Below are positions 1-49,175 of a stretch of 49,175 nucleotides of DNA, in pieces. The DNA comes from Pseudomonadota bacterium (lineage in GTDB: Bacteria > Pseudomonadota > Gammaproteobacteria > Burkholderiales > Rhodocyclaceae), in NCBI GenBank assembly GCA_026399515.1, contig JAPLQT010000043.1, positions 1 through 49,175 on the forward strand. The letters run 5' to 3'. Each line of letters opens with the position of its first letter. Position 1 is the stretch's first letter. A program made the position numbers and the translations under genes. The notes under the pieces are model-generated. The model had not been told where the DNA came from, did no database searches, and was given only the letters and a program-made list of their open reading frames with translations.

Positions 1-1
1 C

Positions 2-58
2 GTGATACTCGTCGATGCGATATTCGCCATCGTCACGCGTGAAATGGGCATGCCTTGA
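2..58 (+). CDS. MlaE-type lipid transport permease, C-terminal end only
   Basis: The first 18 codons of an open frame run into a TGA at 56-58. The peptide, rich in Val, Ile and Ala and ending in EMGMP, fits the C-terminus of the MlaE/YrbE permease that normally precedes mlaF-like and mlaD-like genes. The stop codon overlaps the ATG of the following ATPase by one base (TGATG), so the two are probably translationally coupled. Identity rests on gene order and this short tail; the rest lies outside the window. Confidence 0.6.
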   Translation: MILVDAIFAIVTREMGMP

Positions 59-828
59 TGAGCCCCAGGGATTCCGTACTCAGCATCAACGATCTGTCCA
101 CCCGCTTCGGGGATACCTGGATCCATCGCCACGTGGATCTCGACGTGGAACGCGGCGAGATGGTGGCGCTGGTGGGCGGGTCCGGGAGCGGCAAGACCAC
201 ACTGCTAAGGCAGATGATAGGCTTGCTGGCGCCGACGCAAGGCGCTATCCGCTTGTTCGGCGAGCCGCTCTTCGGCGGCGGCGTGGAGCGCGAACGCGCC
301 CTGCGTCGCCGTTTCGGCGTGCTGTTCCAGCATGGCGCGCTGTTCTCGTCCTTCAGCGTCTATGACAATATCGCATTTCCGTTGCGCGAGTTGCGCACCC
401 TGGATGAGGCAATGATCCGTGACTTGGTCATGTTGAAGCTGGATCTGGTGGAACTACTGCCGCGTCATGCCCTGCTGATGCCGGCCGAGCTTTCCGGCGG
501 CATGGTCAAGCGCGTGGCCCTGGCGCGAGCATTGGCGCTGGAGCCGGAATTGCTATTGCTCGACGAACCCACCGCCGGACTCGATCCGGACCGTTCCGAC
601 AATTTTGTGCGCCTGATCCGCGTGCTGGGGAGAGAGCTGGGTTTGACCGTGGTGTTGATCACCCACGATCTGGATACCTTGACCGCGCTGGCCACGCGCG
701 TGGCCGTGTTGGGAGATCAGCGTATACTCGGGTTTGCCAGCCTGGATGAGATTATCCACATCGAGCATCCCTTCATCCGCAACTTCTTTCTCAGTGAGCG
801 CAGCCGGCGCCCACCGGGTTCTCATTAA
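58..828 (+). CDS. MlaF-like ABC transporter ATP-binding protein
   Basis: This 256-residue ATPase would energise an MlaFED-type intermembrane phospholipid or lipid transporter at the inner membrane. Visible motifs are Walker A GGSGSGKTT (about 40-48), the Q-loop in VLFQHG, the signature LSGGM (145-149), Walker B LLLLDEP (165-171) followed by a D-loop, and the switch histidine in ITHD (about 203). The ATG at 58 overlaps the stop of the upstream permease and is preferred over a TTG one codon earlier. It is followed at 850 by the MCE protein. LSGGM instead of LSGGQ is usual in MlaF-type proteins. The exact substrate cannot be read from the sequence, because paralogous Mce/Pqi/Ttg2 systems look the same. 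Confidence 0.9.
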   Translation: MSPRDSVLSINDLSTRFGDTWIHRHVDLDVERGEMVALVGGSGSGKTTLLRQMIGLLAPTQGAIRLFGEPLFGGGVERERALRRRFGVLFQHGALFSSFSVYDNIAFPLRELRTLDEAMIRDLVMLKLDLVELLPRHALLMPAELSGGMVKRVALARALALEPELLLLDEPTAGLDPDRSDNFVRLIRVLGRELGLTVVLITHDLDTLTALATRVAVLGDQRILGFASLDEIIHIEHPFIRNFFLSERSRRPPGSH

Positions 829-849
829 TCGCCGCCCGACGCTATTGAC

Positions 850-1785
850 ATGGAAAGCCGTGCTCACGCCCTGATGGCTGGATTGTTCGTGCTGGTCTTC
901 AGCCTCTCGGCAGCCCTGGCGATATGGTGGTTCAGCGGCAATCGCGAGATAACCCGCGACCTGCTGCTGGTGACGCAGCGCAATGTCACCGGCCTGAATC
1001 CACAGGCCACCGTGAGGTACCGCGGCATCAACGCCGGCAGGGTCCAGGCAATCGTCCTCGACCCGGCGGATCCGCGCAGCATCCTGGTCCGCGTCAGCGT
1101 CGGCGCCGACTTGCCGCTGACCAAAGCCACCACGGCGCAACTGAATTATCAGGGAGTCACCGGCCTCGCCTACATCCTGCTCGAAGACAACGGTTCGACG
1201 CGCGAACCGTTGGTGGCTGCGGAAGGACAGCTCCCGCGTATCGCCATCAAGCCGACCCTGTTCGACAGCCTGGGCGAACGCGCCGCCGACATCATTGGCC
1301 AGGTGGGCGAATTGACTACCCGGCTGAACCGTGTGCTGGATGAGAAGAACAGCCGCAACCTGGGCCAGACCCTGGAAAACCTGGCCGTGGCGTCCGACGG
1401 CCTCAGGCAAATGCCCGAGGTGATGGCGTCGGTACGCGAGGCGCTCAGCGCCGCCAACCTGAAACGTCTCGGCGCCATCCTGGCGCATCTGGAAGTCACC
1501 GCCGGGCAGGCGGCACCGCTGACCGTCGAGATGCGCGGCCTGGTCGCCTCGATGCAGGACTTGAGCAAACGCCTGGGTGAGAGCGGCGGGGCAGTCGGCG
1601 ATGAACTGACTGGCAGGACGCTACCAGGCATCAATGCCGTGGTGCAGGAGCTGCAGCACAACTCGCGCCAACTGACCCGTATCCTCGGCAATCTCGAAGA
1701 TGCGCCGCAATCTCTGATCTTCGGCCACCCGGCGGTGCCACCCGGTCCGGGCGAGCCCGGCTTTGTCATTCCCGCAAAACAATAG
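850..1785 (+). CDS. MlaD/MCE-domain lipid-binding protein
   Basis: This 311-residue protein has a single N-terminal membrane anchor (about residues 8-28, followed by WWFSG) and a periplasmic MCE domain at about 38-115, containing the typical stretch VRYRGINAGRV and a G-V-T-G-L turn. A long helical tail follows, with many Leu and Asn residues and ending in a Pro/Gly-rich segment. It is the solute-binding or bridging subunit that works with the permease and ATPase just upstream. It is about twice as long as E. coli MlaD, in keeping with the larger MCE proteins of systems that pair with an auxiliary lipoprotein. Its end is 4 nt from the start of that lipoprotein gene. Confidence 0.87.
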   Translation: MESRAHALMAGLFVLVFSLSAALAIWWFSGNREITRDLLLVTQRNVTGLNPQATVRYRGINAGRVQAIVLDPADPRSILVRVSVGADLPLTKATTAQLNYQGVTGLAYILLEDNGSTREPLVAAEGQLPRIAIKPTLFDSLGERAADIIGQVGELTTRLNRVLDEKNSRNLGQTLENLAVASDGLRQMPEVMASVREALSAANLKRLGAILAHLEVTAGQAAPLTVEMRGLVASMQDLSKRLGESGGAVGDELTGRTLPGINAVVQELQHNSRQLTRILGNLEDAPQSLIFGHPAVPPGPGEPGFVIPAKQ

Positions 1786-1789
1786 ACCC

Positions 1790-2395
1790 ATGCGCGCCTT
1801 GTTCCTCGGAACCATCTTTCTGCTCCTGTCCGGTTGTTTCGGCGAGACGGGCACTCGCTTGAGTCCGGCAAGCTATGATTTGTCTTCCCCTCCGATGGGA
1901 TCGGATTCAGGACAGGCAGGCATGGTGGGCCAGATCGAGGTGCTGTCGCCCTCATGGCTGGATACGACGGCCATGCAATATCGCCTGGCTTACGCCGATA
2001 GAGCCCGGCGCGAAATTTACGCGGGAAGCCGCTGGGTGGCGCCGCCGGCGAAATTGCTGGAACAGCAACTCAAACGACGGCTGCTGGGTGGCGTCGGCGC
2101 CGTGCGCATTCAACCGGCCGGCTGTCGCTTGAGTGTCGAACTCGACGAGTTCGTGCAGGTCTTCGATGCGCCGGAAATGAGCCGCGTGATCATTGAGGCA
2201 CGCGCCGCGCTATTGGCGCCGCGCGCCGCAACCTTCCTGGCGAGACAGCGATTCACGGTTATAAAGACCGCGAGCGCCGATGCACGGAGCGGTGCAGTCG
2301 CCCTGGACGCGGCCGCGCGACAATTCGGCGAGGAGATAGAGGATTGGCTCAGGCAGGGCGCTACGGAGATTTTCGATCGTTGTCGCTTGGGTTAA
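1790..2395 (+). CDS. ABC-type transport auxiliary lipoprotein (PqiC/ABC_trans_aux-like)
   Basis: The ATG at 1790 gives a 201-residue protein that opens with a lipoprotein signal peptide ending in LLSGC, so Cys would be lipidated and the protein anchored in the outer membrane. A longer reading from a TTG inside mlaD would hide this signal and is rejected. The rest, with TAMQYRLAYADRARREIYAGSRWVAPP spread over about residues 60-90, matches the ABC_trans_aux/PqiC family, the outer-membrane partner of MCE transporters. It is the last gene of the mla-type operon; the next gene starts 45 nt on with its own ribosome site. Confidence 0.8.
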   Translation: MRALFLGTIFLLLSGCFGETGTRLSPASYDLSSPPMGSDSGQAGMVGQIEVLSPSWLDTTAMQYRLAYADRARREIYAGSRWVAPPAKLLEQQLKRRLLGGVGAVRIQPAGCRLSVELDEFVQVFDAPEMSRVIIEARAALLAPRAATFLARQRFTVIKTASADARSGAVALDAAARQFGEEIEDWLRQGATEIFDRCRLG

Positions 2396-2440
2396 GATTG
2401 AATATGGTCATTCACTTGCAGATTCATTCCAGAGGGAAAA

Positions 2441-4061
2441 ATGCCTAATCCATACGCCAGCGGCCTCGGCAAATGCGCCGCCAACCATGTTCCCCTGACC
2501 CCACTGAGCTTCATCGAGCGCTCCGCCTATGTGTATCCCGAGTGCGTCGCGGTGATCCACGGGCAGCGCCGCTATACCTGGGCCGAGACCTATGCGCGCA
2601 GCCGTCGCCTGGCCTCGGCGCTGGCGCAGGCAGGTGCGCGCGAGGGCGTCACCGTCGCGGTGATGCTCAACAATACCCCGGAAATGTACGAGTGCCATTT
2701 CGGCATTCCGATGATAGGGGCGGTGTTGAATACCATGAATACCCGCCTCGATCCCGAGAGCATCGCCTTCATGCTGAATCACGGCGAGGCCAAGGTGTTG
2801 ATCGCCGATCGCGAGTATTCGACCATGGTGAAAAAGGCGCTGGCCCAACTGGGCCGGGAGATCCACCTCATCGACGTCGATGATCCAGAATACAGCGGAC
2901 CGGGTGAAAGGTTAGCCGATCTCGAATACGAGGCTTTCATTGCCGGCGGCGACCCCGAGTATGCCTGGCAGAATCCCTCAGACGAATGGAACGCCATCTC
3001 GCTCAACTACACCTCGGGTACCACCGGCAACCCCAAGGGTGTGGTGTATCACCACCGTGGCGCCTATCTCAATGCGGTATCCAATATCGTCTCAATCGGT
3101 TTATCTATGGACGCTGCCGATGTTCCATTGCAACGGCTGGTGCTTCCCCTGGACCATGGCGGCCAATTCCGGCACCAACGTCTGCCTGCGGCGTGTCGAT
3201 GCCAAGCTGATACTCGACGCAATCCGCGAACACAAGGTCACGCATTACTGCGGCGCTCCCATCGTGCATTCGCTGCTGGTCAATGCACCGGCGTCAATGC
3301 GTGCCGGCATCGAGCACAAGGTGAGCGCGCTGGTCGCGGCGGCGCCGCCGCCGGCCTCCGTCATCGAAGGCATGGAGACCATAGGCTTCAATATTACCCA
3401 CGTCTATGGCCTGACCGAGACCTATGGCCCGGCGGCGGTCTGCGCCAAGCACGTCGAGTGGGATAGTCTGAGCATCGACCAGCGCACCGAGCGCAATGGC
3501 CGTCAAGGCGTGCGTTACCACCTGCAGGAAGGCATCACGGTCATGGATAGCCTGAGCATGCAGCCGGTGCCCTGGGACGGCGAGACCATGGGCGAGATCA
3601 TGTTCCGCGGCAACATCGTCATGAAAGGCTACCTCAAGAATCCCCAGGCCACCGAAGAATCCTTCGCCGGCGGCTGGTATCACACCGGCGACCTGGCGGT
3701 GATGCAGCCCGACGGTTACGTCAAGATCAAGGATCGCTCCAAGGACGTGATCATCTCCGGCGGCGAGAATATTTCCTCGGTCGAAGTCGAAGACACTCTG
3801 TATCGTCATCCGGCGGTGATGGCGGTGGCGGTCGTCGCCACGCCCGATCCGAAGTGGGGCGAGGTGCCTTGCGCCTTCATCGAGGTGAAGGAGGGCGCCA
3901 GTGTCAGCGCCGAGGAATTGCGCGACTTCTGCCGCGAGCGCATGGCGCATTTCAAGGTGCCGAAAAGATTCATTTTCGAGGCACTGCCGAAAACCTCGAC
4001 CGGCAAGATCCAGAAGTTCGTCCTGCGCGCGCGCGCCAAGTCTGCTTCGGCAATCGAATAG
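2441..4061 (+). pseudogene. AMP-forming acyl-CoA ligase (DmdB/FadD-like), broken by an internal frameshift
   Basis: Translation from ATG 2441 (AGAGGGA upstream) matches the family of about 540-residue acyl-CoA ligases that includes methylmercaptopropionate-CoA ligase. The first part carries the AMP-binding loop YTSGTTGNPKG and the GAYLNAVSNI segment. Near 3095-3099 the homology moves to another frame, resuming with VYLWTLPMFHCNGWCFPW and continuing to the stop at 4061. The second part keeps the A5 motif (HVYGLTETYG), the GDLAV/DRSKD hinge region and the C-terminal Lys in TSTGKIQKF. Family members have about six residues (like GMPRHA) between the two parts, so about 17 nt seem to be missing. 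A crotonase gene follows 11 nt later. This is either a real mutation or a sequence error; the rest of the gene is intact. Confidence 0.82.
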
Positions 4062-4072
4062 AGGAGATCGCC

Positions 4073-4873
4073 ATGAGTGCCGTCCTGCAATCCGACAATC
4101 CAGCCATCCTGCTGCGCCACGACGACGGTGGCGTGACGACACTGACCCTGAATCGGCCCAGCCAATTCAATTCGCTTTCCGAGGAATTGCTGGGGGAACT
4201 GCAAGCCGCCCTCGACGCCATAGTTGCCGATCAGGGAGTGCGCGTGGTGGTGATCGCCGGCGCCGGCAAGGCCTTTTGTTCCGGCCATGACCTCAAGCAG
4301 ATGCGGGCCAATCCCAGCAAGGAATACATGCAGCAGTTGTTCCGCCGGTGCGGCAAGGTGATGACGACGATAGGCGAAATACCGCAACCGGTGATCGCCC
4401 GGGTGCACGGCATCGCCACCGCGGCGGGCTGTCAACTGGTGGCGGCTTGCGACCTGGCCGTTGCGGCGGATGTTGCGCGCTTTGCGGTCTCCGGCATCAA
4501 CGTCGGGCTGTTCTGCTCCACGCCCGCGGTGGCGCTGGCGCGCAATATGGGGCGCAAACAGGCGATGGAGATGTTGCTCACCGGCGAATTCATCGACGCC
4601 GCCGAGGCGCAGAGACGCGGCCTGGTGAACCGCCTGGCGCCGCTCGACCAGATCGACGCCGAAGTGAAGAAACTCACCGATTCGATCTGCGCCAAGTCGT
4701 CGCTGGCTATCTCCGTGGGCAAGCGGATGTTCTACAAGCAACTGGAAATGGGATTGCAGGGCGCGTACCAGTTGGCATCCGAAACCATGGCTTGCAACAT
4801 GATGGCCGCCGATGCCGGCGAGGGCATCGACGCCTTCATGCAAAAGCGCAAGCCCGAGTGGAAAGGGTGCTAG
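4073..4873 (+). CDS. Enoyl-CoA hydratase/isomerase family protein, ECHDC3-like
   Basis: The start at 4073 has GAGGAG 6 nt upstream and gives 266 residues, normal for a crotonase. The oxyanion-hole segments are present: GAGKAFCSGHDL and AAGCQLVAACDL. The two glutamates of classical enoyl-CoA hydratase are not: GCEL is GCQL here, and the QPE segment is SGINVGLFCSTP. This pattern matches the ECHDC3 branch of the superfamily, whose reaction is poorly defined. The gene sits 11 nt behind an acyl-CoA ligase, so it probably acts on the CoA ester made there. Classical hydratase activity is doubtful; a hydrolase, isomerase or binding role is possible. Confidence 0.87.
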   Translation: MSAVLQSDNPAILLRHDDGGVTTLTLNRPSQFNSLSEELLGELQAALDAIVADQGVRVVVIAGAGKAFCSGHDLKQMRANPSKEYMQQLFRRCGKVMTTIGEIPQPVIARVHGIATAAGCQLVAACDLAVAADVARFAVSGINVGLFCSTPAVALARNMGRKQAMEMLLTGEFIDAAEAQRRGLVNRLAPLDQIDAEVKKLTDSICAKSSLAISVGKRMFYKQLEMGLQGAYQLASETMACNMMAADAGEGIDAFMQKRKPEWKGC

Positions 4874-4930
4874 CTGGTCGCCGGGCGATGGAACTTCGTA
4901 GCCATGGTTTAGTGCTGTGAGCCTGCGCCC

Positions 4931-5947
4931 ATGACGCCACGGAAGATTTCCGCCGCTTGGCTTCGAGGTATCGTGGAAGTACTTCAATCCTCAGAACTGG
5001 ATTCTCGTGCGTTGTTTGCAGAGGCGGGATTGAACTTTGCGGAATTGGATAATTCCGACGCGCGTTTCGAGCCGGAAAAAGTAAGCCTCGTATGGGAATT
5101 GGCCGCCGCGCGCTCTGGCAACCCGGCGATCGGACTGGCATTGTCCGGCGTTACCAGCCCGGCGAGCTTCGATGCGGTCGCCTACGTCATGATGTCATGT
5201 TCGAATCTGCTGGCCGGTTTGGAAAGCTTGATTCGCTACATTGGCATTGTCAGCGATGCAGCCGATATCGGGCTACATAAGGAAACGAACGGGTACGGAG
5301 TAACGATTGAGCTGGTTGGCGGCGGTCGGCCGATACCCAGGCAGCGTGTCGAGTTCGTCGTTCTGACGATTCTGAATTTATGCCGTTGGATTACCGGGAC
5401 CGATCTGCGTCCGCTGGCGGTCGATTTTGTTGATCCGGCCCCAGTGGATGAACGGCCATATGTTGATGCCTTCAAGTGCCCAATGAATTTTGATGCACCA
5501 GTTCATCGCCTGTACTTTTCAAACGCCGACATATCGCGGCAGTTACCGGCCTCTAACCCGGTCATGGCCGAGTTGCTTGGTCGACATGCCGGCGAGCATT
5601 TGAATCGATTGGGAAATACCAGTATTGCTCACAAAGTTCGCGAGCTTGTCATCCGGCGGTTGCAGGAAGGTGACCCATTACGCCGAAAGATCGCCAAAGT
5701 CTTGTGCATGAGCGAACGCACTCTACAGCGGCGATTGCATGAAGAGGGGACATCGTTTCATGACCTCGTGGACGATGCACGCCGAGAGATGGCCAAACAA
5801 TACCTGAGCCGACCCCGCCTTCCCATCGTGCAAACTGCCTATTTGTTGGGTTTTGCCGATCAAAGCACTTTTTCGCGCGCATGCAAGCGTTGGTTTGCTG
5901 TCTCTCCAAGCGAATACCGCTGTCGAAGCGGCAAGGACACGCGCTGA
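4931..5947 (+). CDS. AraC-family transcriptional regulator (Arabinose_bd-type N-terminus)
   Basis: The 338-residue protein has an N-terminal ligand-sensing domain of the arabinose-binding/OruR type (about residues 20-210) and a C-terminal pair of helix-turn-helices. The first is in KIAKVLCMSERTLQRRL and the second in the AYLLGFADQSTFSRACKRWF segment, both hallmarks of AraC/XylS regulators. It lies between a crotonase gene and a secreted esterase gene on the same strand, so it is a likely regulator of the ligase/esterase block. The ligand is unknown. Codon use looks less GC-biased than in the flanking ligases, which may point to separate acquisition. Confidence 0.9.
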   Translation: MTPRKISAAWLRGIVEVLQSSELDSRALFAEAGLNFAELDNSDARFEPEKVSLVWELAAARSGNPAIGLALSGVTSPASFDAVAYVMMSCSNLLAGLESLIRYIGIVSDAADIGLHKETNGYGVTIELVGGGRPIPRQRVEFVVLTILNLCRWITGTDLRPLAVDFVDPAPVDERPYVDAFKCPMNFDAPVHRLYFSNADISRQLPASNPVMAELLGRHAGEHLNRLGNTSIAHKVRELVIRRLQEGDPLRRKIAKVLCMSERTLQRRLHEEGTSFHDLVDDARREMAKQYLSRPRLPIVQTAYLLGFADQSTFSRACKRWFAVSPSEYRCRSGKDTR

Positions 5948-6153
5948 GTTTCCTTCCGGGAATTCCGGTTTCTAAAGATTCCATCGCACCACTTTGTCTC
6001 GTAAAGCAATTAACTTGGCCGACGCAGCCAAAGACGTGCTCCCGGATTTTGCTTAAAGTCAAAGAAAAAAAGCAGAATGGTCCGAGTCGAAGTTGTCTTT
6101 GCTCTCGGGCCGACGGTCCTTGTGGCCAATCCGATCGACTTACGGAGGAATTC

Positions 6154-7893
6154 ATGAAAATTACTAACGTTTTGTGCGTGGCATTTGTCGCCTTGTCTGT
6201 CAGCGTTCTGACTGGGTGCCTGGATAGTACCGAGCTGCCTGCGCCTGAATATCGAGATACAACCTACGGGAAAATTCAGGGGGTTAATGATGCAGTTGGA
6301 AGCGGGACCTACTTCTGGAAGGGCATTCCGTTTGCCAAGCCCCCGGTAGGTGCATTGCGCTGGAAGGCGCCGGTGGATCCCGATTCGTGGTCAGCGACTC
6401 TTGCCACGACCAAGTTCGGTAATGCCTGCGTACAGTATGGGCGGCTATACGGCCCGGGTTCGAACAATACCTACGATGCGACCATCGGCACAACCTTGAA
6501 TACAGCTGTGGGTAATGAAGATTGCCTGACACTGAATATTTGGCGCCCCGCCACAGCAGATACCAACCTCCCCGTGATCTTCTTTATCTACGGCGGGAGC
6601 GACGTTTCGGGCTATACGGCTGACCCAGTGTACAACGGAGCGAATTTGGCAAAGACAGCGAATGCCGTGGTGGTCACAGCCAATTATCGCGTTGGACTTT
6701 TCGGATGGTTGAATCTGCCACAACTCAAGAGCGGTTCCAGCGCCAATGACGATTCCGGTAACTTCGGTACGCTGGATAACATCAAGGCATTGAAGTTCAT
6801 CAATGCCAATATCTCGAATTTCGGCGGAAACGCGGCTAATGTCACGATCATGGGTCAGTCTGCCGGCGCAATCAATGTCTATGCCCTGATGGTGTCGCCC
6901 CAAACCCTGGGAGCGAACATGTTTCATCGTGCGATAGCCATCAGCGGTGGCATTTCCCTCGCCAGCGAACTCCCTCCGGGAAGCATTGCGACGCTGAACC
7001 CGCCATCGACTTATTTGGCGCAAGGCAATGCACTGCTATACAACTTGCTCATCGCCGACGGCAAAGCTACGGACACAACATCGGCCCAGTCCTATGTAGC
7101 GACGCAATCGTCTACTCAGATTGCCGACTATATGCGGGCTAAGACGCCCAGCGACATATTCACTGTCCTGCTCACCAAGCTGGCTGCGGTTGGCTTGTCT
7201 TCTTCGGGGCCGATTCCCGAAGGAACGGTCGTTCCACCCGATCCGATCGCAGCAATGGCTGCCGGCAAGTACAACAAAGTGCCGCTTATGGTGAGTAACA
7301 CCCGTGACGAAGCCAAGCTCTTCGCAGCCTTCCTGGCTCTTTCTCCGGTCTTGGGCGGACAGCCCGGTCTGATCGTCAGCGATGCCACCCGCTTCTCGAT
7401 GATGTACAACTTCAACCCGGATGCCGCTCCAACGCTCAAGGTCACTGACTTGATCAATCCGATCTATCTTCCGGTCACGACTCCGTCCACCGGGTACAAC
7501 GCCAAGACCGACTTGCTCAATAGCATTTTCTTTATTGCAAGCCGCGACAACGTTCTGAATGCTTTGAAGTTGCAACAGTCGAACATCTGGTACTACCAGT
7601 TCAATTGGGCCCAGGAGCCCGCTCCCTGGAACGACGTTTACGGAGCTGCCCACGCATTCGACCTTGCTTTCCTCTTTGGAAACTTTGGGCCGTCGTTGTT
7701 CTCGAATGCTGCCAATGGCACCGCTAACCAGTCGGGGCGACTTGCTTTGTCGAACGCGATGATGAGTGCCGTTGGCGCATTCGCCGCAGCCGGCGACCCC
7801 AACAATGCTGCGCTTGGCGTAACCTGGCCGACATGGCCGAAAAAGCTCATTTTCGACGCGACTCAAACCAACAAGAATATCTCCGTGCAGTGA
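6154..7893 (+). CDS. Type-B carboxylesterase, predicted lipoprotein
   Basis: The ATG at 6154 follows TACGGAGGAATTC, a strong ribosome site, giving 579 residues. It begins with a lipoprotein signal ending in VLTGC, so the mature enzyme is exported and membrane-anchored. The fold is type-B carboxylesterase/cholinesterase: YGKIQGV and FWKGIPFAKPPVG near the start, the EDCLTLNIW motif, the nucleophile elbow GQSAG (Ser about 236), an acidic residue in NTRDEAKLF and His in GAAHAFDL. It would hydrolyse carboxylic esters outside the cytoplasm, and the acids could feed the nearby CoA ligases. The 206-nt leader holds a TTGGC-N7-GCCAA inverted repeat (6015-6031) that could be an operator for the AraC protein. 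A strong hairpin follows the stop. Confidence 0.92.
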   Translation: MKITNVLCVAFVALSVSVLTGCLDSTELPAPEYRDTTYGKIQGVNDAVGSGTYFWKGIPFAKPPVGALRWKAPVDPDSWSATLATTKFGNACVQYGRLYGPGSNNTYDATIGTTLNTAVGNEDCLTLNIWRPATADTNLPVIFFIYGGSDVSGYTADPVYNGANLAKTANAVVVTANYRVGLFGWLNLPQLKSGSSANDDSGNFGTLDNIKALKFINANISNFGGNAANVTIMGQSAGAINVYALMVSPQTLGANMFHRAIAISGGISLASELPPGSIATLNPPSTYLAQGNALLYNLLIADGKATDTTSAQSYVATQSSTQIADYMRAKTPSDIFTVLLTKLAAVGLSSSGPIPEGTVVPPDPIAAMAAGKYNKVPLMVSNTRDEAKLFAAFLALSPVLGGQPGLIVSDATRFSMMYNFNPDAAPTLKVTDLINPIYLPVTTPSTGYNAKTDLLNSIFFIASRDNVLNALKLQQSNIWYYQFNWAQEPAPWNDVYGAAHAFDLAFLFGNFGPSLFSNAANGTANQSGRLALSNAMMSAVGAFAAAGDPNNAALGVTWPTWPKKLIFDATQTNKNISVQ

Positions 7894-7946
7894 GAAACTG
7901 GATGGGCATCGTCGCAACATCATCCTACCGCTGTTCGTGAGCGGCA

Positions 7947-7987
7947 CCGAGCAAACATCTCCGGCGTTGCCGGGGATGTTTGCTCGG
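7947..7987 (+). terminator. Long hairpin after the carboxylesterase gene, terminator-like
   Basis: The two 19-nt arms, 7947-7965 and 7969-7987, are complementary across all 19 positions with a single T:G wobble and enclose a 3-nt GTT loop. The hairpin lies 53 nt after the esterase stop and ends 25 nt before the next start codon. Only CTTT follows, so it lacks the long T-run of a textbook intrinsic terminator. It may instead block 3' exonucleases or work with Rho. Confidence 0.75.
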
Positions 7988-8011
7988 CTTTCGATGAAAG
8001 AAGATTGGGAC

Positions 8012-9532
8012 ATGGATATCGCTGGTCTGCTGTCGCAGCATGCCAAGTACACACCTGGTAATCTGGCACTGGTATTTGAACATCAACGTTTGACCTACGC
8101 AGAGTTGGAAGCGCGCGTCAATCGCTTGGCCCATGCCATGCTGGATGCCGGGATAGGCAAGGGCGATCGGGCCGTCACGGTATTGCCGAATTGCATGGAA
8201 CTGCTGGAAGTCTATTGGGCCTGCGCCAAGACTGGCATAGTCGTAGTCCCCCTTTCTCCGCTGCTGTTGGCAACCGGTCTGGCTTCGTTGCTAGGTGACG
8301 CTGAACCCAGGATAGTCTTTGCCTGCAAGGCAACTCTGCCCTTGTTGCATGCAACCGCCACGCTTACCTCAGGCTCCGCCTTATGTGTTCTGACCGACGG
8401 AGCAGCCGAGGATGGGTATGCGGAGTTCGTCGAGGGAAAGTCGCCGTCCTCTCCACCGGCGGATGTGCTGCCCGACGACGTGTACAACATCATGTACACC
8501 AGCGGCACGACGGGTATGCCGAAAGGGATTATCCATACCCAGCGGATTCGCGCACATTACTGCACTCTGTTCGCCAACGCCTGGAGATTGAAGCCCGAGT
8601 CGGTGGTGCTGCATACCGGGGCGATTATCTTCAACGGCGCCTTCGTGACCTTGATGCCCTGCCTGATGCAAGGCGCCACGTATGTGCTGCACCGGCAGTT
8701 CGATCCGGTCGCGCTGATCGAGACCGTGGCGCGGGAACGTGTGACCCATACCATGCTGGTTCCCTCCCAGATCATTGCGGTGCTGAATGCTCCCAATTTC
8801 GATGCGGCGAAGCTCGCCTCGCTGGAGGTTTTGCTCTCCCTGGGAGCACCTTTGCCGGTGGTTTACAAGGATGTCCTGGAGAATTGCCTGCCGGGCCGTT
8901 TCCACGAATTGTATGGCCTCACCGAGGGCTTCGTGACTATCCTCGACAGGCGCGATGCAATCAGAAAACGCGGCTCGGTCGGTGTGCCGCCGCCCTTTTT
9001 CGAGATGCGCATCATGGCCGAGAACGGCAGCGAGGCAGCGACGGGCGAAGTGGGCGAAATCGTCGGACGAGGGCCGATCCTGATGCCCGGCTATTACCGA
9101 CGACCGGACCTGACCAGCGAGGCGTTGCAGGATGGCTGGTTATATACGGGGGACCTGGGCCATGTCGATGCCGAAGGCTATCTGTACCTGGTCGACCGAA
9201 AGAAAGACATGATCGATTCGGGCGGCGTGAAGGTTTATCCCAGGGACGTGGAAGAAGTGATTTCTGCCCACCCGGCAGTGCTGGAGGCCGTGGTGTTTGG
9301 CATACCGGATACCAAGTGGGGTGAGACGCCCGTCGCGGCGGTGATGCTCAAGACATCCGCTGCCCTCGATCCGGAGACTCTCAAGGCATGGATCAACGAA
9401 CGGGTCGGCGCACGCTACCAGAAGGTCAGCCGAGTAATGATCGTAGATGCGTTTCCCCGCAATGCGGCCGGCAAGATACTCAAGCGCGAGTTACGAGCGC
9501 CCTTTTGGGAAGGCCATGCCGCGAATGTTTGA
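8012..9532 (+). CDS. AMP-forming acyl-CoA ligase (class I adenylate-forming)
   Basis: The 506-residue reading from ATG 8012 begins MDIAGLLSQHAKYTP, the usual opening of this family. An earlier GTG at 7937 would run through the hairpin and is rejected; an ATG at 7994 is possible. Motifs are MYTSGTTGMPKGI (AMP/phosphate loop), HELYGLTEG (A5), YTGDLGHVD (A7), DRKKDMIDSGG (A8 hinge) and the catalytic C-terminal Lys in NAAGKILKREL. The enzyme activates a carboxylic acid to its CoA thioester with ATP. Substrate class cannot be fixed; the neighbouring esterase and importer suggest an imported hydrophobic acid. It may be transcribed separately from the esterase because of the hairpin in front of it. 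Confidence 0.9.
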   Translation: MDIAGLLSQHAKYTPGNLALVFEHQRLTYAELEARVNRLAHAMLDAGIGKGDRAVTVLPNCMELLEVYWACAKTGIVVVPLSPLLLATGLASLLGDAEPRIVFACKATLPLLHATATLTSGSALCVLTDGAAEDGYAEFVEGKSPSSPPADVLPDDVYNIMYTSGTTGMPKGIIHTQRIRAHYCTLFANAWRLKPESVVLHTGAIIFNGAFVTLMPCLMQGATYVLHRQFDPVALIETVARERVTHTMLVPSQIIAVLNAPNFDAAKLASLEVLLSLGAPLPVVYKDVLENCLPGRFHELYGLTEGFVTILDRRDAIRKRGSVGVPPPFFEMRIMAENGSEAATGEVGEIVGRGPILMPGYYRRPDLTSEALQDGWLYTGDLGHVDAEGYLYLVDRKKDMIDSGGVKVYPRDVEEVISAHPAVLEAVVFGIPDTKWGETPVAAVMLKTSAALDPETLKAWINERVGARYQKVSRVMIVDAFPRNAAGKILKRELRAPFWEGHAANV

Positions 9533-9596
9533 GCTTTTCCGGCGCGCCCATCCAACCGGCGGTTGGTCGGCCTTCGAACTGCGGGCGAGCTTGGTA

Positions 9597-9605
9597 TGCT
9601 ATGAT
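9597..9605 (+). promoter_or_regulatory. Candidate extended -10 promoter for the liv-type operon
   Basis: TGCTATGAT combines a TG extension with a TATGAT hexamer (5 of 6 to TATAAT), located about 41 nt before the livG start in an unusually AT-rich patch. No good -35 is visible, as is usual for extended -10 promoters. A small 6-bp hairpin at 9552-9566 lies just upstream, after the ligase stop. Confidence 0.4.
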
Positions 9606-9645
9606 TTAAAGAATATTTACACTTCAATAATAATTATCGGCTGAC

Positions 9646-10321
9646 ATGGCGGACGACTGCATTCTCGAGACACATAATCTCGTCAAGGAGTTCAAGGGCT
9701 TTGTCGCCGTCAATGACGTCAGCCTGAAGGTCAGGCGCGGTCATATCCATGCCCTGATCGGTCCCAATGGAGCGGGCAAGACGACCTGCTTCAACCTGCT
9801 GACCAAATTCCTCGAGCCGACACGCGGCACCATTCGTTTCAACGGGATCGACATCACCCATGATCAGCCGGCGCAGATCGCCCGGCGCGGCATCGTCCGG
9901 TCATTCCAGATATCGGCAGTATTCCCGCATCTGACGGTTCTGGAAAATGTGCGCATTGCCTTGCAGCGACAACTCGGCGATTCGTTTCATTTCTGGCGTA
10001 CCGACAAGTCGCTGTCCAGCCTGGACGCTCGCGCCACGGAACTTCTGGCGGAGGTAGGGCTGGACGCCTACGTGAAGATGGTCGCCGTCGAATTGCCCTA
10101 TGGCCGCAAGCGTGCCCTGGAAATCGCCACCACGCTGGCCCTGGAGCCGGAGCTGATGCTGCTGGATGAGCCTCGTTGCGGGCATTTCCGACACGCTGAC
10201 GGTGCTGGCGCGCGGTGCGGTGCTGGCCGAGGGGCCGTATGCCGAGGTGGCCAGGAACCCGCTGGTGATCGAGGCCTACATGGGCACCGCCGAGCCCGAG
10301 TCGCAGGAGGCTCACGCGTGA
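9646..10321 (+). pseudogene. livG: LivG-like ABC transporter ATPase with an out-of-frame internal deletion
   Basis: The N-terminal part is a normal LivG-type ATPase with Walker A GPNGAGKTT, the insert typical of LivG and Walker B LMLLDEP ending at 10173. Directly after DEP the homology resumes in another frame at 10175 with VAGISDTLTVLARGAVLAEG and continues to a TGA at 10319-10321. Family proteins have about 34 residues between these points, including the D-loop and the switch histidine of VEHN. About 101 nt therefore appear to be lost. Restoring the frame alone would not restore ATPase function. Because of the shift, the N-terminal frame reads straight into livF. The next gene starts at the overlapping GTG. 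The deletion could be real or an assembly collapse. Confidence 0.85.
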
Positions 10322-11037
10322 GCTTGCCGGTGGCGTCCCCCGAATATCTGCGCATCTCCGGCCTCCACGCCTTCTATGGCGAGTCGCACATCCTGCACGG
10401 CATGGATCTGCGGGTTAATCGCGGTGAATGCGTTTCCCTGCTCGGCAGGAACGGGGCCGGCCGTACCACGACGCTGCGGGCCATCCTCGGTCTTACTGGC
10501 AAGCGTAGCGGTTCGATCATGCTGAATGGCCGTGAGACCATAGGCATGGCGACTCACCGCATCGCCCAGTTGGGTGTCGGCTACTGCCCCGAGGAGCGCG
10601 GTATCTATGCCAGCCTGAGTTGCGAGGAAAACCTTCTGCTGCCGCCGCAGGTGGGTAGCGACGGCATGAGTCTGGAGGAGATTTACGCGATGTTTCCGAA
10701 CCTCGCGGAACGCCGCCATAGCCAGGGAACACGACTCTCCGGAGGCGAGCAGCAGATGCTGGCGATGGCGCGTATCCTACGCAGTGGCGCACACCTGCTG
10801 CTGCTCGACGAAATTTCCGAGGGTCTAGCGCCGGTCATCGTGCAGAAACTTGGACAGATCATCGGCCAACTCAAACAGAAAGGTTTTACCATTGTCCTGG
10901 TCGAACAGAACTTCCGGTTTGCCGCACCCCTGGCGGATCGCATGTATATCGTCGAGCATGGTTTGATTGCCGCCGAGATCGCCCAGGGCGAGATCGAGGC
11001 AAAGCAGGAATTGTTACAGGAGTATCTTGGCGTCTGA
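10318..11037 (+). CDS. livF: LivF-like branched-chain-type ABC transporter ATPase
   Basis: The GTG at 10318 overlaps the livG stop (GTGA) and gives 239 residues, the usual LivF length. Motifs are the ABC signature LSGGEQQML, Walker B LLLLDEISEGLAP, and the switch His replaced by Gln in LVEQN, which is common in LivF. The Walker A is GRNGAGRTT, with Arg49 where Lys is expected. It is the second ATPase of a high-affinity importer with the binding protein and two permeases downstream. A 463-residue reading that fuses it to livG results from the upstream deletion, not from a true fusion. The Arg may be a subfamily trait, and I cannot verify that here. Confidence 0.88.
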   Translation: MSLPVASPEYLRISGLHAFYGESHILHGMDLRVNRGECVSLLGRNGAGRTTTLRAILGLTGKRSGSIMLNGRETIGMATHRIAQLGVGYCPEERGIYASLSCEENLLLPPQVGSDGMSLEEIYAMFPNLAERRHSQGTRLSGGEQQMLAMARILRSGAHLLLLDEISEGLAPVIVQKLGQIIGQLKQKGFTIVLVEQNFRFAAPLADRMYIVEHGLIAAEIAQGEIEAKQELLQEYLGV

Positions 11038-11091
11038 TTTTACCGTCGGTCTTACATCCGTTATCGCTACAACATACAGAGGAGAAACACC

Positions 11092-12324
11092 ATGCAACGC
11101 AAACTCTTATCCATCGCACTGGCCGCGCTGCTGATTCCGGCAGCCAACTTCGCTTATGCCCAGGCAAAACCCGCCGCCATGAAAATTTCCGGCGACACGG
11201 TCAAGATCGGAGTCCTCACCGACATGTCGGGGGTGTATTCAGACCTCGGCGGCCAGGGCTCGGTCACTGCCGCACAAATGGCGATCGATGACTACGTCGC
11301 CCAGTACAAACCGAAATTCAAGGTCGAAATGGTCTATGCCGACCACCAGAACAAAGCCGACGTGGGATCGAACAAGGCCCGCGAATGGTATGACACCCAG
11401 GGCGTGGACATGATTACCGACGTGCTCAACTCGGGAGTCGCACTGGCCGTGGCCAAGGTGACGCAGGAAAAAAATCGCATCATGATCAACACCGGCGCCG
11501 CCTCCACCCGGCTAACCAATGAGGACTGCTCGCCGAACACCGTGCATTACGTATATGACACCTATGCCTTGGCGAATGGCCCGGGCAAGGCCGTAACCAA
11601 GGCCGGCGGAGACACCTGGTTCTTCCTGACCGCAGATTATGCTTTCGGCGCGTCGCTCGAAAAGGATACCACCGATGCGGTCAAGGCCAATGGCGGCAAG
11701 GTCATCGGTTCGGTCAAGCATCCGCTGAATGCCTCCGACTTTTCTTCCTTCCTACTCCAGGCACAGGCGTCCAAGGCCAAGGTGGTGGGCCTGGCGAATG
11801 CCGGCGGCGATACGATCAACTCGATCAAGGCCGCCAACGAATTCGGCCTGACCAAGAATCAGACCATTGTCGGATTGCTTACCACCATCATCGATATTCA
11901 CGCGCTTGGCCTGCCGACGACCCAGGGCATGATGTTCACCGAAGGCTACTACTGGAATCTCAACGACGACACTCGCGCCTGGAGCCGCAAGTTCTTCGCC
12001 AAGCACAAGAAGATGCCGAGCATGCTGCATGCGGGAACCTATTCGGCCGTGACCACCTATCTCAAGGCGGTGCAGGCGGCGGGTACCGACGAAGCCGGCC
12101 CGGTCATGAAGAAACTCAAGGAACTGCCGATCAACGATTCGTTCGCCAAGAACGGCAAGATCCGCGCGGATGGGCGCATGGTCCACGACATGTATCTGGT
12201 CCAGGTGAAGAAGCCGGCCGAGTCCAAGGAACCCTGGGATTACTACAACATCAAGGCGGTGATTCCGGGCGACGAGGCGTTCCAGCCGATGGCCTTGTCG
12301 CGTTGTCCCTTGGTGAAGAAATAA
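11092..12324 (+). CDS. Periplasmic substrate-binding protein of a LivK/HAAT-type importer
   Basis: The start at 11092 follows AGAGGAGAAACACC. The 410-residue product opens with a Sec signal peptide (MQRKLLSIALAALLIP, likely cleaved after AYA-Q near residue 24). The mature part starts with KIGVLTDMSGVYSDLGGQG, the standard opening of type I periplasmic binding proteins for branched-chain amino acids and related acids, and it includes the NTGAAS and FFLTADYAFG segments of this family. The permease genes follow after an intergenic hairpin. In beta-proteobacteria such systems next to acyl-CoA ligases often serve aromatic or other organic acids, so the ligand need not be an amino acid. That assignment is inference. 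Confidence 0.9.
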   Translation: MQRKLLSIALAALLIPAANFAYAQAKPAAMKISGDTVKIGVLTDMSGVYSDLGGQGSVTAAQMAIDDYVAQYKPKFKVEMVYADHQNKADVGSNKAREWYDTQGVDMITDVLNSGVALAVAKVTQEKNRIMINTGAASTRLTNEDCSPNTVHYVYDTYALANGPGKAVTKAGGDTWFFLTADYAFGASLEKDTTDAVKANGGKVIGSVKHPLNASDFSSFLLQAQASKAKVVGLANAGGDTINSIKAANEFGLTKNQTIVGLLTTIIDIHALGLPTTQGMMFTEGYYWNLNDDTRAWSRKFFAKHKKMPSMLHAGTYSAVTTYLKAVQAAGTDEAGPVMKKLKELPINDSFAKNGKIRADGRMVHDMYLVQVKKPAESKEPWDYYNIKAVIPGDEAFQPMALSRCPLVKK

Positions 12325-12335
12325 AAACTTTCTCT

Positions 12336-12364
12336 CCCGCTCCCGCAGATCCGGCGGGAGCGGG
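12336..12364 (+). promoter_or_regulatory. Intercistronic hairpin between the binding-protein and permease genes
   Basis: A perfect 11-bp GC-rich stem (12336-12346 with 12354-12364) encloses a 7-nt loop. Its 3' arm runs into GGGGAGGA, the ribosome site of livH, so folding would hide part of that site and also protect the 3' end of the upstream message. No T-run follows, so it is more likely an expression-balancing or RNA-stability element than a full terminator. This fits the excess of binding protein over permease that such operons need. Confidence 0.65.
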
Positions 12365-12376
12365 GAGGACATAGCC

Positions 12377-13264
12377 ATGACTGAAATTTTCGGCATTCCG
12401 ATCCAGGCTTTGATGGGCCAGTTGACGCTGGGCCTGGTCAGCGGCTCGTTCTACGCCATGCTGAGCCTGGGGCTGGCGGTCATCTTCGGCATGCTGAACA
12501 TCATCAATTTCACCCATGGCGCCCTCTACATGCTGGGAGCATTCCTGGCGTGGATGGGAATGGACTACCTACAAATCGGCTACTGGCCGGCGCTGCTGCT
12601 GTCGCCGCTGGTGGTCGGCGTGTTCGGCATCGTGGTTGAACGCAGCATGCTGCAATGGCTCTACAAGCTGGATCACCTCTACGGACTGTTGTTGACCTTC
12701 GGGCTGGCGCTGATGCTGGAAGGGTTGTTCACCAACGCCTATGGGGTGTCCGGCCAACCCTATTCGATCCCCGAGGAATTCATGGGCGCTTTCAACCTCG
12801 GATTCATGTTTCTGCCGAAATATCGCGCCTGGATCATCGTCGCTTCGCTGCTGGTGTGTTTCGCCACCTGGTTTGTGATTGAAAAGACCCGACTCGGAGC
12901 CAACCTGCGCGCCGCCACCGAGAATCCCAAGCTGACCCAGGCCTTCGGCATCAACGTGCCGCTAATGGTGATGCTGACCTACGGTTTCGGCTGCGCCCTG
13001 GCGGGTTTCGCCGGCGTGCTGGCGGCGCCGGCGATCCAGGTCAGTCCGCTGATGGGCTCGAACCTGATCATCGTCGTCTTCGCCGTGGTGGTGATCGGCG
13101 GCATGGGGTCTATCCTCGGCTCCATACTCACCGGCCTCGGCCTCGGCGTGATCGAAGGCCTGACCAAGGTGTTTTATCCCGAGGCTTCGGCGACGGTGGT
13201 GTTCATCATCATGGCCATCGTCCTGATGATACGGCCGGCCGGATTGTTCGGGAAAGAGAAATGA
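12377..13264 (+). CDS. livH: LivH-like branched-chain-type ABC permease
   Basis: This 295-residue integral membrane protein carries the LivH family pattern: GLVSGSFYAMLSLGLAVIFG at the N-terminus, NFTHGALYMLGAF, the EAA-type loop around RAATENPKLTQAFGIN, and GMGSILGSILTGLGLG near the end. About eight hydrophobic segments are visible. Its ribosome site GGGGAGGA lies at the foot of the upstream hairpin. The stop overlaps the ATG of livM (ATGA), so the two permease subunits are translationally coupled. Confidence 0.92.
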   Translation: MTEIFGIPIQALMGQLTLGLVSGSFYAMLSLGLAVIFGMLNIINFTHGALYMLGAFLAWMGMDYLQIGYWPALLLSPLVVGVFGIVVERSMLQWLYKLDHLYGLLLTFGLALMLEGLFTNAYGVSGQPYSIPEEFMGAFNLGFMFLPKYRAWIIVASLLVCFATWFVIEKTRLGANLRAATENPKLTQAFGINVPLMVMLTYGFGCALAGFAGVLAAPAIQVSPLMGSNLIIVVFAVVVIGGMGSILGSILTGLGLGVIEGLTKVFYPEASATVVFIIMAIVLMIRPAGLFGKEK

Positions 13265-14196
13265 GCAGGAGCATGTTCGGTTATCTGGCGCTGCTTGTTC
13301 TCGGCCTGTTCGCGCCTTTCCTTTTCTATCCAGTGCTGGTGATGAAGGTGCTGTGCTTCGCCTTATTTGCCTGCGCCTTCAACCTGCTGCTCGGGTATAC
13401 GGGACTGCTGTCGTTCGGGCATGCGGCGTTTTTCGGCACGGCAGCCTATGCTGCCGGACACGCCATCAAGGTCTGGGGCTTGCCCACGGAACTCGGATTG
13501 CTGACCGGCGTCCTGGCTTCGACGCTGCTGGGTTGGGCTTTCGGCAGCCTGGCGATCCGCCGCCTGGGTATTTATTTCGCCATGGTCACCCTGGCGCTGG
13601 CACAGATGATGTATTTCCTGTTTCTACAGGCGCCGTTCACCGGCGGCGAAGACGGTTTGCAGGGCGTCCCGCGCGGCACCCTGCTGGGCTTCATCGATCT
13701 CGCCAACGACCTGAATTTATATTACTTCGTTCTGGCGATTTTCGTCGCCGCCTTCTGGCTGATTTACCGCACCATCCATTCGCCTTTCGGACAAGTGCTC
13801 AAGGCCATCCGGGAAAACGAGGCGCGGGCGATTTCGCTCGGCTACGACGTCGCGAAATACAAACTGCTGGCCTTCGTGCTGTCCGCCGCCCTGGCAGGGT
13901 TGGCCGGCGCCACCAAGATGCTGGTCTTCAAGTTTGCCACGCTGACCGACGCCCGCTGGCACCAGTCGGGCGAAGTGGTGCTGATGACCATCCTCGGCGG
14001 CATGGGCACGGTGCTGGGCCCGGTGGTTGGCTCGACGGTCATCGTGGTCTTGCAGAACGAACTGGCCGACAAGGTCGGATCGCTGGTCACAGTCATCATG
14101 GGATCGATCTTCGTCGTCTGCGTGCTGCTCTTCCGTCGCGGCATCGTCGGCGAAATCGCGGCGCTCTACAAGCGCATGTTGGGGCTCAAAACTTAG
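13261..14196 (+). CDS. livM: LivM-like branched-chain-type ABC permease
   Basis: The start overlaps the livH stop by 4 nt. The 311 residues are strongly hydrophobic, with the LivM landmarks NLLLGYTGLLSFGHAAFFG, the cytoplasmic loop LKAIRENEARAISLGYDV, LSAALAGLAGA and GGMGTVLGPVVGS. It is the last gene of the importer operon and the second half of its transmembrane channel. The following gene is on the opposite strand, with 36 nt between stop codons. Confidence 0.92.
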   Translation: MSRSMFGYLALLVLGLFAPFLFYPVLVMKVLCFALFACAFNLLLGYTGLLSFGHAAFFGTAAYAAGHAIKVWGLPTELGLLTGVLASTLLGWAFGSLAIRRLGIYFAMVTLALAQMMYFLFLQAPFTGGEDGLQGVPRGTLLGFIDLANDLNLYYFVLAIFVAAFWLIYRTIHSPFGQVLKAIRENEARAISLGYDVAKYKLLAFVLSAALAGLAGATKMLVFKFATLTDARWHQSGEVVLMTILGGMGTVLGPVVGSTVIVVLQNELADKVGSLVTVIMGSIFVVCVLLFRRGIVGEIAALYKRMLGLKT

Positions 14197-14232
14197 AGAA
14201 GAGACGAAAGACCCGCGGTCTCGGTTGCCTTT

Positions 14233-14742
14233 CTACGGATGACGATCAAATTGCCACTTGCCGTCCCCTTTCACGAATACGAAAGTGTCGGTGTAAGGCG
14301 AAGCAGCTTTTTTTATCGGGTCTTGGAAGCTAGCAGTGACCGTGATCGTCGAATCTCCAGTGACTTTCCAATCGTACATTTTTTCAGGGTAGTATCTTCC
14401 CCCTCCGACGAGCTCTAGGGGAGGGAGCCGAAGACGCTGAGCCCCGGCGTGCGTCGCAATATGGAACATTCGCTCAGGCGGAATGTCTTTCAAATTTAAG
14501 TGCGCGAAAAAAAGCACAATAGGATTAATGCCATCTTTAATCACATCAAGATCAGCTTGCGAGGCAACACCTGTCAGATCGACACGCTGTTTGATCTTAC
14601 GATAGGGTTGCTCCTTGAGGAAACTCGTATCTGGAGCGAAGAGTGCCTGTCCGCTGGCTACGACGGGTACTACCAGCATGGCAGTCGCGAGGGCGGTCGC
14701 GTTCCAGAAACGGCTGAGTCGGAACGTTGAAGTGTGCAGCAT
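14233..14742 (-). CDS. Hypothetical secreted protein, function unknown
   Basis: I do not recognise this 169-residue protein. It opens with an arginine-containing region and a hydrophobic stretch ending VVPVVASGQA, which looks like a Sec signal peptide cleaved near residue 32. The mature part contains DLTGVASQADLDVIKDGINP, and a C-terminal half of alternating residues ending VKGDGKWQFDRHP, reminiscent of small periplasmic beta-sheet domains with a WKV-type strand. No catalytic motif is visible. Base composition is more AT-rich than in the livM and etfB neighbours, and it lies on the opposite strand together with a toxin-antitoxin pair, suggesting later arrival. Confidence 0.6.
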   Translation of the reverse strand: MLHTSTFRLSRFWNATALATAMLVVPVVASGQALFAPDTSFLKEQPYRKIKQRVDLTGVASQADLDVIKDGINPIVLFFAHLNLKDIPPERMFHIATHAGAQRLRLPPLELVGGGRYYPEKMYDWKVTGDSTITVTASFQDPIKKAASPYTDTFVFVKGDGKWQFDRHP

Positions 14743-14790
14743 ATTGCGTCCCTAATTAAATAATCAAAGGTTCCAGGCTCGGACTATTTC

Positions 14791-15213
14791 TTAAATCGCT
14801 TCCACGCCCATCCTCAAGCGTTTCGCATTGGCGGACATCACGCCATCCAGCGTAGCGACGGATTGCGCGCCGATATCCCTCGCCACCGCCAGATGCAGCG
14901 CGTCGCCGGCCCGTAGCCGTTGAGTGTGTTGCTTCGCCAGATCGGCGGCATCTCGAAATGCGGATCGGCTGACGGGAACGATGCGCAGACCGCTTACCGT
15001 CAGCCGATCGAACTCCTTGCGAACCGCTTTGGCGTTGGCTTCGGAAAGCTCACCCGATCGCACTTTGATCGAAATAGCACTGTCGAACTCCGTCAGCAAC
15101 CAGTCACAACCGACAGGAACTTCTGTCAACCCGGCAAACCATGCCTTCACGTCCGCGGTTCTTGGCTCCGGAACCAGCAGCGATACGGCGACACTGGTAT
15201 CGAGATAAATCAT
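14791..15213 (-). CDS. PIN-domain ribonuclease, VapC-type toxin
   Basis: The 140-residue protein is a typical PIN domain. Acidic residues expected to hold the metal ions are Asp5 in MIYLDTS, Glu42 in LLTEF, Asp104 in RAGDALHLAVA and Asp123 in TLDGVM. Such toxins cleave RNA, often tRNA or rRNA sites, when their antitoxin is degraded. The ATG overlaps the stop of the upstream AbrB-type gene (ATGA), the standard antitoxin-first arrangement. RNA target unknown. Confidence 0.88.
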   Translation of the reverse strand: MIYLDTSVAVSLLVPEPRTADVKAWFAGLTEVPVGCDWLLTEFDSAISIKVRSGELSEANAKAVRKEFDRLTVSGLRIVPVSRSAFRDAADLAKQHTQRLRAGDALHLAVARDIGAQSVATLDGVMSANAKRLRMGVEAI

Positions 15214-15461
15214 CAGTAGCGATCATCCTGGCGCATCATCTCGACGGTCGTCGTCGTTATCGGCATCTTGGCGTGCAGCTTGCCCAACCGTTCCAGGAAT
15301 GCCGCCTTATCGAACGCCGGAGCCGGCGTCAGCTTGATCTCGCCGACCGGCGTAACTTCCGCCTCGACGGTGTCGCCTTCCCGCAGACCGGCGGCACGGG
15401 TGCATTCCACCGGTAGCCGGACGGCCAGGCTGTTTCCCCATTTCGCCAGTTGCAATTTCAT
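15213..15461 (-). CDS. AbrB/MazE-type (SpoVT-AbrB fold) antitoxin
   Basis: Starting at ATG 15461 (GGAG 11 nt upstream on the minus strand), the protein has 82 residues and begins MKLQLAKWGNSLAVRLP, the swapped-hairpin DNA-binding motif of AbrB-like antitoxins. The C-terminal part, after about residue 45, is charged and would wrap the toxin. A longer reading from 15521 lacks a ribosome site and adds residues foreign to the family. It is expected to bind its own promoter just upstream and to neutralise the PIN protein. Confidence 0.85.
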   Translation of the reverse strand: MKLQLAKWGNSLAVRLPVECTRAAGLREGDTVEAEVTPVGEIKLTPAPAFDKAAFLERLGKLHAKMPITTTTVEMMRQDDRY

Positions 15462-15802
15462 GAGTAACTCCGGTGTCTCTACGAGTAGATACATGGTAGT
15501 CAGGAATCCGGTAAATTGCAAGAAGTATCAAGGATTCGGGCTCGGGTCTTCGCGTCTTCTCGGCGAATACCCAACGCCGCCCAACACGGCGGGATGGGTG
15601 GCGGGGGTGACGATTTGTGATAGCCATGAGGAGCCCGCAGCACCCATCTCGCCGTGCGCTCCCGGTCATGACTGAACTTGCCGCAAGGGACGCAAGCGCC
15701 GGTGCCCCTGATCCATATCAAACACTAGCCTCGCGCTGGCCCCGGCTGGGGAAAATTGGAGCATAATTTGCGGCTGATTTTCCCCTTATGAGGACTGCTG
15801 AC
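15462..15802. other. Intergenic region between the toxin-antitoxin pair and etfB
   Basis: These 341 nt hold the divergent promoters of the antitoxin (minus) and the etf operon (plus). On the plus strand CATAAT at about 15761-15766 is a possible -10 for etfB, without a convincing -35. A short GC hairpin (CCGCC-N6-GGCGG, near 15577) is also visible. I see no conserved protein in any frame. Confidence 0.4.
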
Positions 15803-16549
15803 TTGAAGATACTGGTACCCGTCAAGCGCGTGGTGGATTACAACGTCAAGGTGCGCGTCAAGGCTGACGGCACGGGCGTCGATCTGGCCAACGTCAAGAT
15901 GTCGATGAACCCTTTCGACGAAATCGCCATCGAGGAAGCTGTCAGGCTTCGTGAAGCCGGTGTCGCCACCGAAGTCATCGCCGTCAGCTGCGGCGTCACG
16001 GCCTGCCAGGAAACCCTGCGCACCGCCATGGCGATCGGCGCCGACCGCGCCATCCTGGTCGAAAGCGACGTCGACTTGCAGCCGTTGGCGGTGGCCAAGC
16101 TGATCAAGGCCGTGGCCGAGAAGGAGCAGCCGCAGATCGTCATTTTCGGCAAGCAAGCCATCGACGACGATGCCAACCAGGGCCAGATGTTCGCCGCCCT
16201 GATGGGCTGGCCGCAGGCCACCTTCGCCTCGAAGGTGGTGGTGGCCGAGGGTAAAGCGACAGTGACCCGCGAAATCGACGGCGGGGCCGAGATCCTGGAG
16301 TTCAAGCTGCCCTGCGTCGTCACCACCGACCTGCGCCTCAACGAGCCGCGCTACGCCACCTTGCCGAACATCATGAAGGCCAAGAAGAAACAGCTCGACA
16401 ACCTCAAGCCGGCCGACCTGGGCGTGGATGTGACGCCGCGCCTGACTACCTTGAAAGTCTCCGAGCCGCCCAAGCGCGGCGCCGGTGTCAAAGTCGCCGA
16501 CGTCAAGGAACTGGTGGCCAAACTCAAAAATGAAGCGAAGGTGATCTGA
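15803..16549 (+). CDS. etfB: Electron transfer flavoprotein beta subunit
   Basis: I choose the TTG at 15803 because family proteins begin with [19 protein letters not shown], and AGGA lies 8 nt before it; an ATG at 15788 adds five residues and has no ribosome site. The resulting 248 residues match the EtfB length. The [14 protein letters not shown] segment and the AMP/ADP-binding region DDDANQGQM are present, and the recognition-loop segment near [10 protein letters not shown] is typical. EtfB pairs with EtfA to carry electrons from acyl-CoA dehydrogenases to ETF-quinone oxidoreductase. The stop overlaps the etfA ATG by one base. Confidence 0.92.
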
Positions 16550-17401
16550 TGTCCATACTCGTTATCGCCGAACACGACAACGCCGGCCTCAAGGCCTCCA
16601 CCCTCAATACGATTGCCGCCGCCCAGAAGATCGGCGGCGAAATCCACGTACTGGTCGCCGGCAGCGGCTGTGCCGCGGTGGCAGCCGCAGCCGCCAAGCT
16701 CGCCGGCGTTGCGAAGGTCAAGCTGGCCGATGCCGCCCACTATGCCGATCAAACCGCCGAGAACGTCGCGGCGCTGGTCGTCGCCAACGCCGCCGGCTAC
16801 ACTCACATCCTGGCCCCGGCCACCGGCGCCGGCAAGAACATGCTGCCGCGGGTCGCGGCGCTGCTTGATGTGGCGCAGATCTCGGAAATCACCGCGGTGG
16901 ACAGCCCGGACACCTTCGTGCGGCCGACCTATGCCGGCAATGCCAAACGCGGCTGTCGAATCCATAGCCGCCGTGGCCGACCTGGGCCTGACCAAACTCG
17001 TCGGCCGTGAGATCGCCAAGAGTGCGCGGCCTGAACTCGCCGCCGCCAAAGTCATTGTTTCGGGCGGTCGCGGCATGGGTTCCGGCGAGAAATATCACCA
17101 ACTGCTGGAACCGCTGGCCGACAAGCTCAACGCGGCGCTCGGCGCCTCGCGCGCGGCGGTGGACGCCGGCTTCGTGCCGAACGACTACCAGGTCGGTCAG
17201 ACCGGCAAGATCGTCGCCCCGCAACTGTACTTCGCCATCGGCATCTCCGGTGCGATCCAGCATCTGGCGGGCATGAAGGACAGCAAGGTGATCGTCGCCA
17301 TCAACAAGGACCCGGATGCGCCGATTTTCCAGGTCGCCGATTACGGCCTGGTGGCCGATCTGTTCCAGGCCGTGCCGGAACTGGTGACTGAACTGGGCTA
17401 A
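16549..17401 (+). pseudogene. etfA: Electron transfer flavoprotein alpha subunit with an out-of-frame internal deletion
   Basis: The first part, from ATG 16549, is a normal EtfA N-terminal domain up to RPTYAGNA (16944). Homology then resumes in another frame at 16949 with [14 protein letters not shown] and runs to TAA 17401. That second part holds the entire FAD-binding half: [34 protein letters not shown] and [11 protein letters not shown]. Family members carry about 28 residues between the parts, including the ITVRTT strand, so about 80 nt are missing. Both halves are otherwise well conserved. Since etfB upstream and the dehydrogenase downstream are intact, a recent mutation or an assembly fault is more likely than long decay. 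Confidence 0.85.
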
Positions 17402-17423
17402 ACCGAACATCACAGAGAATGAC

Positions 17424-19235
17424 ATGAGTGCCTATACCCCACCCTTGAAAGACATGCAATTCGTGTTGCGCGAACTCGCCGGCATCGATCGCGTTGCGCA
17501 GTTGCCCGGCTACGAAGAAGCCGCGCCTGAAGTCGTCGAGGCGATTCTGGAAGAGGCTGGCAAGTTCGCCGCGGGCGTGCTGGCGCCTTTGAATTTCAGC
17601 GGTGACCAGGAGGGCGCGAAGTGGTCAGCCGATGACGGGGGGAGGGTGACGACGCCCGCAGGGTTCAAGGAAGCCTATGCACAGTTCGCCGAGGCGGGCT
17701 GGAACGGCCTGGCCTGCGACCAAGAGTATGGCGGGCAGGGCCTGCCCAAGCTGGTGTCGGCGGCGGTGCTGGAAATGTGGAAAGCTTCCAATATGTCCTT
17801 CTCGCTGTGCCCGATGCTGACGCTGGGCGCCATCGAGGCGTTGCAACTGTGTGGCTCGACGCAGCAGAAGGCGGCCTACCTGCCCAATATGATCTCCGGC
17901 AAATGGACCGGCACCATGAACCTGACCGAGCCGCAGGCCGGTTCGGATCTGGCGGCCATCCGCAGCCGCGCAGTGCCGCAGGGCGACGGCAGCTACAAGA
18001 TATTCGGCAACAAGATCTTCATCACCTACGGCGACCACGACATGGCCGAGAACATCGTCCACCTGGTGCTGGCGCGTACGCCGGACGCGCCGGAAGGTGT
18101 CAAGGGCATCTCCCTGTTCGTCGTGCCGAAATTCATGGTGCAGCCCGACGGTAGCCTGGGCGCGCGCAACGACGCCTACTGCGTGTCGATCGAACACAAG
18201 CTCGGTATCCATGGCAGCCCGACCTGCGTGATGGCCTTCGGCGATGCGGGTAACTTCGGTGGCGGCGCCGTCGGCACGCTGGTGGGCAAGGAGAACGAAG
18301 GCCTCAAATACATGTTCATCATGATGAACGCCGCGCGCTTCGCGGTCGGGCTGGAAGGCCTGGCACTCGGCGAACGCGCCTACCAGCAGGCGCTGGGCTA
18401 TGCGCGCGACCGGGTGCAGGGCCGCGACATCGCCGGCAGCGCCGCCAGCGTGGCGATCCTGCATCATCCCGACGTCCGCCGCATGCTGATGCTGATGAAG
18501 TCGCAGAACGAGGCGATGCGCGCGTTATCTTACACCGTCGCCGCCGCCAACGACGCCGCCGCGCGACACCCGGAAGAGGCGGAACGCAAGCGCAACCAGG
18601 CTTATGTCGACTTGATGATCCCGGTCGTCAAGGGCTGGCTGACGGAGACCAGCAACGAGGTGGCGTCGCTCGGGGTTCAGGTGCACGGCGGCATGGGCTT
18701 CATCGAAGAGACCGGCGCCGCACAACATCTGCGCGACGCCCGCATCACCACCATCTATGAAGGTACTACCGGCATCCAGGCCAACGACCTGATCGGCCGC
18801 AAGATCGCCCGCGAAGGCGGCGCCACGCTCAAGGCGGTGATCGCATTGATGCGCCAGACCGAAGGTGATCTTGACCAGCAGGACAAGCCGGAATTCGCGG
18901 TCATCAAAGCCGCGCTGGCCAACGGAATCAAGGCTGTGGGCGAGGCCGCCGAATACATCGTGGCGCACTATGGCGCCGACATCAAGGCGGTGTCGGTCGG
19001 TGCGGTGCCCTTCCTCAAACTGTTGGGGATCGTCGCGGGGGGGTGGCAGATGGCGTGCGCCGCCCTGGTGGCCGAGTCGAAAATCGCCGGCGGCGATACC
19101 GACGCTTTCTACCCGGCCAAGATCGCCACCACGCGCTTCTATGCCGATCACGTGCTGTCCGCAGCGCCGGGTCTCGCCCACACCGTCATCCATGGTGGCG
19201 CGGGAGCAATGGCGGTCACTGATGAGATGCTCTGA
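17424..19235 (+). CDS. Acyl-CoA dehydrogenase, DmdC-like long form
   Basis: This 603-residue flavoenzyme starts with the short AcdN-type segment (MSAYTPPLKDMQFVLREL), followed by the three acyl-CoA dehydrogenase domains and a C-terminal extension of the kind found in DmdC-like and AidB-neighbouring long forms. The FAD-contacting MNLTEPQAGSDL, the GVKGISLFVVPKF strand and the QVHGGMGFIEETG segment are clear. The catalytic base is probably Glu446 in IYEGTTGIQANDLIGRK. It introduces a 2,3 double bond into an acyl-CoA and passes electrons to the EtfBA pair encoded just upstream. Chain length or ring specificity is not readable. Confidence 0.92.
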   Translation: MSAYTPPLKDMQFVLRELAGIDRVAQLPGYEEAAPEVVEAILEEAGKFAAGVLAPLNFSGDQEGAKWSADDGGRVTTPAGFKEAYAQFAEAGWNGLACDQEYGGQGLPKLVSAAVLEMWKASNMSFSLCPMLTLGAIEALQLCGSTQQKAAYLPNMISGKWTGTMNLTEPQAGSDLAAIRSRAVPQGDGSYKIFGNKIFITYGDHDMAENIVHLVLARTPDAPEGVKGISLFVVPKFMVQPDGSLGARNDAYCVSIEHKLGIHGSPTCVMAFGDAGNFGGGAVGTLVGKENEGLKYMFIMMNAARFAVGLEGLALGERAYQQALGYARDRVQGRDIAGSAASVAILHHPDVRRMLMLMKSQNEAMRALSYTVAAANDAAARHPEEAERKRNQAYVDLMIPVVKGWLTETSNEVASLGVQVHGGMGFIEETGAAQHLRDARITTIYEGTTGIQANDLIGRKIAREGGATLKAVIALMRQTEGDLDQQDKPEFAVIKAALANGIKAVGEAAEYIVAHYGADIKAVSVGAVPFLKLLGIVAGGWQMACAALVAESKIAGGDTDAFYPAKIATTRFYADHVLSAAPGLAHTVIHGGAGAMAVTDEML

Positions 19236-19321
19236 TACCTGATGGCGAGTGGGGCAGTGCAATTCTGAAAGGTCTGCCCATTTTCTTTGGCTGATGGCGT
19301 CTGACGGTAGACGAAAAGAAT

Positions 19322-21334
19322 ATGACTAGCTTGACCGGCAAGACCGATTTCAGGCTGCTGCGCTTCTTCACTACCACCAGTCTGATTGCCTTCGTGGCGG
19401 TGGCTGCCATGCTGGGGTTTGTTTTCCGGGCACTTTCCATCAATGGCCTGATCGATGGCTACGAGAACGAACACGCCGATCTTGCGCGCGTGATCGGCAA
19501 CGAGATGTGGGACCAGGATTTCGGCCCGTTTGTCCTGGCGATGGAGGGCAAGCCAGCGGCCGCACTCAAGGCTTCCGATCAGATTCCCGCCTTGCACCGG
19601 AAGGTGCTGAAACTTCTCAAAGGCACCAAGACCTTCAAGATCAAGGTCTACGACCGTAAGGGGATGACGATCTACTCGACCGAACTCAAACAGATCGGCG
19701 AGGACAAGAGCGACAACAAGGGCGTCGTCGCCGGCCTGCAAGGTTCAAGCCAATCGGAGTTGACCCACCGGGACCAGTTCAGCGCTTTTGAAGGCGAGGT
19801 GCAGAACCGCGACCTGGTGGAGAGCTACATCCCGCGTTATGACCCGGCAACCGGGGAAGTGAGCGGCGTATTCGAGATTTATGGCGACGCCACGTCGGTG
19901 CTGACGGAAATCGACAGGAGACAGTGGTTCGTGGTCGGTTCCGTGATCACATCGTTGTCTCTCCTCTACCTGTCGCTGTTCGTCATCGTGAAGAGAGCCC
20001 AGGATCTGATCCAGTTGCAGAACCGTGAGATCGAACGAGACCGGCAGGCGCTCAGTGAAAGCGAGGAACGCTGGAAGTTTGCCCTCGAAGGCTCAGGCGA
20101 GGGTGTCTGGGACCGCAACCTCCAAACTGGCGTGGCGGTGTATTCGAAGCGCTACAAGGAGATCTACGGCTATGCGGAAGACGAGCTGGTGGATCATCAG
20201 GAAGCCTGGGACGAGCGCGTCCACCCGGACGATCTGCCGCTGGTGGATGCGGACCGTGCAGCCTATTTCTCGGGCAAAAAACAGGTGTATGCCAACGAGC
20301 GGCGCATGCGGTGCAGGGACGGCAGCTGGAAATGGATACTTTCCCGTGGCATGGTGGTGGCGCGCGACGACCAGGGCAGGCCGCTGCGCATGATCGGCAC
20401 GCACACCGACATCAGCGAGCGGCATCAACGCGAGGAAGCGCTGCGCCTGGCTGCCACGGTGTTGAGCACCATGGATGAGGCCGTAGTGGTGACCGACAGA
20501 GACAACAAGATCGTCTCCGTCAATCCCGCTTTTACGGCTATCACCGGCTATCTTCCGGAGGAAGTGATCGGCAAGAATCCCAGGCTGCTGTCTTCGGGAA
20601 TGCATGCGCAGGAGTTCTACCGGGAAATGTGGGAAACGCTGAAGAGGACGGGCAATTGGTACGGCGAGATCAGGAATCGCAGCAAGAATGGCAGGCTCTT
20701 TGTAGAATGGCTCTCCATCAAGCAGCTTCGCGACAAAGAGGGAAAAACGGCACATTATGTGGCTGTGTTCTCCGACATTTCGGAACGCAAGGCTGCCGAG
20801 GAGCATATGCGGCACATGGCGCATTTCGATGCCCTTACCGGCCTTCCCAATCGCAGCTTGTTTGCCGACCGCCTGCAGCAGACCATTGCCAAGGCTCGCC
20901 GTGAAAAATCGCACCTGGCGCTGATGTTTATCGACCTCGATCAATTCAAACCGGTCAACGACCTGTTTGGCCATCATGTCGGCGACTTGCTGCTGCGGGA
21001 AGTGGCGAGTCGGTTGCATGCCTGCTTGCGGCGCGAATCGGACACGGTGGCGCGGATGGGCGGTGACGAGTTCGTGGTGATCCTGCCGGAGATCGAAGGC
21101 TACCAGGATGCCGTCAAGGTCGGCGACAAGATCCTGGCGACCCTCAACCAGCCATTCGATATCGCCGGACACAAGATCCACATCTCGTCGAGTATCGGGA
21201 TTGCGGTTTTTCCGGAGCATGGCAACGAAGAGAAACTTCTGCTCAGGAGCGCCGATGAGGCCATGTATCGCGCCAAGGAAAATGGTCGTAACCGATTGGT
21301 GATGGCTGAGAAAACCGACGTGGCACACGCCTAA
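19322..21334 (+). CDS. Membrane diguanylate cyclase with periplasmic sensor and two PAS domains
   Basis: The 670 residues start with a membrane segment (about 15-37), then a periplasmic sensor region (38-200), a second membrane segment (about 202-223), a short coiled coil, PAS/PAC domains at about 245-365 and 370-490, and a GGDEF domain from about 500. The active-site motif GGDEF is intact (580-584), and an inhibitory RESD (RxxD) sits five residues before it. The enzyme should make c-di-GMP in response to an external or redox cue and be subject to product inhibition. It is followed 3 nt later by a c-di-GMP phosphodiesterase gene. Confidence 0.93.
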   Translation: MTSLTGKTDFRLLRFFTTTSLIAFVAVAAMLGFVFRALSINGLIDGYENEHADLARVIGNEMWDQDFGPFVLAMEGKPAAALKASDQIPALHRKVLKLLKGTKTFKIKVYDRKGMTIYSTELKQIGEDKSDNKGVVAGLQGSSQSELTHRDQFSAFEGEVQNRDLVESYIPRYDPATGEVSGVFEIYGDATSVLTEIDRRQWFVVGSVITSLSLLYLSLFVIVKRAQDLIQLQNREIERDRQALSESEERWKFALEGSGEGVWDRNLQTGVAVYSKRYKEIYGYAEDELVDHQEAWDERVHPDDLPLVDADRAAYFSGKKQVYANERRMRCRDGSWKWILSRGMVVARDDQGRPLRMIGTHTDISERHQREEALRLAATVLSTMDEAVVVTDRDNKIVSVNPAFTAITGYLPEEVIGKNPRLLSSGMHAQEFYREMWETLKRTGNWYGEIRNRSKNGRLFVEWLSIKQLRDKEGKTAHYVAVFSDISERKAAEEHMRHMAHFDALTGLPNRSLFADRLQQTIAKARREKSHLALMFIDLDQFKPVNDLFGHHVGDLLLREVASRLHACLRRESDTVARMGGDEFVVILPEIEGYQDAVKVGDKILATLNQPFDIAGHKIHISSSIGIAVFPEHGNEEKLLLRSADEAMYRAKENGRNRLVMAEKTDVAHA

Positions 21335-21337
21335 AAA

Positions 21338-23458
21338 ATGACAACCGAATTCGAGGGAAAGCAGCCGCCGCGCAACTCGATGTCCGCGAAGTTGCAGCGA
21401 AGCCATGACCTCCTCGTCAAGCTCTCCGCGCAGGTTCCCGGCATCATCTTCCAGTTTCGGATGGACCGGGACGGGCATTTCAGCTTCCCGTTCATCAGTG
21501 ACGCGGTCCGCGAGATGTACGGGCTCACGCCTGAACAGGTCCGGGAAGACGCTACTCCGTTTTTTGCTTTTCGGCATCCTGAGGATGCGGACGGACTGGC
21601 GACTTCGATGCTGGAATCCGCGCGTAACCTGTCGCGCTGGCACCATGAGTACCGGTTGGTGCTGCCGAAACTGGGGGTGCGCTGGCGCTTGGGCGATGCC
21701 CAGCCGGAAAAGCAGAAGGATGGCAGCATACTCTGGCACGGTTTCATCACAGATATCACCGAACGCAAGCAATCCGAAGAGCGGCGCCGTCTCAATGCAC
21801 GGGTGTTCGAGACGGTCGGCGAAGCCATCATGGTGACGGATCCGCAGGCCAACATCGTCGCGGTGAATCCGGCTTTCTGCCGGATCACCGGTTACAGCGA
21901 GGCGGAAGTGCTGGGGAAGAATCCGCGCATCCTCAACTCGAATCGCCACAACAAGGCATTTCACAAAGGCGTGTGGCAGTCGTTGCACGACTACGGCGAA
22001 TGGGCCGGCGAGATCTGGAACCGCCGCAAGAACGGCGAGGTGTTTCCCGAGTGGCAGACCATCAGTTGCGTCAAGGATCCAACCGGAAAAGTTACCCAGT
22101 ATGTCGCGGTGTTCAGCGATCTGAGCGAAATCCGCAAGGCACAGGATGCCGCCGAACATCTCTCCTGGCGCGACGCGCTGACCGGCCTGGCGAATCGCGC
22201 CTTGTTCCTCCGTCAATTGGGGCAGTCGCTGGCCAACGCCCATCGCGAGGGACGTTATGCGGATGTCCTGCTGCTGGACCTCGACCGGTTCAAGGACATC
22301 AACGAGGCGCGCGGCCTGGCGCTCGGCGATGCCTTGCTGAAAGCGGTGGCCGAATGTCTGACCCAGATCCTTCATCCGGACGATTTGTTGGCGCGGCTGG
22401 ACTCGGATGAATTCGCCGTGCTGTTGCCGCGCCTGACGGCCGATCGGGAAATTGCCGGACGGGAAGCCTTGGCCGTGGCGGAAAAGCTGCGCGAGGCGCT
22501 GCGGACCAGGATCGAAGTGGACGCCGAGCATTTTCCGCTCGACGCCAGCATAGGCATCGCCTTATTCCCGGAGTCCGCACAGGAAACTTCCTCCGACGTG
22601 TTGCGCCAGGCGGACATGGCGATGCATCAGGCCAAGGCCGCGGGCGGCGGCTGCGCGGTTTTCTTCGAAGCCACCATGGGCCAAACCATCCGGGATCGCT
22701 ATCGGGTGGAACGGGAACTGCGCCTAGGGATCGACGACGGGCAGTTACGGCTTTACCTCCAGCCACAGGTGGATGCGACTGGCAGGCAGGTCGGCGCCGA
22801 GGCGCTGGTGCGCTGGCAGCATCCCGAGCGGGGTCTGGTGCCGCCGGGTGCGTTCATTCCGCTGGCGGAGACTTCCGATCTGATTGTCGCCGTCGACCGC
22901 TGGATGCTGGGCGCGGTGTGTCGCTTGCTGGCGCGCCTGGATGCCGAAGGCCGGGTGCTGCGCGTATCGGTGAATATCAGTCCGCGCCATTTCCAGAAGG
23001 ATGATTTCGTCGATGAGGTCAAGCGTCAACTGGCGGCCAGCGGTGCCGACCCGCTCCACCTGGTGCTGGAAGTTACGGAAGGTCTGGTGATCGACAACTT
23101 CTCCGAGGTAGTCGCCAAGATGAACCTGCTTTCATCAATGGGGATACATTTCTCGATGGACGACTTCGGCACCGGCTATTCCAGCCTGGCTTACCTCAAG
23201 CGCCTGCCGATACACGAACTCAAGATCGACAAAAGCTTCATCGACGACGTCACCACCGAACCGAATGACGCCGCCCTGGTGGAAACCATACTCGCGGTGG
23301 CGCAGCATCTGCACCTCCAAGTGGTCGCGGAAGGTGTGGAAACCCAGGCGCAGGCCGACTTCCTCAACAGCCACGGACAAGTGATCCATCAGGGATATCA
23401 TTTTGGCCGCCCGGAGCCTGTCGAGGCCTGGCTGGCGCAGTTGCCGTCCGGGGCCTGA
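21338..23458 (+). CDS. Cytoplasmic PAS-PAS-GGDEF-EAL protein, probable c-di-GMP phosphodiesterase
   Basis: The 706-residue protein lacks membrane segments. Two PAS domains (about 15-140 and 145-265) precede a GGDEF-fold domain in which the signature is DSDEF (355-359) and no RxxD site is seen, so cyclase activity is unlikely. The EAL domain is complete: EALVRW (488 on), NISPRHF, LEVTEG, MDDFGTGYSSLAYLKRLP, KIDKSFI, VAEGVET and QGYHFG, so it should hydrolyse c-di-GMP. The degenerate GGDEF may bind GTP as a regulator. It begins 3 nt after the diguanylate cyclase stop, without an obvious ribosome site, so translation probably depends on the upstream gene. Confidence 0.92.
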   Translation: MTTEFEGKQPPRNSMSAKLQRSHDLLVKLSAQVPGIIFQFRMDRDGHFSFPFISDAVREMYGLTPEQVREDATPFFAFRHPEDADGLATSMLESARNLSRWHHEYRLVLPKLGVRWRLGDAQPEKQKDGSILWHGFITDITERKQSEERRRLNARVFETVGEAIMVTDPQANIVAVNPAFCRITGYSEAEVLGKNPRILNSNRHNKAFHKGVWQSLHDYGEWAGEIWNRRKNGEVFPEWQTISCVKDPTGKVTQYVAVFSDLSEIRKAQDAAEHLSWRDALTGLANRALFLRQLGQSLANAHREGRYADVLLLDLDRFKDINEARGLALGDALLKAVAECLTQILHPDDLLARLDSDEFAVLLPRLTADREIAGREALAVAEKLREALRTRIEVDAEHFPLDASIGIALFPESAQETSSDVLRQADMAMHQAKAAGGGCAVFFEATMGQTIRDRYRVERELRLGIDDGQLRLYLQPQVDATGRQVGAEALVRWQHPERGLVPPGAFIPLAETSDLIVAVDRWMLGAVCRLLARLDAEGRVLRVSVNISPRHFQKDDFVDEVKRQLAASGADPLHLVLEVTEGLVIDNFSEVVAKMNLLSSMGIHFSMDDFGTGYSSLAYLKRLPIHELKIDKSFIDDVTTEPNDAALVETILAVAQHLHLQVVAEGVETQAQADFLNSHGQVIHQGYHFGRPEPVEAWLAQLPSGA

Positions 23459-23459
23459 A

Positions 23460-23484
23460 GCTCGGGCCGGGCAACCCGGGGAGC
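23460..23484. terminator. Possible bidirectional terminator between convergent genes
   Basis: In the 38 nt between the phosphodiesterase and ETF-QO stops there is a GC-rich stem CCGGG-CAA-CCCGG, flanked by GCTC and GAGC that can extend the pairing with bulges. No T-run follows on either strand. Weak support. Confidence 0.3.
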
Positions 23485-23496
23485 GGTCTCACATCC

Positions 23497-25134
23497 TCAC
23501 ATCCCCGGATAAACAGGGCCCTCGCCGCCTTGCGGCACGACCCAGTTGATATTCTGGGTCGGATCCTTGATATCGCAAGTCTTGCAGTGCACGCAGTTCT
23601 GGGCGTTGATCTGCAGGTGGGGAACCCCAGAATCGTTACGCAAGAACTCATAGACGCCGGCTGGACAATAGCGTTGCTCGGGACCGGCATACAGGGCGAG
23701 ATTGACGCTGAGCGGGACCATCGAGTCTTTAAGAGTCAGATGACAGGGCTGGTTTTCCTCGTGGTTGGTGTTCGACAGGAACACCGAGGAGAGGCGGTCG
23801 AAGCTGATCACGCCATCCGGCTTCGGGTAGTCGATCGGCTGACAATCAACAGCTTTTTTCAGCTTGAGGTGGTCCGCGGTCAGGCCCAGCGTCCACGGCG
23901 CCTTGCCGCGCAACAAGTTTTGGTCGATGCCGAACATCAGCGAGCCGAGGTAGAGACCCTTGCTCATCCATGGTTTGAAGTTGCGGGCCTTGTAGAGTTC
24001 CTCGTAGAGCCAGCTCTCGCGGAATTTCTCCGGGTAGGCCGTCAGGTCGTCGTGTTCGCGCAGGGCGGCCAGGGCTTCGGTGGCGGCTTCGGCGGCCAGC
24101 ATACCGCTCTTGATCGCCGAGTGGCTGCCCTTGATGCGCGAGGCGTTGAGCAGGCCGGCATCGTCGCCGATCAGTGCGCCGCCGGGAAAGATCATTTTCG
24201 GCAGGGCTTGCAATCCGCCGGCGGACATCGCGCGGGCACCATAGGAAATACGCTTGCCGCCTTCCAGCATGGGACGGATTTTCGGGTGGTTCTTGTAGCG
24301 CTGGAATTCCTCGAAAGGCGACAGGTAGGGATTGGAATAGCCCAGGCCTACGACAAAGCCGATCGCCACCAGGTTGTCGCCATAGTGGTAGCAGAACGAG
24401 CCGCCGTAGGTATCGGAGGCCAGGGGCCAACCGGCGGTGTGGAAGACGAGGCCCTTGGCGTGCCGGTCGGGCGCGACTTCCCACAGCTCTTTGATGCCGA
24501 TGCCATAGACCTGCGGATCGGCGCCGTGGCGTAGGCTGTAGCGGGTTTCGAGTTGCTTGCCGAGATGTCCGCGGCAGCCTTCGGCGAACAGCGTGTATTT
24601 GGCCAACAGCTCCATGCCGGGCTGATAGGCATCGGTCGGCTTGTAATCCCGGCCCACCCCCATGTCGCCGGTGGCAACGCCCTTGACGGCGCCACTCGCC
24701 GTGTACAGCAACTCGGCGCCGGCGAAGCCCGGGTAGATCTCGACGCCCAGCGCCTCGGCCCGCTGCCCCAGCCAGCGGCAGAGATTGCCGAGGCTGATGA
24801 TGTAGTTGCCGTGGTTGATGAAACAGGCGGGCAGGAGCAAGTTGGGAACCGGCCAGCCGCCTTTCTCGGTGAGAATCATAAAGGTGTCTTGGTTCACCGG
24901 CGTGTCGAGCGGTGCGCCCAGGGCTTTCCAGTCGGGAATCAATTCATTGAGGGCGCGCGGATCCATGATGGCGCCTGAGAGGATGTGCGCGCCTATTTCC
25001 GCGCCTTTCTCGATCAGGCAGACACTGGTCGCCGGTCTCAACTGTTTGAGGCGGATCGCCGCCGCCAGCCCGGCCGGACCGCCGCCGACGATCAGCACGT
25101 CAAATTCCATAGATTCGCGTTCTATACGTTCCAT
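23497..25134 (-). CDS. Electron transfer flavoprotein-ubiquinone oxidoreductase
   Basis: This 545-residue protein matches ETF-QO in length and layout. The FAD dinucleotide-binding motif VGGGPAGLAAAIRLKQL is near the start, followed by a middle region with GGLQALPKMIFPGGALIGDDAG. The C-terminal ferredoxin-like part has its cysteines in RYCPAGVYE and QNCVHCKTCDIKDP for a 4Fe-4S cluster. It moves electrons from reduced EtfBA into the quinone pool at the inner membrane. GGAAGAG before the ATG supports the start at 25134. It lies 15 nt downstream of an acyl-CoA ligase on the same strand, so the two are likely cotranscribed. Confidence 0.95.
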   Translation of the reverse strand: MERIERESMEFDVLIVGGGPAGLAAAIRLKQLRPATSVCLIEKGAEIGAHILSGAIMDPRALNELIPDWKALGAPLDTPVNQDTFMILTEKGGWPVPNLLLPACFINHGNYIISLGNLCRWLGQRAEALGVEIYPGFAGAELLYTASGAVKGVATGDMGVGRDYKPTDAYQPGMELLAKYTLFAEGCRGHLGKQLETRYSLRHGADPQVYGIGIKELWEVAPDRHAKGLVFHTAGWPLASDTYGGSFCYHYGDNLVAIGFVVGLGYSNPYLSPFEEFQRYKNHPKIRPMLEGGKRISYGARAMSAGGLQALPKMIFPGGALIGDDAGLLNASRIKGSHSAIKSGMLAAEAATEALAALREHDDLTAYPEKFRESWLYEELYKARNFKPWMSKGLYLGSLMFGIDQNLLRGKAPWTLGLTADHLKLKKAVDCQPIDYPKPDGVISFDRLSSVFLSNTNHEENQPCHLTLKDSMVPLSVNLALYAGPEQRYCPAGVYEFLRNDSGVPHLQINAQNCVHCKTCDIKDPTQNINWVVPQGGEGPVYPGM

Positions 25135-25149
25135 AAACTCTTCCCTTCG

Positions 25150-27057
25150 TCAGTCGTGATCGATGAGTGCGGTCTTTACCGTGAATTTGTCCAGCACCGC
25201 GCGCGCCTGGGCATGGGATGCGCCGGGTGTCCGGATGCTGGCGAGGGTGCCAGCGAGTTTGTCTTCGCTGACGCTAACCGTTGCCGTAATACCGACTTCC
25301 TGGAGCGCGTTGCCCAGCACCTGTTCTATGGCGCGGTGGCGCAGCGCCGGCTTGAAGATCTTGCCGACCGCCGTGACCGGCAACTGTGGCAGGATCTCGA
25401 TACGCACCGGCACCGCGGCGCGTTCGCTGATATGGCTGCGCGCGAACTCGATTATTTCCTCGACGCTCGCCTGCTGGCCGGCACGCAACACGACGTAAGC
25501 GGCGGGCACTTCTCCGGCATAGGCGTCGGGCTGGCCGATCGCCGCGGCGATGGCCACCGCCGGATGCTGGCACAGCGCTTCCTCGATCATTTGCGGATCG
25601 ATATTGTGGCCGCCGCGAATGATCAGGTCCTTGGCCCGGCCAGTGAGCCAGCAATAGCCGTCGGCATCCATGCGGCCCAGGTCGCCCGTATTGAACCACG
25701 CCTCTTCGGCCTGCCTGCCGGGCCAGACATTCTTGTTGTCCGCGGCGCGCAGGTAGCCGGGGAACACGTTCGGGCCTTGAATGCAGACGACGCCGATTTC
25801 CTCCACCGCGCATTCCCGTTCGATCTTGCCGTCGGCGCCGATGATGAAAGTGCGCATCTCCTGGTAGGGGAAGCGCAGCCCGATCGAACCGATGCGACGC
25901 TCGCCGGCAGGGGGATTCATGCAACTGGCAGTGGTGCCTTCGGTGAGGCCGTAGCCTTCGAGGATTTTGACGCCGGTAAGTTTTTCGAAGCGCCGGAACA
26001 CTTCCGGCGGCATCGGAGCGGCGCCGCAGATGGCATAGCGCAGGCTGCCGACGTCATTGCCCGCGACGGGGATGTCGAGCAGCGCGGTGTAGATGGTCGG
26101 GACGGCGCTGAAGTAATTGACGCGGTAGTGTTCGATGAGCCGCCAGAAGTTCGGCAGGACGTTCGGATTGCGATAGCCCTGCGGAGTCGCCACCACTACC
26201 GATGCGCCGCAGAGGAAGTTGGAGAGCCCGGTGACCATGACGCCATTGACGTGGAACAGCGGCAGTCCGCAGAGGAAAACATCGCCGGCGCGCATATTGA
26301 GCACGCTCATCATGGCCCAGGCCATGAAGACTTCGTTGGCATGGGTATGCGGCGCGATCTTGGGCAGACCGGTGGTGCCGCCGGTATGGAAGTAGCTGGC
26401 GACGTCGCCCGGTGCGATCACCCGCCCGCTGACCAGGCGCTCGCCCGGCTGCGCGGCGAGCAGGGCATCGAAGTCGTAGACCGGCAGGCCACCGAGCTCG
26501 CCGATGCGCGGTGGGCGGGGCGAATATCCGGGTTGCGCATACTGGGCAAGATCCACCTGCAAGATGGCTTGCAACCCTGGCACCAGCGGAACGTAGGCCT
26601 CGGCCTTGTGCCACAGATCTGTGCCTGGAAAGGGCGCCAGGGTCACAAGGTATTTGGTCTTGCAGGCGTTGAGGATGTCGGCGATCTGCGCTGCCTCCAG
26701 CATCGGGTTGACGGCGGCGACGATGCCGGCCGCCTCTCCGCCCCAGATGATGTAGTGGGTTTGTGGCAGGTTGGGCAGGACGTAGGCCACCACCTCGCCC
26801 GCCTGCATGCCGAGCGCATGCAAGGCGTTGGCGGTCTGGTGGATGCGTGCCAGCAGGGTGGCGTAATCAATCGTCTGCGGGGTTTCGTCGATCTTCCCCT
26901 GTAGCAGGAAGTGCAGGGCGGTGCGCTCGCCATAGGCTACTGCGGCCTGGCGAAAAATGTCCAGCGTGTTGTTCAAGGAATACCGGCTGGTCAGCGGCAT
27001 CTCCTCGATGCGGCGGATGTCGGCAAGCGTGGCAATCGGCGCGAAGCTGGGCTGCAT
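25150..27057 (-). CDS. AMP-forming acyl-CoA ligase, about 635 residues
   Basis: The start at 27057 (GGGAAAGAC in front) gives a 635-residue acyl-CoA synthetase opening MQPSFAPIATLADIRRIEEMPL, typical for this group. Motifs are the phosphate loop HTGGTTGLPKIAPHTHAN (Gly-rich, with Ile-Ala where Gly is commoner after Lys), LEGYGLTEGT, FNTGDLGRMDADGY, TGRAKDLIIRGGHN and the C-terminal Lys in TAVGKIFKP. After about residue 560 a tail continues with a small conserved region (VSVSEDKL). It activates a carboxylic acid to a CoA ester; substrate unknown. It precedes ETF-QO on the minus strand and is divergent from a thioesterase gene. Upstream in-frame extension beyond 27057 crosses the promoter and is rejected. 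Confidence 0.9.
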   Translation of the reverse strand: MQPSFAPIATLADIRRIEEMPLTSRYSLNNTLDIFRQAAVAYGERTALHFLLQGKIDETPQTIDYATLLARIHQTANALHALGMQAGEVVAYVLPNLPQTHYIIWGGEAAGIVAAVNPMLEAAQIADILNACKTKYLVTLAPFPGTDLWHKAEAYVPLVPGLQAILQVDLAQYAQPGYSPRPPRIGELGGLPVYDFDALLAAQPGERLVSGRVIAPGDVASYFHTGGTTGLPKIAPHTHANEVFMAWAMMSVLNMRAGDVFLCGLPLFHVNGVMVTGLSNFLCGASVVVATPQGYRNPNVLPNFWRLIEHYRVNYFSAVPTIYTALLDIPVAGNDVGSLRYAICGAAPMPPEVFRRFEKLTGVKILEGYGLTEGTTASCMNPPAGERRIGSIGLRFPYQEMRTFIIGADGKIERECAVEEIGVVCIQGPNVFPGYLRAADNKNVWPGRQAEEAWFNTGDLGRMDADGYCWLTGRAKDLIIRGGHNIDPQMIEEALCQHPAVAIAAAIGQPDAYAGEVPAAYVVLRAGQQASVEEIIEFARSHISERAAVPVRIEILPQLPVTAVGKIFKPALRHRAIEQVLGNALQEVGITATVSVSEDKLAGTLASIRTPGASHAQARAVLDKFTVKTALIDHD

Positions 27058-27112
27058 GTCTTTCCCGATAAAGGATAGTTGCTTGGTTCGGGCATCCGTG
27101 GAGCGGTAGGGC

Positions 27113-27120
27113 ATTATAAT
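27113..27120. promoter_or_regulatory. Symmetric -10 element shared by divergent ligase and thioesterase genes
   Basis: The 8-nt palindrome ATTATAAT contains a perfect TATAAT on each strand (plus 27115-27120, minus 27118-27113). It lies 31 nt before the thioesterase ATG and about 56 nt before the ligase ATG. No good -35 is seen on either strand at 16-18 nt. Symmetric -10 elements are a known basis for bidirectional promoters in bacteria; activity here is inferred. Confidence 0.55.
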
Positions 27121-27150
27121 TGCAATCGGCGACATAAACCTCGGACCCCT

Positions 27151-27564
27151 ATGGAACATCCGCACAAGCTGGTCTTTACCACCCAAATTCCGATCCGATG
27201 GGGCGACATGGATGCCATGGGCCACGTGAATAACACCGTGTATTTCCGCTATGCGGAGCAGGCGCGCATCGACTGGCTGGCTTCCCTGGGTTTTCCCGCG
27301 GGCCATGATCGCAACGAATCGCCGGTGATCATCAACGCCAGTTGTACCTTCCAGATTCCCCTCACTTATCCGGGTACCGTCGAGCTGCGGATGTACACCG
27401 GCCATGCCGGGCGCAGCAGCCTGCCGACCTATTTCGACATGCGGCCCCTTGGTGACGAGAAGATCTATGCCGAGGGTGCGGCCAAGATCGTCTGGATGAA
27501 CCCGACCACCGGCAAATCGATACCCTTGCCCGACAGCATGCGCCGTCTGGCGGCGGATGCTTGA
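27151..27564 (+). CDS. Hotdog-fold acyl-CoA thioesterase (4HBT/YbgC-like)
   Basis: The ATG at 27151 gives 137 residues, standard for a single hotdog domain. The N-terminal [20 protein letters not shown] is the 4HBT active-site signature, with Asp21 as the likely catalytic acid. The protein should hydrolyse acyl-CoA esters, releasing free acid and CoA in the cytoplasm. It shares a divergent promoter region with an acyl-CoA ligase and lies 22 nt before acetoacetyl-CoA synthetase. It may relieve CoA trapping during catabolism; exact substrate unknown. Confidence 0.9.
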
Positions 27565-27586
27565 AGCCATCGTTCTGGAGAGCGCA

Positions 27587-29566
<1,980 letters not shown>

Positions 29567-29570
29567 CATC

Positions 29571-30125
29571 ATGCTGATGAACCGGGACGACTCGGTGTTG
29601 CTGGTGGTCGACATGCAGGAGCGCCTGCTGCCGGTCATCCATGAGTGGCAGCGACTCCTGGACAATGTGCTGTGGCTGGTGCAGGTGGCGCAAAGGTTGG
29701 AGGTTCCGATACTGCCCGTCGAACTGTATCCGCAAGGCCTGGGCCAGACTCACGCCGATATTCGCGCTTTGTTGCCGGCGCGGATCATCGTCCAGAAGAT
29801 GCATTTTTCCTGCGTCGCCGGCGGCATGTTCCGGTCGGACCAAGCCGGGATGCCTGGTGCGGAGCGCCGCCAGGTCGTGATATGCGGCATCGAGTCCCAC
29901 GTCTGCGTGATGCAGACGGCGCTGGAACTGCGTGAACAGGGCAGGCAGGTGTTCGTGGTGGCCGATGCCGTGTCTTCGCGCGATCCTGCCAGCAAGGCGC
30001 TGGCGTTGGAACGCATGCGCCGGCACGAGGTTGAAGTGGTTTCTCGCGAGATGGTCGCCTACGAGTGGCTGAAAGAGGCCGGCACGCCGCTGTTCAGGGA
30101 GATCAACCGCCAGTTTCTGCGCTGA
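29571..30125 (+). CDS. Isochorismatase-family cysteine hydrolase
   Basis: The 184-residue protein has the family triad: Asp in LLVVDMQERL, Lys in IIVQKMHFSC, and Cys in IESHVCVMQTALEL. It resembles the YcaC/nicotinamidase-like branch of small hydrolases acting on amides or related bonds. The true substrate is unknown. It follows acetoacetyl-CoA synthetase by 4 nt and is followed by a MaoC hydratase gene, so it is probably part of that operon. Confidence 0.85.
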   Translation: MLMNRDDSVLLVVDMQERLLPVIHEWQRLLDNVLWLVQVAQRLEVPILPVELYPQGLGQTHADIRALLPARIIVQKMHFSCVAGGMFRSDQAGMPGAERRQVVICGIESHVCVMQTALELREQGRQVFVVADAVSSRDPASKALALERMRRHEVEVVSREMVAYEWLKEAGTPLFREINRQFLR

Positions 30126-30165
30126 TAGTCCGATGTCTTTTATGACTCAATCCAAAGGAATAACC

Positions 30166-30576
30166 ATGTATATCGATGACATCGTCGTCGGTCAATTCGC
30201 CAGCCTCGAACGCGAGGTGACGCAGGATGTGATCGACAATTTCGCCACTGCCTCGGGTGACCACAATCCCGTGCATGTGGATCCAGATTTCGCCGCCGGC
30301 ACCATGTTCAAGGGCACCATTGCCCATGGCATGCTGTCCGCCGCCTACATCTCGGCGGTACTGGGCACCCAACTGCCCGGGCCGGGCGCCGTTTATACCG
30401 GACAATCGCTCAAATTCCGGGCGCCGGTGCGCCCTGGCGACAAGGTGGTGACCCGGTGTACCGTCAAGGAAGTGATCCGCGACAAAAAGCGCGTGATCAT
30501 GGATACCCAGTGCAAGGTCGGCGAGACCGTGGTCCTCGACGGCGAAGCGACCTTGATGGTACAGGCCAAGCCCTGA
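30166..30576 (+). CDS. MaoC-family (R)-specific enoyl-CoA hydratase, PhaJ-like
   Basis: The start at 30166 has AAAGGAATAACC in front, better than an ATG at 30133. The 136 residues form one hotdog domain with the hydratase 2 motif ASGDHNPVHVDPDFA, in which Asp32 and His37 are catalytic, followed by GTIAHGMLSAAYIS. It hydrates trans-2-enoyl-CoA to (R)-3-hydroxyacyl-CoA, which may link beta-oxidation to polyhydroxyalkanoate synthesis. It is the last gene before the pyrG promoter. Confidence 0.9.
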   Translation: MYIDDIVVGQFASLEREVTQDVIDNFATASGDHNPVHVDPDFAAGTMFKGTIAHGMLSAAYISAVLGTQLPGPGAVYTGQSLKFRAPVRPGDKVVTRCTVKEVIRDKKRVIMDTQCKVGETVVLDGEATLMVQAKP

Positions 30577-30615
30577 CGAAACTCGTATGTAACGCTTGAT
30601 TCTTGTCAGCAGCCA

Positions 30616-30644
30616 TTGAGCGGCGGGATGAATTCGGCTATCAT
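30616..30644 (+). promoter_or_regulatory. Predicted sigma-70 promoter of the pyrG operon
   Basis: TTGAGC (30616-30621) and TATCAT (30639-30644) are separated by exactly 17 nt, matching 4 and 5 of 6 consensus bases. Transcription would begin near 30651, leaving a leader of about 19 nt before the pyrG ATG, with a C/T-rich sequence and no Shine-Dalgarno site. Confidence 0.6.
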
Positions 30645-30648
30645 TTGA

Positions 30649-33131
<2,483 letters not shown>

Positions 33132-33132
33132 C

Positions 33133-33420
33133 ATGTCGGCTTATATGGTTGTGGATGCCCAGGTCAAGGATACCCAGCAGTTCCTCAAGTACCGGGAACT
33201 GGCGCAGGCGGCGGTGGCGCAATACGGCGGCCGTTACATCGTGCGCGGCGGCGCCTATACTGTTCTGGAAGGGAACTGGCAACCGGGCCGGCTGGTGATC
33301 GTCGAGTTTCCGTCGACCGAACAGGCTCGACTTTTTTATGATTCCCCCGAATATCTGGCCGCTCGCGCCGCACGCGCCGAGGCCGCGGACTTCGACCTGC
33401 TGCTGGTCGAAGGAACTTGA
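33133..33420 (+). CDS. DUF1330 family small protein
   Basis: The ATG at 33133, one nucleotide after the kdsA stop, gives 95 residues of the DUF1330 family (dimeric alpha-beta barrel fold). Typical segments are MSAYMVVDAQVKD, YGGRYIVRGG, LEGNWQPGRLVIVEFPS and ARLFYDSPEY. The function of the family is not established. Its fixed place between kdsA and eno in beta-proteobacteria is the main clue. Confidence 0.92.
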   Translation: MSAYMVVDAQVKDTQQFLKYRELAQAAVAQYGGRYIVRGGAYTVLEGNWQPGRLVIVEFPSTEQARLFYDSPEYLAARAARAEAADFDLLLVEGT

Positions 33421-33436
33421 GTTTCACTTCTGTTAG

Positions 33437-34732
<1,296 letters not shown>

Positions 34733-34746
34733 TAGATAGTCGAAGG

Positions 34747-35025
34747 ATGCGCTGGCCGGTAATGGCGCTGCTTGCCCTGATCGCCCTGTTGCAGTATCCG
34801 CTGTGGTTGGGCAAGGGCGGCTGGCGGCGTGTTTGGGAAGCGGATCGCCAGTTGCAGGCGCAGCGGGAGGTCAACCAGAAACTCGAGCAGCGCAATACCG
34901 GGTTGGATGCCGAGGTGCGCGACCTCAAGAGCGGCTACGAGGCCATCGAGGAGCGCGCCCGCTTCGAACTGGGCCTGATCAAGCAGGACGAAATTTTCGT
35001 CCAGGTGCCGCAGAAGCAGCCGTGA
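34747..35025 (+). CDS. ftsB: Cell division protein FtsB
   Basis: This 92-residue protein has one N-terminal membrane helix (about residues 4-20), then the WLGKGGWRRVWEADRQL segment and a Leu/Glu/Gln-rich coiled coil to about residue 68, ending in a FtsB-like tail with YEAIEERARFELGLIKQDEIFVQV spread over its last 30 residues. FtsB forms the FtsQBL complex that activates septal peptidoglycan synthesis. Its place just after eno is conserved in beta- and gamma-proteobacteria. Confidence 0.93.
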   Translation: MRWPVMALLALIALLQYPLWLGKGGWRRVWEADRQLQAQREVNQKLEQRNTGLDAEVRDLKSGYEAIEERARFELGLIKQDEIFVQVPQKQP

Positions 35026-35086
35026 GTTGCCATCGCCGCCCGGCGCACCGACCGGCCGCGGACCGGTTCGCACTGCTGCCGATACC

Positions 35087-35611
35087 TCAAACGATTCGTT
35101 TCAATTGGCTGACATAGAGTTTCCAGCGCTCCATGTATTGTTCCGCGCCAAGCAGCAGGTTCTGTACTTCCTGCTCGCTCAGTTCACGTACCACCTTGGC
35201 CGGCGAGCCGAGTATCAGCGAGCGCTCCGGATAGTTTTTTCCTTCCGGCACGACCGCTCCCGCGGCAACCAGACAGTGCCGGCCGATCACAGCGTGGTTA
35301 AGGACGATTGCGCCGACGCCGATCAGCGACCCGTCGCCGACACTACAGCCATGCAGCATGGCCTGGTGGCCGACGGTGACGCGCTTGCCGAGGGTGAGCC
35401 GGATGCCCGCATCGGTATGGAGCATCGCTTGGTCCTGCACATTGCTGCCTTCTCCCACGCTGATCAGGTCGTTGTCGCCGCGCAGCACTGCGCCGAAAAA
35501 CACGCTGGCGCAGGACTCCAGCACGACCGAGCCGATAAGGGTGGCGTTGTCGGCAACCCAGGTGTCGGCGGCGCATTGCGGTTTTCTATCGCCCAGAGCG
35601 TAAATAGGCAT
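35087..35611 (-). CDS. Gamma-class carbonic anhydrase-like hexapeptide-repeat protein (YrdA-like)
   Basis: The 174 residues make a left-handed beta-helix of hexapeptide repeats (ATLIGSVVLES, VSVGEGSNVQDQAML, SLIGVGAIVLNHAVIG) with a C-terminal helix. The three zinc histidines of the gamma-carbonic anhydrase group are seen in MLHTDAG and VGHQAMLHG. Such proteins may have carbonic anhydrase activity or act only as metal-binding scaffolds. The gene converges with ftsB, 61 nt apart. Confidence 0.9.
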   Translation of the reverse strand: MPIYALGDRKPQCAADTWVADNATLIGSVVLESCASVFFGAVLRGDNDLISVGEGSNVQDQAMLHTDAGIRLTLGKRVTVGHQAMLHGCSVGDGSLIGVGAIVLNHAVIGRHCLVAAGAVVPEGKNYPERSLILGSPAKVVRELSEQEVQNLLLGAEQYMERWKLYVSQLKRIV

Positions 35612-35735
35612 GGTGTATCTTTCGGGGTGCGAATCAGCATCCAGATTTTACATGCCCGGGAGCCTTCGGTTTGAGTAATCTCTCCGGAACCCGTTCAAAT
35701 CCGCACTCTTTGCAGTGTTTCAAACAAACAACAGT

Positions 35736-35777
35736 AAGAATCGAGAAAGAATCGAAGAGTTATACTGCCGTTATAAT
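35736..35777 (+). promoter_or_regulatory. Promoter region of the chemoreceptor gene with a 9-nt direct repeat
   Basis: AAGAATCGA occurs at 35736-35744 and again at 35747-35755, an 11-nt period that puts both copies on one face of the helix. TATACT (35761-35766) and a perfect TATAAT (35772-35777) follow, and no TTGACA-like -35 is present. The second repeat falls where the -35 of TATAAT would be, so an activator site is plausible. Confidence 0.45.
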
Positions 35778-35805
35778 TTCATAGAACAGTCATCAGGAGG
35801 GGAAT

Positions 35806-37602
35806 ATGGGAACTTTCTGGAAACTTTACGATTGGTCCGAGCGTGAGATATGGAACACGCTCACCAAGAAGTTGATGAGCTTTCTGTTTCTGTTCTTCCT
35901 GGATTTGGCTTATCTGGCGATCTATCTCAATCAACAGCAGAATGTTGCCGAGGAGTTGAAGAAACTCAACGTCAGTCCTGAGGCGATGCAGCATATCAAC
36001 GCCCATCTGGACGAAGGATTCGCCCTGATGCTTACCCTGACCGCCGTGGCGCTGGTTTGGAACATTCTCCAGATTCTTTACATGCGTTACCTGATCGTCA
36101 GGCCGATTAAAGCCATCAGCAACATCTTCGATGAAATCGCCCGGGGCGAGGGAGACCTCTCCCACGATCTGCCCACCCTCACCCACGACGAACTGCGCGG
36201 GCTGGCGGAGAGCTACAACCGCTTCGCCGTCAAAATGCGGCAGATCATCAGTGAAGTCCGCAAGAAGTCCGTCAGGATTGCCCGCGAGGCGGTGGTTGCG
36301 AAAAAGAACGTCCTCGTCACGTCGGCACGGGCGACACGACAGGGCGAAATTACCGAAGCGGTATTTGGTTCGAGCAATGAAGCGACCAAGGCGATCAAGG
36401 AGGTCTCCGAGTCTACCGAGGTGATCTTTCATTCGACTGAATCCAATCTGGTAATTGCCAACGATTCACTCGATGAAATGCGGAATGTGGTCACCAAGGT
36501 ACAATTGGTCAATCAGAAAATGCTGAAGTTCAACGAGACCGTCGGCGGATTGGCGCAGCGCTCGGACAGCGTTGGCAAGATCGCGGCCCTGATCAAGGAC
36601 ATCGCCGGCCAGACCAATCTGCTGGCGCTGAATGCCGCCATCGAGGCCGCCAGGGCAGGGGAGCAGGGCCGTGGATTCGCGGTGGTCGCGGACGAAGTGC
36701 GCAAGCTCTCCGAGCGGGTGCATCTCGCGACGCAGGAAATCAACGACAACATTTCGGGGATGAGTTTGCTGGTCAAGGACACTCTGGCCGAAAACGAACT
36801 GATAAAGACCGATATCAATCAAACGGTAGTGGTCGTGGAGCGCTCTTCGGACGAATTCCAGAAAATGGTGACGGGTTTCGAGCGCACCAAGGATCAATTG
36901 AACCAGATCGCCTCGGCAATGGAGGAATTGACCGCAACCAACAGCCAGATGCATGACGCAGTGACCTTGGTGCACGAAATCTCGGCGGAAGTCTCCAGCA
37001 GCATGCAAACTTCAGAGAAGTCCGCGGTGACACTTGCGACAGCCACCGAAGGCGTTCAGGAACTGGTTTCGCGCTTCAAGATCGGCGATGGCGCATTCGA
37101 TTTCAATGTCGAGCAGGCCCACTATTTCCGTGACTCAGTTGTGGAGAAGCTTGGGGATCTGTCCAAGTCCGGGGTCGATATCTGGGACCAGAACTACAAA
37201 CCGATTCCACGGACCAATCCGCAGAAATACGATGTGAGTTACGTGAAAGCCTTCGAGCAGCATCTTCAGCCTATTCTTGAGAAATATCTTTCCGTCTTGA
37301 AAGGTGGAGCCTACACGCTCATCATCGATAACAAGGGCTACGCGGCGATCCACAATACCAAGGTTTCGAAGCCACTGACGGGTGATTACAACGCCGATCT
37401 GGTCGGCAATCGCACGCGCCGCGTTTGGGACGATCCGACCGGGCAGCGCGGTGCGAAAAACACCCAGCCCTTGTTGCTACAGACCTATGCCCGCGACACC
37501 GGAGAGATCCTTTCGGAACTGAACATGCCGATTCTGATCGGTGGGCGTTATTGGGGAAATATACGTGTCGGCTGCGACAGCAATGTACTGATGGAAGAGT
37601 GA
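35806..37602 (+). CDS. Methyl-accepting chemotaxis protein with a C-terminal Cache/PAS-like sensor domain
   Basis: The ATG at 35806 follows AGGAGGGGAAT. The 598-residue protein has two membrane helices (about 22-42 and 68-90) separated by a very short periplasmic loop, then HAMP (from [20 protein letters not shown]) and the signalling hairpin with the invariant tip [20 protein letters not shown]. After about residue 425 comes a roughly 170-residue globular domain with [16 protein letters not shown], an [19 protein letters not shown] segment and [15 protein letters not shown], resembling the second half of Cache/PAS sensors. Sensing is therefore probably cytoplasmic. No NWETF-type tether is present at the C-terminus. 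The gene converges with a bacteriohemerythrin gene. Confidence 0.9.
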
Positions 37603-37652
37603 AGCCGCTTGAGCGGACGCGGCTGAGCCTCTATCGGCGAGGACCAGCGGGC

Positions 37653-38057
37653 TTATTCCGAATCGGCCTTGATGCCGGCGACCAGGGCTTTATCAGAAAT
37701 CAGAATATGGTTAATAAGCCATTCCCTGAGAAAATTCAGCAGTGATATCGACAAAATGACCGAGCCGGCTTCGAACTCGGCCTTAAAAGCTAGAATTTCT
37801 TCTACGAATTTGGCATGCTCCGCCTTGTGCTCGATGGTCTTTGCATAGTGATGAGTCGCCATCAACTGCTCTTCCATGGCAAAGTGGGTGTTGAAATAAT
37901 TGACGAGTTCATCGAGCACCTTGCCGCAGACCTGTTGCCCCTTGCGCTTGAGCATCGCTTCGGTTAATTGATTGACCAGCGCCACCAGTTTCATGTGATC
38001 GCCGTCTATCCTGACGTGTCCAAGTTTGTACCTGTCGTTCCACTCCATTAAGTCCAT
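37653..38057 (-). CDS. Bacteriohemerythrin (di-iron oxygen-binding protein)
   Basis: The start at 38057 (GAGG in front on the minus strand) gives 134 residues beginning MDLMEWNDRYKLGHVRIDGDH, the family opening; a longer reading from 38114 is not supported. The di-iron ligands are visible in order: His in LGHVRIDGDH (two), His and Glu in NTHFAMEEQL, His in HKAEHAKF, and His/Asp in LINHILISDKAL. It binds oxygen reversibly and may store it, deliver it to oxygen-using enzymes or serve as a sensor. It sits between a chemoreceptor and a Crp/Fnr regulator. Confidence 0.92.
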   Translation of the reverse strand: MDLMEWNDRYKLGHVRIDGDHMKLVALVNQLTEAMLKRKGQQVCGKVLDELVNYFNTHFAMEEQLMATHHYAKTIEHKAEHAKFVEEILAFKAEFEAGSVILSISLLNFLREWLINHILISDKALVAGIKADSE

Positions 38058-38231
38058 GGCGGCCTCATTCGTCGATTGCTCAAATTTTGGAATAGATATT
38101 CTAAAGACTAACACGTCGGCACCTCAATATGGGATGAAACAGGATTTCCGTTGCCTTGAACCAACTGTTTGCTGTTTTGTATCAACGAATGACGCTGGCA
38201 AGGCTGGCGCTGAAAGGTAGGTGGAGCCGTC

Positions 38232-38945
38232 ATGGTTAAAAATAGAGTCGAACTTGTGGATTTCGAGCTCCTGTCGAGATGCGGTCTGCTGACGGACATC
38301 CCGACCGATTTGCTGGGAATGCTCCTACAGGCCGGAAATCGCAAACACCTGGAAGCCAAGGAGGTGGTGTTCAATCGAGGGGAACCGGGAAACAAGATTT
38401 ATTTCATTCTGAATGGCGGCGTAAGGATCAGCACCTTGTCGCATCAAGGCCAGGAAATCATTTTCGACGTGCTGGTGACGGGCGACTTCTTCGGCGAGAT
38501 GTCCCTGTTCGACGATAAACCACGGACCGGCACGGTAACAACGCTGGTACCCACCACCTTGTTCACGCTGGGGAAAAATGAATTTCTGGAGTCCCTCGAA
38601 AAATGTCCGGCAATTTCCATCCGCCTGATACGGACTTTGGTCAATCGCCTGCGCATGATGGATTCTTTCATCGAAGACGTGATTTTCCTGGACGCCGCGG
38701 AGCGTATTGCCAAGCGCATCATCGCCCTCGCTCGCCTGTTCGGGGTTCAGGGGGATAAGGATGAAATCAGGATAGACCTAAAGGTTTCGCAGCAGGAGCT
38801 GGCAAATCTGGTCGGCATCACCCGCGAAAGCGTCAATAAACAGTTTCGCGAGTGGGAAAAGTCGGGAGTCATCGCCCTCGACAAGGGCTGCCTGATCCTG
38901 TCGCAGCCGCAATTTCTTGAGACGCTGGTCGCCAAACGGGACTAG
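38232..38945 (+). CDS. Crp/Fnr-family transcriptional regulator
   Basis: The 237 residues comprise an N-terminal cyclic-nucleotide-type domain (about 15-130, with a GNKIYFILNGGVRI strand and the phosphate-cassette-like GEMSLFDDKPRTGTV), a long dimer helix and a C-terminal winged helix with the HTH SQQELANLVGITRESVNKQFREW. There is no N-terminal cysteine cluster, so it is not an FNR-type iron-sulfur sensor; a nucleotide or other small effector is more likely. It is divergent from the bacteriohemerythrin gene, which it may control. A GGTGGAG ribosome site precedes the ATG. Confidence 0.92.
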   Translation: MVKNRVELVDFELLSRCGLLTDIPTDLLGMLLQAGNRKHLEAKEVVFNRGEPGNKIYFILNGGVRISTLSHQGQEIIFDVLVTGDFFGEMSLFDDKPRTGTVTTLVPTTLFTLGKNEFLESLEKCPAISIRLIRTLVNRLRMMDSFIEDVIFLDAAERIAKRIIALARLFGVQGDKDEIRIDLKVSQQELANLVGITRESVNKQFREWEKSGVIALDKGCLILSQPQFLETLVAKRD

Positions 38946-38953
38946 CACGACTC

Positions 38954-39592
38954 CTATATCGACCGACCGCCGATCGCCCTCAAGAATTCGCTGCGCAACT
39001 GATCCGAACGTTCGAAAGCGCCGGTAAATGCCTGCGTCACCACCCGTTCGTCGCCGCGCCTGTCTTCGCCCAGCAACAGGCATAGTTGTTCGGCCTCGAC
39101 CACGCAAGCTGCGCCTTGGGCCTTGCCGTGAAGCATCAGTGCCTCGGCGATATCCCGGGTCATCCATTCCTGATACGTGAAGCGGTGGCCGATGGCATCC
39201 ACCAGCCGGGCGATGCGCCCGAAGCCGTGCAGGCGTCCGCCGGGCAGGTAGGCGACATGCGCCAGGCCGCGAAACGGCACCAGATGATGGGGGCATACGC
39301 CATGCACGGCGATGCCGCGGATCACTACCATGTCGGTGCGGTGATCGTCGAATCCCTCGCCCAGCGCCTCGGCCGGATCCATGTCGTAGCCGCCGAGCAG
39401 GCGTTTCTGCCACAGTTCGCGCACCCGCTCCGCGGTCCGGCCCATGTGCGTCATGTCCGGCGCGATGCCGCAGGCGCGCAGCAGGTCGGTCACCGCCTGC
39501 TCGAAGGCCGCCGGGTCGAAGGGGTTCTGGCGGTTAATGCCGATGCCGGCAAGGGACGTGGGAGCGGGATGATGGTCGCTGCAATTGGACAT
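38954..39592 (-). CDS. folE: GTP cyclohydrolase I (FolE)-family protein, divergent
   Basis: Starting at 39592, the protein has 212 residues with the T-fold of FolE. Zinc ligands Cys100 and His103 (GVCPHHLVPF) and Cys171 are present. The residue two before Cys171 is Gln169 (EAEQLC), where E. coli and other FolE proteins have the catalytic His. The GLSK and QERLT motifs are GFGR and QEWMT. The protein may make dihydroneopterin triphosphate for folate or pterins, but these changes suggest a separate clade with altered chemistry. A reading extended to 39709 crosses the divergent promoter region and is rejected. It converges with the crp-like gene, 8 nt apart. Confidence 0.82.
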   Translation of the reverse strand: MSNCSDHHPAPTSLAGIGINRQNPFDPAAFEQAVTDLLRACGIAPDMTHMGRTAERVRELWQKRLLGGYDMDPAEALGEGFDDHRTDMVVIRGIAVHGVCPHHLVPFRGLAHVAYLPGGRLHGFGRIARLVDAIGHRFTYQEWMTRDIAEALMLHGKAQGAACVVEAEQLCLLLGEDRRGDERVVTQAFTGAFERSDQLRSEFLRAIGGRSI

Positions 39593-39721
39593 GGTGGCAT
39601 GCAATGGTGGTTGAAGCCGAAAATCATACACGCTTGGCCGATGAGCGTCGCCGGGAAGTGCAAAACGCAAGATAATCCCTGCTCCCGAATGGATGGTACT
39701 GCGCCGCAATGAATATCGATC

Positions 39722-40984
39722 ATGCCAGCCGATAAGCTATCCGCCCGATCCGTTGCCATCATCGGCGGCGGCCCGGCCGGGCTCATGGCTGCCGAGGCTT
39801 TGAGCCAGGGCCGGACGGGATTGCGCATCGATGTCTACGACGCCATGCCTTCCGTGGCGCGCAAATTTCTGCAAGCGGGGAAGGGCGGGCTGAACCTCAC
39901 GCACACCGAGCCATGGGAAGCTTTCCTTTCCCGCTACGGCTGCCGCCGCGCGCAAATCGCCCCGCTGCTGGAGGTCTTCGGGCCGGAGGCGTTGCGCGAC
40001 TGGGCGTATGGGTTGGGCATCGAAACCTTCGTGGGATCGTCGGGACGAGTGTTTCCCGGCGGCATGAAGGCCGCGCCTCTGCTGCGCGCCTGGCTGCATC
40101 GCCTGCGGGCCGGCGGCGTCAATATTCATGTCCGGCATCGTTGGTGCGGCTGGACGGAGCAGGACCAGGGACTGCGGTTTTCAACGTCGAACGGCGATCT
40201 CATCGTGCATGCCGATGCACTGGTGCTGGCGCTGGGTGGCGGAAGCTGGGCGAGGCTGGGCTCCGATGGCGCCTGGGTGCCATGGCTGGTCCAGCGCCAG
40301 GTTCCGGTTGCGCCTCTGCGTCCAGCCAACTGCGGCTTCGATGTCCTTGGAACTGGCTGGAGCGAGCACTTTCGTACGCGCTTCGCCGGGCATCCGGTCA
40401 AGAACATCGAGCTCAGCTTCACCGATGCGGCGAGTGTCCTGCATCGCCGACTGGGAGAGTTCATGGTGACCGCTACGGGGGTCGAGGGCAGCCTGATCTA
40501 CGCCTTTTCCGCGGCGCTACGCGATGAAATCGCCGCCTCCGGCACCGCGACGCTTTACCTCGATCTGGCACCTGCCTGGGAATTGCCGCGCCTCATCGCG
40601 GAGGTATCGCGGCCGCGCGGATCCAGGTCGCTGGCGAGCCATCTACAGAGCCGGCTGGGAATCAAAGGCGTGAAAATGGGCTTGTTGCGGGAACTTCTGC
40701 ATGAACAGGAGTTTGCCGATCCGGCGCGGCTGGGTGCCGCCATCAAACGGCTGCCGCTCAAGCTGGGTGCCGCCCGTCCGCTGGATGAAGCGATCAGCAG
40801 CGCGGGCGGTGTGGCTTTCGAGGCACTCGACGAGCACCTGATGATCCGTTCCCTGCCCGGCGTGTTCTGCGCCGGCGAGATGCTGGACTGGGAAGCGCCG
40901 ACGGGCGGTTATCTGCTCACTGCCTGTTTTGCCAGCGGCCGTGCCGCAGGGCTCGGGGCGTTGGCATGGCTTGACGGCTTATGA
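39722..40984 (+). CDS. BaiN/HI0933-like NAD(P)/FAD-dependent oxidoreductase (TIGR03862-type)
   Basis: The 420-residue flavoprotein begins with a dinucleotide-binding motif VAIIGGGPAGLMAAEALS and has the family landmarks KFLQAGKGGLNLTHTE, ALGGGSWARLGSDG, SSAGGVAFEALDE and the C-terminal FAD contact GEMLDWEAPTGGYLLTACFASGRAAG (spread over about 26 residues). Related proteins act as flavin-dependent reductases or remain uncharacterised. It is divergent from the folE-like gene (129 nt between starts). Its last 6 nt overlap the tail of a small minus-strand gene. Confidence 0.88.
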   Translation: MPADKLSARSVAIIGGGPAGLMAAEALSQGRTGLRIDVYDAMPSVARKFLQAGKGGLNLTHTEPWEAFLSRYGCRRAQIAPLLEVFGPEALRDWAYGLGIETFVGSSGRVFPGGMKAAPLLRAWLHRLRAGGVNIHVRHRWCGWTEQDQGLRFSTSNGDLIVHADALVLALGGGSWARLGSDGAWVPWLVQRQVPVAPLRPANCGFDVLGTGWSEHFRTRFAGHPVKNIELSFTDAASVLHRRLGEFMVTATGVEGSLIYAFSAALRDEIAASGTATLYLDLAPAWELPRLIAEVSRPRGSRSLASHLQSRLGIKGVKMGLLRELLHEQEFADPARLGAAIKRLPLKLGAARPLDEAISSAGGVAFEALDEHLMIRSLPGVFCAGEMLDWEAPTGGYLLTACFASGRAAGLGALAWLDGL

Positions 40985-41146
40985 TGAAGCAGGTTCCGTA
41001 TGGACCGGCTCTATCGGCTCGGGACTCGCTTCAGCGTCGGGGTGCACGGTGTTTTTCTCGAGTTTGCGTTTCAGCTTTTCCTCGTTCTTCTTCTTTTTCG
41101 CCAATTCCTTTTGACGTTTTTCAAACTGAAAGTTGGGTTTTGCCAA
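40979..41146 (-). CDS. Small lysine-rich protein, 55 residues, TTG start
   Basis: On the minus strand a TTG at 41146, preceded by AGAGGTGACATC, opens a 55-codon frame ending in TAA at 40979. The product starts (M)AKPNFQFEKRQKELAKKKK, continues with a second run of Lys and Glu, and ends with a Pro/Glu-rich tail. This opening recurs in short conserved proteins of proteobacteria that are usually annotated as hypothetical; that is from memory. The charged N-half is probably a single helix that could bind RNA or ribosomes. It overlaps the end of the flavoprotein gene tail-to-tail by 6 nt. Confidence 0.7.
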   Translation of the reverse strand: MAKPNFQFEKRQKELAKKKKNEEKLKRKLEKNTVHPDAEASPEPIEPVHTEPASS

Positions 41147-41216
41147 GATGTCACCTCTTCATGGACAGTTATTGAATCGCCGGCAGCTTAGTCATCGCTC
41201 GGCAGGGGTTGCGGTG

Positions 41217-42038
41217 CTACATCGGCGTAAAAAACCTCGTGCCCATTTCTTCCAGCCCCAGCATGCCGAGCAGTTCATGCAAGCGCTCGGTCGGTCGTTT
41301 GCGCGGCAGGTTCTGGTCGCGAGCGATGATGAGCTCGTTTTTCATTGAATGCTCCCATCCCACCAACTCGGTCACGCTGACCTGGTAGCCGTGCGCTTCC
41401 AACTGGAGGCAGCGCAGGACATTGGTAATGTGGCTGCCAAATTCCCGGGTATGCAGCGGATGGCGCCAAAGCTCGGCCAAAGCACTACCGGCGAGTATTT
41501 TACCCTTGTTTTTCCTGAGCACGGCGGCGACTTCGGCCTGACAACAAGGAACCAGGACGATATACGGGACTTTCCTGCCCAGCGCGAAGCGAATCGCGTC
41601 ATCGGTCGCAGTGTCGCAGGCATGCAGGGCGGTCACCATATCGACCCGTGCCGGCAGGCTAGTCGAGGTTATCGAATCCGCCACCGACAGGCTCAGGAAG
41701 CTCATGCCTGGGAAATTCAACCGTCTGGCCAGATCCCGGGACCGTGTCACCAGTTCGTCGCGTGTTTCGATGCCATACACATGGCATCCCTGGTTCAGCG
41801 TCTTGAAAAACAGGTCGTAGAGGATGAAACCCAGATAGGACTTGCCGGCGCCATGATCGACGAGTTGGATGTCGGGATGCGCCTGGTGGATTTCCTGGAG
41901 CAGCGGTTCGATGAATTGATGGAGATGATAAATCTGCTTGAGCTTGCGCCGGCTGTCCTGATTCATCTTGCCATCCCGGGTCAGGATGTGCAGCTCTTTC
42001 AACAATTCAACCGATTGACCGGGCTTGATGTCGTGCAT
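41217..42038 (-). CDS. SAM-dependent methyltransferase (Methyltransf_32-like)
   Basis: The 273-residue protein has a class I methyltransferase core. Motif I is LVDHGAGKSYLGF, an acidic residue follows in YGIETRDEL, and ALHACDTATDDAI and VPCCQAEV are typical for the Methyltransf_32 group that resembles RNA methyltransferases. The target is unknown. AGGA lies a few nt before the start. It lies 100 nt downstream of the alcohol dehydrogenase gene on the same strand and may be transcribed with it. Confidence 0.85.
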   Translation of the reverse strand: MHDIKPGQSVELLKELHILTRDGKMNQDSRRKLKQIYHLHQFIEPLLQEIHQAHPDIQLVDHGAGKSYLGFILYDLFFKTLNQGCHVYGIETRDELVTRSRDLARRLNFPGMSFLSLSVADSITSTSLPARVDMVTALHACDTATDDAIRFALGRKVPYIVLVPCCQAEVAAVLRKNKGKILAGSALAELWRHPLHTREFGSHITNVLRCLQLEAHGYQVSVTELVGWEHSMKNELIIARDQNLPRKRPTERLHELLGMLGLEEMGTRFFTPM

Positions 42039-42138
42039 GGCTTCCTGGGGTTTTTGAAATTGCGGCCGTCTGTCGGGAAGCCGGCAGTATAGCGTTCCTG
42101 GCTGTCTAAGCTCTGAGCGTTACGCCTGTTCACAAATC

Positions 42139-43137
42139 TTAAAGCAACTCCAGGACGGCGGCGCCCTGGAATTCGCCCCGGCGCAGTTGCAGCAAGGCTT
42201 CATTGGCCTGCTCAAGCGGGAAGCGCCGGACTTCGGTTCGAATGGGCACTTGTTGCGCCAGGTCCAGAAACTCTTCGCCGTCGCGGCGAGTCAGGTTGGC
42301 GACGGAGCGGATTTGCCGTTCGCCCCACAGCAGCTGATACGGGAACGCCGGAATGTCGCTCATGTGTATGCCGGCGCAGACGACGCTGCCGCCTTTCTCC
42401 AGGTGACCGAGTGCGACGGGCACCAGCGCGCCTACCGGGGCAAAGATCAGTGCCGCTGCGAGCTTTTCCGGCGGTTCCTGCCCGCTGTCGCCGGCCCAGG
42501 CGGCGCCGAGACCGGCGGCGAATTCCTGGCTGGCAAAGTCACCGGGCCGGGTGAAGGCATAGAACTCGCGGCCCTGGAATTTCAACACCTGGGCGACGAT
42601 ATGCGCTGCCGCGCCGAAGCCATAGAGCCCTATCCGCTGGGCGTCGCCCGCCAGGCGCAGGGCGCGATAGCCGATCAGTCCGGCGCAGAGCAGGGGGGCC
42701 AGTTCGGCGGCATCGCCGGCATTCGGCAGGGGGAAACAGTAGTGCGCATCAGCCAAAGTGTATTCGGCGTAACCGCCGTTGATCTGGTAACCGGTAAAGC
42801 GTGCCTGGTCGCAGAGATTCTCCTGGTCATGGGTGCAGAAATGGCATATGCCGCAGGTCCAGCCCAGCCAGGGCACGCCGACGCGCTGGTCGATGTGGAA
42901 ACCTTTTACGGCGCTGCCGATGGCGGCTACGCGACCGACGATTTCATGGCCAGGGATGATGGGAAGCAAGGGATCCGGCAATTCGCCGTCGATCAGATGC
43001 AGGTCGGTGCGACAGATGCCGCAGGCTTCCACCTTGATCAGCAGGGTGTTGGCTTCCAGTGTCGGCAGTGGCAATTCGGCCGGGCGCAGTGGCGAAGCCA
43101 GCAGTTCGAGGATCATGGCACGCATCGTGGCGTTCAT
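42139..43137 (-). CDS. Zinc-dependent alcohol dehydrogenase family protein
   Basis: The 332-residue medium-chain dehydrogenase has the catalytic zinc ligands in CGICRTDLH (Cys42) and PGHEIVG (His64-Glu65), the four structural zinc cysteines in WTCGICHFCTHDQENLC, and a Rossmann region beginning RIGLYGFGAAAHIVAQ. The Gly-Phe-Gly-Ala-Ala-Ala version of the GxGxxG motif is usual for this subgroup. It oxidises an alcohol or reduces an aldehyde with NAD(P). The ATG overlaps the stop of the LonC-like protease gene by 4 nt (ATGA), so the two are translationally coupled. Confidence 0.92.
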   Translation of the reverse strand: MNATMRAMILELLASPLRPAELPLPTLEANTLLIKVEACGICRTDLHLIDGELPDPLLPIIPGHEIVGRVAAIGSAVKGFHIDQRVGVPWLGWTCGICHFCTHDQENLCDQARFTGYQINGGYAEYTLADAHYCFPLPNAGDAAELAPLLCAGLIGYRALRLAGDAQRIGLYGFGAAAHIVAQVLKFQGREFYAFTRPGDFASQEFAAGLGAAWAGDSGQEPPEKLAAALIFAPVGALVPVALGHLEKGGSVVCAGIHMSDIPAFPYQLLWGERQIRSVANLTRRDGEEFLDLAQQVPIRTEVRRFPLEQANEALLQLRRGEFQGAAVLELL

Positions 43138-45560
43138 CCCTGCTTTTCCTTCTTGGCGGCGCGGCGCTTGGTGGCCGAGCCGAAGGCCTGGCGCAGGGCC
43201 GACATTTCGGCGAGTTGGCTCGCCACCAGGTAATTGATCGAGCCTTCCGGCACCACGCCCTGCTCGTCGGGCACGCCTGCCGGCACTCCGGTGAGCAACT
43301 CGATGGCTTGGTCGATCTCGGTCACCGCGTAAATGCGGAACTGGCCTTCGGCGCAGGCGGCGACCACGTCTTCGCGCAACATCAGGTGCTTGACGTTGGA
43401 TTCCGGAATCACCACACCCTGTTCGCCGCTCAGCCCGCGCGCCTTGCAGATGTCGAAGAAACCTTCGATTTTTTCGTTCACGCCGCCGATCGGCTGGACG
43501 CGTCCGTACTGGTTAACCGAACCGGTGATGGCCAGAGACTGCTTGATCGGCAGGCCGGACAGCGCCGAGAGGAGGGCGCACAACTCGCCCAACGAGGCGC
43601 TGTCGCCTTCGACCGGACCATAGGATTGCTCGAACACCAGGCTGGCCGACAGCGACAAGGGAATGTTGTGCGAATAGCGCGAGGCCAGGAAGGCCGACAG
43701 GATCATCACGCCCTTGGAATGAAGCGACCCGCCTAGTTCGGCTTCGCGCTCGATATCGATGACATCCCCTTCGCCGAGACGAACCGTGGCGGTAATGCGC
43801 ATCGGATGGGCGAACATGAAATCGCCGAGATCGATCACAGCCAGCCCATTGATCTGGCCGACATGCGCGCCGGTCACCGAAATCAGCAGGTTTTCCCGCA
43901 GGATCTGTTCCTGCGAGGCATCCCGCAGCCTGCTGGCACGGCGGATCTGCGCCTGCAACGCGGACTCGACGTGTTCACGCACCACGACCTGCCGTCCCGC
44001 CATACCGGCACAATGATCGGCTTCCTGGACAAGCGCCGAGATCCGTCGCGTGCTGGCGGAAAATTTCTCCGAATCGCCGGTCAATCGCGCCCCGTGCTCG
44101 ATGACCCGTGCCACAGCGCCGCGGTCGAAGGGACGCAAATCGGCGGCGCGCGCCAGGGTGGCGACGAAGCTGGCGTAAAGCTTGGTGTTGGCCGCGTCGC
44201 GGGGGATGTCGTCCTCGAAATCGGCGGCGACCTTGAACAGGTCTTCGAATTCCGGATCGTATTCCTTGAGCAGGTAGTAGTGCAGCCGCTCGCCCACCAG
44301 GATCACCTTCACTTCCAGCGGCATGGGCTGGGGTTCCATGGGCAGGGTGCTGATCAGGCCGAATACCTGGCCCAGCGATTCGATACGCACCTGGGATGAG
44401 CGCAAGGCGCGCTTCAGTCCTTCCCAGGCATAGGGTTGGGTCAGCACCTTGAGCGCGTCCAGCACCAGGTAGCCGCCGTTGGCGCGATGCAGTGCCCCGG
44501 ATTTGATGAAGGTGAAGTTGGTCACCAGCATGCCCATATGGGCAATGTGATCGACACGACCGACCAGGTTAGGGAAGATCGGGTTATCCTCGAATACCAC
44601 CGGTGCAGCCTTGGCTGCGCTGTTGTCCACCAGCAGATTAACCTGGTAGCGGATCAGCGAGATGCTGCCGCTGATCATCAACTCATTCGAATCGTCGTCG
44701 GATTTAGGCGCTTCCCGCAAGGCTTCGCCGATCTCGACGATGTCGCGCATCGCTTCGTCCAGGAATCCCAGGACGTTGTCGAGATCGGTATAGCGCTCCT
44801 TGAGTTCCTCGATCAGGTGGCCGGCCGCCAGGCGCAACGTGTCGCGGCTTGCCTCCTTGATACGTCCCTGCATTTCGTGCCGCCAGCGCGGGAACTGTAG
44901 GGTCAGTTTGTGCAGGCGTTCGCCGTATTCTTCGATCGCTTTGCCGAGGCGTTCCTTGTCCTCGTCTGGAAGTTTTTCGAATTCCTCGGGACCCATGGTT
45001 TCCTCGCCCTTGACCGGTGCGAAGATGAAGCCATGCGGAGTGCGCAGCAAGGCGACCCCATGCTCGGCGGATTCATGGCCCAACTGGCGCAGGGCGTTGT
45101 CTTCCTTCTGCTTGAATTCCTCCTGGATGGCCTCGATGCGGGTGCGATACTCGTCGCTTTCGAAGGCGACGGTAATCGCCTTGGCCAGTTCGGAGACGAA
45201 TTGCTGCATGTCTTTCTTGAGTTGGGCACCGCGACCCTGCGGCAGGCGCAGCAGGGTCGGCATGTTGGCTTCGGAGAAATTATTGACATAGCACCAATCG
45301 CTCGGTGTTGGCTCCCTCGTGGCCTTGGTTTCAAGCATGCGACGCACCGCTGAATGGCGCCCGGAGCCCGGTTCGCCCAGGACGAACAGGTTATAGCCGG
45401 GCCGCTTGATGTCGATGCCGAAGCGTATGGCGTCGATGGCGCGCGACTGATCCACGGTTTCGGTTGATTCCGACAATTCGGCGGTGGTCTGGAATTCGAG
45501 CAGTGCGGCGTCGCAGCCGCGAAACAGCAATTGCGTGTCGAGGGGCTTGATTTCAGTCAT
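43134..45560 (-). CDS. Lon-family ATP-dependent protease without the Lon N-domain (AAA_32 type)
   Basis: The 808-residue protein has an N-terminal AAA_32-type ATPase region with a Walker A variant GEPGSGRHS (Arg in place of Lys, common in this group), a helical insert (about 150-300), the SGALHRANGGYLVLDALKVL Walker B-like segment, and a C-terminal Lon proteolytic domain. The Ser-Lys dyad is Ser654 (EGDSASL) and Lys697 (GGVNEKIEG), 43 residues apart as in E. coli Lon. It would degrade selected or misfolded proteins, though ATP dependence in this group is uncertain. Its stop overlaps the start of the alcohol dehydrogenase gene. Confidence 0.92.
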   Translation of the reverse strand: MTEIKPLDTQLLFRGCDAALLEFQTTAELSESTETVDQSRAIDAIRFGIDIKRPGYNLFVLGEPGSGRHSAVRRMLETKATREPTPSDWCYVNNFSEANMPTLLRLPQGRGAQLKKDMQQFVSELAKAITVAFESDEYRTRIEAIQEEFKQKEDNALRQLGHESAEHGVALLRTPHGFIFAPVKGEETMGPEEFEKLPDEDKERLGKAIEEYGERLHKLTLQFPRWRHEMQGRIKEASRDTLRLAAGHLIEELKERYTDLDNVLGFLDEAMRDIVEIGEALREAPKSDDDSNELMISGSISLIRYQVNLLVDNSAAKAAPVVFEDNPIFPNLVGRVDHIAHMGMLVTNFTFIKSGALHRANGGYLVLDALKVLTQPYAWEGLKRALRSSQVRIESLGQVFGLISTLPMEPQPMPLEVKVILVGERLHYYLLKEYDPEFEDLFKVAADFEDDIPRDAANTKLYASFVATLARAADLRPFDRGAVARVIEHGARLTGDSEKFSASTRRISALVQEADHCAGMAGRQVVVREHVESALQAQIRRASRLRDASQEQILRENLLISVTGAHVGQINGLAVIDLGDFMFAHPMRITATVRLGEGDVIDIEREAELGGSLHSKGVMILSAFLASRYSHNIPLSLSASLVFEQSYGPVEGDSASLGELCALLSALSGLPIKQSLAITGSVNQYGRVQPIGGVNEKIEGFFDICKARGLSGEQGVVIPESNVKHLMLREDVVAACAEGQFRIYAVTEIDQAIELLTGVPAGVPDEQGVVPEGSINYLVASQLAEMSALRQAFGSATKRRAAKKEKQG

Positions 45561-45958
45561 GTTGTTAGTCGATCAGAGGGGTCACCGCATCGGTTCAATC
45601 TGAAACTAACTATAGATTGCCGCAACCGCCGCTACAATAATGACATGCAGCATGGAAATGAAATATTGACGAGAATAAGGTGTCAATCGACCCGGGGCGG
45701 ACACAAAGTCGGAGCGCAACAATCTCGCAGGCCAACAGCTTCAATACTTCCTCCGATCGGCGAACGCGCGTTGACCTGGAATTGTTGCTATATTTGCCGA
45801 AGTAAACCAGCAATGCCGGTAGCGGAATTTCCCATGACAAGTCCTTCAAATTTCCGGCCTGGCCGATGCCGCATCGCCATCCACGTGGAAGACGATCTAT
45901 TGTTTGGGCGAGTTCGGCACGATTAGCGGTTAGGCCTTAGGCACACACCAAAGAGGGC
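45561..45958. other. 398-nt intergenic region between divergent genes
   Basis: This stretch separates the protease gene (minus) from a secreted unknown (plus) and should contain both promoters. It is more AT-rich than the surroundings. Open frames crossing it have no ribosome sites and no recognisable protein features, including a 30-codon frame at 45834-45926. I see no tRNA-like fold, terminator or clear promoter. Confidence 0.4.
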
Positions 45959-46657
45959 ATGTTGCGACTCATCATTCTTCAACTGTTGGTCATGATGGCA
46001 TTTGGCGCGCAGGCGGCATCGGTCAATCTGGCCGGCCGGAAGATCGAAATCCCGATTCCCACCGAATACTGCCAGTTTGGCAAGCGTCTGGTCGATATCG
46101 AGCTGGCTCGGGTCTTATTGAACGAGCTCGGCAATGACAATCAGGTACTGGCATTCTTCGCGGATTGCGATGAACTGGACGACTACCGGCATCGCCGCAG
46201 AAATGCGCTGGATAACTTCGGACTGGTTTTCGCCCAGAAGCGCAATGGCAACAGCCCCGTGCCGATTACTGGTCGGTCGCGCCAGGAGTTCATCAAGGAC
46301 ATGGGCGGCGTGATCATTTCAGACCCGTCCGATGTCGTCAAACTTGGCGAAGCCCACTACAAGCTTGCGCAGGCCAGGGGCAAACTTTCCTTGCAGTCCC
46401 AGCAGCCTTTCCATCTCCAGGCCGACGACAACGGAGCCTACTTCGGTATAGTCGGGCAACTCAGCGATAGCGACGGGAAACCATCGACTGTGCTGGGTGT
46501 ATTAGGCATCACGCTGGTCAAGGAGATGTTTCTTTCCATTGAAATCTATCGAAGATCCAATGCATCGCCGCCGATCGAAGAGTTGCTCGAGCGGCAACAA
46601 GCTGCGATGGCGAAACTTGTCGAGGCGAATCGGTTATCGCCGGACTCACGAAAATGA
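45959..46657 (+). CDS. Hypothetical exported protein, function unknown
   Basis: The 232-residue product starts with a clear Sec signal peptide (MLRLIILQLLVMMAFGAQA, cleaved near residue 19). The mature part begins SVNLAGRKIEIPIPTEYC, and two cysteines (EYC and DCDEL) could form a disulfide. Later segments are a DMGGVIISDPSDVVKLG region and a beta-rich AYFGIVGQLSD. I do not recognise the family. The protein looks periplasmic and lacks visible enzymatic motifs. It converges with the thioredoxin-fold gene with only 1 nt between stop codons. Confidence 0.7.
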   Translation: MLRLIILQLLVMMAFGAQAASVNLAGRKIEIPIPTEYCQFGKRLVDIELARVLLNELGNDNQVLAFFADCDELDDYRHRRRNALDNFGLVFAQKRNGNSPVPITGRSRQEFIKDMGGVIISDPSDVVKLGEAHYKLAQARGKLSLQSQQPFHLQADDNGAYFGIVGQLSDSDGKPSTVLGVLGITLVKEMFLSIEIYRRSNASPPIEELLERQQAAMAKLVEANRLSPDSRK

Positions 46658-46658
46658 G

Positions 46659-48242
46659 TCAGGACGTTTCCTGAAAGACGACGCTGTCGCAGGCAGATCT
46701 TGAGGGATCCGCGGCTGGCAGTCTTTTGCAAATGCCGGCCAACTGTGCCTGTAGCCGTCGGATCACCGCCGCATGCGCGTTTTCCCGGTTCCATTCCCGC
46801 AAACTCTTGCCGACGCGTTCCAACGAGCGGAGGTTACGTTCATAAAACGTGTCGGGCGCGGTCTTGAGTTCTCCCAATACGCGTTTCGTGGCTGCCTCGA
46901 TGGGAGCTTCATGGTCGGGCGCCATCTCGGTCAAGGTCTTTATATACGAGGCACCCCATTGCAGCCGGGTTGCCGGACCCGCCGACGCTGCGTAGGCTTT
47001 CGCGGCCCACTCGACAGCGGCGGCCTTGTCGCCGCGTTTCTTGGCATTGGCCGCCAGGCCGAGCATGAAATAGTAGGGCGAATGGGATCGCTTCAATTCC
47101 GCCTTCAGCAGGTTGTCGGATTCATCGAACAGGCCAGCTTCGGTGAGAACGTCCGCAGCCGCACTGATCACTGACTGACGGGCATAGCGATCGGTGGTGG
47201 TGTGATCGGCCCGCGCCACTTCGTTGCGGGCTTTCTGCAGAATGGCATCGGACAGTGCGCCTGGATCGTTCTCCAGCCTGGCCAATGCGACTTTCCCTGC
47301 CATGGCCATCAACCGATCCGTGGTGGATAAGCTGCCATCTTCCAGGAACCGGTCCAGCGCCGCATTCCACGCTGATCCGAGTTGTCTCTGCTCATCGGAT
47401 TTCGCCGAGGCCAGGTAAGTCATGACGTCACCGGCGTAATTAGTGATCAGGTCGAAGTTTTCGCGCGCCAGCCTGGGATTGCCGAGCATGGCCAGCACCT
47501 GACCGACGGCGGCATTATCGGGACTGTTCTTCGCACCCTTGGCGGTCGCTTCGACGACCAAGGCGCGTAGCGCAAATCGGGCGGAAATATCCGGGGCAAC
47601 AGGCTTGCATGCCGAGGCGAGGCGCTTCAAGGTCGTGGCGAGATCCTTCGCAGGCAGCAGTTGCTGTTCGTCGGTATCCCAGGAATAAAAGGCCAACAGC
47701 CTCCAGTCATCCATGCTTAGGCCAGGGGCATTGTCAAGCGCCGATCCCAGCAGTTCCTTGACCGGCCGTGCCGCATTGATGCCTATGCTCAGCATCTGCA
47801 TGTAGCGTTCAGCGTCGACTTCTCCGGGAAGCCGGGTGATCTCTTCGCCGTTGGGCTTGAAGAGGATCATGGTCGGATAGCCCCGGACTTTGAAGCGTGC
47901 GCCGAGTTTCTGTGCGCCCGGGCTGTCGCCGTCGATGTAGACCGGCAGGAAGAAACGGGATTTTTCAATAAAGTCCTGGCGGTTGAAGATGGTCGCCTTG
48001 ACCTGGTTGCAAGGCGGGCACCAGCGCGCTCCCCAGTAGAGGAAGACCGGTTTGTTGCTGGCTTTGGCGGCTGCAAACACGCTATCGACTGTGCCTTTCC
48101 GCCATGGGATTTCATGGTCCGAATGAGCCTGCGCCACAGTGGGGACGCTCACGACATCTTTTCCCGCGGCCGACCATGCCGTCAGCGGCATGAGGGAAAG
48201 CAGCCATGCGGCCGCGCAGTAAGGCTTCAAGTTTGCAGACAT
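46659..48242 (-). CDS. Exported thioredoxin-fold protein with a long helical C-terminal region
   Basis: The start at 48242 has GGAGGA in front and gives 527 residues. A signal peptide (to about residue 25) is followed by a thioredoxin domain with the active-site motif WCPPC (74-78) and the GYPTMILFKPNGEE segment carrying the cis-proline. From about 190 to the end the chain is mostly Ala/Leu/Lys-rich helix with TPR-like spacing, perhaps for protein contacts. It probably acts in periplasmic disulfide reduction or isomerisation. It lies 63 nt downstream of the TauE/SafE gene and may be cotranscribed. Confidence 0.85.
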   Translation of the reverse strand: MSANLKPYCAAAWLLSLMPLTAWSAAGKDVVSVPTVAQAHSDHEIPWRKGTVDSVFAAAKASNKPVFLYWGARWCPPCNQVKATIFNRQDFIEKSRFFLPVYIDGDSPGAQKLGARFKVRGYPTMILFKPNGEEITRLPGEVDAERYMQMLSIGINAARPVKELLGSALDNAPGLSMDDWRLLAFYSWDTDEQQLLPAKDLATTLKRLASACKPVAPDISARFALRALVVEATAKGAKNSPDNAAVGQVLAMLGNPRLARENFDLITNYAGDVMTYLASAKSDEQRQLGSAWNAALDRFLEDGSLSTTDRLMAMAGKVALARLENDPGALSDAILQKARNEVARADHTTTDRYARQSVISAAADVLTEAGLFDESDNLLKAELKRSHSPYYFMLGLAANAKKRGDKAAAVEWAAKAYAASAGPATRLQWGASYIKTLTEMAPDHEAPIEAATKRVLGELKTAPDTFYERNLRSLERVGKSLREWNRENAHAAVIRRLQAQLAGICKRLPAADPSRSACDSVVFQETS

Positions 48243-48305
48243 GGAATCCTCCAGGAGTCCCGTGCAGGGGATGGCTGGCGGCCAACCCTGCAATATCGAG
48301 CCATA

Positions 48306-49049
48306 TTAGCAGAGTAAGTACAGCCCGGTGCCGAGATAGCACAGACCCGTGGCCATCACCGTACGCCGCGTCCATGCCCGGAAATTGGCGTCCGTCATGG
48401 CTTCCAACACCCTGCGCGAAAGCGTGGTGCCGAACACCGCGAGTGCGACGCAGGCGCATGCAAGCCACCACTCGATGACGCCCTGGGTCGTCGACAGCAG
48501 TACACCGAAATAGAATATTTTCAGGATATGCCCGAAGGCCTGGCCGATTGCCTTGGTGGCCACCACTTGCTTGCGGTCCATTTGAGAATGAACGAAAAAC
48601 ACATCCAGCAGCGGCCCGGAAATTCCGGCCAACAATTGAATTGCGATACAGGTGACTCCACAAATAAGGGGATGCCAGGGCTTGTCGACATTGAGTTTGA
48701 AATTCCGCGGCAGCAGCGAACCGATGAAAGGCGTGGTGCCCAGCAGCAAGTAGGCGATGGGTTTGCTGACCGCCAGTTGTACCAGGCTGAATACCGACAG
48801 CACGCCCAGCGCGCCGACCACGAATCCGCGAAACACGCGCCAATTGACCTCGCCTCGCCATAGCCAGGCGCGCCAGCCATTGGCGGCCATTTGCGCCACG
48901 CCATGCAGCATCATGGCTGCGGGGACCGGCATGAATGCCAGCAATATGCCCATGAGTATCATGCCGCCTGCCATGCCGAGTATGCCGGAGATGAAGGAGG
49001 TGATGACGACGCTGACGGCGATTGCGGCGAAAACGAGCGGGGAAGGCAT
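48306..49049 (-). CDS. TauE/SafE-family sulfite or sulfur-compound permease
   Basis: The ATG at 49049 (AAGG in front) gives 247 residues with about seven to eight hydrophobic helices. The first contains the family motif SFISGILGMAGGMILMG, and the second half repeats a similar pattern (GISGPLLDVFFVHS). TauE/SafE proteins export or import sulfite, sulfoacetate or related anions. The following periplasmic thioredoxin-fold gene hints at a thiol or sulfur role, which is inference. A start at 49094 is possible but less likely. Confidence 0.85.
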   Translation of the reverse strand: MPSPLVFAAIAVSVVITSFISGILGMAGGMILMGILLAFMPVPAAMMLHGVAQMAANGWRAWLWRGEVNWRVFRGFVVGALGVLSVFSLVQLAVSKPIAYLLLGTTPFIGSLLPRNFKLNVDKPWHPLICGVTCIAIQLLAGISGPLLDVFFVHSQMDRKQVVATKAIGQAFGHILKIFYFGVLLSTTQGVIEWWLACACVALAVFGTTLSRRVLEAMTDANFRAWTRRTVMATGLCYLGTGLYLLC

Positions 49050-49112
49050 CTGAGACCTTGAAGGGCAGGGAAACTGAGCCGACATTCTAAGCAAAGAATG
49101 GGAGATTCGTAG

Positions 49113-49175
49113 TCATTCGATCGGCAGGCGCGCGAGTCCTTGCGGAGCGATCAAGATGGAGGCGATAATCGCGGA
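49113..49175 (-). CDS. C-terminal end of an unidentified protein (partial)
   Basis: On the minus strand the window edge begins an open frame of about 20 codons ending at TGA 49113-49115. The peptide has a hydrophobic run (AIIASILIAPQG) followed by LARLPIE, which looks like the end of a membrane helix. It is too short to identify. Confidence 0.35.
   Translation of the reverse strand, partial: SAIIASILIAPQGLARLPIE

Follow-up and report, generated by a model that had tools for sequence, protein, structure and literature searches.

A draft genome of the family Rhodocyclaceae carries a catabolic region in which an acyl-CoA synthetase (ligase) gene, a livG-type ABC transporter ATPase gene, and etfA each lack an internal piece, which raises the question of whether these losses occurred in the organism or in the construction of its sequence. 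The initial annotation of this region proposed a recent loss of the pathway, a local mutational process such as slippage at hairpins or repeats, or an assembly collapse at difficult sequence. Here, comparison with relatives and a screen of other parts of the genome suggest that the three deletions are probably assembly joins and not biology, contigs having been joined too closely and spurious pseudogenes created as a result.

Sequence Data and Screening for Frame Breaks

The window, i.e., the whole stretch of 49,175 nucleotides analyzed, is contig 78 of a draft of 5.3 Mb in 139 contigs (95% complete). Among the best 80 matches of its etfA, a set that may omit records of the own genome, the best-matching named records were mostly metagenome-assembled genomes of Rhodocyclales. 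Frame breaks were sought with a model of the coding frame, for which long ORFs of the genome itself served as training set and which looks for frame switches away from stops and starts. A total of 1,604,211 bases of the genome's own sequence were screened, comprising 41 stretches (829 kb, including the window) and 40 more (775 kb), which were hand-picked and non-random (e.g., L200, on a contig with an odd family match, and L292, on a contig with a match in the search for EtfA paralogues); the stretches of relatives were chosen partly for synteny. The pieces on either side of a candidate break were scanned separately against Pfam.

Outside the window, 39 candidates (25 + 14) were obtained, a number that varies with the training set (38 in one training, over all own sequence including the window). 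Both pieces were scanned for 38 of the 39 and a single piece for the other, which lies at an N run (L279, 2681). Twenty of the 38 were supported as one broken gene, and the other 18 were either undecided or ordinary neighbors such as ThiG and a methyltransferase, S8 and L6, or MgsA and SerRS. For the calculation of the rate, an acetyl-CoA synthetase gene (+2 nt) in stretch L160 was excluded because the stretch had been picked for a split family match, and a second break in IcmF, found by alignment, was included, giving a count of 20. Six of these breaks were sized by reference alignment; the other 14 are supported by domains, with several weaker cases among them (e.g., those in a LysR gene, a TonB receptor gene, and the L262 ligase gene). 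The FecCD break (L189) falls on an N run, and the L192 break lacks no profile positions; without these two, the count is 18. The size of a loss is the net length of the own gene minus that of the reference in tblastn comparisons with the coding ORFs of relatives, some of which represent one gene in two loci.

Three Broken Genes in the Window

Table 1. Positions of the broken genes in the window and size of their losses
Gene	Positions	Strand	Break near	Net change (nt)	Frames
Acyl-CoA synthetase (ligase) gene	2441..4061	+	3093	-17	two frames, ORFs 2441-3466 and 2940-4061
livG-type ABC ATPase gene	9646..10320	+	10173	-101	
etfA	16549..17401	+	16945	-80 or -83, by reference	

The loss listed for the ligase gene was obtained against 22 of 24 reference ORFs (29 nt against two), and that for livG against 17 of 18 (113 nt against one). 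In etfA, 83 nt were missing relative to 49 of 96 reference ORFs and 80 nt relative to 41, with other values for the rest. Counted by genome or named locus, 17 supported the 17-nt loss, 11 the 101-nt loss, and 47 and 39 the 83- and 80-nt losses, respectively. DNA alignments with relatives gave the same losses in all three genes. The first estimates of about 17, 101, and 80 nt were thus borne out by both methods, and none of the losses is a multiple of three, as had been pointed out.

Both ligase pieces matched NF006020 in order (3-217 and 232-544), the upstream piece of livG matched UrtD and LivG models, and the downstream piece of etfA matched EtfA-type models. The broken livG frame continues into livF, forming a single ORF of 463 aa (9646-11037). 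In the relatives listed, each of the three genes occupies one open frame. The pieces flanking the breaks showed 77-94% amino acid identity to their best four references, in agreement with the original description of both flanks as highly conserved, except that the 47-aa tail of livG had no match in this comparison.

Frame Breaks in Other Parts of the Genome and in Relatives

The initial annotation had seen no such loss in the other genes, roughly 45, which agrees with the findings in the window (59% of which lies under reference genes) but is not true of the genome elsewhere. Beyond the window, 1,535,036 own bases (the L160 stretch left out) contained 20 homology-supported frame breaks, in functionally unrelated and often central genes. 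SpoT lacks 82 nt relative to all 14 reference ORFs (10 genomes), RNase R 31 nt relative to 11 of 12 (8 genomes; the bases around this junction align poorly and the deletion is not clean), one EF-G gene 20 nt relative to 7 of 7 references, and an ABC ATPase gene 14 nt relative to 8 of 8 (4 genomes). IcmF is broken twice, with 47 nt missing at one break (7 of 7 references) and 32 nt (4 of 7) or 29 nt (3 of 7) at the other; the two breaks are approximately 590 nt apart, and the piece between them is 96.9% identical to a relative with an open frame. The breaks based on domains include those in xanthine dehydrogenase, aldehyde dehydrogenase, AcrB, GspE, MacB, ketoacyl synthase, NuoH, and a def-linked fmt. 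The last lacks a long internal stretch, which, given the layout of the protein, presumably covers the active site; elsewhere in the genome, the Fmt C-domain has two weaker matches.

In seven relatives of the same genus or family (531,332 bases), none of seven candidates was a supported break: six were distinct neighboring genes, and one (L170), whose upstream piece had no family match, was undecided. Two of these candidates came from the same screen (both at boundaries between different genes) and six from an earlier training with a looser cut on 371 kb, with one in common. At the rate of the genome under study, the probability of zero breaks in 531 kb would be 0.001. Hence, the draft has an excess of gene breaks over its close relatives, distributed across unrelated genes, as would be expected of spurious pseudogenes derived from assembly.

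N Runs and the Probable Origin of the Losses

The own sequence contains 13 N runs (12-71 nt long), and none was found in the bases screened from relatives. The ends on both sides of the N run overlap exactly in 3 of the 13, by 26 nt (L184, 11078), 29 nt (L279, 2685), and 16 nt (L285, 10125), whereas 0 of 20,000 random cuts reached an overlap of 10 nt. These three runs constitute independent evidence of faulty joins in this draft, whose gap sizes can thus be off by tens of bases. Some N runs could be masked sequence, but masking would not yield exact end overlaps. According to one study, a scaffolder often puts gaps between contigs that overlap (PMC5368935), and the three N gaps between exactly overlapping contig ends resemble the mis-sized gaps described there. 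Unlike these, the ligase, livG, and etfA junctions contain no N, and the error suggested for them is the opposite one: the gap errors demonstrated here are gaps that are too large at overlapping ends, while joins that are too short would be the same type of error with the opposite sign.

Probably, a small unassembled stretch lay between two contigs (approximately 14-101 nt at the measured breaks and apparently more at fmt), and the join between these contigs left out part or all of it, by which the gene at the join would lose a piece and usually its frame as well. Such unmarked joins could have arisen in the same scaffolding or gap-closing step as the N gaps. Assembly errors account for many bacterial pseudogenes, as stated in a further study (PMC11017572); genes of this draft are likewise frameshifted with no apparent evolutionary decay, although the statements cited deal with frameshifts and internal stops generally, tied to coverage and assembler, whereas mostly losses of tens of bases are seen here. 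Assembly, the third of the origins first proposed, is thus the best supported, in the form of short joins throughout the draft and not of a collapse specific to this region. The three losses are real in the file and probably not real in the organism, which probably has intact ligase, transporter, and ETF genes.

Several observations, among them the lack of N at the three junctions, run contrary to joins as the origin. First, apparent microhomology of 1-3 nt, judged by eye, is present at junctions and fits real deletions. Second, about one third of blind losses would be expected to stay in frame, in a sample that is biased because it was selected partly by frame change, and no in-frame loss of at least 5 aa common to more than one reference was found in alignments reaching 60% identity and 80 aa; same-frame split alignments were also absent from the list. 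In addition, an excess of tandem duplications, which would be expected if overlapping ends had been butt-joined too, was not seen by eye.

Selection on the Broken Genes and Genome-Wide Decay

The pN/pS of the broken pieces in the window was 0.06-0.27, compared with 0.08-0.32 for intact neighbors, and no internal stop was present in the five window pieces compared. The broken genes of the window are under ordinary purifying selection; neither relaxed selection nor further lesions were detected, a state in which a very recent loss would look alike. It is in this form, as real and very recent pseudogenes of a lineage undergoing genome-wide decay by small deletions, the trio included, that a biological origin fares best, and it is nevertheless unlikely. 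Most junctions are clean, some of them with the short microhomology mentioned above. The genome also has two EtfA paralogues with open, intact-looking frames and a second RelA/SpoT homologue (36% identical) with an open frame, suggesting that some of the losses could be tolerated. The middle domain of acyl-CoA dehydrogenases, enzymes that require an ETF, has 22 matches in the genome. However, decay is difficult to reconcile with constraint equal to that of intact neighbors, with the breakage of central genes (IcmF twice), and with the lack of a supported case in the same-genus and same-family stretches. Besides, only three same-frame interruptions without a start codon in the span were listed in the first 41 own stretches (window 11034, L146 374, and L181 6471), the first of which is simply the end of livF. 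A sudden burst of small deletions that left approximately 60-70 fresh pseudogenes (an extrapolated number), including SpoT and the def-linked fmt, with selection not yet visibly relaxed, appears even more doubtful. If the breaks were real, genome decay would be visible here at an unusually early stage.

Pathway Loss, Slippage, and Recoding

That disuse of the pathway led to a joint inactivation of its ligase, transporter, and ETF genes is very improbable. Genuine pathway decay yields pseudogenes in a functional cluster, and the window is similar in that its three frame-broken genes belong to one such cluster; they lie within 14 kb and are also near one another in two relatives (G009 and G013). 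It differs from such decay in that selection is not relaxed and that breaks also occur in unrelated functions (SpoT, RNase R, EF-G, IcmF, NuoH, GspE, fmt, and others), and the adjoining etfB, enoyl-CoA hydratase, and acyl-CoA dehydrogenase genes have open and constrained frames. As similar pieces are missing from unrelated genes of the draft, an assembly origin is more likely than pathway loss, and a loss specific to this pathway was rejected since the breaks found outside the window are not confined to it. The clustering itself, to which the initial annotation had attached meaning, does not stand out, because a background of breaks exists across the genome. At the rate outside the window, the probability of at least three breaks per 49-kb window is 0.027, and approximately 2.9 such windows are expected genome-wide (0.021 and 2.3 windows without the two weak events); clumping of breaks across stretches was at most mild (P 0.06).

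Slippage at hairpins or repeats as the local source of all three deletions is still harder to credit. Folding was compared with 60 mononucleotide shuffles per segment, using segments of relatives that stand in for the missing own sequence: those of livG (four relatives) and etfA (two relatives) folded no better than shuffled ones (z -1.27 to +0.48), whereas the segment missing from SpoT, outside the window, folded better in both relatives compared (z -2.44 and -2.65). The alignments showed no long direct repeats at the junctions. Restoration of the products by programmed frameshifting or translational bypassing, with which the open and mostly conserved halves would agree, can be practically dismissed, as the relatives have a single open frame and re-phasing cannot restore a product whose conserved sequence is itself absent, not merely out of frame.

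Implications and Additional Observations

Caution is needed when this draft is used to infer the loss of a pathway or the fusion of genes, an example of the latter being the apparent livG-livF ORF. A check that needs no reads is to compare the genome-wide number of frame breaks with that in relatives and to search the borders of N runs for exact overlaps.

Several smaller features were also noted. The acyl-CoA dehydrogenase of the window has four additional residues at 18252 relative to 28 of 28 reference ORFs, with conserved surroundings. The acetyl-CoA synthetase gene of L160 contains two additional nt (a repeated TG) at 13993-14004 relative to the one reference compared, and an AMP-binding family match with one internal TAG is present at 6302-7456 in contig 18 of the genome G000. 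Finally, two small overlapping ORFs on the minus strand (14791-15521), in the interval between the liv genes and etfB, resemble what we take to be a PIN-domain toxin and an AbrB-like antitoxin.
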